From Veillonella intestinalis (GTDB taxonomy: Bacteria > Bacillota > Negativicutes > Veillonellales > Veillonellaceae): a stretch of DNA of 64,000 nucleotides. How positions within the stretch are numbered: the first letter of the stretch is position 1; each line of letters begins with the position of its first letter. The notes under the pieces were generated by a model that was not told where the DNA came from, did not search any database, and saw only the letters and a list, made by a program, of their open reading frames with translations. Shown here in pieces: positions 1-64,000 of the stretch. Position numbers and translations under genes: made by a program. The stretch lies in contig NZ_CALPDB010000004.1 in NCBI RefSeq assembly GCF_943193155.1, positions 124,001-188,000 on the forward strand. The letters run 5' to 3'.

Positions 1-476
1 CTAATTATAAGATGAACTTTAAGACGTCATCAGGTAAGATTGAGATTTATAATCCAAGGGAACAGGCTATGTTACCTACTTATGTAGCACCTTATAGTGA
101 AACGGTGGCTAGTGGTGAATACCATTTAATTAATGCCCCTGATATTCGTATTTTAGACTCTTCGTTCTGTGAACGTGTATTTGATAGGACTAAACCACTT
201 ATGGCAGCTTGGATACATCCTGACGAGGGGATTAACTTGGGGGTACAAGAAGGTGATTTAGTAGAACTCGCTAATGAGCAAGGAACTTTGCAAATGCCGG
301 TATTTTTTGATAAAGGGGTACAACCTAAGACGGTTGTATCGTATGGTGTGTGGTGGCAACGTTATTCATCAGATGCTCAGGCAGGTATTAATGCATTAAC
401 CTCATCAAGGTTAACTGATTTTGCTGAAGGAAGCACTTTTTATGATGTAAAAGTAGATATTCGGCCTGTATCTTGA
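1..476 (+). CDS. Molybdopterin oxidoreductase, C-terminal fragment (5' end outside window)
   Basis: The reading frame is open from base 3 with no stop before an internal ATG at 12, so the gene begins before the window; about 157 codons are visible. The visible part reads like the molybdopterin-dinucleotide-binding (MopB_CT) domain that closes DMSO-reductase-family enzymes. It opens with F-K-T-S-S-G-K-I-E, close to the usual 'F-x-T-x-S-G-K-I-E' entry. It continues with a beta-barrel-like stretch containing 'A-W-I-H-P-D-E-G' and 'V-Q-E-G-D-L-V'. The substrate cannot be told from this end of the protein. A hairpin terminator follows at 571-606. Family call is firm; specific enzyme unknown. Confidence 0.8.
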   Translation, partial: NYKMNFKTSSGKIEIYNPREQAMLPTYVAPYSETVASGEYHLINAPDIRILDSSFCERVFDRTKPLMAAWIHPDEGINLGVQEGDLVELANEQGTLQMPVFFDKGVQPKTVVSYGVWWQRYSSDAQAGINALTSSRLTDFAEGSTFYDVKVDIRPVS

Positions 477-570
477 TTTTTAATGCAATCTCATAAAAAT
501 TTTCTATAAATAGAGTGGTTCTATTAAAGGTGAAAAATAGTTTATTTAAATGCCTTGAATATAGGGAAAA

Positions 571-606
571 TGCGCATTTCGCTGTAATGGTGAAATGTGT
601 TTTTTC
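571..606 (+). terminator. Rho-independent terminator after the molybdopterin oxidoreductase
   Basis: An 8-bp stem (573-580 with 592-599, one G-U) is followed directly by a run of six T at 600-605. It lies about 100 bases after the stop codon at 476. Confidence 0.6.
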
Positions 607-681
607 TATATGGTTTTCTCTTTTTAAAGAAAGATATGCAAAAATGTAATAAATAAAACTAGGAAATATTTCAAAATACAT

Positions 682-710
682 TTGTCCAATTCTTAAAAAC
701 GTTGTATAAT
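682..710 (+). promoter_or_regulatory. Sigma-70-type promoter for brnQ
   Basis: TTGTCC at 682-687 and a perfect TATAAT at 705-710 are separated by 17 bases. The predicted start of transcription is about 35 bases before the brnQ initiation codon. Confidence 0.7.
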
Positions 711-751
711 CTAATGCAAACCTTAATTTAATAAGAGAGAGGATGGGGATT

Positions 752-2119
752 ATGAATACGGAAAATGTTAAATTAAGTAACCGAGCCTATATCGCTATTG
801 GCTTGATGTTGTTCGCTCTATTTTTTGGAGCTGGTAATCTAATTTTCCCTGCGTCCTTAGGACAACAAGCAGGCGAAAATGTTTGGTGGGCTATTTTAGG
901 CTTTATCATTACTGGTGTGGGTCTGCCATTACTTGGTGTTATGGCTATGGGTTACTCTGGTTCTAAGGACGTACAGGCTTTAGCTAGTCGCGTACATCCA
1001 GTGTATGGTTTCATTTACACGGTATTATTATATTTGACAATTGGACCTGCTTTTGCGATTCCACGTACGGGTACAGTATCTTATGAAATTGCAGTAAAAC
1101 CATTTTTAGGTGGGGCGGCTAATGATACAGCGCAAACTATGTTCTTAGTTGTGTTCTTTGCCCTTACGCTTTGGTTATCTATTAACCCAGCTAAGTTAGT
1201 TGATCGCATTGGTAAAGTGTTGACGCCATTATTATTAATTAGTATTTGTGCTTTAATTATTAAATCATTGGTTACACCAATGGGTGGGTATCAAGAGCCG
1301 ACAGATGCCTATGCTACTACTGGTGTAGCTATTGTGCAAGGTGTTTTAGATGGTTATAATACGATGGATGCGTTGGCATCATTAGTATTTGCTATTCTTG
1401 TTATTGATTTTGTTAAGTTGTCTGGTGCTCAGACAAAAGAAGAAATTACTTCGGCTACTTTTAAAGCAGGTTTAATTGCTGTGGCTTGGTTAGGCTTTGT
1501 ATATATTTTCGTAGCTAATCTTGGGGCTACTAGCGTTAGTCAACTTGGTATTTTAGATACCGGTGCTCCTGTATTGGCAGAAAGTGCTAAATTGTTATTT
1601 GGTAACATTGGTGCTTTAATTTTGGCCGTAATTGTATTATTGGCATGCTTGACTACAAGTATTGGTCTTGTAACATCTTGTGCTAAATATTTCTACCGTG
1701 TATACTCTGGCATTAATTATAAAATTTATGCTGTTATTTTCTCGGTAGTGTCCTTCTTTATTGGTATGTATGGCTTGAAAACTATCATCGTAGCCGCTAT
1801 TCCAGTATTAATGTTCTTGTATCCATTGACAATTGCTATTATCACTTTGGCTTTCTTGAATAACACATTCCAAGGCCGTCAATGTGTATATGTTTGGACT
1901 ATGGGTTTAACTTTAATCAGTGCTTTTGTAAGTGGTTGTGAAACAGCGGAAGTAAATCTTGGTGCTTTTGGTCAATGGTTTGCTACGTATGTGCCATTCC
2001 ATGATGTAGGTATGGGTTGGATTACCTTTACGGTAGGTGGTTTAATTATTGGCTTTATCCATAAAACGCTTGTATCTAAACCAGAAGTAGCACCTGAACA
2101 GGAAGAATCTGTAGCCTAA
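752..2119 (+). CDS. brnQ: Branched-chain amino acid carrier BrnQ (LIVCS family)
   Basis: Sodium- or proton-coupled importer of leucine, isoleucine and valine in the inner membrane. The 455-residue protein is hydrophobic throughout with about 12 membrane segments. It opens with the family signature 'L-F-F-G-A-G-N-L-I-F-P' near residues 23-33 and has 'T-G-V-G-L-P-L-L-G-V' after it. An ATG at 743 is also in frame, but the GAGAGG motif at 737-742 abuts it and is 9 bases from the ATG at 752, so 752 is preferred. It has its own promoter and terminator. It sits 2 kb before the ilv operon, so uptake and synthesis of the same amino acids are encoded side by side. Confidence 0.9.
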   Translation: MNTENVKLSNRAYIAIGLMLFALFFGAGNLIFPASLGQQAGENVWWAILGFIITGVGLPLLGVMAMGYSGSKDVQALASRVHPVYGFIYTVLLYLTIGPAFAIPRTGTVSYEIAVKPFLGGAANDTAQTMFLVVFFALTLWLSINPAKLVDRIGKVLTPLLLISICALIIKSLVTPMGGYQEPTDAYATTGVAIVQGVLDGYNTMDALASLVFAILVIDFVKLSGAQTKEEITSATFKAGLIAVAWLGFVYIFVANLGATSVSQLGILDTGAPVLAESAKLLFGNIGALILAVIVLLACLTTSIGLVTSCAKYFYRVYSGINYKIYAVIFSVVSFFIGMYGLKTIIVAAIPVLMFLYPLTIAIITLAFLNNTFQGRQCVYVWTMGLTLISAFVSGCETAEVNLGAFGQWFATYVPFHDVGMGWITFTVGGLIIGFIHKTLVSKPEVAPEQEESVA

Positions 2120-2200
2120 AGGATAGACGCTAATCGGGGGAATCAGCGTACTACAATCAGTAAATAAGATTTTAGGTAAAACTTAATCAGAAACTTTATA

Positions 2201-2236
2201 AAATGAGTAGTTCTACATAGAACTACTCATTTTTTA
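2201..2236 (+). terminator. Terminator after brnQ
   Basis: Perfect 14-bp stem (2201-2214 with 2219-2232) with a four-base loop, running into a T-rich tail. Confidence 0.9.
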
Positions 2237-2312
2237 TATGTCTACAAATTATGAAAATAGTGTATAATGGATAAGTAAAACAGTAGCTTATAGTAGTATA
2301 GGAGGATTTTTG

Positions 2313-3707
2313 GTGAGTTGGTTGCGTAGGAAGCCCTTAGCTGATTTAACAGCAGTGGCAGAGGAGAAAAAATTGTCAAAAGCCTTGAGTGCTTTTGATG
2401 TTACCCTATTAGGGTTAGGTGTTATTATTGGGACTGGTATTTTCGTATTGACGGGTATTGGTGCTGCTGATTATGCAGGCCCTGGTTTGATGCTCTCGTT
2501 CGTATTGGCAGCCATTACTTGTGCCTTTGTTTGTTTAGCCTATAGTGAACTAGTTGCTATGCTACCTGTATCTGGTAGTGCCTATACCTATACATATGCA
2601 TCCCTAGGCGAGTTTTTCGGCTGGTGGGTTGGCTGGGGCTTAGTGTTGGAATACTCCGTAGGCGCTAGTGCTGTAGCCGGTGGCTGGTCTGCCTATTTGG
2701 TGGGGATTTTACATGCTGCCGGAATTGATTTACCTCATGCTTTAACAGCGGTTCCTCATGATGGTGGAATCGTTAATTTACCAGCGGTTTTAGTGGTGTT
2801 ATTTGCTACAGGTCTCTTAGTATTGGGGATTCGTGAGAGTGCCAAAGTAAATCGGGTGCTTGTATTAATCAAAGTAGGTACAATCTTCTTGTTTTTATTC
2901 CTAGCAGCCCCTCATGTAGATCCTGCTAATTGGGATCCATTTTTACCTTATGGTTGGCAAGGGGTTACAGCGGGAACCGCTATTCTTTTCTTTGCGTATT
3001 TAGGTGTAGATTCGTTAGCTACAGCGGCGGAAGAAACGAAGAATCCAAAAGTAGATATGCCGATTGGTATTATTGCTTCGCTCGTTATATGTACGATTTT
3101 ATATATTGCTGTTAGCGTTGTTATGACTGGCGTAGTACCGTATCCTCAATTAGATACAGCAGCACCAGCCTCCTATGTGTTGGAATATGTAGGTATGCGG
3201 GCTGGTTCGGCCATTGTAGGGACTGGTGCTCTTTGTGGTTTATCTACGGTGTTGTTGGTTATGATTTATGCGCAGACCCGTGCTTTTTATGCTATGAGCC
3301 GAGATGGTCTAATTCCACATAGCTTATGTCGTATTCATAAGAAATATCGTACGCCTCATATTATTACGATGGTTGTTGGCGTAGTAGTAGCCTTGATTTC
3401 TGGGTTTACCCCTATTCATGTGGTGGCTGAAATGTGTTCCGCTGGTACCTTATTTGCTTTTATGTGTTCCGCTTTAGGCATTATGGTATTGCGTCGGGTA
3501 TATCCTGATGTGAAACGAGATTTCCGTTGTCCTGCTGTATATGTGGTGGCGCCTTTAGCTATTTTATTCTGTGCATTTGTTTTTTCCCAATTATCAGCCC
3601 ATACAATTCAATTATTTATGGCTTGGAGTGTATTAGGATTTTTGATTTATATGGGTTATAGTCGTAAACATAGTGTGTTAGGACAGGCTCACCGAAGTGA
3701 TTCTTAA
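2313..3707 (+). CDS. APC-family amino acid permease (cationic amino acid transporter-like)
   Basis: Inner-membrane amino acid transporter of the APC superfamily, about 12 membrane segments over 464 residues. The N-terminal region 'L-G-L-G-V-I-I-G-T-G-I-F-V-L-T-G' near residues 34-50 is the substrate-binding glycine motif of the family, and 'A-E-E-T-K-N-P' near residue 241 is the conserved cytoplasmic loop seen in YfnA/CAT-type permeases. GGAGG at 2301-2305 is 7 bases from the GTG at 2313; a TTG one codon earlier is too close. A TATAAT at 2263-2268 gives a plausible promoter. Substrate cannot be fixed from sequence alone. Confidence 0.85.
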   Translation: MSWLRRKPLADLTAVAEEKKLSKALSAFDVTLLGLGVIIGTGIFVLTGIGAADYAGPGLMLSFVLAAITCAFVCLAYSELVAMLPVSGSAYTYTYASLGEFFGWWVGWGLVLEYSVGASAVAGGWSAYLVGILHAAGIDLPHALTAVPHDGGIVNLPAVLVVLFATGLLVLGIRESAKVNRVLVLIKVGTIFLFLFLAAPHVDPANWDPFLPYGWQGVTAGTAILFFAYLGVDSLATAAEETKNPKVDMPIGIIASLVICTILYIAVSVVMTGVVPYPQLDTAAPASYVLEYVGMRAGSAIVGTGALCGLSTVLLVMIYAQTRAFYAMSRDGLIPHSLCRIHKKYRTPHIITMVVGVVVALISGFTPIHVVAEMCSAGTLFAFMCSALGIMVLRRVYPDVKRDFRCPAVYVVAPLAILFCAFVFSQLSAHTIQLFMAWSVLGFLIYMGYSRKHSVLGQAHRSDS

Positions 3708-3755
3708 GATAACATAGAATATGTATTTAAGATAAAATAGAATATGCATTCAATG

Positions 3756-3800
3756 TGCACTATGAGTGGATATATGCTCATAGTGCATATTTGTTTTGTT
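3756..3800 (+). terminator. Terminator after the APC permease
   Basis: An 11-bp stem (3756-3766 with 3777-3787) with a ten-base loop is followed by a T-rich stretch interrupted by two G. It separates the permease from the ilv promoter. Confidence 0.6.
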
Positions 3801-3852
3801 TAATAGATATGGATATTTGTCCGCAAAATTTTGAAAAAATTAAAATTTTTAC

Positions 3853-3881
3853 TTGCTATTTTAGAAATAGGGTGTTAATAT
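3853..3881 (+). promoter_or_regulatory. Promoter of the ilv leader and operon
   Basis: TTGCTA at 3853-3858 and TAATAT at 3876-3881 are spaced by 17 bases. A TG at 3873-3874 gives an extended -10. The leader transcript would start near 3888 and run about 380 nt before ilvD. A 9-bp inverted repeat (3889-3897 with 3909-3917) lies at its 5' end. Confidence 0.65.
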
Positions 3882-3980
3882 AGTGTACAACAATACACAA
3901 GCAGTGGATGTATTGTTTGATGAATTTATAATTTCGTGCTAGTTAGCACATAGCGTATACAGTGGAAAGGAGGACATGTC

Positions 3981-4130
3981 ATGTTAGGTTTAGTAGTAGT
4001 CATTATTAGCTTGCTCATTATTATTGACATTATTGTCATTAGCCATGAATACAACTTAACAGACATCGTCTTAAAAGTTTCCACAAATCATGGGCCTGAG
4101 CTCACCTCAATGAGAGGTTTTGCAAGCTAA
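3981..4130 (+). CDS. Branched-chain-rich leader peptide of the ilv operon
   Basis: A 49-codon open frame with a strong ribosome site (AAAGGAGG at 3966-3973, 7 bases from the ATG). Codons 5-20 encode Val-Val-Val-Ile-Ile-Ser-Leu-Leu-Ile-Ile-Ile-Asp-Ile-Ile-Val-Ile, so 14 of 16 specify the amino acids made by the downstream operon. This is the hallmark of a transcription-attenuation leader such as E. coli ilvL, although the peptide is longer than that one (32 residues). The tail (codons 21-49) is not enriched and ends at TAA 4128-4130. A terminator lies 77 bases downstream. The role in attenuation is inferred from this arrangement. Confidence 0.8.
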   Translation: MLGLVVVIISLLIIIDIIVISHEYNLTDIVLKVSTNHGPELTSMRGFAS

Positions 4131-4206
4131 TATAAAGTAGCTTAGGACATGTAATACATTTTCATATTTGTGCGAGACAATACGAATATTTTATACGGTA
4201 CTTTTG

Positions 4207-4233
4207 AGACGATTCTTCGGAATCGTCTTTTTT
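4207..4233 (+). terminator. Attenuator (terminator) before ilvD
   Basis: A 9-bp perfect stem (4207-4215 with 4220-4228) is capped by a C(UUCG)G tetraloop and followed by an unbroken T-run at 4228-4234. It lies between the leader peptide and ilvD, 38 bases before the ilvD start. A copy of the right arm's ATCGTCT inside the leader (4065-4071) could pair with the left arm to form an antiterminator. Confidence 0.85.
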
Positions 4234-4270
4234 TATTACATCACCTAGTGGTGATAAAGGAGAGAAGAAC

Positions 4271-5929
4271 ATGCGTAGTGATAATTTTTCAAAAGGTGTA
4301 GCGAGAGCACCTCATCGGTCCTTACTAAAAGCATTGGGTTTTGTGAATGAAGAAATCGGTAAACCTGTTATTGGTATTGCGAATTCCTTCAATGAGATTA
4401 TCCCGGGCCATATGCATTTACGAAACCTAGTGCAAGCTGTTAAGGATGGCATTCGCGAAGCTGGTGGTATTCCTATGGAATTTAATACCATTGGTATTTG
4501 TGACGGCACGGCGATGAATCATATTGGCATGAAATACTCCTTAGTAACGCGGCAGATTGTGGCTGATTCCATTGAAGCCACGGCGATGGCCACCCCGTTT
4601 GATGGGCTAGTATTCATTCCTAATTGTGACAAAATTGTGCCAGGCATGTTGATGGCAGCAGCTAGACTCAATATTCCTTCAGTCTTTGTAAGTGGTGGTG
4701 CTATGTTAGCCGGTAAGCATAAGGGTAAGCGAGTCGGTCTTAGTGATGTGTTTGAAGCGGTTGGCAAAGTAGAGGCTGGCTTGATGAGCGAAGAAGAACT
4801 AGCACAGTTAGAAGATACCGCATGCCCTACCTGTGGTTCTTGCTCTGGTATGTACACGGCGAACACAATGAATTGTTTGACTGAGGCTTTGGGAATGGCG
4901 TTACCTGGTAATGGTACAATTCCTGCGGTGTATTCAGAACGATTGCGCTTAGCAAAACGAGCTGGATTACAGATTATGGAGGTTCTTAAAGCCGATTTAC
5001 GGCCAAGGGATATTTTAACACGTGAAGCCTTTGAAAATGCAGTGGCTGTAGATATGGTCTTAGGTGGTTCTTCGAATACGGCGCTTCACTTGCCAGCGGT
5101 AGCGTATGAAGCAGGTGTTCCACTCACGTTAGCAGATTTTGATAGAATTGCACAAACTACACCGCAATTATCTAAGCTGTCTCCTTCAGGGTCGTATTTC
5201 ATTGAAGATTTGTATGAAGCAGGTGGCATTACAGCCGTATTGCACCGTTTACAAGAAGCACATAAGCTTCATGAAACAGCAAAAACTGTAGCATTAGTTA
5301 CGCAAGGTGAGTTAGCTCAAGTAGCTAAGGTAATAGATGAGGATGTGATTCACTCTTGGACAGATCCAGTATATCCAACGGGCGGGATTGCCGTTCTAAC
5401 TGGTAATTTAGCACCTGATGGCTCTGTAGTTAAGGCTGGTGCGGTGGATCCAGAAATGTTGGTACATAGTGGCCCTGCTCGAGTTTTTAATAGTGAGGAA
5501 GAAGCTTGTGAGGCTATTACTAGCAATCAGATTAAGAAAGGAGACGTCGTTGTTATTCGGTATGCAGGACCAAAAGGAGGTCCTGGGATGCCTGAGATGT
5601 TAACGCCTACCTCTACGATTACGGGAATGGGCCTTGGCAAAGAGGTAGCTCTTATTACAGACGGTCGTTTCTCGGGCGCTACACGGGGTGCATCCATTGG
5701 TCATATTTCACCAGAAGCGGCGGCTGGGGGGCCGATTGCTTTGATTGAAGAAGGTGACATTATCGAAATTGATATTCCGAACCGTAAGTTAGCAGTACAG
5801 TTGAGTGATGAGGAATTAGCGGCGCGTAAGGCCAAGTTTACACCTCGTGATTCAGGGGCTACAGGGTATTTGAAAAAGTATGCCAGCCATGTATCGTCGG
5901 CCGCTGAAGGGGCTATTGAGAAATATTAA
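4271..5929 (+). CDS. ilvD: Dihydroxy-acid dehydratase
   Basis: Dehydrates 2,3-dihydroxy-isovalerate and -methylvalerate to the 2-keto acids of valine and isoleucine; an Fe-S cytoplasmic enzyme. The 552-residue length matches the family. Cluster and metal ligands are visible: 'N-C-D-K-I-V-P-G-M' near residue 117 and '[11 protein letters not shown]' near residue 185. The C-terminal 'G-R-F-S-G-A-T-R-G' barrel motif is present. The start has AAAGGAGA a few bases upstream. First structural gene of the ilv operon and the immediate target of the upstream attenuator. Confidence 0.97.
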
Positions 5930-5989
5930 TTGACGACGTGAGAAATCGTCATATGGGAGAGCGGACATTTTATATAGAGCGTTTAACGC

Positions 5990-6180
5990 AATATGCTATA
6001 AAGAGCAATACCCTATAATAGGGAGAACTAGTGAGAATTAGTGAAAATTAGAGAGAACTTGAGAGCAGAGAGAACTAGATATAGAAGAAATATCGAATAA
6101 GGGGTGTTGAGAGAACCCTAACTGATATTTGAAGGATAGAGAGTAGAGAGAACTAGGTATAGAGAATACAAGTAAGAGAG
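5990..6180 (+). repeat. Purine-rich degenerate repeats between ilvD and ilvA
   Basis: The 272-base gap between ilvD and ilvA is dominated by GAGA-type purine repeats. The 9-mer GAGAACTAG occurs at 6023-6031, 6070-6078 and 6148-6156. An imperfect hairpin (6088-6094 with 6124-6130) sits in the middle without a T-run. No promoter of good quality was seen, so read-through from ilvD is assumed. Confidence 0.5.
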
Positions 6181-6201
6181 CAAAAGAAAAGGATTGGTAC
6201 G

Positions 6202-7431
6202 ATGTTAACACTTTATGATTTTATAGAAGCCCGTGAGCGATTAAGCACTGTGACAGTAAAAACAAAGTTAATTCACAGTAATGTTTTTTCGGAAGAATCG
6301 GGAAATGATGTATATATTAAGCCGGAAAATTTACAGCGTACAGGATCCTTTAAATTGCGAGGCGCCTATAACAAGATTGCTAAGCTAACCAAAGAGGAAA
6401 AGGCTTGTGGGGTTATTGCTTCGTCGGCTGGCAACCATGCCCAAGGGGTTGCTTTAGGGGCTCAAAAATTAGGTACAAAGGCGGTTATTGTTATGCCAAA
6501 GCCTAGCCCTCTTATTAAAGTGGAGGCTACCCGCCAATATGGTGCTGAGGTTGTATTAGCTGGTGAGGTCTATGACGAAGCTTATGCAGAAGCGGTGCGT
6601 TTACAAAAAGAGAATGGTTATGTGTTTGTTCATCCTTTTAATGATGAAGATGTCATTGAAGGGCAAGGTACCATTGCTCTTGAAATTTTGGAAGAATTAC
6701 CTGATGCTGATATTTTATTGGTTCCTGTTGGTGGTGGTGGTTTAGTAGCCGGTGTAGCGGCAGCGGCTAAATTAAAAAATCCTTCTATTAAAATTGTTGG
6801 GGTTGAACCAGAAGGGGCAGCCAGTGCTGTAGCTGCTTTGAAAGCGGAATCGCCAGTCGCATTAGAGAGTGTGAGTACCATTGCTGATGGTGCGGCGGTG
6901 AAGCAAATTGGGGACGTTACCTTACAATACATAAAAGAGTATGTAGATGAGATTGTAACGGTGTCTGATTATGAATTGATGGAAGCTTTTTTATTATTAG
7001 CGGAAAAGCACAAAATTGTTGGTGAAAATGCAGGTCTTTTATCTGTGGCAGGGCTCAAGAAGTTAAAGGAAAGAGGCAAAAAGGTAGTCTCTATTTTGAG
7101 TGGAGGCAATATTGATGTATTAACTATCGCTTCTATGATTAATAAGGGTCTTGTTCTACGAGGACGAATTTTTACTTTTTCTGTTAATTTGCCTGATAAG
7201 CCAGGTCAATTGGTGGCAGTTTCACAAATTGTTGCAGGACAGAATGCGAATGTAATTAAATTAGAACATAATCAGTTTAAAAATCTTGACCGTTTCCATG
7301 AAGTGGAGTTGCAAGTAACGGTTGAAACAAATGGGGAAGAACATATTCAACGAATTACAGAAGTGTTTGCAGAACATGGCTATACGATTCATCGTATTAA
7401 TACAAGTGAAGTCAACGAATATAGCCGCTAA
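6202..7431 (+). CDS. ilvA: Threonine ammonia-lyase (threonine dehydratase) with one C-terminal ACT domain
   Basis: PLP enzyme converting threonine to 2-oxobutanoate, the first step toward isoleucine. The PLP lysine is K51 in 'T-G-S-F-K-L-R-G-A-Y'. 'S-A-G-N-H-A-Q-G-V-A' and 'V-G-G-G-G-L' form the cofactor phosphate cradle. Residues from about 330 form a single ACT-like regulatory domain. At 409 residues it is shorter than the two-ACT E. coli IlvA. Its place inside the ilv operon argues for a biosynthetic role. Confidence 0.92.
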   Translation: MLTLYDFIEARERLSTVTVKTKLIHSNVFSEESGNDVYIKPENLQRTGSFKLRGAYNKIAKLTKEEKACGVIASSAGNHAQGVALGAQKLGTKAVIVMPKPSPLIKVEATRQYGAEVVLAGEVYDEAYAEAVRLQKENGYVFVHPFNDEDVIEGQGTIALEILEELPDADILLVPVGGGGLVAGVAAAAKLKNPSIKIVGVEPEGAASAVAALKAESPVALESVSTIADGAAVKQIGDVTLQYIKEYVDEIVTVSDYELMEAFLLLAEKHKIVGENAGLLSVAGLKKLKERGKKVVSILSGGNIDVLTIASMINKGLVLRGRIFTFSVNLPDKPGQLVAVSQIVAGQNANVIKLEHNQFKNLDRFHEVELQVTVETNGEEHIQRITEVFAEHGYTIHRINTSEVNEYSR

Positions 7432-7482
7432 GGAATGAGAGTTGTCGAGATAGCGGTAAAAGAGAAGAGAGGATGTGAACAC

Positions 7483-9204
7483 ATGAGTACAGAGACAATC
7501 AATGGGGCTAGAATCGTACTGGAAACATTACATCGCATAGGTGTAACGGACTTTTTTGGCTATCCTGGGGGCGCGGTTATTCCTATTTATGATGAAATTT
7601 ATAAATACCATGAGTTAACACATTACTTTGCTCGTCATGAGCAAGGGGCTGCGCATGAAGCGGATGGTTATGCGAGAGCTACCGGTAAATGTGGTGTTTG
7701 TTTAGCTACTTCGGGACCTGGAGCAACTAATTTAGTGACTGGCTTGATGACAGCGCACATGGATTCGGTGCCGGTGTTAGCTATTACGGGACAAGTGGGG
7801 AGGTCGTTACTGGGTAAAGATGCCTTTCAGGAATCCGATATTGTAGGTATCACTATGCCGATTACTAAAAATAATTACCTAGTTAAATCCATTTATGATT
7901 TACCACGGATTTTGCGGGAAGCCCATTATATTGCTACCACAGGGCGTCCTGGGCCAGTGTTAGTAGACATTCCTAAAGATGTACAGTTAGCTAGTATTTC
8001 GAGAGCTGAATTTGATCGTCTTTGTGAAGAGCCCTTTGCTTTGGAAGGCTATGAGCCAACCTATAAAGGTCATCCTTTACAGATTAAAAAGGCGGTGTCC
8101 TTGCTGAAATCTGCCAAACGGCCTCTCATTATTGCAGGGGCAGGCATATTAAAAGGGCGGGCTGCGGATGAACTGTATGAATTGGCTACGAAAGCACAAA
8201 TTCCAGTGACGAATACTTTGTTGGGGCTTGGTTCTTTTCCAGGTAATCATGAACTATTTTTAGGAATGCTTGGCATGCACGGCACGGCAGCGGCCAATTT
8301 TGCTACTGATGAAGCGGATGTGGTATTAGCAGCGGGGATTCGCTTTGATGATCGCATTGCGGGGAATCCAGAAGCCTTTTGTAAACAAGCTAAGATTATT
8401 CATATTGATATTGACCCTGCTGAGATTGAAAAGAATCGCAAAGTAGATGTGCCCATTGTAGGTGATGTAAAGCAAGTTTTGCAAGCAATGAATAGCGCTA
8501 TGACTGAACTTTCGCATGAAGAATGGGTAGGGCAAACGAATAGGTGGAAAGAAGAATATGCCCTACGCTATCGAGACGTTTCAGAAACGCAATTAGTACC
8601 ACAAAAGGTATTGGCTACATTGAATGAATTGCTACAAGGAGACGCTATCATTGTTACCGATGTAGGGCAGCATCAAATGTGGGCGGCTCAATATTTTACC
8701 TATCAATCGCCTAATAGTATTGTCACCTCTGGTGGTGCCGGCACAATGGGCTTTGGTTTGCCAGCTGCTATTGGCGCGCAAGTGGGACAACCAAATAAAA
8801 AGGTTGTCTTAATTGTTGGTGATGGGGGCTTACAAATGACGGCCCATGAATTATTGCTTATCAAACAATATAAGTTGCCAGTAAAAGTTGTTTTACTAAA
8901 TAATTCTTATTTGGGCATGGTGCGACAATGGCAGGAATTATTCAATGATAAACGGTATTCCTTCGTTGATTTATCCGTGAACCCTGATTTCCAAACCTTG
9001 GCTGCTGCTTATGGTGTACGCAGTGTTAAAGTGGAAGGACAACATGATTTAAAGGCAAAATTACAAGCGGAACTTGAATCTGATGAAGGCGTATTAATTG
9101 AATGTATCGTAGAGCGTGAAGAGAATGTGTATCCTATGATTCCAGCTGGTATGACTGTAGGGGATATGCGTGGCGCAAAGGGGGTGGCCGACGATGGCGA
9201 ATGA
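7483..9204 (+). CDS. ilvB: Acetolactate synthase, catalytic (large) subunit
   Basis: ThDP-dependent synthesis of 2-acetolactate or 2-aceto-2-hydroxybutyrate. The product is 573 residues if it starts at the ATG at 7483, which follows AGAGG at 7468-7472. An in-frame ATG at 7435 would add 16 residues that do not resemble the family. The catalytic glutamate region 'A-R-H-E-Q-G-A-A-H-E-A-D-G-Y' is near residue 45. The ThDP motif begins 'G-D-G-G-L-Q-M' and closes at 'N-N-S-Y-L-G-M-V-R-Q-W'. It overlaps ilvN by 11 bases, indicating translational coupling with the regulatory subunit. Confidence 0.96.
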   Translation: MSTETINGARIVLETLHRIGVTDFFGYPGGAVIPIYDEIYKYHELTHYFARHEQGAAHEADGYARATGKCGVCLATSGPGATNLVTGLMTAHMDSVPVLAITGQVGRSLLGKDAFQESDIVGITMPITKNNYLVKSIYDLPRILREAHYIATTGRPGPVLVDIPKDVQLASISRAEFDRLCEEPFALEGYEPTYKGHPLQIKKAVSLLKSAKRPLIIAGAGILKGRAADELYELATKAQIPVTNTLLGLGSFPGNHELFLGMLGMHGTAAANFATDEADVVLAAGIRFDDRIAGNPEAFCKQAKIIHIDIDPAEIEKNRKVDVPIVGDVKQVLQAMNSAMTELSHEEWVGQTNRWKEEYALRYRDVSETQLVPQKVLATLNELLQGDAIIVTDVGQHQMWAAQYFTYQSPNSIVTSGGAGTMGFGLPAAIGAQVGQPNKKVVLIVGDGGLQMTAHELLLIKQYKLPVKVVLLNNSYLGMVRQWQELFNDKRYSFVDLSVNPDFQTLAAAYGVRSVKVEGQHDLKAKLQAELESDEGVLIECIVEREENVYPMIPAGMTVGDMRGAKGVADDGE

Positions 9205-9682
9205 ACATCAAATCTTAGTGATTACTAAAAATACACCAGGTATTGGTGCTCGCGTGTTAGCGTTGTTTAACCGTCGTGGCTACTCTGTAAAAAAGATGAC
9301 TTCTGGGGTTACCGTCCAATCAGGCTATGCGCGGATGACGTTGACTGTAGATGCAGATAGTAATACATTAGATCAAATTCAAAAACAAATTTATAAAATT
9401 ATTGATGTTGTTAAAGTAAAAGTGTTTCCTAAAACGGATGTAGTTCGACGTGAACTGATGCTCCTTAAAGTAAAAGCGGACGATCAAACGCGGTCGCAAA
9501 TTGTACAAATTGCCAATATTTACCGTGGTAATGTATTGGATGTAGGGCCAAGTTCATTGATTATTGAGCTGACTGGTGATGAGGAAAAGCTCCGTGGTTT
9601 TATTGATATTATGAAGCCTTATGGAGTGCTTGAAATGGCTAAAACGGGCGTGACGGCTATGAGTCGAGGCGAACGATTATAA
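9194..9682 (+). CDS. ilvN: Acetolactate synthase, regulatory (small) subunit
   Basis: Binds and activates the IlvB subunit and confers valine feedback inhibition. The 162-residue protein starts with an ACT domain ('N-T-P-G-I-G-A-R-V-L-A-L-F' near residues 14-26) and ends with the ALS_ss C-terminal domain. The ATG at 9194 is preferred over 9170 because GGGGGTGG lies just upstream and the product then begins at the usual family position. It starts inside the last codons of ilvB in another frame. Confidence 0.95.
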   Translation: MANEHQILVITKNTPGIGARVLALFNRRGYSVKKMTSGVTVQSGYARMTLTVDADSNTLDQIQKQIYKIIDVVKVKVFPKTDVVRRELMLLKVKADDQTRSQIVQIANIYRGNVLDVGPSSLIIELTGDEEKLRGFIDIMKPYGVLEMAKTGVTAMSRGERL

Positions 9683-9759
9683 GCATAGAGTAAGAGGATA
9701 TATTTATTATTATTCTACGACGGACGTAATTAATAGCGTGATTCGTTGAGGATAGGTTA

Positions 9760-10802
<1,043 letters not shown>

Positions 10803-10815
10803 AATATCTCCTGTA

Positions 10816-10857
10816 AAAGGGAACACAAATGAAATTTAATTTGTGTTCCCTTTGTGT
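10816..10857 (+). terminator. Terminator of the ilv operon
   Basis: A 14- to 15-bp stem (10816-10830 with 10839-10853) ends in TTTG-TGTTT. It closes the ilv operon just after ilvC. Confidence 0.8.
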
Positions 10858-10973
10858 TTATGGGGTGAAAATTTTAATAAAGAAAATCTTTATGCATTTC
10901 TAACTGATGTGTTACAATAAAAGACGATAAAAGATGATTTTCGTTCGTAACAACACGATTTGTTGGAGGTTAT

Positions 10974-11216
10974 ATGCAGGATATAGTAGTTGGTGGCTTA
11001 TACCGTCATTTTAAAGGGATGTATTATTACGTAAAAGATATTGCTATCCATTCAGAAACAGGCGAGCCTTTCGTGGTATATCAACAATTATATGGTGAGC
11101 GAAAGACGTATATTCGTCCATTAGGTATGTTTGCGAGTCCTGTTGATCATGAAAAATATCCTGAGGTACAGCAAAAAGAACGTTTTAAATTGATGTCAGG
11201 TCGTGATAAAGGGTAA
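10974..11216 (+). CDS. DUF1653 family protein
   Basis: An 80-residue protein matching the DUF1653 pattern: 'V-G-G-L-Y-R-H-F-K-G' at the start, a central 'Y-Q-Q-L-Y-G' and 'R-P-L-G-M-F' before the end. Function unknown in the family. GGAGGT lies 5 bases before the ATG. It is followed after 29 bases by the HAD hydrolase, probably in one transcript. Confidence 0.85.
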   Translation: MQDIVVGGLYRHFKGMYYYVKDIAIHSETGEPFVVYQQLYGERKTYIRPLGMFASPVDHEKYPEVQQKERFKLMSGRDKG

Positions 11217-11245
11217 AAATTAATCGAGTATGATAGGAGGCATGG

Positions 11246-12019
11246 ATGAAAAAGAAATTTTTCTTTTTTGACATTGATAATACATTGGCTGTTTGGCCAG
11301 ATGGCGTTATTCCGGCGAGTGCGCAAGAAACGTTGGATACATTAAGAGCTAATGGCCATCGAGTAGCTTTGGCGACGGGGCGTCTACAAAAAGATGCGCA
11401 ACGATTTGCAGAGTTAGCCCGTGTTACTGATTTTGTGGCTGATGGGGGCAAAAGCGTTACGATTAATAATGAAATTGTATTTATGGAAGGCATGGATCGT
11501 GAAGCTTGTGTCAAGTATTTGTCTCATTTAGATGAGCTTGGTTTACATTGGGCGGTTACAGATGTGAATGAATTGGTGCGTGTGACCCCTTATGAAGATG
11601 TGCTACAGTGGCATCCAGATTGGGATGTATTTAAAACTATATATGATCCAGCCTTTGATTATCGACAGGTAAAGCATTTTTATAAAATTTATGCCTTTAT
11701 GACACCCGAGCAAGAAGCAAGTAAACAAGTGGTTCATATGACGAAGGATTTGATTCGCTATGGAGAGAATTGTATTCTCTTTGAACCAATGGCTAAAGCA
11801 GACGGTGTGCGTCGTATGATTGCTCATTATGGTATGGAGCCAGCCGATGTAGTTGTTTTTGGTGATGGCTATAATGATTTATCCATGTTCAGTTCAGAGT
11901 GGCTTAATATTGCCATGGGCAATGCTCGTGAGGAATTAAAGGCGGCAGCTGATTATATTACCTCTGATTGTAAGCGAGATGGTATCTATGAAGCGTGCAA
12001 AAATTTTGGCTGGATTTAA
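11246..12019 (+). CDS. HAD-superfamily hydrolase, Cof type
   Basis: A 257-residue HAD phosphatase. Motif I is 'F-D-I-D-N-T' (D9 nucleophile, D11), motif II the Thr in 'A-L-A-T-G-R', and motif IV 'F-G-D-G-Y-N-D'. A large C2B cap lies between. Substrates of Cof-type enzymes are sugar phosphates or similar; this one cannot be assigned. AGGAGG at 11235-11240 supports the start. An ATG at 11242 is out of frame. Confidence 0.9.
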   Translation: MKKKFFFFDIDNTLAVWPDGVIPASAQETLDTLRANGHRVALATGRLQKDAQRFAELARVTDFVADGGKSVTINNEIVFMEGMDREACVKYLSHLDELGLHWAVTDVNELVRVTPYEDVLQWHPDWDVFKTIYDPAFDYRQVKHFYKIYAFMTPEQEASKQVVHMTKDLIRYGENCILFEPMAKADGVRRMIAHYGMEPADVVVFGDGYNDLSMFSSEWLNIAMGNAREELKAAADYITSDCKRDGIYEACKNFGWI

Positions 12020-12049
12020 GTTGTTGCCCTAGCGTAATTTAATAGCTTA

Positions 12050-12058
12050 TGTTATAAT
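12050..12058 (+). promoter_or_regulatory. Extended -10 element upstream of the cyclophilin gene
   Basis: TG-T-TATAAT (TATAAT at 12053-12058) without a convincing -35. It is the only promoter-like element near the cyclophilin gene, and a terminator-like hairpin lies between it and that gene. Confidence 0.4.
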
Positions 12059-12072
12059 GAAATGTCAAAAGT

Positions 12073-12101
12073 ACCGCTCATATTGTTTGTGAGCGGTTTT
12101 T
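12073..12101 (+). terminator. Terminator or attenuator before the cyclophilin gene
   Basis: An 8-bp GC-rich stem (12073-12080 with 12090-12097) followed by five T. It could end the DUF1653-HAD transcript. Only 18 bases separate the T-run from the next ATG, too few for a promoter. Confidence 0.75.
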
Positions 12102-12119
12102 CATATATAGGAGATACGA

Positions 12120-12791
12120 ATGAAACTAATAAAACAGTATGGGAATTGGCGACGTTTGTGTACCGCCGGGCTATTGGGTGTAGCTCTATTAGTAACGAGT
12201 GCTTGTGGTGCGGCTCAGACGGATAACACGGATGCGGCTAAACAGGGAAACACAGCTACAGCGCAAGTAAAAACTTTGCAAGCCCCTAATTTAGATAATA
12301 CGCCAGTAAAAGATCATTATGCTGTGTTTGAAACATCAGAAGGGACTTTTAAAGTTCGTCTGTTTGGAACTAAGACACCGATTACAGTTAAAAACTTTGA
12401 TTATTTAGTTAATCAAGGCTACTATAAAGATTTAACCTTCCACCGAGTTATTGATGATTTTATGATTCAAGGTGGTGATGATGGGAAAGGTGGGCCAGGC
12501 TATACCATTCCTGATGAATTTGTAAATGATTTGCATTTTAATAGAATGGGCCTTTTGGCGATGGCGAATCGAGGTCCTGATACAGGGGGCGCTCAATTTT
12601 TTATTACTTTAGGACCGACTCCATGGTTAGATAATAAACATACGATTTTCGGTATGGTTACACAAGGTATGGATGTAGTGGCTAAAATTGGTAAAGTAGC
12701 CACGGATAAGAAGGATAAACCGATTGAGCCAGTGGTGATTAAGTCCATTACCTTAGAACCGATTACGGATACACAAGGTAGTGCTAAATGA
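12120..12791 (+). CDS. Cyclophilin-type peptidyl-prolyl isomerase, lipoprotein
   Basis: Accelerates prolyl isomerisation in secreted proteins. The N terminus is a lipoprotein signal: basic 'R-R-L-C', a hydrophobic stretch, and the lipobox 'V-T-S-A-C-G' with the lipidated Cys near residue 29. The cyclophilin fold follows from about residue 60, with 'F-H-R-V-I-D-D-F-M-I-Q-G-G-D' and 'G-G-A-Q-F-F-I-T' carrying the active-site Arg, Phe and Gln. Total 223 residues. The GIY-YIG gene begins 8 bases after its stop. Confidence 0.93.
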   Translation: MKLIKQYGNWRRLCTAGLLGVALLVTSACGAAQTDNTDAAKQGNTATAQVKTLQAPNLDNTPVKDHYAVFETSEGTFKVRLFGTKTPITVKNFDYLVNQGYYKDLTFHRVIDDFMIQGGDDGKGGPGYTIPDEFVNDLHFNRMGLLAMANRGPDTGGAQFFITLGPTPWLDNKHTIFGMVTQGMDVVAKIGKVATDKKDKPIEPVVIKSITLEPITDTQGSAK

Positions 12792-12798
12792 GGTGCTT

Positions 12799-13152
12799 AT
12801 GAGTAAGGACGCCTTTTATACCTACATGGTAGAATGTGCTGATGGTTCTTTGTATACGGGTTGGACCATGGATTTGGTACAACGGGTAGAGAAACACAAT
12901 GGTGAAATTCCTGGTGGCGCTAAGTATACACGGGCACGTAGGCCAGTTAAATTAGTATGGTATACATCATTTCAGCGTAAGCAAGACGCTCAATCTATGG
13001 AATATCAAGTGAAGCGCATGCCAAGAAATCAAAAAAGAGCCTTAGTCGTAGCTTTTGCTAAAGCACATCCTGAGGCTATTGAACAACTTATGACAGAGGC
13101 TAAGTCAGGTAGTGAGATGGGCCAAAAATCGGAAGGGAATCTTGGAGAATAG
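12799..13152 (+). CDS. GIY-YIG nuclease-superfamily protein (YhbQ/UPF0213-like)
   Basis: A 117-residue single-domain GIY-YIG protein. The motif reads 'Y-M-V-E-C' then 'L-Y-T-G-W-T', with the usual His/Asn at 'E-K-H-N' and 'E-Y-Q-V-K' supplying the catalytic Glu. The ATG at 12799 follows GAGGTG at 12790-12795, which overlaps the stop of the cyclophilin gene, so the two are probably translated from one message. Cellular role unclear; related proteins are linked to DNA repair. Confidence 0.85.
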   Translation: MSKDAFYTYMVECADGSLYTGWTMDLVQRVEKHNGEIPGGAKYTRARRPVKLVWYTSFQRKQDAQSMEYQVKRMPRNQKRALVVAFAKAHPEAIEQLMTEAKSGSEMGQKSEGNLGE

Positions 13153-13177
13153 GCTTGGATTTGGGGAAAGAAATTTC

Positions 13178-13206
13178 TTAAACTTCCTTGTTTTCTATGG
13201 TATAAT
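13178..13206 (+). promoter_or_regulatory. Promoter of the DUF1934-argS operon
   Basis: TTAAAC at 13178-13183, 17 bases, then TATAAT at 13201-13206 with a TG at 13198-13199 (extended -10). Confidence 0.7.
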
Positions 13207-13273
13207 GAACTGATGTATAGTTTATCAAAATAAGCTATGAAGTGAGTTGTAAAAACGCGGAAGGAGGACTTCG

Positions 13274-13732
13274 ATGAAGCGCGTTTTAGTTGGCGTGAAA
13301 AGCACGCAACGTGATGCTGACGGGAAAGACGCGGTCATTGAAATGGTTTCTCCCGGTGAATATCACGAAAAAAATGATACAAAATATATTATGTATAGTG
13401 AAACCGAACTATCTGGGATGGAGGGTTCACATACAACCATAAAATTGAAACCTCATTCCATTGTGTTAATTCGTAATGGGAAGGTATCTATGCGTCATGA
13501 GTATGTTCTTGGTGAAACGCGCCAAACAGTATATGAAACGCCTTTTGGGGAGTTGCATATGGCATTTAAAACTCATGAGTTAGATGCAACGTTACAAGAT
13601 GGAATTGGTTCAATTCATTTAGGCTATGACATTTCTGTTGGTGGTGAATGGCAATATTACAACCAACTAGATATTAATTTACAGGAGGACTTAGAGTATG
13701 GAACTAAAGGACAAGCTCAAGCAAGGAATTGA
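13274..13732 (+). CDS. DUF1934 beta-barrel protein (YwiB-like)
   Basis: A 152-residue protein with alternating hydrophobic strands typical of the lipocalin-like DUF1934 fold, including 'G-E-Y-H-E' near residue 33. It overlaps argS by 35 bases; the same pairing (ywiB-argS) is known in Bacillus, which supports the call. GGAGGA lies 7 bases before the ATG. Function unknown. Confidence 0.8.
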   Translation: MKRVLVGVKSTQRDADGKDAVIEMVSPGEYHEKNDTKYIMYSETELSGMEGSHTTIKLKPHSIVLIRNGKVSMRHEYVLGETRQTVYETPFGELHMAFKTHELDATLQDGIGSIHLGYDISVGGEWQYYNQLDINLQEDLEYGTKGQAQARN

Positions 13733-15362
13733 GGCTGCATTAGCAAAAGCGTTGGCTGCGGGCACATTGCCAGAAGGGACATACCCTGAAGTTGTGCTAG
13801 AAGTGCCACCACAGAAAGAATTTGGTGATTTCTCTACGAATATTGCTATGCAGTCTGCCCGAGTTGCTCATATGAATCCAGCTGCTATTGCAGATATTAT
13901 CATTGCTAATATGGACTATGATTGGTTAGAAAAGGCAGAAAAAGCAGGGGCAGGCTTTATCAATTTCTTCTTAAAAAATGATATGGTGTATGACACTTTG
14001 AAATCAGTGTTAGAACAAGGTATTTGCTATGGTACTCAGCCAGTGCGTGAAGATGATACCATTCAAGTAGAATATGTAAGTGCGAATCCTACGGGGCCAC
14101 TTCATGTAGGTCATGGTCGTGGGGCTGCTTATGGGAGCGCTCTTGTTAATCTATTGCGGGCTGCTGGTTATAAAGTAGAATCAGAGTATTATATTAATGA
14201 TGCCGGTAATCAGATTGATAATTTAGCCAAATCAATTAATGCTCGCTATTTAGAATTACTAGATATGAAGAATGAATTCCCAGAAAATGGGTATCATGGT
14301 CAAGATATTGTAGAAACAGCACAAAGCATTATTAACTGGCGTGGCGATTTCTTTGCTATTTTATCTGATGAAGAACGGTTGCCATTCTTTAAAGAATTTG
14401 GTTTGACAGAAAAATTAAATGCTTTGCGTGTAAGCCTTCGTAATTTCAATGTAGAATTTGACCGTTGGTTTAGTGAACGTTCCTTGCATAAGAGTGGGGA
14501 AGTTAATAAAGCGGTGCAGTTCTTAAAAGATACGGGCGATGTATATGAAAAAGATGGTGCTTTGTGGTTTGCCTCCACTCATTATGGCGATGACAAAGAC
14601 CGTGTAGTCATTCGTGAAAATGGCGAACCTACCTATTTAGCATCAGATATTGCGTATCACCGTAATAAATTTGAACGGGGCTTCCAAAAAATGATTAATA
14701 TTTGGGGCGCTGATCATCATGGCTATGTAGCACGTGTAAAAGCTTCGATGGAAGCGTTAGGCTATAATCCAAATCGTTTGGAAATTCTCTTATTGCAGAT
14801 GGTAGCTTTATATCGTGATGGGGAGCTTGTTAAAATGTCGAAGCGTACTGGCCAGTCAGTAACGCTTGATGAATTGATTGAAGAAGTAGGCGTTGATGCG
14901 GCTCGTTATTTCTTCCTTATGCGTTCCTTGGATAGCCAATTGGATTTTGATATTAATTTGGCCGCCTCTAAGAGCAATGATAATCCTGTATATTATATTC
15001 AATATGCCCATGCACGTATCCATAGTATTTTCAATCAAGTGAAAGAAGCTGGCATTGAATATGGTGATTGGACAGGTGTTAAATTTGATACCTTAACAAG
15101 TGAGTTGGAATTAGATATTATCAAGAAATTAGGGGCGTATCCAGAAGAAGTTCGTTCTGCTGCTGAACATCGCGCACCTCATCGTATTGCTCGCTATCTC
15201 TATGACTTGGCTAGTTTATTCCATTCATTCTATAAACGAGGCCGTATCATGGGCGTAGATAGTGATTTACAACAAGCTCGCTTAGGTTTGATTACTGCGA
15301 TTGCAGCCGTTTTACACAATGGATTAGATATCTTGGGGATTTCAGCACCTGAAAAGATGTAA
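13698..15362 (+). CDS. argS: Arginyl-tRNA synthetase
   Basis: Class I aminoacyl-tRNA synthetase, 554 residues. HIGH motif as 'P-L-H-V-G-H-G-R-G' near residues 134-142 and KMSKS-like 'V-K-M-S-K-R-T-G' near residue 377. The N-terminal Arg-tRNA-binding domain and the C-terminal DALR anticodon-binding domain are complete. GGAGGAC lies upstream of the ATG, inside the preceding gene. Confidence 0.97.
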   Translation: MELKDKLKQGIEAALAKALAAGTLPEGTYPEVVLEVPPQKEFGDFSTNIAMQSARVAHMNPAAIADIIIANMDYDWLEKAEKAGAGFINFFLKNDMVYDTLKSVLEQGICYGTQPVREDDTIQVEYVSANPTGPLHVGHGRGAAYGSALVNLLRAAGYKVESEYYINDAGNQIDNLAKSINARYLELLDMKNEFPENGYHGQDIVETAQSIINWRGDFFAILSDEERLPFFKEFGLTEKLNALRVSLRNFNVEFDRWFSERSLHKSGEVNKAVQFLKDTGDVYEKDGALWFASTHYGDDKDRVVIRENGEPTYLASDIAYHRNKFERGFQKMINIWGADHHGYVARVKASMEALGYNPNRLEILLLQMVALYRDGELVKMSKRTGQSVTLDELIEEVGVDAARYFFLMRSLDSQLDFDINLAASKSNDNPVYYIQYAHARIHSIFNQVKEAGIEYGDWTGVKFDTLTSELELDIIKKLGAYPEEVRSAAEHRAPHRIARYLYDLASLFHSFYKRGRIMGVDSDLQQARLGLITAIAAVLHNGLDILGISAPEKM

Positions 15363-15429
15363 GCGTTTGAAAAGAGGTAGCTTTTAGGCGTTTAAGGCAT
15401 AAGCGAAAGCTTGTAACATTAGTTTTTAA

Positions 15430-17100
<1,671 letters not shown>

Positions 17101-17102
17101 TT

Positions 17103-17747
17103 GTGCGTAAAACTGTACGCACAGCGCGTTACCAGCAAATTGCGGCTGATGTAGCTGGTAAAATCGTATCGGGTGGCTACAAGGAAGGGGAGCGTATTTT
17201 TGCGCGCTCTGCCTTGTCTGTCCATTATGGAGTATCCCCTGAAACCTCGCGCCGTGCCATAGCTTTATTAGCTGATTTAGGCATTGTTGAGGTAACTAAG
17301 GGCAGTGGTTGCACTGTTTTATCAAAAGAAAAAGCCGAGCAATTTCGTATGCAGTTTAATGATTTTGACTCAGTTGATTCATTGCGTCGTGATTTAGACC
17401 AGCAAATTGAATCACAGATTAAATCGATGCAGGTGCTAAAAGATACCATGCAGCGATTAAGTGAATCAGTGGGACATTATCAGTATAAAAATCCTTTGCA
17501 ACCTATGAAGATGGCCATTACTGAAGAGTGCCGTTATTTAGGACAGTCTATTGGCTCTATTCAATTATGGCAACATACAGGGATTACGATTGTGGCCATT
17601 GAGTCGCAAGATAAGACTATGACTATATCCCCAGGGCCATATGCTACCTTTACGGCTGGAGAGGAAATTTATTTTATTGGGCCTGCTGATAGTTGGCCTC
17701 GATTGAAACGATTTTTATATAGTGAAAACAAGGAAGAGGAAATATAG
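17103..17747 (+). CDS. GntR-family regulator with C-terminal RCK_C domain (BusR-like)
   Basis: DNA-binding regulator of 214 residues. Residues about 5-75 form a GntR winged helix ('I-F-A-R-S-A-L-S-V-H-Y-G-V-S-P-E-T'). Residues about 90-125 look coiled-coil, and about 130-205 form a TrkA-C/RCK_C domain ('I-T-I-V-A-I-E-S' then 'T-F-T-A-G-E-E-I-Y-F-I-G'). This domain order is that of BusR, which in lactococci and streptococci senses cyclic di-AMP and represses the betaine importer busAB. A transporter of that kind lies 405 bases downstream, which strengthens the assignment. The start is a GTG just 3 bases after pyrG, with TAAAGG 9 bases upstream. Ligand and target are inferred. Confidence 0.8.
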   Translation: MRKTVRTARYQQIAADVAGKIVSGGYKEGERIFARSALSVHYGVSPETSRRAIALLADLGIVEVTKGSGCTVLSKEKAEQFRMQFNDFDSVDSLRRDLDQQIESQIKSMQVLKDTMQRLSESVGHYQYKNPLQPMKMAITEECRYLGQSIGSIQLWQHTGITIVAIESQDKTMTISPGPYATFTAGEEIYFIGPADSWPRLKRFLYSENKEEEI

Positions 17748-17785
17748 CTTCTTGTTTATAAATTTTATACAACATAACACAAGTG

Positions 17786-17815
17786 AGCGCTCAACAGTGG
17801 TTGGGCGCTTTTTTG
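17786..17815 (+). terminator. Terminator after the busR-like gene
   Basis: A 10-bp stem with one G-U (17786-17795 with 17800-17809) and six T. It makes the transporter a separate transcript. Confidence 0.9.
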
Positions 17816-17888
17816 TATGCACTAGATTATAGACAGTGATTATGCATTAAGGTAATAAAAATTATTCTATATTTATAAAAGTCGATAT

Positions 17889-17918
17889 TTGACCAAAGTA
17901 ACAACTTGGTGATATAAT
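17889..17918 (+). promoter_or_regulatory. Promoter of the osmolyte transporter operon
   Basis: TTGACC at 17889-17894 and TATAAT at 17913-17918 with 18 bases between. It gives a leader of about 230 nt before the ATPase gene. An imperfect hairpin (about 17986-18021) lies in that leader; no known riboswitch was recognised there. Confidence 0.75.
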
Positions 17919-17931
17919 TAGGTTGTCACTT
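17896..17931. promoter_or_regulatory. Inverted repeat over the transporter promoter, candidate BusR operator
   Basis: AAGTAACAAC at 17896-17905 and GTTGTCACTT at 17922-17931 are inverted copies with 9 of 10 positions matching, separated by 16 bases. The left half lies in the spacer and the right half just after the -10, so a bound repressor would block the promoter. Confidence 0.5.
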
Positions 17932-18152
17932 GAAGAAGGGGCAAAATATATAGTTTTAATTAATCCATATAATACGTGAGTTTATATATGTGTAAGCAGC
18001 CTGAGGTGACTGCTCATACATAAAAATATATAGTAAGTAAGCGTATTAACAGTTGTAGTTATTATAGCGTGCAGTTAATAGATGTGAGTTGTAGTATTGA
18101 TTGTAAAAGGCTGTAAGAACTAGAACTGTTAGTTTTTTTAGGGAGGTCTTAC

Positions 18153-19280
18153 ATGATTGAAATTAAAAATGTAAAAAAACGCTATGGCAAAAAAGAAGTA
18201 TTACATGATATTACCTTATCTATCCCTGATGGTGAAATCGTTTCCCTTATCGGTGGTAGTGGTTGCGGTAAATCAACATTACTTAAAATGATTAATCGCT
18301 TGATTCCAATTACGGGTGGCGATATTTATGTAAATGGCGAAAATGTTCATGATATAGAACCAGTAGCATTACGCCGTAAAATTGGTTATGTTATCCAGCA
18401 AACCGGCTTATTTCCGCATATGACAATTCGTAAAAATTTAGAATTGGTTATGAATCTTCATAATATGCCGCAAGAAGGACGTGCTGAAAAAATTAATGAA
18501 ATGATGGACTTGGTTGATTTATCCCGTGATTTATTAGATCGATATCCCATTGAATTATCTGGTGGTCAGCAACAACGTGTAGGGGTAGCCCGTGCACTTA
18601 TCGTAGATCCCGATGTTATTTTAATGGACGAACCATTCTCGGCGATTGACCCTATTACTCGTGTATCCTTACAGGATGAATTGCGTAGTTTACAAGAGAC
18701 TTTGAAAAAAACTATCGTATTCGTAACTCATGATATGGACGAAGCCATTAAGATTTCTGACCGTATTTGTTTGATGCGTGAAGGGCATGTAGAACAGTAT
18801 GATACACCAGAGCAGATTTTACGAAATCCAGCTACTGAATATGTAGAAAGCTTTATCGGTAAAAACCGCATTTGGAACTCGCCAGAGTTTATTAAAGCCG
18901 AAGATATTATGATAGAAGCAACCAATACAGCCTATCCAACCGATAGTTTGTTGCGTTGTATGAAAAAAATTAAAGATATACCTCAAGACTTTTTAATCGT
19001 TATTGATCGTGGCACCCGCCGTTTCAGAGGCCTTGTTAATGCTCGTATGATTCGTGAGCAAGATAGTTTACAAGGGCCTGTTAGTGAAATTATGGCACAG
19101 CCTCAGAAGGTGGCTCATATCGGTGATTCCTTATTGGAAATTGTTGAAACAATTCAAACCTTGCACCGTCCGTATATGCTAGTTTTAGATGATTCGGAAC
19201 GTTTAGCAGGCGTTATTACTCAAAGTAGCTTAATTACTACTTTAGGGAGCCAGTATGTAGATGATGCGGAGGTAATATAA
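18153..19280 (+). CDS. Osmoprotectant ABC transporter, ATP-binding subunit with CBS domains (OpuCA/BusA-type)
   Basis: Powers uptake of compatible solutes such as glycine betaine or carnitine. The 375-residue protein has Walker A 'G-G-S-G-C-G-K-S-T' near residue 36, signature 'L-S-G-G-Q-Q-Q-R', Walker B 'V-I-L-M-D-E-P', and the switch His in 'V-F-V-T-H-D-M-D-E-A'. From about residue 250 it carries a tandem CBS pair ending 'A-G-V-I-T-Q-S-S-L', which in OpuC-type pumps senses ionic strength or cyclic di-AMP. The next gene starts on the base after its stop codon. Confidence 0.9.
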   Translation: MIEIKNVKKRYGKKEVLHDITLSIPDGEIVSLIGGSGCGKSTLLKMINRLIPITGGDIYVNGENVHDIEPVALRRKIGYVIQQTGLFPHMTIRKNLELVMNLHNMPQEGRAEKINEMMDLVDLSRDLLDRYPIELSGGQQQRVGVARALIVDPDVILMDEPFSAIDPITRVSLQDELRSLQETLKKTIVFVTHDMDEAIKISDRICLMREGHVEQYDTPEQILRNPATEYVESFIGKNRIWNSPEFIKAEDIMIEATNTAYPTDSLLRCMKKIKDIPQDFLIVIDRGTRRFRGLVNARMIREQDSLQGPVSEIMAQPQKVAHIGDSLLEIVETIQTLHRPYMLVLDDSERLAGVITQSSLITTLGSQYVDDAEVI

Positions 19281-20855
19281 TTGAGTATATTTAGTTATAT
19301 GTTTGAAAATACAGATCAGATTATGCGTCTTTTGTTAGAGCATATTCAGTTGACTGCCATTGCCGTAGGTCTTGCGATTATTGTAGGCTTGCCGCTTGGT
19401 ATTTTAATTAGTTATGTAAAACCCCTTAATAAACCTGTTATGGGGGCAACCAATTTAATTCAGGCCGTGCCTAGTATGGCTCTATTAGGTTTTGCGATTC
19501 CTCTATTAGGGATTGGTACTTTGCCGTCGGTCATTGTAGTATTCCTATACTCTCTATTGCCAATCGTAAAGAATACTTACATTGGTATTAGCCAGATTTC
19601 ACCAGGGACGATTGAAGCCGCCCGTGGTATCGGTTTAACGCGTCAGCAAATTTTGTGGAAAGTACAGTTGCCGTTGACGTTGCCTATGTTGATGGCTGGT
19701 GTTCGTATTTCTGCCGTAACAGCAGTCGGTCTTATGACAATAGCGGCCTTTATCGGAGCTGGTGGTTTAGGTTTCTTAGTGTTTAGTGGTATTAGTTCCG
19801 TCAATAATGGTATGATTTTGGCCGGTGCGATTCCAGCCTGTATTTTAGCCTTAGTTATTGACTGGGTATTATCTCAAGTAGAGTCTTTGGTAACGCCTGT
19901 AAGTTTACAGCCAGAATTATTAAAAACTAGAGCTACGCTTACAGCGAAACGTCGTCGTCAAAAGTGGAGCGTCGGTATTGTTGTAGCTTTGTTAGTTGTT
20001 ATGTTTGGTAACAATGTATACAGTAGTTTTGTCAAAGATCCAAATACTATCCGAATTGGTAGTAAGCAGTTTACAGAGCAGTTAGTGCTTGGTAATATGT
20101 TATCTGAAATGATTGAAAAAAATACTGATATTAAAGTAGAAAGTCATTTAGGCGCTGGTGGTACGCAGGTGTTATTTAATGCCATGGAAAAAGGCGATAT
20201 TGATGCCTACATTGATTATACTGGTACAGCGTATGTAGATATTTTGAAACATGATCCTATTAATGATGCAGAGCAAGTATATAATACGTCTAAGCAAGAA
20301 TTAGCGGATAAACATAAGATTGCTTTGTTGACGGCGGCACCATTTAGTAATACGTATACCTTAGCAGTAGATCCTAAAGTAGCCCAAGAATATAACTTGC
20401 ATACGATGAGTGATTTGAGCCAAGTTGCTAGCTCTTTGAATGCAGGGACTACGCTTGAATTCTTAAATCGTCAAGATGGTTTATTAGGGGTACAAAAAGA
20501 ATATGGATTTACCTTTAAAGATGCTAAAGGGATTGACGGCGCTACTCGTTATGTAGCATTAGCTAGTGGTGACGTGCAGGTTGTAGATGCTTTTTCTACG
20601 GATGGTTTGTTGAAAAAGTATAACTTAACAGTACTAGAGGATGACAAAGGGGTATTCCCGCCATATTATGGTGTACCTTTGGTTCGTGAAGAAACATTAG
20701 AAGCCCATCCTGAATTAAAAGGTGTTATTGACCGTATGATGGCAACCTTAGATACAGAAACTATGCGTGAGTTGAATTATCAAGTAGACGTAGAGCATAA
20801 GAACCCTAAAGAAGTAGCTCATAACTTTTTAGTAGCTAAAGGTTTAATCAAATAA
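19281..20855 (+). CDS. Osmoprotectant ABC transporter, permease fused to substrate-binding protein
   Basis: A 524-residue fusion. Residues 1 to about 215 are the inner-membrane permease, with the EAA loop 'E-A-A-R-G-I-G-L-T' near residue 112. After a further membrane segment near 230-250, the rest is an OpuCC/ProX-like binding domain ('I-G-S-K-Q-F-T-E-Q', 'Y-I-D-Y-T-G-T'). Fusion of permease and binding protein is known in Bus/Gbu-type systems; two binding domains per dimeric pump would result. Start is TTG at 19281 with GGAGG at 19268-19272. The exact solute is not determined. Confidence 0.88.
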   Translation: MSIFSYMFENTDQIMRLLLEHIQLTAIAVGLAIIVGLPLGILISYVKPLNKPVMGATNLIQAVPSMALLGFAIPLLGIGTLPSVIVVFLYSLLPIVKNTYIGISQISPGTIEAARGIGLTRQQILWKVQLPLTLPMLMAGVRISAVTAVGLMTIAAFIGAGGLGFLVFSGISSVNNGMILAGAIPACILALVIDWVLSQVESLVTPVSLQPELLKTRATLTAKRRRQKWSVGIVVALLVVMFGNNVYSSFVKDPNTIRIGSKQFTEQLVLGNMLSEMIEKNTDIKVESHLGAGGTQVLFNAMEKGDIDAYIDYTGTAYVDILKHDPINDAEQVYNTSKQELADKHKIALLTAAPFSNTYTLAVDPKVAQEYNLHTMSDLSQVASSLNAGTTLEFLNRQDGLLGVQKEYGFTFKDAKGIDGATRYVALASGDVQVVDAFSTDGLLKKYNLTVLEDDKGVFPPYYGVPLVREETLEAHPELKGVIDRMMATLDTETMRELNYQVDVEHKNPKEVAHNFLVAKGLIK

Positions 20856-20941
20856 TAAATAGTATATAAGTAGTATGATTCAGTTAAAATTGAGTTGATT
20901 TAATTTGAAATCAGTGAAACTACAGATAATAGCTATATTGG

Positions 20942-20976
20942 TGGCGATAAGATAAAAGTATCTTATCGCCATTTTT
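20942..20976 (+). terminator. Terminator after the osmolyte transporter
   Basis: A perfect 12- to 13-bp stem (20943-20954 with 20959-20970) with an AAAG loop, then A-TTTTT. Confidence 0.95.
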
Positions 20977-21008
20977 CATAGTTTGCATAATAGATTTTCT
21001 AATTTAGA

Positions 21009-21037
21009 TTGATTTTTTTCGTTGTATAGTGTATGAT
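21009..21037 (+). promoter_or_regulatory. Promoter of the peroxiredoxin gene
   Basis: TTGATT at 21009-21014, 17 bases, TATGAT at 21032-21037. A second TATAAT is at 21043-21048. Confidence 0.6.
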
Positions 21038-21063
21038 GAATATATAATCAATATAGATTATTT

Positions 21064-21102
21064 GTTGTTAACAACTATCAATTAAAAATTATTAATTGGT
21101 AG
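21064..21102. repeat. Two inverted repeats in the peroxiredoxin leader
   Basis: GTTGTTAACAAC (21064-21075) is a perfect palindrome. Directly after it an 11-base inverted repeat (21075-21085 with 21092-21102, one mismatch) lies just upstream of the ribosome site. They may be operators for an oxidative-stress regulator; no PerR or OxyR consensus was recognised. Confidence 0.4.
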
Positions 21103-21141
21103 CTTATGATGTTATAGTAGATAATAAGGAGTGACTCACAC

Positions 21142-21705
21142 ATGGCAATTATTGGTAAAGAACTTCCAGAATTTTCCTTACAGGGTTTCAGAAATCCAGA
21201 TGTAGTAACCGTAACTAAAGCAGATGTTGTTGGTAAATGGAGCGTATTCGTATTCTATCCAGCTGACTTCACATTTGTTTGCCCTACAGAACTTGAAGAT
21301 TTACAATCTCATTATGCAGAATTACAGGAAATGGGCGTAGAAGTATTCTCCGTATCCGTTGACTCTGAATTCGTACATAAAGCATGGGCTGATGCATCTC
21401 CTAACATCGCTAAAATTCAGTACACTATGTTGGCTGACCAAAAACATGAATTAGCTGATTTCTTTGAAACTTTCTCCGAAGAAGATGGCCGTGCTTATCG
21501 TGGCTCCTTCGTAGTTAACCCAGAAGGTAAAGTAGAAACAGCTGAAATCCATAACATGGGCATTGGCCGCTCCGCTGACGAATTAGTTCGTAAAGTGCAG
21601 GCTGCTCAGTTCGTAGCAAAACATGGTGATCAGGTTTGTCCAGCAAAATGGAAACCAGGTGCTGATACTTTAAAACCAGGTTTGGACTTAGTAGGTAAAC
21701 TATAA
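21142..21705 (+). CDS. ahpC: Typical 2-Cys peroxiredoxin (AhpC type)
   Basis: Reduces hydrogen peroxide and organic peroxides in the cytoplasm. The 187-residue protein has the peroxidatic Cys47 in 'F-V-C-P-T-E' and the resolving Cys near residue 167 in 'D-Q-V-C-P-A-K-W-K-P-G'. No ahpF reductase lies beside it, so electrons probably come from thioredoxin or a reductase elsewhere. AAGGAG precedes the ATG. Confidence 0.95.
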   Translation: MAIIGKELPEFSLQGFRNPDVVTVTKADVVGKWSVFVFYPADFTFVCPTELEDLQSHYAELQEMGVEVFSVSVDSEFVHKAWADASPNIAKIQYTMLADQKHELADFFETFSEEDGRAYRGSFVVNPEGKVETAEIHNMGIGRSADELVRKVQAAQFVAKHGDQVCPAKWKPGADTLKPGLDLVGKL

Positions 21706-21780
21706 TATAAATAAGTGGTTAGTGCGTCCCTCCCCCTTTGCACTAACTACTGTCATAGATTAGTTTAATCCCTTTTCCTC

Positions 21781-21822
21781 AAAAAACCGGCGGTGCGAGA
21801 GCTTCTCGACCGCTGGTTTTTT
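21781..21822 (+). terminator. Terminator after the peroxiredoxin gene
   Basis: An 11-bp outer stem (AAACCGGCGGT with ACCGCTGGTTT) and a 5-bp inner stem are followed by six T. The remaining bases up to 22090 are AT-rich and hold only a TATAAT at 22028-22033 without a good -35. Confidence 0.92.
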
Positions 21823-22095
21823 CTATCTGGCTGTTCATAATTTTTTATCGGCTCTTATAATTAGTTAGGTGACTGATAAATGGATTGTTATTTAAAATTT
21901 TGATAACCTTGTGTGTGATAGGGAGTAAAACTTGATTAATTAAGTATTATGAATTAGAATTTTTATTCATGATTATTATCAAAAACTTGGTGAATTGAAA
22001 TTATTAGATTTATTGAGGAATTTAGTATATAATATATTACATAGAATAAGGTTAAAGGAATGAAAAGCTAGGGTTTAGTAAAAGGAGTATTGGGT

Positions 22096-22431
22096 ATGGA
22101 AGTATCATACGAGAGATTGGCGAGTATTTTTAAGGCGTTAAGTGATGAGACTAGATTGCATATAATCGACATGTTGTCATGTAATGAATTATGTGCTTGC
22201 GACATTTTAGCAAGTTTTAATCTGTTTCAATCCACGTTGAGCTATCATATGAAAATTCTCATTGATGCCGGTGTTGTAAATTCACAGCGTAATGGTTTAT
22301 GGACACGGTATTCAATTAATGAAACTACGTTTGATGAGTTAGTAAAAATTCTGCCTGAGTTATATAAAACTAAAGATGAATGTATTTGTGCTCAGATTAA
22401 ATACTGTCGCTTAGAAGATAAGCCAGAATAA
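22096..22431 (+). CDS. ArsR/SmtB-family metalloregulator
   Basis: A 111-residue winged-helix repressor. The recognition helix region carries 'E-L-C-A-C-D' (Cys33 and Cys35), the metalloid-binding pattern of ArsR, and the tail has further cysteines ('C-I-C-A-Q-I-K-Y-C'). The ATG at 22096 is 8 bases after AAAGGAG; the TTG at 22090 is too close. No arsenic efflux or reductase gene is nearby. Instead dinB follows after 11 bases, so it may control this unusual operon. Ligand unknown. Confidence 0.85.
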   Translation: MEVSYERLASIFKALSDETRLHIIDMLSCNELCACDILASFNLFQSTLSYHMKILIDAGVVNSQRNGLWTRYSINETTFDELVKILPELYKTKDECICAQIKYCRLEDKPE

Positions 22432-22442
22432 TAGGAGTAACT

Positions 22443-23639
22443 ATGAGACGTTGGATTATGCATGTGGATATGGATGCTTTTTATGCATCAGTGGAACAAC
22501 GTGATAATCCTGAGTATAGAGGCCGCCCGGTAATCGTTGGCGGCCTTTCTTCGCGTGGTGTAGTAGCTACGGCCTCTTATGAAGCTCGTAAAATGGGGGT
22601 TCATTCTGCTATGAGTATGGTAAAGGCCAAGGAACTATGTCCGGAGGGGATTTATTTACGACCACGATTTGCTGCCTATTATGCTATTTCAGAGCAAGTC
22701 CATGAAATAATGCACCGCTATACGCCTTATATTGAGCCCTTATCCTTAGACGAAGCTTTTTTAGATGTTACGGGACTCCATGGTCGCTTTACAGGCCCTT
22801 ACGCCTTAGGTAAAGCAATTAAAGAAGACATTTGGAAGGCTACCGGTTTGGTGGCCTCTGTAGGGGTGGCGCCTAATAAATATTTGGCGAAATTAGCCTC
22901 AGATATTAAGAAGCCCAATGGCCTTGTGGTGGTTCCCTATGGTAAAGAGGCAGAATTTGTGGCTCCATTACCAGTCAAACGCTTATGGGGCGTTGGGCGT
23001 CATATGGCAAAGCGCTTACAGGAGGCAGGCTATTATAAAATTGGTCAATTGGCAGCCTTGCCGGATGAACAAGCATTGAAGCCTATTGTGGGTAATCAAG
23101 CTAAGCGATTATATGATATGGCACGTGGTTTGGATGACAGGCCTGTTGAATATGAACGACAGGTACATTCCATTGGCAATGAATTGACCTATGAGGAGGA
23201 TTTAGTAGATCCTCAAATTATTAATCAAGAATGGTATTTTTTTGCTCATAAAGTCGCTAAGCGTTTGCGCCAGCAAAATTTGAAAGGTCGTACCATTGCT
23301 ATAAAGGTTAGGTTTAATGATTTTGAAACGTTGAGCCGCCAAAAACGAATTGAAGTGCCAACAGATAATGAAGAAACACTGTACCGAGTAGGTATGATGT
23401 TGTATAATAAACTCAATATAAATAAACCAATTCGCTTATTAGGTCTTACGGTCAGTGATTTTGCTGGTGCATTGGGGCAGACATCTCTATTTGAGGAGGA
23501 GACGTTTCAGGAAGAACTGGCAAGAGCGATGGATGGGCTAGAAGCGAAATTTGGTGAAGGGATTGTTATGAAGGGGGCTCTTTGGCAACGGGCTACCCAA
23601 CAGAAGAGAGAGGAAGAGAATCACAATGAAACATTTTAA
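22443..23639 (+). CDS. dinB: DNA polymerase IV (Y-family)
   Basis: Translesion DNA polymerase of 398 residues. Catalytic acids are in 'H-V-D-M-D-A-F-Y-A-S' near residue 8 and 'S-L-D-E-A-F-L-D' near residue 102. The helix-hairpin-helix 'G-V-G-R-H-M-A' and the little-finger domain follow. The end 'T-S-L-F' resembles a beta-clamp-binding motif. AGGAGT precedes the ATG. Its last 14 bases overlap the start of the racemase gene. Confidence 0.95.
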   Translation: MRRWIMHVDMDAFYASVEQRDNPEYRGRPVIVGGLSSRGVVATASYEARKMGVHSAMSMVKAKELCPEGIYLRPRFAAYYAISEQVHEIMHRYTPYIEPLSLDEAFLDVTGLHGRFTGPYALGKAIKEDIWKATGLVASVGVAPNKYLAKLASDIKKPNGLVVVPYGKEAEFVAPLPVKRLWGVGRHMAKRLQEAGYYKIGQLAALPDEQALKPIVGNQAKRLYDMARGLDDRPVEYERQVHSIGNELTYEEDLVDPQIINQEWYFFAHKVAKRLRQQNLKGRTIAIKVRFNDFETLSRQKRIEVPTDNEETLYRVGMMLYNKLNINKPIRLLGLTVSDFAGALGQTSLFEEETFQEELARAMDGLEAKFGEGIVMKGALWQRATQQKREEENHNETF

Positions 23640-24921
23640 ATTAAAATATGGCCGTGGCTATGTAGAGTTTGATTTGCCAACACAAGAGGTATTAAATGTA
23701 GTGGAAGGGGCCGAATATCCAGCCCTTGAAGATATGAGCAGTGCGTTAGTTGAAAGCTTGAATAATCCTACGGGAACAGCTCCTTTAAAGGATATTGTTC
23801 AACCTGATGAATCAGTTTGTATAGTTGTATCAGATATTACGCGCGCTTGGATTGGCTATCAGAAGTTCTTGCCAACTTTATTAAACTACTTGAATGAGGC
23901 AGGCGTGCCAGATGAAAAGATTTTCTTGTTGATTGCCTATGGGGCTCATCGTTTACAAACAGAAGCCGAATCTCGCGCTGAATTTGGGGATGAAGTTGTA
24001 GATCGCGTTCGTATTGAACATAGTAGTGGCATTAATCCAGACAGCAAATTCCGTCGTTTAGGTGTAACTAGTCATGGTGTACCAATTGAAGTCAATGAGT
24101 TAGCACTTGATGCAGATCGCCTCATTTTAACAGGGGGCTGTGTATATCATTTAATGGCTGGCTTTGGTGGTGGTCGCAAAGCGATTTTACCAGGTATTTC
24201 CTCCTATGAAGCAATTCAAAAGAACCATTGTTTATGTTTACGTGACAATGTGGGGGAAGGTACTAATCCTGAAATTGTGAGCGGTAATATTAGCCATAAT
24301 ATTATGCATGATGACCAAAGAGAACATGGTTGTGCTGTAGAGGCTGACTTCCTAATCAATACAGTGGCTAATACAGAAGGCAAAGTGGCTAAGTTTGTTT
24401 GTGGTCACTGGGAAGATGCATGGCTTGAAGGCACTCAATTAGTTGAAAAAATTTATGGTGTTGATATTAATGGATTAGCAGATTGTGTCATTGCTACGGC
24501 TGGTGGCTATCCAAAAGATATAAACTTATATCAAGGGGTTAAAACACAGGTTAATGCCGTAGGCGCATGTAAACCAGGTGGTGTTGTTATCTTGTTGATG
24601 GAATTAGATGACATTGCTGAGCCAGCTGAATTTATTGATTGGTTTGAAACTCGTGATCTTCGTGAGCGTGAAATCAAACTTCGCAATGGCTTTACCGTAC
24701 CAGGGTTTATTTCTTTACATTTAGGTGAAGACTTCCAAAAATATCATCATATTTTAGTTACTAAGCCTGAAAATAAAGAAACTTGTGATCGAGTGGGAAT
24801 CGATGTTGTTACGTCCATCGATGATGCCTTGGCTCATGCGGCGAAGATTTTAGGTCGTGAAGATTACACAGTTAACATAATGCCGTTGGCAAGTAATACG
24901 GTGCCTATGTTGAAAAAATAG
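23626..24921 (+). CDS. LarA-family nickel-pincer racemase/epimerase
   Basis: A 431-residue protein of the lactate racemase family, which uses a nickel pincer cofactor tethered to a lysine. The key residues fall where expected from Lactobacillus LarA: His108 in 'Y-G-A-H-R', His175 in 'V-Y-H-L-M-A', Lys185 in 'G-G-R-K-A-I-L-P-G' and His201. The substrate motif is 'D-I-T-R-A-W' rather than the common D-x-T-R-P, so the substrate may be a 2-hydroxy acid other than lactate. The cofactor genes larB, larC and larE are not in the window. Confidence 0.85.
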   Translation: MKHFKLKYGRGYVEFDLPTQEVLNVVEGAEYPALEDMSSALVESLNNPTGTAPLKDIVQPDESVCIVVSDITRAWIGYQKFLPTLLNYLNEAGVPDEKIFLLIAYGAHRLQTEAESRAEFGDEVVDRVRIEHSSGINPDSKFRRLGVTSHGVPIEVNELALDADRLILTGGCVYHLMAGFGGGRKAILPGISSYEAIQKNHCLCLRDNVGEGTNPEIVSGNISHNIMHDDQREHGCAVEADFLINTVANTEGKVAKFVCGHWEDAWLEGTQLVEKIYGVDINGLADCVIATAGGYPKDINLYQGVKTQVNAVGACKPGGVVILLMELDDIAEPAEFIDWFETRDLREREIKLRNGFTVPGFISLHLGEDFQKYHHILVTKPENKETCDRVGIDVVTSIDDALAHAAKILGREDYTVNIMPLASNTVPMLKK

Positions 24922-24997
24922 AAGCAGTACGTAAGACTTTTAGTTGTTAGTAATATTGTGATAGCACGTTTTCTTGTAAAAGATAGGAGCTGGGAAT

Positions 24998-26407
24998 ATG
25001 CATAATCGTCATGGCATTATTGGTAAGTCCGTTATTGATTCAGTTCGTCGTTCGTTACAAAATAAGTATGCCGAGGATCGTCACATTCAACAAATGATTG
25101 AAGAGTTGGATGCAACCGATGATTTGACATATGAAGAGTTACATATTACAAAGCAAGCCTATGAAGAAGTAAAGTCTCGTTTATTTTATACGGCTTTGTT
25201 AGATAGTTTGTGGCAAGAAATCAGTGAAACGCAGGATTTATTAGCACAACTTCACGTATATGATTCCCTAGAAGACGAGTTCCAAAGTCAAGGTGAGGAA
25301 TTAACTAGTGAAGAGTTGGATATTGATCAAGTGGATTTGGATGATGTGGATGTAACCGAGCGCCCTCTTGCGCTTCGCCAGACTAGTGCTGTGGCAGCGC
25401 GTCAAGCTGGTACGGTAGCAGCTCGACAAGAGGGGACTGTAGTAGCACAGTCTGATGGTGAAACACTAAGTTCGGTTAATTCTAAAGCGAATACAACCAA
25501 CCCTAATTTAACAAATTCTAAATCCGCTACCTCAGGGGTGTCATCAGCTAATCCCCTTCATGATACAGAAGTACCATGGGCGCCATTAACACAAGGTCGT
25601 GATGAGGCTAGTGATTTAGCTGTTGATAACGCTGTAGAGGGCACTAATGCAGTTATTAATGCAAAAGCGGCTACTGCTAGCTCAGTTGCTGAGTCAGATA
25701 CTCAGTCTTCAAAAACAGAAACATCTGATGTGGTAAAAAATAGTTCTAAAGCTGCAAAGGCTGATGTAGTGAATGATTCCTCTAAAACTTCTGAAGCGAT
25801 TGAAGATAGCACTGAAGAAACGGGCTTCCCTACTGGGGAGATTTTCTTGCAAGACATTTTTAATATGTTGAGTAAGGGTCTTAATAAAGGGGAATCAGTG
25901 CAAGCTACGATTGAAGACTTGATGCAACATACTGAATGGAAAGAGTTTAAAAAGTTAGCTAAACAGGCTAAAAAATCTATTAAAAAAGCTCAAAAATCAG
26001 CAAAAAAAGAAGCGAAAAAATTAGCTAAAGATGCTAAAAAAGAAAGTAAAAAAGCTTTGAAAAAAGCAAAACATGCTAAACAGGATGTAGAAGCTCGTAG
26101 TGAGGAATGGTATCAAGATTTTGATGCGGCAAGTGAAGAGTTGGCTAAAGAGGTTAAAGCCTCAACGGAGCAGGTAAAGGAAAAAACTTATGAAACTGTA
26201 GAGGCTACAAAATTAAAAGCCTCAGAAGTGTTACAGACTGCAGAAGAAAAAACAGGTGAAGTAAAAGCTAATGTTGAGGGCGTTGCAACGCAAGTGAAAC
26301 AAAAGGCTAGCGAAGTGAAGGATACTGTACAAGATTTAGGTCGTTCAGCAGTTCTTCAAGTATTGGATATTGTGGAATCAGCCATCCAAAAAAAGCCAAA
26401 AAAGTAA
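24998..26407 (+). CDS. Unrecognised Lys/Ala-rich coiled-coil protein
   Basis: No family recognised. The 469 residues fall into zones. Residues 1-105 are helical and acidic. Residues about 125-150 hold a short repeat ('V-A-A-R-Q-A-G-T' twice, then a variant). Residues 150-270 are low-complexity Ser/Thr/Asn/Ala. Residues about 310-365 are almost all Lys and Ala. The end is amphipathic helix resembling apolipoprotein or YtxH-type repeats ('A-E-E-K-T-G-E-V-K'). There is no signal peptide or membrane segment. AGGAG precedes the ATG. It lies downstream of the racemase with no terminator between. The frame ends at TAA 26405-26407, immediately after two A-AAA-AAG heptamers, and coding continues in the -1 frame. 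Confidence 0.7.
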   Translation: MHNRHGIIGKSVIDSVRRSLQNKYAEDRHIQQMIEELDATDDLTYEELHITKQAYEEVKSRLFYTALLDSLWQEISETQDLLAQLHVYDSLEDEFQSQGEELTSEELDIDQVDLDDVDVTERPLALRQTSAVAARQAGTVAARQEGTVVAQSDGETLSSVNSKANTTNPNLTNSKSATSGVSSANPLHDTEVPWAPLTQGRDEASDLAVDNAVEGTNAVINAKAATASSVAESDTQSSKTETSDVVKNSSKAAKADVVNDSSKTSEAIEDSTEETGFPTGEIFLQDIFNMLSKGLNKGESVQATIEDLMQHTEWKEFKKLAKQAKKSIKKAQKSAKKEAKKLAKDAKKESKKALKKAKHAKQDVEARSEEWYQDFDAASEELAKEVKASTEQVKEKTYETVEATKLKASEVLQTAEEKTGEVKANVEGVATQVKQKASEVKDTVQDLGRSAVLQVLDIVESAIQKKPKK

Positions 26408-26775
26408 ATGACCTTGGTGGGCATACTACAAAACGTGATGTTTATAAAAAGCAACTTACGTCGATCAAGGGTGGTTTTATTGGTGAGTTGATTCATGGAG
26501 TGTTAGCTGGTATATTTGCTAGGCCTAATACAAGTAGCAAACAAAATGAGGCTGAGCAGAGGGTTTCCGATATACGAGTACCTCAAGAACCTAAGAAGCA
26601 AAGTTTAAATGTTGAAAAATCTAGTAAATTTACTAGAACTGTTCAACCTGAGCAGGGGGCTGTTTTGCCGTTGACTGATGCTAAAGGGCGTTGCCAAGTG
26701 TGTAGCAACCATTGTAGACCAGTTAAACAGAATTGTAAAAAGCGGCAAAGAGCGTTGGCTAAACGAGGGTATTAA
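26404..26775 (+). CDS. -1 frame continuation of the Lys/Ala-rich protein
   Basis: From 26404 the -1 frame reads without a stop for 123 residues to TAA at 26773-26775. The first part is 'N-D-L-G-G-H-T-T-K-R-D', then a short hydrophobic helix 'G-G-F-I-G-E-L-I-H-G-V-L', and it ends with a four-cysteine cluster ('C-Q-V-C-S-N-H-C', then a fourth Cys) and a basic tail. No ATG or GTG with a ribosome site exists in this frame; the first start-like codon is a TTG at 26488 with no Shine-Dalgarno at usable spacing. It therefore looks like the missing C-terminus of the upstream gene, reached by frameshifting or separated by an indel in the A-tract. The fused product would be 592 residues. Confidence 0.6.
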   Translation, partial: VNDLGGHTTKRDVYKKQLTSIKGGFIGELIHGVLAGIFARPNTSSKQNEAEQRVSDIRVPQEPKKQSLNVEKSSKFTRTVQPEQGAVLPLTDAKGRCQVCSNHCRPVKQNCKKRQRALAKRGY

Positions 26776-27289
26776 CTATAAAACTTTAGTTATAAAAATT
26801 ATAATAAAGAAAATAAATGAAGAAACTTCTTCTTCATTATTGCGAATTATGCAATAAAATATCGATAAACTTAGAAGTTTATTTATAAAAAATGTTGATG
26901 ATATAAGAATTTTTTTAGCTCTGTGCAGCAAATCGAGATAAATTATCAATATTTTCTATGGATATTCTTTTATGCAATGTGAATATGTAAACACGAAAAA
27001 TAACAAAACATTAAAAAATAATGAAAAAATTGTAAAAGAACTGTAAAATAATGATGTTATATTTCAAATATAATATATGTCAAAATATAGATTAATATAA
27101 ATTACTTGTGTATAATGATATAGAGTTTATCTAAAAAAGTGAAATAAGAAATAAAATAAAGTAATAATTAATATATGATGAATATTTTGCTTTTTTGTAT
27201 AAATGGTGTGTTGGATTTTAGTGAGTAATTTAAGTTTAAAAGATTTAAGGAATGGTAAGGTTTGTGTTTTTAGTAAGGAGTAAAGGGTT
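26776..27289 (+). other. AT-rich intergenic region before the adhesin genes
   Basis: 514 bases without a gene. A weak 9-bp AT stem (26816-26824 with 26830-26838) lies near the left end. A TATAAT at 27111-27116 is the best promoter signal, giving a leader of about 170 nt before the first adhesin; its -35 is poor. The rest is unstructured AT-rich sequence. Confidence 0.5.
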
Positions 27290-30223
27290 ATGAAGAAAAA
27301 AACTACGTTAAGTGTTTTAGTGTTAATGGGACTAACAGCGACAACCTTAGGGAGTGTAGACGCAGCAAGTACAGGTGCTAAATTTTTAGGTATTGGCCCA
27401 ACAAATCCCGAAATAAATTCAGGACAAAATTATAATGGTGACGGTGCCACTGGCGTTAATGCAGTGGCGATAGGTGTGAATGCATTAGCTACAGAAAAAG
27501 ATAGTGTAGCTATAGGCTCTACTGCTAAGGTAAATAATGAGGGTGGTCCCGCTATAGGTGGTATTGCTATAGGTACTAATGCTCATTCTCATAATATGAG
27601 TAATGGCAATCATGAAAGTATAATTGTTTTTGGCCGAGATAAATCAGTACTTACTGGAGGTATTGCTATTGGTCAAGATACACATGCACGAATTGGCAAT
27701 GTGGAATTGGGGAATCGCGACTATCGAGGGCAGATTGGTGATTTTGATTTTAGTACGGCTAATGGCAAAATCGGTGGAACAGCAATTGCTAATAATGGAA
27801 AATTAGCGAATTCAAATGTAACAACTGGCGTAGGTTCTACTACAGTGGGTGATAACTCATTTAATATGGGGAACTTCTCTAGTATCAATGGTTCCTATAA
27901 TGTTATATCAAAAGCGTATGATAAGCCAACGGCATCTTGGGTTGGGAATCAGATAACTCGTGGTACGAATGCCCTTCATAATGCTGGGGCTGCTATTCAA
28001 GGTTTTGGCTCTAGTATTAGTGGCTCTTTAAATAGTATTGAAGGCAATGAAGAATTAAGTGCTAATATCTTTTCGTTGTTGGGTGGTTCTTCTGATCCTG
28101 TTTCAGGGCTTATGTATTCAGGGACGGCTTCTAATATTGTTGGGACAGCGAATCGTATTAATAAGAGTAATGGGGCACTGATTTTTGGTACGGGCAATGA
28201 AATAACTAATTCCTATATTACTCCAGATAGTCCTATCATAATGGACTCGCTTTCTACCAATGTGCCATTTTTAGGTACATTAACCTTAAATCCTACAGTA
28301 GCTAATAATTCAATTAAAGAATTAGCAGAAACGCTTCGCAAGTATTCTCAAGATAATCGCATGGGTTCTGTGGGGATTATTGGCGGTGCGAATAAAGCTG
28401 ATTACGCCTTATTCTCTACTATTTCCGGGGTAGGCAATACCTTAACGGGGCGTGGTGTAGATACCAATTTTGTTTTGAATTCAAGAGATACTAAATTGAC
28501 GGAAGCTATCAATGGAAATTCTTTTGCTGCTTTTAATGCCATTACCGGGTATGAAAACACTGGTAAAGCTGTATCTCATAGCTATATTAGTGGCTCCTAT
28601 AATACTCTTGAAAATGCCGTGAAAAATGCTGTAATCGGTAATCATCAAACTCTTGCAGGCTCAGCAACTGAGGCTGTTGAAGGGAATATTATACTAGGCT
28701 TTAGAGATAAGAAAGACGAATCTGCTTTTGCTACTAGCTTAAAGAATTCAGTTGTTCTTGGTAATGAAACAGGTGCGACAGCTAATCAAGTGGTAGTTAT
28801 AGGTCATAATGCTAAAGCTACTGTGGTTGATGGTGTAGCTTTAGGATCACAATCAGTGGCAGGAACTGCAGTTGGCGTAGCTGGCTATGATCCAGTAAAA
28901 GGGATACAATCAACTGAAACTGATAAAACTTGGAAGTCCACTTTAGGGGCTGTATCTGTAGGTAATGATACTAATACGCGTCAAATCACTAATTTGGCAG
29001 CTGGTATGGCACCTACCGATGCGGTCAATGTGGCTCAGCTTCAGGCCGTTAGAGGGCTGATTGTTAGTCCTACGATTTCTATCTTTAGCAAAGGGAGAGA
29101 AGCAGATAGCACATATAAAGAAGGCACGCCAGTAGTGACTAATCAGGCTGTTCATGGTATGATGTTTGACTTTGGTGATGGTTTATATGCGGAAGAAAAG
29201 GAAAATAGTGAAGGCAAAAAAGTTATTTTAGTTGGTGTGGATCAAAGCGTTATTAAGCCAGGTTCTCCAGGCAAAGATGGAACTGTAGTAGAAGTATCAA
29301 AAGATGAAAAAACTGGAGAAACTACTATTACCACTAATCCTAATACGGCTGAGGAAAAATCTGTTGTTGTAAAAGATGGAAAAGATGGTAAAGATGGAGT
29401 TAATGGTAAAGATGGTGCTTTTGACTTCTCAATTACAGCGGATAAAACAGTATTACCTATTACTGTGGCAAAAGATACACCGCACGTTCAAGTGCATGGC
29501 GATAATAATATTCAGACGACCGCTAATGGCAATACGTTAACTGTTAGTCTTGCTAAGGATATTACAGTTGATTCAGTTACAGCGAAGACAATTCAAGCAG
29601 AGGCGTATAAAGTAGGCGAGGCAACGTATATTAGTGAACAAGGTCTTAATGCTAATGATAAGATTATCAAGAATGTAGCGCCTGGCGAAGAGGCTAGTGA
29701 TGCAGTGAATGTAGGACAGTTGCGTGAATTAAATAATACAGTGAGTCATTCTATTCATAAATTACAAAAAGATAGTAATCGTGCTGATGCTATGGGGGCT
29801 GCATTAGCTGCACTTAGTCCACTTCAGTATGATCCATTAGAACCAACACAAATCATGGCTGGTTATGGCTATTATGGCGGTGAGAATGCCTTTGCTTTAG
29901 GGCTTGCACATTATAAACATGAGTCCTTGTTATTCCGTGCCGGCGTAGCTATGAATGGTGGTAATAGTAAATTAATGGCTAATGCGGGGGTAACTTGGAA
30001 GTTTGGCGATAGTAAAAAAGAACGTGCTCTTGTAGAAGAATATCGTCAAGGTCCAATTTCTTCTAGCTATGTGTTGCAAGATAAATTGGCAATTTTAGAA
30101 GCTGAAAATATTCAGATGAAAGCAATGCATGAAAAATTAATAGCTGATTATACACAATTAGAAAAAGATAATGCAGATATGAAAGCTAAAATTGATATGT
30201 TAATGCAACGTATGGGGCTATAA
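27290..30223 (+). CDS. Trimeric autotransporter adhesin (YadA-like), 977 residues
   Basis: Surface adhesin of the type Vc family. A signal peptide ends near residue 25 ('V-D-A-A-S'). The passenger has left-handed-roll head repeats ('N-A-V-A-I-G-V-N-A', 'D-S-V-A-I-G-S-T-A') and a long stalk with YadA neck motifs ('T-D-A-V-N-V-A-Q-L' and 'S-D-A-V-N-V-G-Q-L'). A short 'K-D-G-K-D-G' collagen-like stretch lies near residues 695-710. The YadA membrane anchor begins at 'R-A-D-A-M-G-A-A-L' and ends about residue 905. Unusually, about 70 further residues follow, of which the last 47 look coiled-coil; a typical anchor ends the protein. AAGGAG precedes the ATG. Confidence 0.92.
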   Translation: MKKKTTLSVLVLMGLTATTLGSVDAASTGAKFLGIGPTNPEINSGQNYNGDGATGVNAVAIGVNALATEKDSVAIGSTAKVNNEGGPAIGGIAIGTNAHSHNMSNGNHESIIVFGRDKSVLTGGIAIGQDTHARIGNVELGNRDYRGQIGDFDFSTANGKIGGTAIANNGKLANSNVTTGVGSTTVGDNSFNMGNFSSINGSYNVISKAYDKPTASWVGNQITRGTNALHNAGAAIQGFGSSISGSLNSIEGNEELSANIFSLLGGSSDPVSGLMYSGTASNIVGTANRINKSNGALIFGTGNEITNSYITPDSPIIMDSLSTNVPFLGTLTLNPTVANNSIKELAETLRKYSQDNRMGSVGIIGGANKADYALFSTISGVGNTLTGRGVDTNFVLNSRDTKLTEAINGNSFAAFNAITGYENTGKAVSHSYISGSYNTLENAVKNAVIGNHQTLAGSATEAVEGNIILGFRDKKDESAFATSLKNSVVLGNETGATANQVVVIGHNAKATVVDGVALGSQSVAGTAVGVAGYDPVKGIQSTETDKTWKSTLGAVSVGNDTNTRQITNLAAGMAPTDAVNVAQLQAVRGLIVSPTISIFSKGREADSTYKEGTPVVTNQAVHGMMFDFGDGLYAEEKENSEGKKVILVGVDQSVIKPGSPGKDGTVVEVSKDEKTGETTITTNPNTAEEKSVVVKDGKDGKDGVNGKDGAFDFSITADKTVLPITVAKDTPHVQVHGDNNIQTTANGNTLTVSLAKDITVDSVTAKTIQAEAYKVGEATYISEQGLNANDKIIKNVAPGEEASDAVNVGQLRELNNTVSHSIHKLQKDSNRADAMGAALAALSPLQYDPLEPTQIMAGYGYYGGENAFALGLAHYKHESLLFRAGVAMNGGNSKLMANAGVTWKFGDSKKERALVEEYRQGPISSSYVLQDKLAILEAENIQMKAMHEKLIADYTQLEKDNADMKAKIDMLMQRMGL

Positions 30224-30233
30224 GTAGATATTC

Positions 30234-30250
30234 TTTCAGTAATACTGAAA
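30234..30250 (+). repeat. Short hairpin between the two adhesin genes
   Basis: A 7-bp stem (30234-30240 with 30244-30250) with a three-base loop and no T-run in a 59-base gap. It may stabilise or process a bicistronic message. Confidence 0.4.
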
Positions 30251-30282
30251 ACTGGACTTTAATACATTATGAGGAGTTGTAA

Positions 30283-33579
<3,297 letters not shown>

Positions 33580-33611
33580 AAGGTTATATAAAAGCAGTGT
33601 TAATTAAACCA

Positions 33612-33651
33612 AAAAACTCTGACCTCATATTATGGGGTCAGAGTTTTTTTA
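33612..33651. terminator. Bidirectional terminator between adhesins and lysR gene
   Basis: A 14-bp stem (33612-33625 with 33637-33650) has an A-run on the left and a T-run on the right, serving both convergent genes. Confidence 0.93.
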
Positions 33652-33669
33652 TTATGACAATATTAATCC

Positions 33670-34590
33670 TTATTGTGAAATCTCTTCATGACTGGTTGTT
33701 TGTTCAATTACATGCGAGCGGAAGTAATTAACCCACAAACGAATAGCAGGTACAATCATAGAGCGTTCATTCCAAATCATACCTAAGACCCAATTGATGC
33801 GAGGTTCAATTGGGATAGATATAAGATGTTTGCGGTCAAGGCGCTCACAAATTGTTTGCGGTAAAATAGCTGTACCTAAACCACTTTTTACTAGCTCCGT
33901 AATGAAATCCCAATTGTTACTTTGCGCTACAATTTGTGGAACTACACCGATTTCTTGAAAACGACCAAGGATGATATCGTAGAGTGAAAAAGACGGGTGA
34001 AAAAATACAAGCGGTTCTTTACGAATTTCTTGTAATGTAATGGACTCATAATTGGCAAATGGCGAGTCTGGCTGCATTACATAGTATAGAGGCTGATGAT
34101 TGAAAATATAGGTTTGAGTATCTGGATTGGTAAAATCCGATACAGGCAATGTAACAAAGCCGACTTGTAGTTGTCCATCTTGTACTAATTGGGCAATTTG
34201 AGGTGAGCCATGTTCGCTAACTTTTAGGGATATTTGAGGGTAAGCGGCCATGAAATCGCGAATGATAGGGGATAAAAAGGAAGATCCGATCATCGGCGGA
34301 ATGCCTAAGCTTAATTCACCAGACTCCATATCGTTCGTGTGATGCATTTGATGTTCTAATACTTCAAATTGGCGCACTAAAGCTTCAATCTGTGGTAATA
34401 CGGCGCAGGCCTCGTTAGTTAACTCGATACGATGGCCACGACGACGAAATAGTTGTTTATTCCATTCTCCTTCTAAGAGGCGAACGGCTTTACTGAGAGA
34501 AGGCTGACTTACATGTAAAGTTTGAGCGGCTTTAGTAAAACTTTTTTGTCGAGCCACTTCAACAAAATATTTTAAATGGGTAATATCCAT
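33670..34590 (-). CDS. LysR-family regulator (CidR-like), divergent from lrgAB
   Basis: A 306-residue LysR-type regulator: winged helix at residues 1-60 ('F-T-K-A-A-Q-T-L-H-V-S-Q-P-S-L-S') and an effector domain behind it. The ATG at 34590 follows GGAGG on the minus strand; the longer TTG start at 34605 overlaps that ribosome site. The divergent lrgAB-like genes match the CidR-cidAB/lrgAB arrangement of Firmicutes, where the regulator responds to carbon overflow products such as acetate or pyruvate. The target is inferred from position. Confidence 0.87.
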   Translation of the reverse strand: MDITHLKYFVEVARQKSFTKAAQTLHVSQPSLSKAVRLLEGEWNKQLFRRRGHRIELTNEACAVLPQIEALVRQFEVLEHQMHHTNDMESGELSLGIPPMIGSSFLSPIIRDFMAAYPQISLKVSEHGSPQIAQLVQDGQLQVGFVTLPVSDFTNPDTQTYIFNHQPLYYVMQPDSPFANYESITLQEIRKEPLVFFHPSFSLYDIILGRFQEIGVVPQIVAQSNNWDFITELVKSGLGTAILPQTICERLDRKHLISIPIEPRINWVLGMIWNERSMIVPAIRLWVNYFRSHVIEQTTSHEEISQ

Positions 34591-34791
34591 ACTGTCCTCC
34601 TGCAATTTTTTCTTTATTTATTATAACTAAAAAGAATAGTGTCGTATAGGGAAAAAATATTATTTTTTTTATAAAAAATGAGATACAATAAGTCATGCCA
34701 AAGAGGATATCGATAAATTACAATTTAAGTAAATGATTCGTTTAACATTCATTTGGAGAATGAATATATCTATTAGGGGAGGCAAGGACGA
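34591..34791. promoter_or_regulatory. Divergent promoter region of lysR and lrgAB
   Basis: 201 AT-rich bases between the two divergent start codons. TACAAT at 34684-34689 is a possible -10 for lrgA. No clear LysR box could be fixed by eye. Confidence 0.4.
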
Positions 34792-35169
34792 ATGAGACGT
34801 GTGGCGATGGTAGTAGGTCAAATTCTATTGCTCGCCTTAATTGGGGTGTTAGGTGGTTACCTAAAAGACTGGTTGCAATTGCCATTGCCAGGCACCTTAG
34901 TGGGCATGATTTTATTATTCCTATTGCTTTGTTCAGGGATTATTAAATTAAACTGGGTAGAGCAAGGTGCAGCCGTATTGATTGGGGAATTATTGTTGTT
35001 CTTTATTCCCTCGGCTATTGGGATTATTCAGTATACACAACTCTTCGGTAGTACAGGGGCTATGTTACTAGGTGTTATCGTAACGAGTATTATAACGCTT
35101 TTAGTGTCTGTCACTGTCATTACTTTGAGTATTATGAAATTACGTAGAAAGGGGTACAGATTATGGTAA
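34792..35169 (+). CDS. lrgA: CidA/LrgA-family holin-like membrane protein
   Basis: A 125-residue protein with four membrane segments and the family core 'L-P-L-P-G-T-L-V-G-M' near residue 31. Together with LrgB it affects murein hydrolase activity and, in several bacteria, pyruvate or glycolate transport. GGGGAGG is upstream of the ATG. Its last 7 bases overlap lrgB. Confidence 0.9.
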   Translation: MRRVAMVVGQILLLALIGVLGGYLKDWLQLPLPGTLVGMILLFLLLCSGIIKLNWVEQGAAVLIGELLLFFIPSAIGIIQYTQLFGSTGAMLLGVIVTSIITLLVSVTVITLSIMKLRRKGYRLW

Positions 35170-35882
35170 ACTACACATTATTTCAGATGATTAGTATTCA
35201 TATCATCGAATCATTAGTGGGTACTGTAGTATTGTACTTTCTTTTCAAAAAATTGTATGAACGGTCTGGTAAGAAATTATTTCTTACGCCTTTGTTAGCC
35301 GTGCCAGTAGTGATTGGTTTATTCTTAGTGACGATGAACATTCCTTATGATGTGTATCAAGAAGGCAGTCAGTATATTACCATGATGTTACAACCGGCGA
35401 CGGTAGCCTTTGCCGTGCCTTTATATAAATTCCGCAGTGTAGTGAAAGAATATTTTATTCCTCTACTTGTGGTTATTGGTATGGGCTGTTCCATTGCCTT
35501 TTTAGGATCGATGGGGCTAGCAGAACTTGTAGGATTAAGTCCAGAACTTGTTCACAGTGTGGCACCGCGTTCAGTAACAACACCACTTGCTTTAGCGGCC
35601 TCTGATACGATGGGTGGGGATCCGACGATTACAGCCATTTTAGTTATTGCAACGGGTTTAATAGGTATGATTATGACAACGATGATGATTAAGCGTGCTC
35701 ATATTCATAATCGATTGTTAAAAGGCATGCTTTATGGTATATCGGCTCATGGCACGGGGACGGCTAAAGCGTATGAAGATGGCCCTAAAACGGGTGCTAT
35801 TGCTTCTTTAGCCATGATTTTCATGGGCATTATGACTACGGTGATTGCACCAATTGTAACGGCTGTATCAGCCGTTTTGTAA
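35163..35882 (+). CDS. lrgB: LrgB-family membrane protein
   Basis: A 239-residue inner-membrane protein; the C-terminal half contains 'P-R-S-V-T-T-P-L-A' and 'G-I-S-A-H-G-T-G-T-A-K-A', both typical of LrgB/CidB/YohK. Translationally coupled to lrgA by overlap. A strong terminator lies 200 bases downstream. Confidence 0.92.
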   Translation: MVNYTLFQMISIHIIESLVGTVVLYFLFKKLYERSGKKLFLTPLLAVPVVIGLFLVTMNIPYDVYQEGSQYITMMLQPATVAFAVPLYKFRSVVKEYFIPLLVVIGMGCSIAFLGSMGLAELVGLSPELVHSVAPRSVTTPLALAASDTMGGDPTITAILVIATGLIGMIMTTMMIKRAHIHNRLLKGMLYGISAHGTGTAKAYEDGPKTGAIASLAMIFMGIMTTVIAPIVTAVSAVL

Positions 35883-36090
35883 GGGCTATATAGATTAAAA
35901 AGTAATCTTGATTTTAAGTTTACTTGTAGTTAGTCAATAGTTAGTCAGTAGCTATACTAACACATAATTTGAAAATTGGACGGTATTTATTGAATAAAAA
36001 ACGTCCGTACCTAATTAAGGTAGTTCTTTGACTGGCTTCGCCAGTTAGTTAACTATAAACGTATTTACACAAACTTACACAAACTTACTT

Positions 36091-36173
36091 AAACAGAAAC
36101 GCCATTGCTACATAAGATAGCTAATTTATTAGTTATGCTTAGGAAGCGATGGCGTTTCTGTTTATTTTAGGGT
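36091..36173 (+). terminator. Long-stem terminator after lrgAB
   Basis: A 19-bp stem with one G-U (36091-36109 with 36145-36163) encloses a 35-base loop and runs into TTATTTT. Just upstream lie a short GACTGGCTTCGCCAGTT hairpin and two copies of ACACAAACTT. Confidence 0.8.
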
Positions 36174-36204
36174 ATACTAAGTTCAATTATTGAAATGTTA
36201 TTTT

Positions 36205-36240
36205 ATTGCTATTGTTATTGTTATTGTTATTACTATTGCT
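36205..36240 (+). repeat. Six-unit hexanucleotide repeat upstream of the TauE/SafE gene
   Basis: Units ATTGCT, ATTGTT, ATTGTT, ATTGTT, ATTACT, ATTGCT follow without gaps. The tract ends 70 bases before the next gene, within its likely promoter region, where slippage would change spacing. Confidence 0.75.
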
Positions 36241-36310
36241 ATAGGTGATCTTTGGTAATAGGCAGTGAGTCATAAATAGAGTAGATTCTGTTGATTAGGA
36301 GTTTAATAAT

Positions 36311-37126
36311 ATGGATGGTGTAAGTGGTGTAATATTAGGCATGTCTATAGGTGTGCTTTTACAATTTATTTTGCTTGGCATTGGCGTAGGTGCTTTTGGA
36401 ACCTTAATTGGTGCTGGTGGCGGCTTAGTCTTTGTGCCTGTTTTTTTATATACTTTTACCGATTGGTCGCCTGCTATGGTAGTGGGAACATCGCTTACGA
36501 TTGTTATGTTTAATGCTATGTCAGCTTCGACGGCGTTTATTAAGCAAAAGAAAATTTTATACAGTGCGGCTATTTGGTTCACGATTGCCACTATTCCTGG
36601 GTCTTATCTAGGTGCAGTAGCTTCTGAAGGATTTGACATAGCCATGTTAAAATTTTGGTTTGGTCTTTTTTTATTATGTATGTCTACGTTTATTGGTTAT
36701 AAGAATTTTACAAAAGGGCAACGAAAAGAGGAATCTCTTCAGTTGCATGAATTAACTTATAGTAAAACAATTGGTTGTTTAATCAGTGTTGTAGTTGGGT
36801 TTATTTCCAGTGTCTTTGGCATTGGTGGCGGTCTAATTCATGTAGCGGCCTTCGTGTATTTATTGGGATTTCCAACCCATATTGCAACTGCTACGAGTCA
36901 ATTTATCTTATTTTTGTCTACGATTAGTGGAGTAGCGACTCATTTTTATTTAGGGCATATTCAGTGGAATATTGCTATTGCTTGCGGCATTGGTGCAGTT
37001 ATAGGGGCACAAGTAGGGGCGGCTATAGCTAAACGATTGAAGGCAACAAGTATTTTATTAGTATTTTCATTAGGTGTAGGTTTGTTGGCGCTACAGTTGA
37101 TCTTTTCCTCTGGGAAATTGTGGTAG
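36311..37126 (+). CDS. TauE/SafE-family permease
   Basis: A 271-residue inner-membrane protein with about eight segments in two similar halves, each with the family's glycine-rich opening: 'L-I-G-A-G-G-G-L-V-F-V-P' near residue 35 and 'V-F-G-I-G-G-G-L-I-H-V' near residue 173. The family exports sulfite, sulfonates or other organic anions; this substrate is unknown. TTAGGAG lies before the ATG. Confidence 0.88.
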   Translation: MDGVSGVILGMSIGVLLQFILLGIGVGAFGTLIGAGGGLVFVPVFLYTFTDWSPAMVVGTSLTIVMFNAMSASTAFIKQKKILYSAAIWFTIATIPGSYLGAVASEGFDIAMLKFWFGLFLLCMSTFIGYKNFTKGQRKEESLQLHELTYSKTIGCLISVVVGFISSVFGIGGGLIHVAAFVYLLGFPTHIATATSQFILFLSTISGVATHFYLGHIQWNIAIACGIGAVIGAQVGAAIAKRLKATSILLVFSLGVGLLALQLIFSSGKLW

Positions 37127-37397
37127 TTTTAAAGTATAATTATTAAATGAAAAATAGTGCTTTATATGGTAAGATGGATATAGGCACTTAAACTAGACAT
37201 TTTATTATTCTTAAATAGTGCTTATTTATAATCAACTTGTGCGAAACTGTAGCATTTTGTGAAATGATGGGAGTTTCGCACTTAAAGTTGTTAAAATTAA
37301 TTTATCATATTTATATATACTGATGAAATTAATTGTCTGAGCTTATGAAAGAGCTCAGTTTGCTGGGTATAGTAGAGTTGGTCTACTATATGTAGCT
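37127..37397 (+). other. CRISPR leader region
   Basis: 271 AT-rich bases between the permease gene and the first repeat. They hold a 10-bp inverted repeat (37239-37248 with 37272-37281), a 7-bp one (37337-37343 with 37352-37358), and another ending 9 bases before the first repeat (37370-37376 with 37382-37388). The position on the side of the uniform repeats marks it as the leader. Confidence 0.6.
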
Positions 37398-38440
37398 GTC
37401 GCTCCTTATTCGGGGGGCGTGGATTGAAGTGAAACATACTGGTTTCACGCCAGTAATACCGATAGTCGCTCCTTATTCGGGGGGCGTGGATTGAAGTTTC
37501 GGTACTCCCATTTTTAATATAGGTTTCTACCGTCGCTCCTTATTCGGGGGGCGTGGATTGAAGTTAGCCACTCAATGACGTTGCTATAGGTAATAAGGTC
37601 GCTCCTTATTCGGGGGGCGTGGATTGAAGTTAAAGGGGACACTCCAAGCCGTTCCCCTTTAGAATGTCGCTCCTTATTCGGGGGGCGTGGATTGAAGTTT
37701 CCCATACCACGCCTTTATTGATTATCAAGGAGGTCGCTCCTTATTCGGGGGGCGTGGATTGAAGTGCATATGTAATCTATAAAACTGGGGGTGGTCTTTG
37801 TCGCTCCTTATTCGGGGGGCGTGGATTGAAGTAACTTGCGAACGAAGTAGGAATCATTGACGAAGACGTCGCTCCTTATTCGGGGGGCGTGGATTGAAGT
37901 GCTGAAGACTTTTCAAAGTACGATAAGATTTACTGTCGCTCCTTATTCGGGGGGCGTGGATTGAAGTCTGCTCAAGAGATGACAAAAGGAATACGCAAAG
38001 GTGTCGCTCCTTATTCGGGGGGCGTGGATTGAAGTACAAGGTTTTGTGCATGTTGATGTGCGGGGGTGGGTCGCTCCTTATTCGGGGGGCGTGGATTGAA
38101 GTTACTTGTGGCACGGGCAATATAAATCCTTGTGCTAGTCGCTCCTTATTCGGGGGGCGTGGATTGAAGTTTCGTTTCTCTTAACGCCAATTGTTGATAC
38201 GCTAGTCGCTCCTTATTCGGGGGGCGTGGATTGAAGTGTCCGCTCTTAATTTGGCCTCTGCACTGGCTACAGTCGCTCCTCTTTTGGGGAGTGTGGATTG
38301 AAGTGTTGTCCCATTTATCTGGTTTGCCTCCGCCTGCTGGTCGCTCCTCTTTCGGGGAGCGCGGATTGAAGTAAACAGAGTGGGTACCGCTTAAAGAAAG
38401 AATGCGTGTCGCTCCTCTTTCGGGGAGCGTGGATTGAAGT
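37398..38440 (+). CRISPR. CRISPR array, type I-C-like repeats, 16 repeats and 15 spacers
   Basis: Sixteen 33-base repeats start at 37398, 37465, 37532, 37598, 37666, 37733, 37800, 37868, 37935, 38003, 38070, 38138, 38205, 38272, 38340 and 38408. Spacers are 33-35 bases. Each repeat begins GTCGCTCC and ends GTGGATTGAAGT, close to the type I-C consensus. The first 13 are identical; the last three differ in the middle (TCTTT in place of TTATT, and GGGGAG in place of GGGGGG), marking the old end. No cas gene lies within the window on either side. Confidence 0.97.
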
Positions 38441-38671
38441 ATTCCACCGGTGTTAGTCTTATACCCATTTGATGGTTGATCCTTTTTTTTGGACGCGAGA
38501 GTTTGGTAAGTTATTTGGTATAGAGGGCTGATTTTAAGAAAGAATATCTAAGAAATAAGGTTGCGTATAAAAATAAAACTACAGTATTATTTGTATCAGA
38601 TGGACAATTAATATCAAATTAATATAAAAATAACTTTGCTAGAATATATAATAAATAGGGGTGTTTTGAAA

Positions 38672-38848
38672 ATGGGTGAAATAAAAGAGTGGTACTGTCC
38701 ATATTTTAATTCAACAATTGAAGATAGTGAATGTTATGATATTAATGCTGTTATAGATAGGTGTTTAAAGCCTAGTTCGGTTCCGGAAGTAAAGGAATGG
38801 GATAAAGCTATAATTTGTTGTGAGAATTGCATATACCGAGGATATTAA
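38672..38848 (+). CDS. Small cysteine-rich protein of unknown function
   Basis: A 58-residue protein with seven cysteines: 'W-Y-C-P-Y-F' at the start, 'S-E-C-Y-D-I', 'D-R-C-L-K', then 'I-I-C-C-E-N-C' near the end. The arrangement suggests metal binding. It lies between the CRISPR array and an A-rich tract. AGGGG is 11 bases upstream of the ATG. An in-frame ATG at 38636 exists but lacks a ribosome site. No function assigned. Confidence 0.6.
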   Translation: MGEIKEWYCPYFNSTIEDSECYDINAVIDRCLKPSSVPEVKEWDKAIICCENCIYRGY

Positions 38849-38875
38849 AGGAAATCATTACTTTGAGTGCTTTTT

Positions 38876-39110
38876 ATGCTAGCGATAAGCAAGCGTGCAA
38901 GAAAAAGGGCAAAGAAACAGTCAAAGAAACCGCAAAAAGTCGGTAAAGAAATAGCAAAGAGATATAAAGAAACACCAATAAAATCAAATAAATACAAATA
39001 CAAGCAAAGAAATACAAAAAAATACAAAGAAATATAAAAAACATAAAAAATATAAAAACATAAAAACATAAAAACATAAAAAAGAAAAGAGAAGTAAATA
39101 ATAACGGAAT
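38876..39110 (+). repeat. A-rich low-complexity tract
   Basis: The plus strand is strikingly A-rich, with repeated AAAGAAAT, ATACAAA and at the end four copies of ACATAAAA. A 53-codon Lys-rich open frame (38876-39037) falls in it but has no ribosome site. The minus strand shows open frames made mostly of Phe, Leu and Tyr, as expected from such composition. Confidence 0.6.
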
Positions 39111-39195
39111 GATAAATAAGAAGGAAAAATCCGTTAACAAGATAAAATAGAGAATATAGATCAACTTAAGTTGGAACATACTAGATAGTAAATAT

Positions 39196-39262
39196 AAAAA
39201 TATCCTCAAGCCATCAATTTTAGCAGAGAGCTAGAATTTGATAGGCAAGAGGATATTTTTTA
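39196..39262. terminator. Bidirectional terminator after the ABC exporter operon
   Basis: A 12-bp stem (39196-39207 with 39249-39260) has A-rich left and T-rich right ends. It lies 94 bases past the minus-strand stop at 39354 and can also stop plus-strand transcription from the CRISPR side. Confidence 0.8.
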
Positions 39263-39353
39263 TAGACTGTTATATATAAAGGTTAAGCATATGATGTATA
39301 TATTGGGGTTTATGTATTTTGTATTTTATATTTTAGAATCACGCATATTAGCG

Positions 39354-41123
39354 CTACACACTCATACCTTTAGCATAGTTTTCATATAACGTTGTATAGT
39401 AGCCACCTTTAGCCAACAGTTCTTGGTGTGTACCTTGTTCTACAATTTGACCTTGGTTAACTACAAGTAATAAATCAGCATCACGAATAGTTGATAGGCG
39501 ATGGGCAATAACGATGCCTGTTCGGCCACGTAATAATTGTTGCATGGCTTTTTGCACCTCTACTTCGGTGCGTGTATCTACGTTAGCCGTAGCCTCGTCG
39601 AGTATGAGAATACGAGGGTTTGCTAAAAAGGCACGGGCAATTGTTAATAATTGTCGTTGGCCTTGCGATAGGTCATCGGCTCCATTTTTCAGTACCGTAT
39701 CATAACCTTGTGGCAAGGTGCGGATAAAATGGTCAGCCATGGCAAGTTTCGCAACAGCAACGATTTCCTCACGTGTTGCTTCTGGTTTGCCGTATGCAAT
39801 ATTATCCGCAATGGTTCCTGTAAAAATCCAAGTGTCTTGTAGAACCATTCCTACTAACTGGTGGAGCGTTTTACGGCTGAGGTCCCGAATATCTACACCA
39901 TCAATTGTGATTGAACCACCATTAATTTCGTAGAAGCGCATAAGCAAGTTAACAATCGTTGTTTTACCTGCCCCAGTAGGACCTACAATAGCGACAACAT
40001 GACCGCCAGGAATTGTAAAGTTGACCTCATTCATTAATAACTTGTCAGGACTATAGCCAAAGCTTACATTTTGAAACTCGATAGTCCCTTTCAGTGCATC
40101 TGATTGGGTTGTCGTTTCAAATGAAGTGTTGGCACCAGAATCTTCTTCTGGTGTTTGATCAAGAATTTCATAAATTCGTCCTAACGCAGCTTGGGTTTCT
40201 TGAAATTTGGTTAAGATGTAGGAGCTACGTGAGATTGGATCGGAAACTTGTGTTACATAGAGGAAAAAGGCTTGAATATCACCTAGTGATATTTGACCAC
40301 GCAATACAAGTAAGCCACCTTGAATAGCGACTAATACATAGCCTATCTGGTTGATAAAGTTTACTAGAGGCATAATAATTTGCCCCATAAAACCAGAGCG
40401 TCTTTCGTGTGTAAATAAGTTACGGTTTAGTTGGTTTAGATTATCGGAAGTGACTGTTTCTAAATTGAAGGCTTGTACAATTTGTTTGCCTGATATTAGT
40501 TCTTCAACACCACTATTAACAGCACCCAGCGCTTCTTGATTATGAAGATAGATGGTGCGAGCTTTTTTTGAGGTAATCACTAAGCCAATGATACCTAAAA
40601 CGATAATACCGATGATAATGCTAGCCAGTAAGGGGCTAATCCAAAGCATCATAGCAAGGGCGCCGATGATGCCAATGAATGATGAAATTAACCCAGGAAT
40701 ACCTTCTCGAAGGGTTTCACTAATGGAGTCTAAATCGCTAGTAATTCGGCTTAATAAATCGCCACGATTATGATTGTTGAAATAGGACATAGGTAATCGA
40801 TAGAGATATTCGCTCACTCGATTACGCAAATTTAATACCATGTTTTCCGCTACACCAGCAATAATATATTCGCCTACATAGGTAAATATAGAATGACCAC
40901 TATATAGAATGATTAGCATGAGAATGGTATCGGTAGTATTGTCGATAATATAAGAAATATCTTGATTACTACGCAAGCCTTGAACAATCGCATCTACGAT
41001 TTGGCCCAGTAGTTTAGGGGCAATAATTTCAAAACAAGCGGCCAAAATAAGGGCAAAAATAATTGCAATCAGCCAGCCCCATTGTGATTTTGATTCATAG
41101 AGAAAACGTCTGAATAATGTCAT
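39354..41123 (-). CDS. ABC exporter half-transporter, catalytically complete subunit
   Basis: A 589-residue type IV ABC exporter: six membrane segments in residues 1-320 and a nucleotide-binding domain behind. Walker A is 'G-P-T-G-A-G-K-T-T', signature 'L-S-Q-G-Q-R-Q', Walker B 'I-L-I-L-D-E-A' with the catalytic Glu, and the switch His is in 'I-A-H-R-L-S-T'. Its start overlaps the stop of the upstream subunit gene by 4 bases (ATGA), implying a heterodimer of the LmrCD/BmrCD/MdlAB kind. Such pumps export drugs, lipids or peptides; the substrate is unknown. Confidence 0.92.
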   Translation of the reverse strand: MTLFRRFLYESKSQWGWLIAIIFALILAACFEIIAPKLLGQIVDAIVQGLRSNQDISYIIDNTTDTILMLIILYSGHSIFTYVGEYIIAGVAENMVLNLRNRVSEYLYRLPMSYFNNHNRGDLLSRITSDLDSISETLREGIPGLISSFIGIIGALAMMLWISPLLASIIIGIIVLGIIGLVITSKKARTIYLHNQEALGAVNSGVEELISGKQIVQAFNLETVTSDNLNQLNRNLFTHERRSGFMGQIIMPLVNFINQIGYVLVAIQGGLLVLRGQISLGDIQAFFLYVTQVSDPISRSSYILTKFQETQAALGRIYEILDQTPEEDSGANTSFETTTQSDALKGTIEFQNVSFGYSPDKLLMNEVNFTIPGGHVVAIVGPTGAGKTTIVNLLMRFYEINGGSITIDGVDIRDLSRKTLHQLVGMVLQDTWIFTGTIADNIAYGKPEATREEIVAVAKLAMADHFIRTLPQGYDTVLKNGADDLSQGQRQLLTIARAFLANPRILILDEATANVDTRTEVEVQKAMQQLLRGRTGIVIAHRLSTIRDADLLLVVNQGQIVEQGTHQELLAKGGYYTTLYENYAKGMSV

Positions 41124-42907
41124 AGGGCCACCTCCTGAGAGGCCACAATTTGTTGATAAATTGGGCAGTTTTCTACGAGCTCATCATGAGTTCCTAGACC
41201 GACCGCACAGCCTTGATTAATAACGAGAATTTTATTCGCTTTGCGAGCGGCACTTACTTTTTGCTCGATGGAAATAAAGGCTCGTTGTGGGAAGTCTGCA
41301 ATTTCATGAGCCACAGCTTTGCGAACTTGTTGCTCAGTAATACCGTCTAAGGCAGAGAAACTATCGTCAAAGATAAGTAAGTTTGGTTGACGAATGAGTG
41401 CTCTTGCCATAGCTAGTCGTTGGCGTTGACCACCAGATAAATTGGTGCCCCCTTGTGATAATTGATGTTCATAGCCATCATTAAAACGGCTGATAAATTC
41501 GTGAGCCCCTGCTAGTTTACAAGCTCGTTCCATATCAGCTAATGATAAGGTCGACGTAGTATTAGGGGAATTTTCAGATGGCTTGGTACCATGAATGCCG
41601 TATTCTAAGTTCATAGCAATAGAGCCAGTAAATAAATAGGCTTTTTGTGGTACATAGCCGATTTGAGCTCGCACAGTATGTATAGGCTGCTCAAAAATAG
41701 ATTGCCCTTGGAATAAAATATCGCCAGATTCAATTGGATAGAGTCCCAGGATTAATTTAGCAATGGTACTTTTGCCAGAGCCAATATCACCCATAATAGC
41801 TAAGGTTTCACCAGCTTGTAAGGTGAATGAAATGTTGTGTAACGCCGCTTCTTCTGCATTGTCGTAGCGGAACGTAACATTGCGAAACTCTAAAACTGGT
41901 GAATTTAAATTAGAAGCCGAACTCTCATGAATACTAGGTTCTTGCTCTGTTTTAGTATATGGCGTGAGTGGATGGGTGAATAACTCTTGCACCCGTTGAT
42001 AACAAATAATTGCTTCAGGCACGTCTAATAGAACAAAGACCGCCATTAATAGGTTGAGCAAAATGAGCGTTGCATATTCGATGATAGCCATAATATCACC
42101 GATTTGAATATTACCAGCACTAATTTGGTAACCACCGAGCCAAAGAATAACGACCGTACTCATATTAAAGATAATAAGAATACTTGGTAAACCAATCGCA
42201 TAGGTGCGTGATAGGCGGGCTGATGAGCGCGCAATATTGCTAAATGCAGATTTTTCACGTGATTGTTCGTCATTGCTACGGTTAAACGCTCGAATAACGG
42301 CCATCCCGATCATATGGTCACGAACTAGATCGGTAATATAGTCTAATTGTTGTTGGACTGATTTTACAATAGGCAGTGCTTTTTGCTGTAAGAAGGCCAT
42401 AATGGCCACCATGATTACCATCAAGCTTAAAATCACAAGACCTAATTCGAAACTTTTGTAAAAAGTTAAGCCTAGACCAACGAGAATCATGAGTGGCATA
42501 GGCAGAATCATGTTAATGCCTTCCGCCAAAACAGATTGAATTTTTTCTACATCACGAGTGGCACGCATTAGTAAGGTACCCGTTCCATATTTTGAAAAGT
42601 CTGTGAGTGAAAAGTCTTGTAAGGCTTGCACTAACTGTTGGCGTAGACGAAGGCTGACACTAGCAGCAATATGTGAGCTCATGTAAACGGCACTAATAGA
42701 AGCAACGACAGTTAGTAAGGAGGCTCCCAGCATAGATATACTAAGAGCGCTGATTGTGTCTAAATCGCCATGCAATACCCCTTGGTTGATAATGTCAGCT
42801 GTTAATGTTGGCACGATGAGTGCGCTGACTACATGTATAAGTGATAATATACAGGCTGCAAAAAAAGCCCATTTTACAGGGCTTAAATATGTATGTATAA
42901 ATTTCAT
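41120..42907 (-). CDS. ABC exporter half-transporter, degenerate-site subunit
   Basis: A 595-residue partner of the next gene. Walker A 'G-D-I-G-S-G-K-S-T' and signature 'L-S-G-G-Q-R-Q-R' are intact. The catalytic Glu after Walker B is Asp ('L-I-F-D-D-S-F-S-A-L-D') and the switch His is replaced ('I-E-Q-K-V-S'). One of the two ATP sites of the dimer is therefore non-canonical, as in BmrC and TM287. The ATG at 42907 follows AAAGGA on the minus strand; a longer frame to 42976 has no ribosome site. Confidence 0.9.
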   Translation of the reverse strand: MKFIHTYLSPVKWAFFAACILSLIHVVSALIVPTLTADIINQGVLHGDLDTISALSISMLGASLLTVVASISAVYMSSHIAASVSLRLRQQLVQALQDFSLTDFSKYGTGTLLMRATRDVEKIQSVLAEGINMILPMPLMILVGLGLTFYKSFELGLVILSLMVIMVAIMAFLQQKALPIVKSVQQQLDYITDLVRDHMIGMAVIRAFNRSNDEQSREKSAFSNIARSSARLSRTYAIGLPSILIIFNMSTVVILWLGGYQISAGNIQIGDIMAIIEYATLILLNLLMAVFVLLDVPEAIICYQRVQELFTHPLTPYTKTEQEPSIHESSASNLNSPVLEFRNVTFRYDNAEEAALHNISFTLQAGETLAIMGDIGSGKSTIAKLILGLYPIESGDILFQGQSIFEQPIHTVRAQIGYVPQKAYLFTGSIAMNLEYGIHGTKPSENSPNTTSTLSLADMERACKLAGAHEFISRFNDGYEHQLSQGGTNLSGGQRQRLAMARALIRQPNLLIFDDSFSALDGITEQQVRKAVAHEIADFPQRAFISIEQKVSAARKANKILVINQGCAVGLGTHDELVENCPIYQQIVASQEVAL

Positions 42908-43079
42908 ATATATATTTTCCTTTCCCCAGTAATGTTCAAGGGCATTATAGCATATTGCTAGGTAATAAGAAACCATAAGAAACGTATGTTAGATATGAAA
43001 AAGTGTAATACAGAGGCAAAAAAATATAGAAAAAACAAGAATATAGATATATAGAAGTATAAAATATAATTAAATAAGA

Positions 43080-44426
43080 TTATTTGATTATTTTTACAGT
43101 ATATCCATTGGCGTGGATATTGCTGTTAGTAGTGTCCTCATTGTGCAGGTCGGTTAAATAGGAATCGGCCGTAACATTCCAAATAGAGTCTTTGCTGAGA
43201 AAGAGGCTGGCCTTCTTGGCTGTGTGATTAGGATTAATTGCCCCGGTTAGAGTAGAGCCTTGATTTAATTTAATCTCTACAGTGCTAACATTGTCTGCTT
43301 TGATATGCCCATTGAGACTTTGTTTGTTGGCAGTGAGTTTAACTTGACCGCCGTTTTTACCATTACGACCCCATTCATTGGCTTTAGCCTCTAATATGGT
43401 GTCACTATGTGGTGCGTGTAAGTCTACTTGTTGTAGCTTAATTTGGCCCTTTGTGTTAGATACTGTGAAAAATGGTGTTCGTCCCGTATTGGTAAGGGTA
43501 CTGTTTTGAATTGTTAATTGAGTTGTGCCGTCATCAGCGGTATTAAGGTCACTGAAATATAAGTTGAAACCGTCAGCACCAGTCAGGCTTGCTTGCGTTA
43601 GGTTCACTTTGGTAGCTCCTTCTAATACACCTAAGGCACTGTGGCGCGCTTCGCCAGTTAGGCCCGTTAATTTCATAGTTCCTGTTGTTGAAATGAGAGG
43701 ACTATTGAAACCGTTGGTAGTGAGTTGGAGTGTGGCGGCTATTAATTCGCTCTTAGCTTTACTGCCGATGAGTAAAGCGGGGCTACGATCGCCATACGTA
43801 GTAATGGCACTTTGTTTTATGGTGGCTACGGCACCATAAGCTAAAGATAAGCCTGGTGAAACGCGTCCATCAGTTCGCAACGTGATGCCCGTGGCTTGTA
43901 TTTTAACATCTTGACCACTGCCGACTAAGGCGGCAGATCCTTGTCCATTGGTACGTAATGTGCTATTGGTTATAGTCGCTTGGCTATAAGGGGCTACTAA
44001 GAGGGCTGCATTTTGGCCACGCCAAAGAGCAATGCCTTCGTTATCCGCATTACCTGTTTTAGAAAGGGTAGCCCCTTTTAATTTGGCGTGACCTGTTTTT
44101 TGCACGAGTATTACATTTTCATTGTGTTTGGTATTAGTAAGACTCTTTTTAAAGGTTTGCGTACCATTAACTACTTTAGTAGCTTTGAATTTATAGTTTT
44201 TATTTACTTTTTTGCCTTTTTTGATATCATTATCAGAATCGCTGACAAGACCTAACAGTTTGCCTGCTGCTTTAATAGGGTTAATCGTGGGCATGTCAGG
44301 CAATACTTTGCTAGCTACATAGGCACTGACTGGATCGGCTGCGTACATAGTTGGTGTTGTGTATATGGTGAACGTGCTACCAATGAGGGTAGCAGTTATG
44401 ATTCGTTTGAGCAATGTGTGTTTCAT
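43080..44426 (-). CDS. Secreted beta-helix-like protein of unknown function
   Basis: A 448-residue protein with a signal peptide ending near residue 29 ('M-Y-A-A-D'). The mature part is a series of short Thr/Ser/Asn-rich strands of the pattern 'x-I-x-x-S-x-L-x-T-x-G', e.g. 'A-T-I-T-N-S-T-L-R-T-N-G' and 'A-T-I-K-Q-S-A-I-T-T-Y-G', the look of a right-handed parallel beta-helix or autotransporter passenger. There is no translocator domain, LPXTG, SLH domain or lipobox, so it would be free in the periplasm or exported by another route. AAAGGAG precedes the ATG. No specific family recognised. Confidence 0.65.
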   Translation of the reverse strand: MKHTLLKRIITATLIGSTFTIYTTPTMYAADPVSAYVASKVLPDMPTINPIKAAGKLLGLVSDSDNDIKKGKKVNKNYKFKATKVVNGTQTFKKSLTNTKHNENVILVQKTGHAKLKGATLSKTGNADNEGIALWRGQNAALLVAPYSQATITNSTLRTNGQGSAALVGSGQDVKIQATGITLRTDGRVSPGLSLAYGAVATIKQSAITTYGDRSPALLIGSKAKSELIAATLQLTTNGFNSPLISTTGTMKLTGLTGEARHSALGVLEGATKVNLTQASLTGADGFNLYFSDLNTADDGTTQLTIQNSTLTNTGRTPFFTVSNTKGQIKLQQVDLHAPHSDTILEAKANEWGRNGKNGGQVKLTANKQSLNGHIKADNVSTVEIKLNQGSTLTGAINPNHTAKKASLFLSKDSIWNVTADSYLTDLHNEDTTNSNIHANGYTVKIIK

Positions 44427-44518
44427 AGGAACTCCTTTGTTGGTGAAATGGGGGAGAAAAATAAGATAATTTAATATATATTATACCGTAGGCCACTTGC
44501 AGAATAAAGAAAAGCTAA

Positions 44519-44557
44519 TAAAAAAGAGCCTGTACAGAATCATGTCTGTATAGACTC
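44519..44557 (-). terminator. Terminator at the end of the XRE regulator gene
   Basis: A stem of 13 pairs with one mismatch and one G-U (about 44525-44538 with 44544-44557) is followed on the minus strand by six T. It overlaps the last codons and stop of the regulator gene. Confidence 0.75.
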
Positions 44558-44821
44558 TAAACATATTTGTTGATCTTTTTCGCTGAGGTTTAACAGCATA
44601 CCTACTTCGATTTGTAATCCTGTAGCAATATGGACTAGCATTGCAATGGATACATTGTCGTTGTATTTGCCTCGTTCAATGCGACCAAGAGCTCCAGGAC
44701 TGATAGAGGCTTTACTGGCTAGCTCGTCTTGCGTTAAACCGCGCAAGGTTCGATAGTAGGCAATGCGTGCGCCGATTTGTTTAATTACAGCCCGCTTTTT
44801 TATATCTATATCTTTGTCCAC
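44540..44821 (-). CDS. XRE-family helix-turn-helix regulator
   Basis: A 93-residue protein with one HTH_3 domain: 'G-L-T-Q-D-E-L-A-S-K-A-S-I-S-P-G-A-L-G' as helices 2 and 3, then 'I-E-R-G-K-Y'. It has no second domain. The start is GTG with GAGGTG 6 bases upstream on the minus strand. It stands alone between the secreted protein and tRNA-Ser; target unknown. Confidence 0.87.
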   Translation of the reverse strand: MDKDIDIKKRAVIKQIGARIAYYRTLRGLTQDELASKASISPGALGRIERGKYNDNVSIAMLVHIATGLQIEVGMLLNLSEKDQQICLESIQT

Positions 44822-44961
44822 TTAGGTCACCTCGCAATGATTGTATTATGGCGTATTAATTACATATATAAATTATGTCATAAAACGATTAGAAGGAAGG
44901 CGCCTAAATGTGGTGTATTTGCGACTAAATAGTTTTCTTTTGTATTTTAAAGCTTAAGGAC

Positions 44962-44990
44962 TTGATTTGTTGGTCAAAACAAGGTAATAT
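44962..44990 (+). promoter_or_regulatory. Promoter of tRNA-Ser
   Basis: TTGATT at 44962-44967, 17 bases, TAATAT at 44985-44990, about 15 bases before the expected 5' end of the precursor. Confidence 0.65.
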
Positions 44991-45011
44991 AGTAGGGTAA
45001 TAATTAAATAT

Positions 45012-45100
45012 GGAGAGGTGTCCGAGTGGTTTAAGGAGCTGGTCTTGAAAACCAGTGACTCCGCAAGGGGCCGTGGGTTCGAATCCCACCCTCTCCGCCA
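45012..45100 (+). tRNA. tRNA-Ser (anticodon UGA)
   Basis: Acceptor stem GGAGAGG (45012-45018) pairs with CCTCTCC (45090-45096), discriminator G and encoded CCA at 45098-45100. The anticodon arm CTGGT-CTTGAAA-ACCAG presents TGA. A long variable arm (GACTCCGCAAGGGGCC region) and the T arm GTGGGTTCGAATCCCAC are present. The 89-base length and long variable arm fit serine. Confidence 0.97.
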
Positions 45101-45142
45101 TCTAATACGGCTTTTACTTGATAATATTCAATAAAAGTCAAA

Positions 45143-45187
45143 ACCCCTATAAAGCTAGTTATTGACTAGGATATAGGGGTCTTTTTA
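45143..45187 (+). terminator. Terminator after tRNA-Ser
   Basis: A 9-bp outer stem (45143-45151 with 45172-45180, ACCCCTATA with TATAGGGGT) and an inner 5-bp stem, then C-TTTTT. Confidence 0.9.
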
Positions 45188-45509
45188 TGTCCGCATGTTA
45201 TTCTCGTTTAAGGCTATTTTGTGCAATAATAAGTAATGCTTTGTTAACAATTTGTTAACATTTTTTTGGTTATAAGCTTGTAATGTTTGGATTGTTTTTC
45301 CCCTTCCTCTTACCTTATTTGTTACATAGCTGTAGAGGACTATTCTTAATAAATTTTAAAATAATTAAAGGATTTATCGATAAGGTCAATTACTTAGAAT
45401 AATATTTTAGTGAACCCTATTAGCATAAAAGATTCGAAAGATTATAGAAATATAAGGCTTGATCTTTTCTTATAGATATTGTAGACTTTTAGATAAGGAG
45501 GGATATGTT
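45188..45509 (+). other. AT-rich gap between tRNA-Ser and the restriction system
   Basis: 322 bases with no gene. Two close copies of TTGTTAACA (45241-45249 and 45252-45260) are followed by seven T, and a TTATCGATAA palindrome lies near 45370. No copy of the tRNA 3' end was found that would mark an attachment site. Confidence 0.4.
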
Positions 45510-45689
45510 ATGAAATATAAATCTGAAGTATTAACTATGATGGATTCTGATTATGAGGCTTTCTGTAAAGCTTTATTCAGTATAGAGCTAGACGTTAATA
45601 ATCAGGAAGAATTGGCGTTATTATATGCTCGGTATATGAGAGGGGATAATATTTCCTTATTAAATGAAAACCTTGTAGTAAAGGAATAA
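45510..45689 (+). CDS. Small protein preceding the restriction-modification genes
   Basis: A 59-residue, acidic, apparently helical protein ('M-M-D-S-D-Y-E-A-F-C-K-A-L-F'). AAGGAGGG lies 8 bases before the ATG at 45510. It lies 56 bases before the endonuclease gene on the same strand. It has no helix-turn-helix, so it is not an obvious controller protein. Function unknown. Confidence 0.6.
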   Translation: MKYKSEVLTMMDSDYEAFCKALFSIELDVNNQEELALLYARYMRGDNISLLNENLVVKE

Positions 45690-45745
45690 TTAAAACTGGT
45701 GACTTTATGTTATAATAAGCCATACGTTCAATTTTTGCGAGAAGT

Positions 45746-47239
45746 ATGGTGATAACAGTGACTAAGTTACCTTATGATAAAACAAATCCGGCAGACATTT
45801 TGAGATATTCAGAAGAATTAGAAGGAATTACTTTTCAGAATGTACTCCAAAAAATCTTTAGAGGTGAAGAATTAGAAGAAAAAGTAAAATATTATGATAA
45901 TCCGCGTAGTAAAGGTGGTCTTGGCAATTTATTAGAAGAACACTATTATTTTTATTCACCCAATAGTATTTCAGACGCTGATTTTGTTGAAGCCGGCGTA
46001 GAATTAAAGGTTACACCTTATGAGATAAATAAAAATAACCAATATAAAGCGGGCGAACGTTTGGTTATTACAATGATTCCGAATAATGAACCTATATCGG
46101 ATGATTTTGAAACTTCTCATTTAAAACAAAAAATTAGTCATATTTTAATGGTTTGGTATGAAAGAATTCGTGGTGAAGCACGGACTAAGCAACGAATTCA
46201 GTACGTTAACTTATACAATTTATATAGTGAAATTTGTAAGAATGATTTAGAGATTATTCGTAATGATTATAAACGAATTACTGAGAAGATTATAGCAGGT
46301 AAAGCCCATGAATTGTCCGAAGGTGATACGCAGTATTTGGGAGCTTGTACAAAAGGGGCGACTGCTGAACGTAGTTTGCAACCACAGTATTATAATGATA
46401 GTATTCCGGCAAAACGGCGTGCATTTTCTTTGAAACAGTCGTATATGACATATGTATTAAATCAGTATGTTAAAAAACGTAAAATGAGTTTTGATGCTAT
46501 TTTTACACCAGCTGATTTACAGAAGGCAGATTTAGAAACTCAAGTTATTGAACGGATTGAAAAGTATGTAGGTAACACTGAAGACGCATTATATTCCATG
46601 TTCGGTTTTACATATACGCAAGGTAATCGGCCAAAACATATTAATACATTATTAGTTAATCGAATGCTTGGGGTTCAGACTGATCAAGCTGAAGAATTTG
46701 CAAAAGCAGATATTAAGATTAAAACAATTAGAGTTCAGAAGAATGGTAAGCCAAAAGAAAGTATGTCGTTTCCAAAAATAAAGATTAAAGAGTTTGTTAA
46801 GCAAGACTTTGAGGAGTCTGCTGAATATAATTTTTTCCAAGAAACTAAGTTCTTGTTTGTTGTCTTTAAAGAGACAAACACTGGTGAATATATTCTAAAA
46901 GGTGCTAAATTTTGGAATATGCCAATTATAGAATTAGAAGAAATTGGTAGAGTTGAATGGGAGTCATATAAGAAAAAGTTTTTAACTGGAGTTAATTTTA
47001 CTATAACTAAAGATAAATCCGGTAAAGAAATTATTAAAAATGATTTACCTAGTAAATCAGAACATACAATATTTCATTTACGACCACATGCACAAAAGAG
47101 TGCTTATGTAATTAACGGTAAACGTTATGGTATGGGAAATGATAGGGATATGGATGACTTGCCAAATGGAGATAAAATGACTTGCCAATGTTTCTGGTTG
47201 AATAATGATTATATTGCAAAGATTATTGAAGATATATAA
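45746..47239 (+). CDS. Sau3AI-family type II restriction endonuclease
   Basis: A protein of about 497 residues, close in length to Sau3AI (489), which is two MutH-like domains fused. The N-terminal catalytic region carries 'S-D-A-D-F-V-E-A-G-V-E-L-K-V', the D...E-x-K site of MutH/Sau3AI, and 'G-N-L-L-E-E' before it. The second, allosteric domain follows from about residue 290. Sau3AI cuts at GATC; specificity here is inferred. The start is uncertain: ATG 45746 has GAGAAG too close, while GTG 45758 has GGTGA at good spacing. The partner methylase lies 49 bases downstream. Confidence 0.88.
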   Translation: MVITVTKLPYDKTNPADILRYSEELEGITFQNVLQKIFRGEELEEKVKYYDNPRSKGGLGNLLEEHYYFYSPNSISDADFVEAGVELKVTPYEINKNNQYKAGERLVITMIPNNEPISDDFETSHLKQKISHILMVWYERIRGEARTKQRIQYVNLYNLYSEICKNDLEIIRNDYKRITEKIIAGKAHELSEGDTQYLGACTKGATAERSLQPQYYNDSIPAKRRAFSLKQSYMTYVLNQYVKKRKMSFDAIFTPADLQKADLETQVIERIEKYVGNTEDALYSMFGFTYTQGNRPKHINTLLVNRMLGVQTDQAEEFAKADIKIKTIRVQKNGKPKESMSFPKIKIKEFVKQDFEESAEYNFFQETKFLFVVFKETNTGEYILKGAKFWNMPIIELEEIGRVEWESYKKKFLTGVNFTITKDKSGKEIIKNDLPSKSEHTIFHLRPHAQKSAYVINGKRYGMGNDRDMDDLPNGDKMTCQCFWLNNDYIAKIIEDI

Positions 47240-47288
47240 CAAATTATTTAATGAAATAATTTGTTTATTATAAAGGAGATTATAGTTA

Positions 47289-48539
47289 ATGAGGCTAACT
47301 GTAGCAGAGTTGTTTGCTGGTGTTGGAGGATTTCGTGTAGGGCTGAATCATATCGAAGAGGTTGATATGCAAGAGCGAGCTGTTGAAAATGGTCCTTGGG
47401 AATTTGTATGGGCTAATCAGTTTGAACCATCTACTAAGGAACAACATGCTTTTAATTGTTATGTAACACGATTTGGTGAAGCAAATCACTCTAATCTTGA
47501 TATTCATGAAGTGGATAAAAGAAAAATTCCAGATCATTCGTTAGTAGTAGGTGGATTCCCGTGTCAAGATTATTCAGTAGCACGCTCTTTATCTAACGAG
47601 CAAGGGATTGAAGGGAAAAAAGGGGTTTTATTTTGGGACATTAAAGATGTATTAGTGGCAAAACAGCCCCCATTTGTTTTATTAGAGAATGTAGATCGTC
47701 TTTTAAAATCACCAGCCAGTCGTCGTGGTCGAGATTTTGCAATTATGCTAAAAACGTTTGATGAACTCGGCTATATAGTGCAATGGCGCGTATTAAATGC
47801 AGGCGAGTATGGAATGCCTCAGAAACGGCGCCGTGTATTCATTTGGGCGCACAAGCGTGATTTACAGTATTCGCAGGAATTTTTAAATAACGTTCTTGAT
47901 TTAAAAGAAAATAACATTTTTAATCAAGTTTTCCCTGTCGTGGACATAGAAATCTCTAAAGATATTGACTTGAATATATATGAGTCTATTTTAGAAACTT
48001 CTAATGGGTACAAGGACGGAAAATTCTTAGAGACAGGCATAATGGTTAATGGACATGTTATACATGGAAAGCCGTTAGCTAGAATGGAAGTTGTCTATCC
48101 ATTGTCTAATATTTTAAAAAAGGCACAAGTGTATAATGAAGATTTGTTAGTATATAAAGTCTCTGAAGATAAGTTAGAAAAATGGCAATATTTAAAAGGA
48201 CCAAAGAAGATTGAACGTACATCTAGTAATGGGCATAAGTATATTTATAGTGAAGGTGGGATGGCTTTTCCTGAAAAAATGGATGAACCAGCTCGAACAA
48301 TGCTTACTAGCGAAGGCACTTTAAATAGATCCTCTCATATAGTATTTGATGAAAGCTTACACGCTTATCGTATTTTGACACCAGTGGAATGTGAGTTAAT
48401 TCAAATGTTTCCACCTAATTGGACGGATACGATGCCAAATAGAAAGAGATATTTTATGATGGGAAATGCTTTGGTTACGGGAATTGTATCTCGATTAGAG
48501 CCAGTGATACGCAATATTATTGAACAAGAGGTAGAATAA
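47289..48539 (+). CDS. DNA (cytosine-5) methyltransferase of the Sau3AI-like system
   Basis: A 416-residue C5-methyltransferase. Motif I 'E-L-F-A-G-V-G-G-F-R' at the start, motif IV 'G-G-F-P-C-Q-D-Y-S' with catalytic Cys92, motif VI 'E-N-V' near residue 133, motif VIII 'G-M-P-Q-K-R-R-R-V' and motif X 'G-N-A-L-V' near the end. It should protect the sites cut by the neighbouring endonuclease. AAAGGAG lies upstream of the ATG. Confidence 0.93.
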   Translation: MRLTVAELFAGVGGFRVGLNHIEEVDMQERAVENGPWEFVWANQFEPSTKEQHAFNCYVTRFGEANHSNLDIHEVDKRKIPDHSLVVGGFPCQDYSVARSLSNEQGIEGKKGVLFWDIKDVLVAKQPPFVLLENVDRLLKSPASRRGRDFAIMLKTFDELGYIVQWRVLNAGEYGMPQKRRRVFIWAHKRDLQYSQEFLNNVLDLKENNIFNQVFPVVDIEISKDIDLNIYESILETSNGYKDGKFLETGIMVNGHVIHGKPLARMEVVYPLSNILKKAQVYNEDLLVYKVSEDKLEKWQYLKGPKKIERTSSNGHKYIYSEGGMAFPEKMDEPARTMLTSEGTLNRSSHIVFDESLHAYRILTPVECELIQMFPPNWTDTMPNRKRYFMMGNALVTGIVSRLEPVIRNIIEQEVE

Positions 48540-48540
48540 G

Positions 48541-48577
48541 AAAGGGATACCCTCATTGTCTGAGGGTATCCCTTTTG
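48541..48577 (+). terminator. Terminator after the restriction-modification operon
   Basis: A perfect 15-bp stem (48541-48555 with 48561-48575) with a five-base loop and TTTT, starting on the base after the methylase stop. Confidence 0.95.
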
Positions 48578-48651
48578 TTATACTTATATAGCGGTCGTAC
48601 GCAATACTAATAATGTAATTATATAATTTTTCATATATTCAAGGAGCTTTT

Positions 48652-49824
48652 ATGTCATCCACATATTCTGTTTACCGTCGTATTAAATTAGCTGCCAATG
48701 GGACGATTGACTTATTGTCATCTTTATTTTTGCCTATCATAGCGTTATTAGTATCTACTGGTATTTTAAAAGGCCTTTTTATTCTGCTCATGGTGAATCA
48801 GTTTGTATTGCCTGAAACGAGTACATATGCGATTTTAAATGCTATGAGTGATGCTTTTTTCTATTTTATACCCGTATTTTTAGCATATACAGCGGCTAAG
48901 CGTTTTCAAGTAGATCCCTTTACAGCTATGTTACTTGCCTGTGTATTAGTATATCCTGATGTTACGCAGCTTATGAAAGCACCTGCGGCAGGTGGTATGG
49001 AATCAGCAGAAGCGTTAGTCAAAGGTATGACAGGGCAGTCAAATTGGGGAGGTCCCGATTTATTCGGCTTGCCAGTAGGACAAGTGATGTATCCTTCATC
49101 CGTGATTCCTATTTTATTAGCGGTGTACTGCATGCAGTACGTTCAACGATTAGGGGAAGGGTTATTTCCTGAAGCGGTACGGGGACTATTTACGCCACCT
49201 TTATGTATTATTGTAATGACTCCATTTACACTTGTTGTATTAGGACCCATTGGCACTTGGTTAGGGGCTTTATTGGGTACTGGTTATGAATTAATTTATA
49301 GTTTAAGTCCTTTATTAGCCGGGCTAGTCGTAGGGACGGTACAGCCGTTTTTAGGGATGCTTGGTTTGCAGTGGGGATTTTTCCCTATTGCAATTAATAA
49401 TGTAGCGGTATACGGCTTTGATACCTTAATGCCTTTGTTTAGTTCTGCTATGTTTGCCCAAGCGGGCGCTGCATTAGCGGTAGCGGTGAGGACACGTAAT
49501 ACATTATTTAAGTCAGAGGCTTTTTCTGCAGGGATTATTGCATTATTAGGGGTTACGGAACCCGCTGTATTTGGTGTCACACTTCGTTTGAAACGGCCTA
49601 TGGTCTGTGCCTGTGTAGCTGGTGGTCTTGGGGGTGCCGTGGCAGGCTTTTTCAAGGTGAGCGCTGCATCTTTTGCCATTCCCGCTGTTACGACCTTGCC
49701 AGTCTTTATGGGGCCTTCATTTCTTTGGTATGTAATAGCCTTGGGTCTCGCTTTTGGATTAAGCTTTGTGTTGACTTTGATAGTTGGTTTTAAGGACATT
49801 GTAGATATATCAGATAGTAAGTAA
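48652..49824 (+). CDS. Orphan PTS EIIC membrane protein (glucoside/sucrose type)
   Basis: A 390-residue membrane protein resembling the EIIC domain of the glucose-glucoside PTS branch: about ten segments, 'S-D-A-F-F-Y-F-I-P-V-F-L' near residue 66, and the conserved 'G-V-T-E-P-A-V-F-G-V' near residue 302. It lacks the EIIB and EIIA domains normally fused to it, and no such genes flank it. AAGGAG precedes the ATG. It may work with an unlinked EIIB or transport without phosphorylation. Confidence 0.85.
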   Translation: MSSTYSVYRRIKLAANGTIDLLSSLFLPIIALLVSTGILKGLFILLMVNQFVLPETSTYAILNAMSDAFFYFIPVFLAYTAAKRFQVDPFTAMLLACVLVYPDVTQLMKAPAAGGMESAEALVKGMTGQSNWGGPDLFGLPVGQVMYPSSVIPILLAVYCMQYVQRLGEGLFPEAVRGLFTPPLCIIVMTPFTLVVLGPIGTWLGALLGTGYELIYSLSPLLAGLVVGTVQPFLGMLGLQWGFFPIAINNVAVYGFDTLMPLFSSAMFAQAGAALAVAVRTRNTLFKSEAFSAGIIALLGVTEPAVFGVTLRLKRPMVCACVAGGLGGAVAGFFKVSAASFAIPAVTTLPVFMGPSFLWYVIALGLAFGLSFVLTLIVGFKDIVDISDSK

Positions 49825-49849
49825 GTACAGTCGAATATTGGGTGATGGC

Positions 49850-49878
49850 TTTACATTTGATATAGGTTTTGCTATAGT
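49850..49878 (+). promoter_or_regulatory. Promoter of the candidate small RNA
   Basis: TTTACA at 49850-49855, 17 bases, TATAGT at 49873-49878; transcription would start near 49885. Confidence 0.55.
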
Positions 49879-49884
49879 AAAGTT

Positions 49885-50040
49885 GCTAGATGGGTGGAAC
49901 TGAGTATCCAGTGTTGAAACCCTATCACTAGAGGGCGGGCGGCGATACTGCGACGGACCGCCTCTGATGAATAAAATAAAGCTGAATAAAAAAAAGGTTG
50001 TAACTTCTATGTACGTGCATAGTTATTACAACCTTTTTTG
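49885..50040 (+). ncRNA. Candidate standalone structured RNA
   Basis: A promoter, a GC-rich island in AT-rich surroundings and a strong terminator lie between two convergent genes, with no open frame of note. Helix 1 joins 49886-49895 to 49919-49931 (CTA, GAT and GGGT with their complements, small bulges), enclosing a 4-bp hairpin ACTG/CAGT. Helix 2 joins 49930-49938 to 49958-49965 with one bulged G. No known family was recognised. Confidence 0.45.
49991..50040. terminator. Bidirectional terminator between the small RNA and the purine permease
   Basis: A 13-bp outer stem (49991-50003 with 50026-50038) plus an inner CTATG-type stem; A-run on the left and T-run on the right. Confidence 0.93.
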
Positions 50041-50064
50041 TTAATAGTTTAGATTATTATTAAA

Positions 50065-51432
50065 TTAGTACCAAATGTAGCGAATTAATACGATGATTGC
50101 TAGTGGGTACATAATCCAGTGTACTTCTTTAGTACGACCAGCGATAATTTTAAGAAGTGGGTACATGATTAAGCCTGCCGCTACACCATTAGCAATGCTG
50201 TAGGTGAAAGGCATTAAGGCGATAACCATGAAGGATGGGAAGGCTTCGGTCCAATCGGAGAAATCGATGTCGCGAATTGGTTCCATCATAAGGGCCCCGA
50301 CTAAGATTAAAATTGGAGCTGTCGCACAGTTTGGTACGAGGGTAATAAGTGGTGCAAAGAGCAAGGCTAAGAGGAATAGCACGCCACAGGTAACCGCTGT
50401 TAAGCCTGTACGACCACCTGCACCTACGCCAGCCGCACTTTCTACGAATGCTGTAATGGTACTAGCCCCGAGTAAGGCCCCAAAGCTAACGCCTACAGCA
50501 TCAACCGTCATGGCTTTGCCAAGACCAGGGAATTTACCTTCTTTTGGATTGGCAATACCCGCTTTAGTAGCAGTACCAATTAGGGTCCCCATGGAGTCGA
50601 ATAATTCTACAAAGGTGAAAGAGAAGATAATAGTTACTAGGCCAAGATGCATGGCACTGGCAATGTCGAGTTCAAAGAAAGCTGCTTTGCTGAAATCTGG
50701 AATGGCCATAATAGAGAAGTTTTCAGGGAGCTGAGCATTCCCTGTTACATAGGCTAAAATACTAGTCACTACAGCGCCGATAATGAAAGCCCCTTGTACA
50801 TTGCGCGCCATTAAGAGGGCGGTAAAAATAAGACCAAAAAGAGCTAATGCTACTTGTGGATCCATAAGATTGCCTAAGGTTAGGATTGTTTCAGAGGAAC
50901 CTGGTGTGGAATGACCTTGCGTAGCCACAACTTGGGCAAGACTATCTGGTGACAAGGATAGTGTTACGGTCATAAGACCAGATAATTTTAAACCGATGAT
51001 GGTAATGAATAGGCCGATACCGACAGTAATCGCGATTTTCATGGCGGCAGGAATGCCTTCTACGATATGTTGGCGCACAGTAGTCAGTGTTAAGAACAAG
51101 AAGACTAGACCTGAAATAAATACGGCACCTAAGGCTGTTTGCCAAGCAATGCCCATACCTAGTACAACGGTAAAGGTATAAAAGGCGAGTAGTCCAACGC
51201 CTGGGGCCAAACAGATTGGATAGTTAACGAGAACCCCCATAGCTATGGTAACTAGGCCGCCACCTAAGGCTGTAGCGATGAGAACTGCATCTTTGTCCAT
51301 GCCAGCAATGCTAAGTAGATTAGGCGCTAGAAATAGGATGTACGCCATGGTGATAAAGGTAGTTAAGCCGGCGATAATCTCACCTTTCACCGTTGTGTTG
51401 CGCTCTTTGAGGGCAAACAATTTTTCTAACAT
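50065..51432 (-). CDS. NCS2-family purine permease (AzgA/PbuG type)
   Basis: Imports guanine, hypoxanthine or adenine. The 455-residue membrane protein has the AzgA-type opening 'E-I-I-A-G-L-T-T-F-I-T-M-A-Y' near residue 18 and the 'T-A-F-V-E-S-A-A-G-V-G-A-G-G-R-T-G' stretch near residue 308 that lines the substrate site in this subfamily. GGAGG precedes the ATG on the minus strand. No purine riboswitch was seen upstream. The exact base is undetermined. Confidence 0.9.
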   Translation of the reverse strand: MLEKLFALKERNTTVKGEIIAGLTTFITMAYILFLAPNLLSIAGMDKDAVLIATALGGGLVTIAMGVLVNYPICLAPGVGLLAFYTFTVVLGMGIAWQTALGAVFISGLVFLFLTLTTVRQHIVEGIPAAMKIAITVGIGLFITIIGLKLSGLMTVTLSLSPDSLAQVVATQGHSTPGSSETILTLGNLMDPQVALALFGLIFTALLMARNVQGAFIIGAVVTSILAYVTGNAQLPENFSIMAIPDFSKAAFFELDIASAMHLGLVTIIFSFTFVELFDSMGTLIGTATKAGIANPKEGKFPGLGKAMTVDAVGVSFGALLGASTITAFVESAAGVGAGGRTGLTAVTCGVLFLLALLFAPLITLVPNCATAPILILVGALMMEPIRDIDFSDWTEAFPSFMVIALMPFTYSIANGVAAGLIMYPLLKIIAGRTKEVHWIMYPLAIIVLIRYIWY

Positions 51433-51650
51433 AATAACCTCCTAATAGATGGTATAGAAATAATTTCATCCCTATTGTATCATGGTCTATAGGAATTGTG
51501 GAGAGTTAATTATATTATTTAAATTTATTAAAAATAACTATTAATATGTAGTGCTAATTAAAATATAGTGAGATCCTATAAATTCTTCATTAAGGACTGT
51601 TTTTTTGCAAGGTAACTGTATAAAATCTACTAGATTCAGGAAGTTTTTAA

Positions 51651-51687
51651 TTCCCCTCTATGATAGGGGAAAATACTGTGTTATAAT
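51651..51687 (+). promoter_or_regulatory. Promoter and inverted repeat of the Rrf2 regulator gene
   Basis: TG-T-TATAAT (TATAAT 51682-51687) forms an extended -10. TTCCCCT at 51651-51657 and AGGGGAA at 51665-51671 are a perfect inverted repeat with a seven-base centre over the -35 position, a plausible autoregulatory operator. Confidence 0.55.
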
Positions 51688-51726
51688 GAATTTAGTAATT
51701 CCTACTGTGAAAGAGGTATATGAGAG

Positions 51727-52269
51727 ATGAAAATATCAACTAAGGGTCGTTATGCTTTACGCGTATTAGTTGACCTAGCAGAAAATGGTAAGAAGAAAAA
51801 CGTTTCAATCCGTGAAATTGCGGAACGTCAGCGTATTTCTGATAAATATTTAGAAGGTATTGTAGCACGTCTAAGTGCCGCTGGATATGTTAAGAGTGTT
51901 CGTGGTAAATATGGTGGATACCGTTTATCTATGGAACCTAAAGATTATACAGTGTATGATATTTTGCGGGCTGCTGAAGATTCCATCGCTTTAGTTGCTT
52001 GTTTGGAAGATGAAGTCAATCAATGTCCCCGTAGCAAGACCTGTATGACCTTGCCTTTATGGGAGCATATGCAAGCACAGTTTAAAGAGTATATGGAAAA
52101 ATTAACATTGCAAGATGTGTTAGATAAGAAATTCGACGTTCCTACAGATGATGAAGCTGATGAGGTTGAAGTGGCCGTTGCTACACAGGCCATGGCTGAT
52201 AAGGATGCTTCTGAAACGGGTGAAGACGATACTACAACGGCTGATGTAGCAGCTCATGCATCTGTATAA
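51727..52269 (+). CDS. Rrf2-family regulator (IscR/CymR-like)
   Basis: A 180-residue regulator. The winged helix fills residues 1-65 ('S-I-R-E-I-A-E-R-Q-R-I-S-D-K-Y-L'). Cys92, Cys100 and Cys106 ('A-C-L-E-D-E-V-N-Q-C' and 'K-T-C') lie close to the three Fe-S ligands of IscR (92, 98, 104), but the first gap is seven residues rather than five. A 35-residue acidic tail follows, longer than usual. No isc, suf or cys gene lies beside it, so target and ligand are unknown. Confidence 0.88.
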   Translation: MKISTKGRYALRVLVDLAENGKKKNVSIREIAERQRISDKYLEGIVARLSAAGYVKSVRGKYGGYRLSMEPKDYTVYDILRAAEDSIALVACLEDEVNQCPRSKTCMTLPLWEHMQAQFKEYMEKLTLQDVLDKKFDVPTDDEADEVEVAVATQAMADKDASETGEDDTTTADVAAHASV

Positions 52270-52283
52270 AACTTTATGGTTAG

Positions 52284-52320
52284 ACGCGCCTTTGAGTGAA
52301 ACTTGAAGGGCGTTTTTCTT
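52284..52320 (+). terminator. Terminator after the Rrf2 gene
   Basis: A 9-bp stem with one bulged base (about 52284-52293 with 52305-52313) followed by TTTTTCTTTT. Confidence 0.75.
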
Positions 52321-52418
52321 TTCTAGTTCATTAATTACAAGGGATATTAACTTGACAGTGCTAGTATAGTTGTATAGAATTATATTGTAAGCTAATTAAT
52401 TGAGACGAGGAGATAACT

Positions 52419-52874
52419 TTGATAGAAAAAAATATAGATGAATTGGCGTTAAGGAATCAATTATGCTTTCCTTTATATGCCTGTGCTAAGGAGATTGTTC
52501 GAGCCTATCAGCCATTACTAGAGCCATTAAATTTGACATATACGCAGTATATTGTCATGATGGTTCTGTGGGAACATAGTCATTTGAACGTTAAATCCCT
52601 TGGTGAATACTTATATTTAGATTCCGGTACTTTAACCCCTTTATTGCGTAAAATGGAAGCAAAGGGCTTTTTAACACGTACTCGTTCTAAAGAAGATGAG
52701 CGGACTGTTATTATCTCAATTACTGAGGAAGGTCGTGCCTTACAAAAACGAGTAGCCCATGTGCCTCAAGCTATGGCTAACATAGTGGAGTTAACGCAGG
52801 ACGAGTTTGAAACTATGTATCGGTTATTGTATAAGATGATTGCCCAACTTACTGGGCGTGAACAAAAAGAATAA
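52419..52874 (+). CDS. MarR-family peroxide-sensing regulator (OhrR-like)
   Basis: A 151-residue MarR protein with the OhrR sensing cysteine at position 16 in 'Q-L-C-F-P-L-Y', followed by 'L-L-E-P-L-N-L-T-Y-T-Q-Y' as in OhrR, whose Cys oxidation by organic peroxides releases DNA. The winged helix contains 'L-D-S-G-T-L-T-P-L-L-R-K-M'. Start is TTG with GAGGAGA 5 bases upstream. No ohr gene is adjacent; an MFS pump and MsrAB follow, both fitting an oxidative-stress role. Confidence 0.88.
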   Translation: MIEKNIDELALRNQLCFPLYACAKEIVRAYQPLLEPLNLTYTQYIVMMVLWEHSHLNVKSLGEYLYLDSGTLTPLLRKMEAKGFLTRTRSKEDERTVIISITEEGRALQKRVAHVPQAMANIVELTQDEFETMYRLLYKMIAQLTGREQKE

Positions 52875-52900
52875 GACATGTTGTAAGTTGTAGCGTTGTA

Positions 52901-52931
52901 AGCTCCTTGGATATACTTCAAGGGGCTTTTG
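52901..52931 (+). terminator. Terminator after the OhrR-like gene
   Basis: A 9-bp stem with one T-G pair (52901-52909 with 52919-52927) and TTTT. Only 29 bases separate it from the MFS start, so some read-through is likely. Confidence 0.65.
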
Positions 52932-52959
52932 CGTACTTTTAGAAGAAAGAAGGAATCGT

Positions 52960-54162
52960 ATGGCAGAATCTAATGGTGGTATGCGAAATGTTTGGATTTT
53001 AACAGTCTGTATGACAGGTTTATCTATATGCTACACCATGCTGGTCCCTTTTTTACCAGTTTATTTATTAGAATTAGGGGTAGAACACGATCGGGTCGCT
53101 CTATGGTCTGGGGTTGTATTTTCAATTACTTTTTTTGTAGCTGGTGTTATGGCGCCTATTTGGGGGCGCATGGCGGATACTCGCGGGAAAAAAATAATGG
53201 CAATCAGGGCCGGCATTTTTATCGGCATTGCCTATATTTTAACTGGCTTTGTACAAGATGCTTGGCAGTTATTAGCTACTAGAGCACTTATGGGCTTTGC
53301 TAATGGTTTTATGCCGGCAGCGATGACGATGGTATCCCTCAGTGTGGCTAAAGAAAAAACAGGAACGGCCTTAGGGATTTTTCAGACGGGTTTGATTGTT
53401 GGTAACGTAATTGGACCATCCTTAGGGGGTTTGATTGAAGCGGCTGTTGGCATGCGTCCCGTATTCTTTATTGCTGGGATTGTTTTATTTATTGCCAGTG
53501 CTGTGGTATTTTTCTTTGTAAAAGAACCAAAAGTGACCGAAGAGGCTACTGTTACAACGAGTTCGTTCCGTGAAGATTGGCAGTTTGTGAAACAGCGCAA
53601 AGTGTTAACGGATTTGTTGTGGTTGTTCTTTATTATGCAGTCAGCTATTTTAATGTTGCAACCAATTCTAGCTCTTTATGTAGGTCAGTTACAGGGCACT
53701 ATGGAAGGAGCGGCCTTATTATCAGGGATGATTTTAAGTATTGGTGGCTTAGCTGGGGCGGTAACTACTAATTTGTGGGCTGCTTTTGGTCAGCGCAAAG
53801 GTTATTTTAAAGCCGTTTGTTATGCTCTTTGTGGTACGGGCTTATTTTTATTCTTACAAAGTATGCCATTAGGAATTACCTGGTTTGGGAGTTTACAAAT
53901 TTTAGTGGGCTGTTTTATTGTGGGCGTTAATCCTCTATTGAGTGCAGCTGTAGCTCATTATACAGAACCAGCTTTTAGGGGGCGTGTGTTTGGGATGACC
54001 ACGACTGCTAATCAGTTCGGTTCGATGGTAGGTCCTTTATTTGCTAGTGGTGTTACTACTTTATTGGGGATTCAATATGTATTTTTAGTAACAGGGACGT
54101 TGCTAATGTTTGTAGCTTATCAAGTATATCAACGGCGTGTAAAATCTGCTGATGCTTTTTAA
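52960..54162 (+). CDS. Major facilitator superfamily efflux transporter
   Basis: A 400-residue, 12-segment MFS protein. The loop 2-3 motif is 'G-R-M-A-D-T-R-G-K-K' near residue 69 and the antiporter motif C-like 'G-N-V-I-G-P-S-L-G-G' near residue 148, both typical of drug/H+ antiporters such as MdtG. AAAGGAA lies upstream of the ATG. Its position after the OhrR-like gene suggests peroxide-linked control, which is inference. Confidence 0.87.
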   Translation: MAESNGGMRNVWILTVCMTGLSICYTMLVPFLPVYLLELGVEHDRVALWSGVVFSITFFVAGVMAPIWGRMADTRGKKIMAIRAGIFIGIAYILTGFVQDAWQLLATRALMGFANGFMPAAMTMVSLSVAKEKTGTALGIFQTGLIVGNVIGPSLGGLIEAAVGMRPVFFIAGIVLFIASAVVFFFVKEPKVTEEATVTTSSFREDWQFVKQRKVLTDLLWLFFIMQSAILMLQPILALYVGQLQGTMEGAALLSGMILSIGGLAGAVTTNLWAAFGQRKGYFKAVCYALCGTGLFLFLQSMPLGITWFGSLQILVGCFIVGVNPLLSAAVAHYTEPAFRGRVFGMTTTANQFGSMVGPLFASGVTTLLGIQYVFLVTGTLLMFVAYQVYQRRVKSADAF

Positions 54163-54326
54163 AATTATATTTTATCCTATATATGTAGTATGATATAATA
54201 TATAGAGATATATCTATGTATATCTAATGAATATTAATGGTAGGTTATTTTTCAGTATAAAATATTGGTAAAGTAGCTTATATTAATACATTGAGAGAGA
54301 GTTCTATGAAAGAGAGGGTTTGTTAT

Positions 54327-55316
54327 ATGAATGTACAAACTGTATATGGTGATAAACGTACCATTTATGTGGCTGGTGGCTGCTTCTGGGGTGTAGAAGG
54401 TTACTTTAAACGAGTTAAAGGGATTGTGGCAACTGAAGTAGGCTATGCGAATGGTAAAACAGAAGCGCCTACTTATGAGCAGGTTTGCAAGGAAGACACT
54501 GGTCATGCAGAAACTGTTAAGTTAGAATATGATCGCCACATCATTACGTTAGAAGAGATTTTACTTCATTTATTGCGCATTGTAGATCCTTATTCTGTTA
54601 ATAAACAAGGTGGCGATGTAGGCGTTCAATACCGCACAGGCGTGTATTATACTGATGAAGCGGATAAGGCAAAAGTAGAGCGTTTGTTTAAACATGTAGA
54701 CCCAGAAGGTAAATTTGCCATTGAAGTAAAGCCTTTAGAGCAATTCTTTGATGCGGAAACATATCATCAAGATTATTTAGATAAAAATCCTGATGGCTAT
54801 TGCCACGTATCTTTGCACAAAGCGGATGAACCACTTGTAGGCTTGCCAGCTTATGTGAAAGAAGATGCAGATGCTTTGAAAGCACGTATTGGCGATGATG
54901 CTTATGCTATTACGCAAGAGAGTGCTACCGAAGCACCGTTCACAGGGGAATATGATGACCACTTTGAACGAGGTATTTATGTAGATATTGTCAGTGGTGA
55001 GCCATTGTTTATGTCTGCTCATAAATATAACTCCGGCTGTGGTTGGCCTGCTTTTTCACGACCAATCGTGGCGAATGCCGTTGACTATAAAGACGATGAT
55101 TCTATTATAGGCCGTCCTCGTGTTGAAGTGCGTAGTGCTCATGGCGACTCCCATTTGGGTCATGTATTTACAGATGGCAAGGCAGAATTAGGTGGCTTGC
55201 GCTATTGTATTAATAGTAAATCTTTGCGCTTTATTAAAGCGGACGATATGGTGGCAGAAGGCTACGGCGCTTGGCTACCTATGCTAGAAGCGGAAGAAGC
55301 AGAAAATAATAAATAA
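54327..55316 (+). CDS. msrAB: Bifunctional methionine sulfoxide reductase MsrA-MsrB
   Basis: Repairs oxidised methionine. The 329-residue protein joins MsrA (catalytic Cys19 in 'G-G-C-F-W-G-V-E-G') to MsrB from about residue 185 ('C-G-W-P-A-F', 'G-L-R-Y-C-I-N-S' with the catalytic Cys). The zinc-binding CxxC pairs found in many MsrB are absent. The ATG at 54327 is 8 bases after GAGAGGG; longer starts at 54306 and 54291 add nothing conserved. No signal peptide, so cytoplasmic. Confidence 0.94.
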
Positions 55317-55353
55317 AAGATCTTGTTTTAGTTACGGGCAATATTAGTTGCCA

Positions 55354-55431
55354 TTAGCTACTTACTTAATTAGTTATTATTAGTTACTTACTTAATTAGT
55401 TATTGTTAGTTACTTACTTAATTAGTTACTA
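55354..55431 (+). repeat. Three tandem 26-base repeats after msrAB
   Basis: Units of 26 bases with core TTAGTTACTTACTTAATTAG start at 55354, 55380 and 55406, differing at one or two positions. They sit in the 517-base gap before the aldehyde dehydrogenase gene and are followed by other TAGTTA-type copies. Confidence 0.85.
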
Positions 55432-55528
55432 GTTAGTTACGGCTATTTATTTACAAGCTATATACGCATTATTTATAAGCTATATATGCAAGGGACTAAG
55501 ATAAGCGAGATAATATGAAATCGAAGAA

Positions 55529-55568
55529 GCAACGCTTAACATGAATACATGGAAAGCGTTGTTTTTTT
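55529..55568 (+). terminator. Terminator after msrAB
   Basis: An 8-bp stem (55530-55537 with 55554-55561) containing an inner CATG pair and followed by seven T. It lies about 210 bases after the msrAB stop, past the tandem repeats. Confidence 0.85.
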
Positions 55569-55744
55569 GTATATAATCAAAAATACTATAAAAGTGATAA
55601 TTTAAGATGTATATCTTTACAATGAATACAAAATACTTGTACATCCTATATTGAAAAATATCTATTTAGGGTGTATACTTAATATATAGAAAAAAATAGA
55701 TATTATAGAAATGATATGTATGGCTTTCTAATTTGTGTGACATA

Positions 55745-55772
55745 TTGATTAGCATATCGTAAGTATGATAAT
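55745..55772 (+). promoter_or_regulatory. Possible promoter of the aldehyde dehydrogenase gene
   Basis: TTGATT at 55745-55750 and GATAAT at 55767-55772 with a 16-base spacer. A 7-bp hairpin (55790-55796 with 55813-55819) follows just before the ribosome site. Confidence 0.4.
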
Positions 55773-55839
55773 GGATAATTACAGAACCTAAACAAGTCAT
55801 TGTTTACCAAGGCTTGTTTTATTACAAGGAGGAATGAAT

Positions 55840-57330
55840 ATGTCTTTAAATTTAAGAGAACAATACGGTTTATTTATTAATAACAAGTGGGTGCCAGCTA
55901 GTGATGGTGGCACATATGAAGTACATAGCCCAGCTGATGGTCAGTTATTGGCCAAAGCAGCTGAAGCAACTAAAGAAGACGTAGATGCAGCTGTAGTAGC
56001 AGCTACTAAAGCATTTGAAACTTGGAAAAAAACAAGCCCTCAGGAACGTTCTGAGTATTTGCTTAAAATTGCGGATGCCTTAGAAGCACATGCTGAACAT
56101 TTCGCAATGGTAGAATCCTATGATAATGGTAAGCCAATTCGCGAAACTCGTGCTGTAGACGTGCCGTTTGCAATCGATCATTTCCGCTACTTCGCTGGTG
56201 CGATTCGTGCCGAAGAAGGAGCTGCTACAATGCTTGATGAAAACACATTGTCTCTTATTTTAAATGAGCCAATTGGTGTTGTTGGTCAGGTTATTCCTTG
56301 GAACTTCCCATTCTTGATGGCAGCTTGGAAAATTGCGCCTGCATTAGCAGCTGGTTGTACAATCGTTATTAAACCATCCAACCATACATCACTTAGCTTG
56401 TTAGAATTTGCTAACATTTTCCAAGAAATCTTACCACCAGGTGTTGTAAATATTATTACTGGTAAAGGTTCCCGTTCTGGTCAGTATATTCTTGATCATC
56501 CTGGTTTCAACAAATTGGCCTTCACTGGTTCTACTGAAGTAGGTCTTAATGTATATAAAGCAGCTTCTGAACGCTTGATTCCAGCTACTCTTGAATTAGG
56601 TGGTAAATCTGCTAATATCTTCTTTGAAGATGCAAAATGGGATATGGCTTTAGATGGTGCTATGCTTGGTATCTTGTTTAACCAAGGTCAAGTATGTTGT
56701 GCTGGGTCCCGTATCTTCGTACAAGATACAATTTATGACAAATTCGTTGCTGATTTAACTAAGTTATTTGACAAAGTTAAAGTAGGTATGCCTTGGGATG
56801 ATAGCACTGAATTAGGGGCTCAAATCTATGAAGCACAAACTGAAAAAATTCTTGAATATGTAGAGATTGCAAAACAAGAAGGTGCTCGCATTGCAGCCGG
56901 TGGTGTACGAGTTACTGATGGTGAATTTGGCAAAGGTTGTTTCGTTCGTCCAACGCTAATTGTAGATGCTACTAATGATATGCGCGTAGCTCGTGAAGAA
57001 ATCTTCGGACCAGTTGCAGTAGTTATTAAATTCCATAGCGAAGACGAAGTAATTAAGATGGCTAATGACAGCATTTATGGTCTTGGCGGTGGTGTATGGA
57101 CTCGCGATATCAATCGTGCAGTTCGTGTAGCTCGTGCTATTGAAACAGGTCGTATGTGGGTTAACTGCTATAATAGCATTCCAGCTGGTGCTCCATTTGG
57201 TGGCTATAAACAGTCTGGTATTGGCCGTGAAACTCACAAAGTTATCTTAGAACATTACAGCCAGAAGAAGAGCATTCTTGTGAATATTGGTGAAACACCA
57301 TCTGGTTTGTATAACTTAGATGTTGAATAA
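55840..57330 (+). CDS. NAD(P)-dependent aldehyde dehydrogenase
   Basis: Oxidises an aldehyde to the acid; cytoplasmic, 496 residues, standard ALDH length. The catalytic Cys is in 'N-Q-G-Q-V-C-C-A-G-S', the general base Glu in 'L-E-L-G-G-K-S', and the oxyanion Asn in 'P-W-N-F-P'. The C-terminal 'P-F-G-G-Y-K-Q-S-G-I-G' is present. The ATG at 55840 is 7 bases after AAGGAGG; the ATG at 55834 abuts it. It has its own terminator and no pathway neighbour, so the physiological aldehyde is unknown. Confidence 0.93.
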   Translation: MSLNLREQYGLFINNKWVPASDGGTYEVHSPADGQLLAKAAEATKEDVDAAVVAATKAFETWKKTSPQERSEYLLKIADALEAHAEHFAMVESYDNGKPIRETRAVDVPFAIDHFRYFAGAIRAEEGAATMLDENTLSLILNEPIGVVGQVIPWNFPFLMAAWKIAPALAAGCTIVIKPSNHTSLSLLEFANIFQEILPPGVVNIITGKGSRSGQYILDHPGFNKLAFTGSTEVGLNVYKAASERLIPATLELGGKSANIFFEDAKWDMALDGAMLGILFNQGQVCCAGSRIFVQDTIYDKFVADLTKLFDKVKVGMPWDDSTELGAQIYEAQTEKILEYVEIAKQEGARIAAGGVRVTDGEFGKGCFVRPTLIVDATNDMRVAREEIFGPVAVVIKFHSEDEVIKMANDSIYGLGGGVWTRDINRAVRVARAIETGRMWVNCYNSIPAGAPFGGYKQSGIGRETHKVILEHYSQKKSILVNIGETPSGLYNLDVE

Positions 57331-57423
57331 GAGCGTACTGTTATATAATCGTATAAGTTTGTAATAGTAAAATTAGTAACATTATAAATAGTACAGATTA
57401 GTAGACTATAAAGTAGTTAAAAT

Positions 57424-57470
57424 AAAAACCGTGGCGACTTCAGTGTGAACTGAGGTCGCCACGGTTTTTT
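57424..57470. terminator. Bidirectional terminator between the dehydrogenase and queE
   Basis: A 20-bp stem with one G-U (57424-57443 with 57450-57469) and a six-base loop, with A and T runs on the two sides; shared by convergent genes. Confidence 0.97.
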
Positions 57471-57471
57471 G

Positions 57472-58131
57472 TTATACCCCTTTAGCATCAGGATCCCATA
57501 TAAATTTATGAATTTGTAATTGTAAACGTACTTGTTGTAAGTGATTGGTGAGGAGATACTCCACAATTTCTTTAGGGTCAATTTTACCGAATACAGGGGA
57601 GACGAAGATGTGTCCTTTCGGTTGTTTAGTCGTAATGATTTCTTTCATTTTTTGTAGATCACTATAGGAGCTGACTACAAATTTGAGTACGTCTTTTTCT
57701 GAGAGGGCTTCACAGAGCGTTGGCTGCATATGTTCTTCCGCCGCTGAGTCAGGGCATTTATAATCGAAGGTGTAAAATACATTAGCTCGTTGAAAAGGCG
57801 GTAAAATACTACCATTGGTTTCAATATTGAACTCGTAGGGGCCATAAGGAGTTGTTCGCGTGCTTAGAAGATCAATTAACTCTTCCACTTCTTTAGCTTG
57901 AAGGAGTGGCTCGCCACCAGTAATTGTAATATAGCGATTGCCTAAGGCGTCTAAAGCATCGGCCATGTCTGCTACGGTATGAGTTTCAAAGACTGCATCA
58001 TCACCATAGCTGTAGAGTGTATCACAATATACACAGCGGAGATTGCAGTCATGAAGGCGGAGAAAGGAACAGGGAAAACCTTGACGAGTTCCTTCCCCTT
58101 CGATAGAGCTAAAGAGCTCAATCACGTTCAT
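57472..58131 (-). CDS. queE: 7-carboxy-7-deazaguanine synthase
   Basis: Radical SAM enzyme forming CDG for queuosine. The 219-residue protein has the cluster motif C-x3-C-x2-C (Cys29, Cys33, Cys36) and 'T-G-G-E-P-L-L' near residue 70. It overlaps queD by 14 bases, so the two consecutive steps are co-translated. queC, queF and folE are not in the window. Confidence 0.92.
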   Translation of the reverse strand: MNVIELFSSIEGEGTRQGFPCSFLRLHDCNLRCVYCDTLYSYGDDAVFETHTVADMADALDALGNRYITITGGEPLLQAKEVEELIDLLSTRTTPYGPYEFNIETNGSILPPFQRANVFYTFDYKCPDSAAEEHMQPTLCEALSEKDVLKFVVSSYSDLQKMKEIITTKQPKGHIFVSPVFGKIDPKEIVEYLLTNHLQQVRLQLQIHKFIWDPDAKGV

Positions 58132-58456
58132 AGATAGCCACGTTCCCTTCAGATTCTTGCACTACGACTTTGAAACATTTTTCACCTAATTCGTCAGCAA
58201 TCCATTTAGCCATGTTTTCAGCTGTTGGATTAATATCGCCCATAATATCATTGACATGTTTATGATCAAGGCGACCATGAATAGCTTCTTTTATGTGACC
58301 AAAATCAATAACCATGCCGTTTTCATCAAGTTCAGCACTGCGTGCATAGATGTGTACAATCCAGTTATGGCCATGTAAATTTTGACACTTACTTTTATAG
58401 GTTAATTTTAATTGATGTGATGCACTAATTTCTAACTTTTTTACAACAGTAAACAT
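58118..58456 (-). CDS. queD: 6-carboxy-5,6,7,8-tetrahydropterin synthase
   Basis: Converts dihydroneopterin triphosphate to carboxytetrahydropterin, the step before QueE. The 112-residue PTPS-fold protein has zinc ligands His14 and the 'H-G-H-N' pair (His28, His30), catalytic Cys24, and the C-terminal 'Q-E-S' glutamate. Confidence 0.92.
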   Translation of the reverse strand: MFTVVKKLEISASHQLKLTYKSKCQNLHGHNWIVHIYARSAELDENGMVIDFGHIKEAIHGRLDHKHVNDIMGDINPTAENMAKWIADELGEKCFKVVVQESEGNVAIYERD

Positions 58457-58487
58457 GTAATCCTCTCTTTATATGTATACTTCAAAT

Positions 58488-59717
58488 TTATATTTCTAAG
58501 GTTTTAATACGCTCGATGGCACGCAAGGTATTTTCACGACTACCAAAGGCAGTGAGGCGTAAATAGCCTTCGCCACAAGGCCCAAAACCTGCACCAGGGG
58601 TGCTTACAATATGCACTTTTTCTAGTAGCAAATCGAAGAACTCCCAGCTAGTCATACCTGTTGGCACTTTGAGCCAAATATAAGGGGCGTCAACGCCACC
58701 AAATACGGTGAGACCAATGGCTTCAAGGCCTTCACGGATGATACGAGCATTTTCTTTGTAGTAAGCAATGGCTTCCCGTGTTTGTTTATAACCTGCTTTT
58801 GAATAGACTGCTTCGGCAGCGCGCTGAATGATATAAGGCACACCATTGAATTTTGTGCATTGACGACGATTCCAAAGTTCATTTAAGGCTTGTTTATTAC
58901 CATCTGCTGTGTTGATAGTTAAGCTTTTTGGTACTACCGTATAGGCACAGCGAGTACCGGTGAAACCCGCTGTTTTAGAGAAGGAGCGGAATTCGATAGC
59001 TACATCACGAGCGCCTTCAATTTCATAGATACTATGGACGGTGTCTTCACTACTAATAAAAGCTTCATAGGCGGAGTCGAACATGAGCACCGCATCGTTA
59101 GCTTTGCACCAATCCACCCATTCTTTAAGGCGTTTACGACTTAATACGGTGCCTGTTGGATTATTTGGGCAGCAAAGGTAAACGATATCAACTCGTTTGG
59201 CAGGAAAGTCTGGGGAGAAATTATTTTCTGCATTGGTTGGTAAATATACGATATTTTCAAAGTGACCATCTACAAATTTTCCAGAACGACCACTCATTAC
59301 ATTACTGTCCAAGTATACGGGATATACTGGATCAGTAATGGCCACCGTATTATTAGCACTAAATAATTCTTGGATATTGCCCACATCAGATTTGGCTCCA
59401 TCAGAAATAAATACTTCATCAATTGCTAAATCGATGCCAAGGGGTTTGTAATCGTGATCGACTACAGCTTGGCGTAGGAACTCATAGCCTTGTTCAGGGC
59501 CATAACCACGGAAGGTTTCCGCATGGCTCATTTCGTCTACGGCTTTATGCATAGCTTCGATAACAGCTGGTGCTAGTGGTTGGGTTACATCGCCAATGCC
59601 AAGGCGAATGATGTCAGCCTTAGGATTGGCTTTTTGAAAGTCCGCCACTTTACGTGCAATATTAGCAAATAAATAGGAACTTTGTAGATTGGCATAGTTT
59701 TCATTAATTAGAGCCAT
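58488..59717 (-). CDS. dapL: LL-diaminopimelate aminotransferase
   Basis: PLP enzyme making LL-diaminopimelate from tetrahydrodipicolinate in one step, for lysine and cell wall. The 409-residue protein has the PLP lysine in '[11 protein letters not shown]' and the DapL opening '[13 protein letters not shown]'. The ATG at 59717 follows AAAGGAGG on the minus strand; the frame upstream to 59777 only translates the leader repeats. Confidence 0.95.
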
Positions 59718-59736
59718 AGGAGACCTCCTTTTAGTA

Positions 59737-59778
59737 TAAGTACATATTGGTGTAAGTACATATTGGTGTAAGTACATA
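59737..59778 (-). repeat. 16-base tandem repeat in the dapL leader
   Basis: TAAGTACATATTGGTG occurs at 59737-59752 and 59753-59768, with a 10-base partial copy after it, between the dapL promoter and its ribosome site. Confidence 0.85.
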
Positions 59779-59789
59779 ATTATTACTAT

Positions 59790-59818
59790 ATTATAGAATT
59801 ATAGAGCCTTTGTCCTAA
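59790..59818 (-). promoter_or_regulatory. Promoter of dapL
   Basis: On the minus strand TTAGGA (59818-59813), 17 bases, TATAAT (59795-59790). A second TATAAT lies 8 bases upstream of it. Confidence 0.6.
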
Positions 59819-59940
59819 GTTCTAGCGTATTGCTAAAGCTAGCACACTATATAAATACTATATAATATAGAAAATATTAAATTTATTGTTTTATTTTACT
59901 ATATTTAGGACCTTTATGGCAATAAAGATAGTAAAATAAA

Positions 59941-59976
59941 GAAAAACAGGAATCCGGGGAGGGATTCCTGTTTTTC
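59941..59976. terminator. Bidirectional terminator next to the candidate pseudoknotted RNA
   Basis: A perfect 15-bp stem (59941-59955 with 59962-59976) with a six-base loop. On the minus strand it ends in TTTTTC, 23 bases past the closing helix of the candidate RNA. Confidence 0.93.
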
Positions 59977-59999
59977 TTGTAAGGGGAGTGTTAGTGTTA

Positions 60000-60120
60000 A
60001 TCAAATGAAATATTGATTACCTATATCGGCCGAACAGGGAGGGTTCAGATTCGATATAGTTCCCTGTAATCAATGATACAGGCAATCCGAATGGGGTATC
60101 GGAATTACCATTCATTTGAT
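60000..60120 (-). ncRNA. Candidate structured RNA with three-way junction and pseudoknot
   Basis: A 10-bp perfect closing helix (60000-60009 with 60111-60120) encloses two arms. Arm A has 60012-60020 with 60066-60074 (9 bp), then 60021-60028 with 60052-60059 (8 bp), then a 4-bp tip (60032-60035 with 60043-60046). The tip loop (60036-60040) is complementary to the bulge at 60061-60065, giving a 5-bp pseudoknot. Arm B has 60081-60090 with 60099-60109. The minus strand is favoured because flanking genes run that way, a terminator follows, and one mismatch in arm B becomes G-U. No known family recognised. Confidence 0.55.
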
Positions 60121-60267
60121 AATATAATCATAAGCCACCAAAATGAATGGAAAATGAACATTTTGGCGATTTATCGAGTTTTTTTGTGAAAAATTCGTAT
60201 TTTATTTAATGGACGAAATGGGCAGTAAACCGCTTGATATATATAGCTTGTCAATTATCCTAGGATA
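60121..60267. other. Gap between the candidate RNA and the sensor operon
   Basis: Contains a hairpin with an 8-bp stem (60138-60145 with 60159-60166), a T-run at 60179-60185 on the plus strand, and the perfect palindrome TATCCTAGGATA at 60256-60267 next to the stop of the PepSY-like gene. A minus-strand TTGACA lies at about 60253-60248 without a good -10. Confidence 0.45.
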
Positions 60268-60993
60268 TTAGTGTACTATAGATTTAATTATATGTCCATT
60301 AACCCCGTCAATAATTAATTCATAGGTTAAACCAGAGCGTGTAGCCTTAATTTGATAGAAAGGATGTGTTTGAAATTCCTGTGGGGGTGTACGACTAAAA
60401 TCATTAGCCGGCATAGCTTTGTTAGTTGTGGTAGTAGGAGCTGCTTCTTTGGTGACAGTTCCTTCCGGTACTGGGTCTACTAATGGGCCTTGATTTCCTA
60501 TAGATGATTTATGGGTAGCTTCGTTTTTAATAGGCATTTTGAGTGGTGGTAAGGACGCTACATTACCTTCTTCTTCGCCAGGAATCACCATTTTATCAGG
60601 ATCATTCATCAACTCTTTATCAGTGCTACTTTGACGAGCATGACCTTTGCGGACTTGCGGAGGGACTGGTAAATCATCAAATGCTATGAGGGCAATTTCT
60701 TTAAAGGAGAGTTCATTTAAAGAAACGCCTGTATTAATAGCTGTTAGTTCTTTGATACGTTCTTCGCTGAGTAATGTTAAATTGTTGGCGAGAGCTTGTG
60801 CTTTTATCATTTCAGAACGGGCAGCTACTACTTTTTCCTGTTCTTCTGCCTTTAGGTAGTCGTGAATCCCATAGATGATGGTACCGATAATACTGACTGC
60901 AATGAAGATAGAGAGTATGCGACGAATTCGTCGCGTCGGTGGCTCTGTATCAGTGGTTTCAACAGAAGAAGAGGGTTGTATTAAATGTTTCAT
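60268..60993 (-). CDS. Single-span membrane protein with C-terminal PepSY-like segment
   Basis: A 241-residue protein. Residues 1-24 are cytoplasmic and basic, 25-44 a membrane helix ('I-L-S-I-F-I-A-V-S-I-I-G'), then a helical part, a Pro/Thr-rich linker and a last 30 residues reading 'Y-E-L-I-I-D-G-V-N-G-H-I', the PepSY-type strand turn. It follows the histidine kinase with a 4-base overlap, so it probably acts with that sensor in the periplasm. Exact role unknown. Confidence 0.65.
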   Translation of the reverse strand: MKHLIQPSSSVETTDTEPPTRRIRRILSIFIAVSIIGTIIYGIHDYLKAEEQEKVVAARSEMIKAQALANNLTLLSEERIKELTAINTGVSLNELSFKEIALIAFDDLPVPPQVRKGHARQSSTDKELMNDPDKMVIPGEEEGNVASLPPLKMPIKNEATHKSSIGNQGPLVDPVPEGTVTKEAAPTTTTNKAMPANDFSRTPPQEFQTHPFYQIKATRSGLTYELIIDGVNGHIIKSIVH

Positions 60994-62441
60994 GGTAAAT
61001 CCTTTCCAGAGGCCTCAGCGGTCGTTGTAGGAAATTCCAAAATAAAGCTAGTTGACACATGAGGTTCACTTACAGCATAGGCTTTGGCATGATGTAACTT
61101 TATGATGTTTTGTACAAAATAGAGTCCCAGTCCAAGACCTTGGTCTGCTTTTTTAGTACGAGCCTGATCGACTTGATATAAGCGATTCCAAATCTTTGCT
61201 AAATCTTCTTGGCTGATGCCAGCGCCATTATCAGTGACGATAATGCGAATGGCTTCATCGGCTTTTTCTAAGGCAATTGTAATAGTATCATTGGTGAATT
61301 TAATTGCGTTATCGACTAAGTTGCCAACGGCACGTTTTAAAAATGGAAGATTACCGGTTATGGATAGATTTGGTTCAAGGTTTGCCTGTAAGGTTATCTG
61401 TTTTTCCTTACAGATACGTTGATAGCTATCAACGACTTCTTGCATCATTTGACTTAAATCAAGAGGATCTTTTTTTATGTTAGCCATATTATCAAGGCGT
61501 GCAATATCAAGTAATTGCGTAACCATAGCTGTCATAAAACGGCTTTGCTGGAAAATATGTTCAAAACTTTCTTTAGCTTCGTCTATAGTATTGATATAGG
61601 CTCTGCCAAAATCACTTTCTGCTTGAATAACAGCAATTGGTGTTCGCAATTCATGAGATACATCCGAACTGAATTGCTTTTCTCGCAGTGAGGAGTTTTC
61701 TAAACTATCCAGCATGCTATTAAAAGTTTGCGATAGGGCTGAAATTTCATCATGACTATCGACTAATTGTTCAATACGTTGTGATAAGTCGCGTTTTTGT
61801 CCGATAGTAGCCGCTGTTTGGGTCATATTACGAATAGGCCGTAAGCCTCGTTTTATAATCCAGTAACCACCACTAGTTCCAATTACTAAGAAGATGACAC
61901 CACCTAAAATAAGTGACCAGAGCATAATATTGGCAGCACGGCTTGCTGTAGTAGCAGGTAACACACCACGAACCCAACCGTGAAAGGCTGGATCAGCTAC
62001 TGGGGCATCATAATAGTAGAAGGTCGCATTTTTTACAGTTATTTCTGTAATGTGATGGGGGGAGAGCATACTTTCTGGTGGAAAGCCATCAGGAATAGCC
62101 CCTTTAATAGCCACCCCGTTGTCCATATAGAGTACCGTAAAAACACCATCTTGGAAGGGTCTAAAACGCATCAAATTATCGGCTGTGTTGATAACTCGTG
62201 ATTGCAAGGTACTACGCATTTCAGAGTCTTCCCACAATTGTGTAAATTGTAGAATGAAGACGGATAGCATGAGTAACATAAGGAGCAAAAAGATAGAGTA
62301 CCAACCAGTGATTTTTAAAGTAATGGGCAATCGGTTAAAAGGATTGCCTAAGAGTCCGTTTTCGTTGCGGACAAAGAGGGAACGAAACCAGTGTCCCATT
62401 CCCTGCAAATTTGATTCCTTATTCTTCCACTTTGAACACAT
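60990..62441 (-). CDS. Sensor histidine kinase
   Basis: A 483-residue transmembrane kinase: membrane helix near residues 45-68, an extracytoplasmic domain of about 100 residues, a second helix near 172-193, HAMP, then the phospho-acceptor His in 'D-V-S-H-E-L-R-T-P' near residue 265. ATP-binding boxes are N ('N-L-V-D-N-A-I-K-F'), G1 ('D-N-G-A-G-I-S') and G2 ('G-L-G-L-G-L-Y'). The ATG at 62441 has GAGGTG 6 bases upstream on the minus strand and overlaps the regulator gene by 23 bases. Signal unknown. Confidence 0.92.
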   Translation of the reverse strand: MCSKWKNKESNLQGMGHWFRSLFVRNENGLLGNPFNRLPITLKITGWYSIFLLLMLLMLSVFILQFTQLWEDSEMRSTLQSRVINTADNLMRFRPFQDGVFTVLYMDNGVAIKGAIPDGFPPESMLSPHHITEITVKNATFYYYDAPVADPAFHGWVRGVLPATTASRAANIMLWSLILGGVIFLVIGTSGGYWIIKRGLRPIRNMTQTAATIGQKRDLSQRIEQLVDSHDEISALSQTFNSMLDSLENSSLREKQFSSDVSHELRTPIAVIQAESDFGRAYINTIDEAKESFEHIFQQSRFMTAMVTQLLDIARLDNMANIKKDPLDLSQMMQEVVDSYQRICKEKQITLQANLEPNLSITGNLPFLKRAVGNLVDNAIKFTNDTITIALEKADEAIRIIVTDNGAGISQEDLAKIWNRLYQVDQARTKKADQGLGLGLYFVQNIIKLHHAKAYAVSEPHVSTSFILEFPTTTAEASGKDLP

Positions 62442-63093
62442 AGCCAACACCTCGTACGGTATGAATTAATTTGGCTTCGTCGGCTACGTCAAGTTTCTTA
62501 CGCAAGTCTTTAATATATACATCTATTAAGTTAGAATAACTTTCATAATCATATTCCCATACATGGTCAAGGATTTGTTGACGGGATAATACGATGTTTA
62601 CATTACTTGCTAAATAATATAATAGGTCGAATTCTTTGGCTGTTAATACTAACTCATGGCCATGTAAAGTAGCGGTACGACTTTGGCTATTGATTGTCAA
62701 AGGACCAGCTTCTAAATCATTGTGAGCATGGTTGTAGCTACGACGAGATAAGGCGTAGATACGAGCAATTAACTCTTCAAATTCAAAAGGTTTTACTAAA
62801 TAGTCATCTCCACCATGATTAAAACCTTTGATTTTATCTTGAAGGGCATCTTTCGCTGTTAAGAATAAAACGGGTGTTTTATTACCTTCTTGGCGCAAAT
62901 GTTGTACTACTGTGAAACCATCCATTTTAGGGATCATTACGTCCATTACAACAACATCATAGCTGGATGTATTGATATGGTCTAATGCGGTCTCACCGTC
63001 AAAACAGCAGTCTACTGTCATGGACTCTACGCGGAGGCGTTTGGCGATAATATTATTTAACATTTCTTCGTCTTCAACTAGTAAAACTTTCAT
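62419..63093 (-). CDS. OmpR-family response regulator
   Basis: A 224-residue regulator: receiver domain with acidic pocket 'V-E-D-E', phospho-Asp51 in 'V-V-M-D-V-M-I-P' and Lys near 102 in 'L-V-K-P-F'; winged-helix output domain from about residue 128 ('T-A-K-E-F-D-L-L-Y-Y-L'). First gene of the regulator-kinase-PepSY operon. Confidence 0.94.
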   Translation of the reverse strand: MKVLLVEDEEMLNNIIAKRLRVESMTVDCCFDGETALDHINTSSYDVVVMDVMIPKMDGFTVVQHLRQEGNKTPVLFLTAKDALQDKIKGFNHGGDDYLVKPFEFEELIARIYALSRRSYNHAHNDLEAGPLTINSQSRTATLHGHELVLTAKEFDLLYYLASNVNIVLSRQQILDHVWEYDYESYSNLIDVYIKDLRKKLDVADEAKLIHTVRGVGYVFKVEE

Positions 63094-63696
63094 ATAATCA
63101 CTCCTGTCTTACAGAAATAAGCCTGTTTCACACCCAATATGGAAGGTAACAGACTATAATCAAACACAAATATATTTGATGCTCTTCGTAATTAATTATA
63201 ACAATTAATTAATAGCAATTTTATGCGCCCAGTATAACGTAAGGGAATGAACTCATTATGAAGAGATATCCTTTGGGCATTAAATTTATGATAACTAAAT
63301 TGTGCACCTTTGTGTTTTATGCATAGATTAGACGTTTTTTGGACGTTTAAAGGAAAAACAGAAAAAAACAGAAAAAAACGATGATAATGGTTTTCGTTTA
63401 GTTATTACTTTTTTCTATTCTGAAATATAAAAGAATAGAATACATATAAAATAAACGTTGATTTACTGGGAAATGACAGTTGTATATGCATTAATTATAC
63501 CCTAAATTGAAGGGAATTAACTAATTGATATAAATTATCATTTGTGAAGTATGTTTTCAAGTATGAGTAATTGAGTTTGGACAAAAACCTTTAAAAACCG
63601 CTATAATTAAGTAACAAGCTATAGGATTGGTATGCAACAGGTATCGCATACCGTTAATAAGACTGTAGGAAGTAGGTACAAGTTTAGGAGGTTATT
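63094..63696. other. Intergenic region between the sensor operon and the flavoprotein gene
   Basis: 603 AT-rich bases. On the minus strand an extended -10 (TATAAT at 63200-63195, preceded by TGT) can serve the response regulator. On the plus strand TTGGAC (63577-63582) and TATAAT (63602-63607) form a promoter with a long 19-base spacer for the flavoprotein. A 7-bp inverted repeat (63629-63635 with 63646-63652) follows in that leader. The middle holds A-runs with ACAGAAAAAAA repeats at 63357-63377. Confidence 0.5.
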
Positions 63697-64000
63697 ATGG
63701 AACAGTTTGATGTTCTAGTAATAGGCAGCGGCGGAGCTGGCCAACGAGCAGCTTTAGAAGCAGCTCATCAAGAAGGTTTGCGCGTTGCTCTTATTACCAA
63801 AATTTTCCCTAGTCGTTCAGCAACGGCTATGGCTCAAGGCGGTATTAATGGCGTATTAAACAATGTAGCAAAAGAAGACACTATTGAAGATCATATCTTT
63901 GATACTGTAAAAGGTAGTGACTATCTTGCTGACCAGGACGCTGTTGAATTCTTTATCAGTCGTTGTCCTGAATTAATCAAAGAACTTGATTACTTTGGTG
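63697..64000 (+). CDS. Fumarate reductase/succinate dehydrogenase flavoprotein subunit (3' end outside window)
   Basis: First 101 codons. The FAD dinucleotide-binding motif is 'V-I-G-S-G-G-A-G-Q-R-A-A' near residue 8. It continues 'K-I-F-P-S-R-S-A-T-A-M-A-Q-G-G-I', which aligns without gaps to the flavinylation segment of SdhA/FrdA ('P-T-R-S-H-T-V-S-A-Q-G-G-I' in E. coli SdhA), but the His that normally binds FAD covalently is Ala. AGGAGG is 5 bases before the ATG. In a Veillonella-like anaerobe it would serve fumarate respiration or the methylmalonyl-CoA route to propionate. Whether to call it frdA or sdhA cannot be settled from this part. Confidence 0.88.
   Translation, partial: MEQFDVLVIGSGGAGQRAALEAAHQEGLRVALITKIFPSRSATAMAQGGINGVLNNVAKEDTIEDHIFDTVKGSDYLADQDAVEFFISRCPELIKELDYFG

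Follow-up and report, generated by a model that had tools for sequence, protein, structure and literature searches.

A conserved three-way-junction RNA of Veillonella, a candidate small regulatory RNA under probable two-component control

We analyzed a 64,000-nt stretch of the Veillonella intestinalis genome (the window, to which all positions below refer) around an element that lies between a two-component operon and dapL. The operon is encoded on the minus strand and comprises the genes for a response regulator, a sensor kinase and a third, membrane-anchored protein; the element and dapL follow it on the same strand. The element is a conserved folded RNA of the minus strand (60120-59978), and its features and those of the operon are collected in Table 1. 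Just 5' of the dapL start (ATG near 59717), a 16-bp unit TAAGTACATATTGGTG is repeated 2.6 times with 100% identity (59737-59778); this repeat probably explains the ORF-list start at 59777, which would be an upstream artefact.

Table 1. Features of the RNA and of the neighboring two-component operon in the window
Feature	Positions	Strand	Evidence and remarks
Small RNA body, three-way junction and single-stranded linker	59978..60120	-	Fold z = -5.1, covariation, covariance-model hits in 21 genomes
P1, 5' strand AUCAAAUGAA	60111..60120	-	Pairs with 60000-60009; sequence kept in both clades
P1, 3' strand UUCAUUUGAU	60000..60009	-	Fold and covariation analysis
Arm B hairpin with 8-nt C-rich loop	60081..60109	-	Two pairs changed on both sides
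Arm A (P3, bulge, P4, P5, loop)	60012..60074	-	Six pairs changed on both sides in P3 and P4
Invariant 18-nt anti-Shine-Dalgarno-like linker ACUAACACUCCCCUUACA, between P1 and terminator	59978..59995	-	0 mismatches in 21/21 genomes
Intrinsic terminator of the small RNA, loop CCUCCCC (C-rich, V. ratti/magna clade)	59939..59978	-	17 pairs, G-U allowed; ~22 nt past P1
Direct repeat TTCAT-TTTCCA-TTCAT, presumed response-regulator box replacing the -35	60143..60158	-	TTCAY-N6-YTCAY at this place in 21/21 homologs
Predicted -10, TATGAT (TATAAT in most homologs)	60127..60132	-	Alignment of 21 promoter copies
Third operon gene, membrane-anchored protein	60268..60993	-	No Pfam match; confined to the V. 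ratti/magna clade and one further family genus
Sensor histidine kinase (HAMP, HisKA, HATPase_c)	60990..62450	-	Ortholog in 29/29 family genomes
OmpR-type response regulator (Response_reg and Trans_reg_C), presumed activator of the RNA	62419..63093	-	Domain matches
Second box copy TTCATAATGAGTTCAT, promoter of the two-component operon	63247..63262	-	Kept 5' of the response-regulator gene in 27/29 family genomes

The minimum free energy of the minus-strand fold is -41.1 kcal/mol (z = -5.1 against dinucleotide shuffles), compared with a z of only -2.1 on the same scale for the plus strand. Helix P1 has 10 bp (60120-60111 with 60009-60000) and encloses two arms. Arm A is built of a 9-bp P3, an asymmetric 6-nt bulge AGGGAA on the 5' side (60065-60060), an 8-bp P4, a 6-bp P5 and a C-rich tip loop of 7 nt, CCUCCCU (60042-60036). 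The nested helices and three-way junction of the preliminary description, its eight-base C-rich loop in arm B (UACCCCAU at 60098-60091) and the terminator that it placed after the fold (59978-59939) were all recovered on the minus strand. The opposite strand, which it had offered as possible, was rejected, since the fold is weaker there and both promoter and terminator point the other way. It had known no consensus that fits, and Rfam 15 likewise returned no family for the element: at the gathering score, with 6S, SRP, T-box and lysine riboswitch models included, the window contains nothing but a tRNA, and a permissive search added only matches far under that score.

Conservation of the RNA was analyzed in two clades of Veillonella. 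The V. ratti/magna clade was represented by seven genomes (V. ratti, V. seminalis, V. magna, Veillonella sp. R32 and KGMB01456 among them), and the parvula clade, counted as a second genus, by 15 genomes (V. parvula, V. atypica, V. rogosae, V. montpellierensis and others). The RNA is present once per genome in all seven members of the former and in 14 of the 15 members of the latter, where a covariance model built from the seven ratti/magna copies detects it; conversely, a model built only from the parvula-clade copies recovers the RNA of the window with E = 4.5e-5. In the sole parvula-clade genome that has no copy, the kinase gene lies at a contig end, so that a gap in the assembly may account for the absence. 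The 40 Veillonellales genomes outside Veillonella (7 from the same family, 33 from other families) yielded no copy. A repeat or mobile-element origin was ruled out by the single copy in its own genome together with the lack of any match in phage or plasmid records.

Across the seven ratti/magna genomes, 97% of pair cells are standard and eight pairs are changed on both sides, a covariation that none of 500 shuffles matches and that is destroyed by sliding the partners. The parvula clade contributes five further pairs changed on both sides (reached by 0 of 500 shuffles). The preliminary description had suggested covariation as a check on its helices, and these do covary in two independent clades. 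The sequence of P2-P4 is almost wholly different between the clades. P1, the C-rich loop of arm B, the six-base 5' bulge of arm A and the C-rich apical loop appear in nearly all predicted folds, and arm A keeps its architecture, though not its sequence, in the parvula clade and V. montpellierensis. All 21 copies possess their own promoter and their own terminator, the terminator hairpin standing at the same place in each with a clade-dependent sequence.

The unpaired parts of the RNA are distinguished by their composition. Over the 20 homologs, unpaired positions are 36% C and 5% G, compared with 14% C and 18% G at paired positions. The linker is wholly unpaired in the minimum-free-energy folds of 16 of the 20 homologs, and its CUCCCC core is unpaired in all of them. 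Its invariance extends beyond this C-rich core and is more than pairing with Shine-Dalgarno (SD) sites alone would need. The C-rich motifs vary by clade (UACCCC, AUUCCCUG, ACCCCC) and have only C-richness in common; within the parvula clade, the bulge UCUCCC is unvaried and the linker varies at one of 25 positions. In copies of that clade, the word AAUACUAAC occurs twice, once in the linker (AAUACUAACACUCCCC) and once in the apical loop (AAUACUAACCCC), a pattern that resembles an internal duplication of a single pairing element. Two genomes of the V. ratti clade contain, beside a lipoprotein-like gene, a perfect 20-nt match to TTTGATTAACACTAACACTC; these matches correspond to the 5' half of the linker and lack the fold and the remainder of the RNA. 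The sole linker match outside Veillonella among the genome contigs searched, in Ruminococcus sp. zg-924, was rejected, as it has no terminator, P1 or box.

The preliminary description proposed that a pseudoknot closes arm A. The underlying complementarity is real: the AGGGA of the bulge matches UCCCU of the tip loop over 5 bp, extendable to 7 (ACAGGGA/UCCCUGU). Because the pairing segment is unvaried across the seven ratti/magna-clade genomes, covariation cannot test this contact. In the parvula clade the bulge is UCUCCC and the complementarity is absent; both sides are C-rich there, and the contact is therefore no feature of the family. For a pseudoknot, P5 would also have to fold back along P4, the upper arm doubling back on itself, and a dimer contact or masking of the C-rich loop would account for the match equally well. 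The proposed pseudoknot thus stands as a complementarity of one clade and is unproven as a fold.

The promoter of the RNA links it to the adjacent operon. The -10 lies 10 nt past the direct repeat and ~7 nt ahead of the TCAA of P1, and the 5' end of the RNA would be expected at about 60120. The exact pattern TTCATN6TTCAT occurs twice in the window, against 0.28 occurrences expected, once in the promoter of the RNA and once in that of the regulator/kinase operon. The copy in front of the response-regulator gene would be best explained as the autoregulatory site of this regulator, the link between regulator and box being a statistical one. The boxed regulator promoters include those of genera that have no RNA; the two family genomes that make an exception show no box upstream of the regulator gene.

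The combination of box and -10 was further used to scan two genome sets, yielding 34 matches in eight genomes and 29 in a second set of nine, each against a single match for the reversed control. The genes linked to the box encode an HtrA-like trypsin-PDZ protease, an M48/HtpX-like protease, HlyD-type adaptors, MlaE, PAP2, PepSY, SIMPL and PhoU-like proteins and YadA-type adhesins. The box is common to the promoters of the regulator, the RNA and other regulon members, as is typical of a small RNA regulated by a two-component system. TTCAY-N6-YTCAY with a -10 marks an envelope regulon across the Veillonella family, with genus-dependent membership. Besides the V. ratti/magna clade and the other family genus that have the third operon gene, a further genus has a PepSY protein with the same promoter box.

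Taken together, these features make it likely that the element is a stand-alone, trans-acting small regulatory RNA of ~180 nt that is activated by the regulator and blocks SD sites with its C-rich strands. In the proposed mechanism, the OmpR-type regulator of the adjacent two-component system would bind the TTCAY-N6-YTCAY repeat and activate the promoter, and RNA polymerase would transcribe the three-way-junction RNA and stop at the terminator (59939). The junction would serve as a scaffold that exposes G-poor, C-rich strands, namely the loop of arm B, the bulge and/or loop of arm A and, above all, the linker, which is proposed as the main pairing region. By pairing with the G-rich SD regions of target mRNAs, these strands would keep the mRNAs from being translated, and the RNA would thereby form a non-coding, probably repressing, arm of the envelope-stress regulon.

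The gene context bears most directly on the alternatives in which the RNA acts in cis. dapL is located downstream on the same strand, a few hundred nucleotides away, in six of the 21 genomes, all from the V. ratti clade. This arrangement, together with a three-way junction with loop contacts as is typical of riboswitches, would speak for a riboswitch or attenuator in the dapL leader with the terminator as its expression platform. However, the RNA lies directly 3' of the sensor kinase in V. magna and V. montpellierensis, and in V. parvula SKV38 it is free-standing, flanked by a TetR-type gene in convergent and a hypothetical gene in divergent orientation; dapL is not directly downstream in any of the three. 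The element therefore does not belong to one particular gene or pathway as its 5' leader, and the changing context excludes a cis role on dapL as its general function, just as the free-standing position excludes a cis role in V. parvula. In addition, no conserved alternative pairing between terminator and junction was seen, the terminator is present in every copy, the conserved residues fall in the linker and the C-rich loops rather than in the junction core, and dapL has a promoter-like site of its own at 59922-59893, as the preliminary description had noted. Its riboswitch reading is thus contradicted, and we consider such a function extremely improbable. Its other suggestion, a regulatory 3'-UTR RNA, comes close, in that the V. 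ratti/magna clade and V. montpellierensis have the RNA directly after the kinase or the third operon gene. Yet a processed or read-through 3' UTR of that operon, with no independent function or acting on that operon only, is very unlikely given the conserved promoter and box of the RNA in all 21 copies and its separation from that operon in the parvula clade.

Two further alternatives concern what a stand-alone RNA would do. An open frame beginning at an AUG in P1 spans 32 codons in six genomes and 29 in nine parvula-clade genomes, which might point to a second function of the RNA as the message for a small peptide. But the frame is not kept, ranging from 8 to 32 codons (14 in V. magna and 9 in V. 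montpellierensis), and among six close species the amino acid is altered in 9 of 11 variable sense codons, partly through paired structural changes; there is no SD sequence, and the expected RNA start is only ~5 nt ahead of the AUG. We give this option hardly any credence. The C-rich loops could instead bind a protein. An RNA under the same regulator that titrates a C-rich-RNA-binding regulator or chaperone, or serves as an RNA sponge, with no pairing to mRNAs, would account for the multiple similar C-rich single strands, which recall the repeated motifs of protein-titrating RNAs, and for the invariant 18-nt linker. It would also agree with a strict target search in nine genomes (AAGGGGAGT close before ATG; pattern AAGGGGAGTN{1,11}ATG), which identified no gene common to the species. 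Nevertheless, the clade-variable motifs are alike only in C-richness, which fits base pairing better than a single protein site, and the standard anti-SD design of Firmicutes uses strands rich in C and poor in G; we therefore regard this explanation as rather unlikely and favor the mRNA-pairing small RNA. An extended version of the latter is possible, if doubtful, in which the rigid three-way junction is a multi-site platform for four or five interchangeable C-rich strands, one of which can be masked in the V. ratti clade by the GGGA bulge as a built-in switch, and the RNA is the first envelope-stress small RNA known from diderm Firmicutes, with an origin independent of its proteobacterial counterparts.

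Several known systems resemble the Veillonella RNA in part. The envelope-stress small RNA arm of Proteobacteria is exemplified by CpxQ, a CpxR-dependent 3'-UTR RNA. By analogy, the Veillonella RNA may act as the non-coding arm of a regulon for the envelope whose members are of the HtpX, HtrA and transport types, and in some species it is located at the 3' end of the sensor operon; it differs in its independent promoter, in the phylum and in the lack of homology. The streptococcal csRNAs depend on CiaR and on a TTTAAG-N5-TTTAAG box located ~10 nt before the -10 (PMC3091779, PMC8186281). Shared with them are a box for an OmpR-type regulator that is made of two direct repeats with an 11-bp period and lies 10 nt from the -10 (PMC3091779), a short stand-alone RNA ending in a terminator, an anti-SD sequence in an unpaired stretch before this terminator (here the linker) and a regulon that includes an HtrA protease. 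Unlike the csRNAs, which are single simple hairpins in several copies per genome, the Veillonella RNA is a three-way junction in one copy, its box has the TTCAY-N6-YTCAY rather than the TTTAAG-N5-TTTAAG sequence, it has no anti-AUG CAU ahead of the anti-SD, and Rfam shows no sequence similarity. With IsrR of Staphylococcus, RsaE/RoxS and FsrA it has in common that conserved C-rich single strands occur at several places, both in loops and adjacent to stems, in an AT-rich genome, whereas IsrR is controlled by Fur and folds into three separate stem-loops, in place of a closed three-way junction and a two-component box (PMC9410917). In PMC8632094, the ldh2 and gltD riboswitch candidates of Negativicutes are described as lying before the fixed genes Ldh_2 and gltD. 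They too are structured RNAs of Veillonella relatives, and ldh2 has a three-stem junction, but the Veillonella RNA has no fixed downstream gene and possesses its own terminator. More generally, it does not occupy the positions of the Veillonella motifs ilvD, potE, gltD and ldh2 from the Breaker laboratory, being set apart by the context given for them in the text of that paper. No description of the RNA was found in the literature searched, and an unnamed prior listing in the supplement of PMC8632094, a survey that covered relatives of V. parvula, is possible.

We file the RNA as previously uncatalogued and as a new family among the two-component-controlled C-rich small RNAs. The Negativicutes are Firmicutes that possess an outer membrane, and we found no paper in the literature searched on a small RNA that controls their envelope. 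The locus provides a concrete RNA, its likely regulator, a DNA box and a regulon of HtrA-, HtpX-, MlaE- and HlyD-like proteins and adhesins. RNA-mediated control of the envelope in diderm Firmicutes, as it is found in Proteobacteria, would thus be directly testable in V. parvula.
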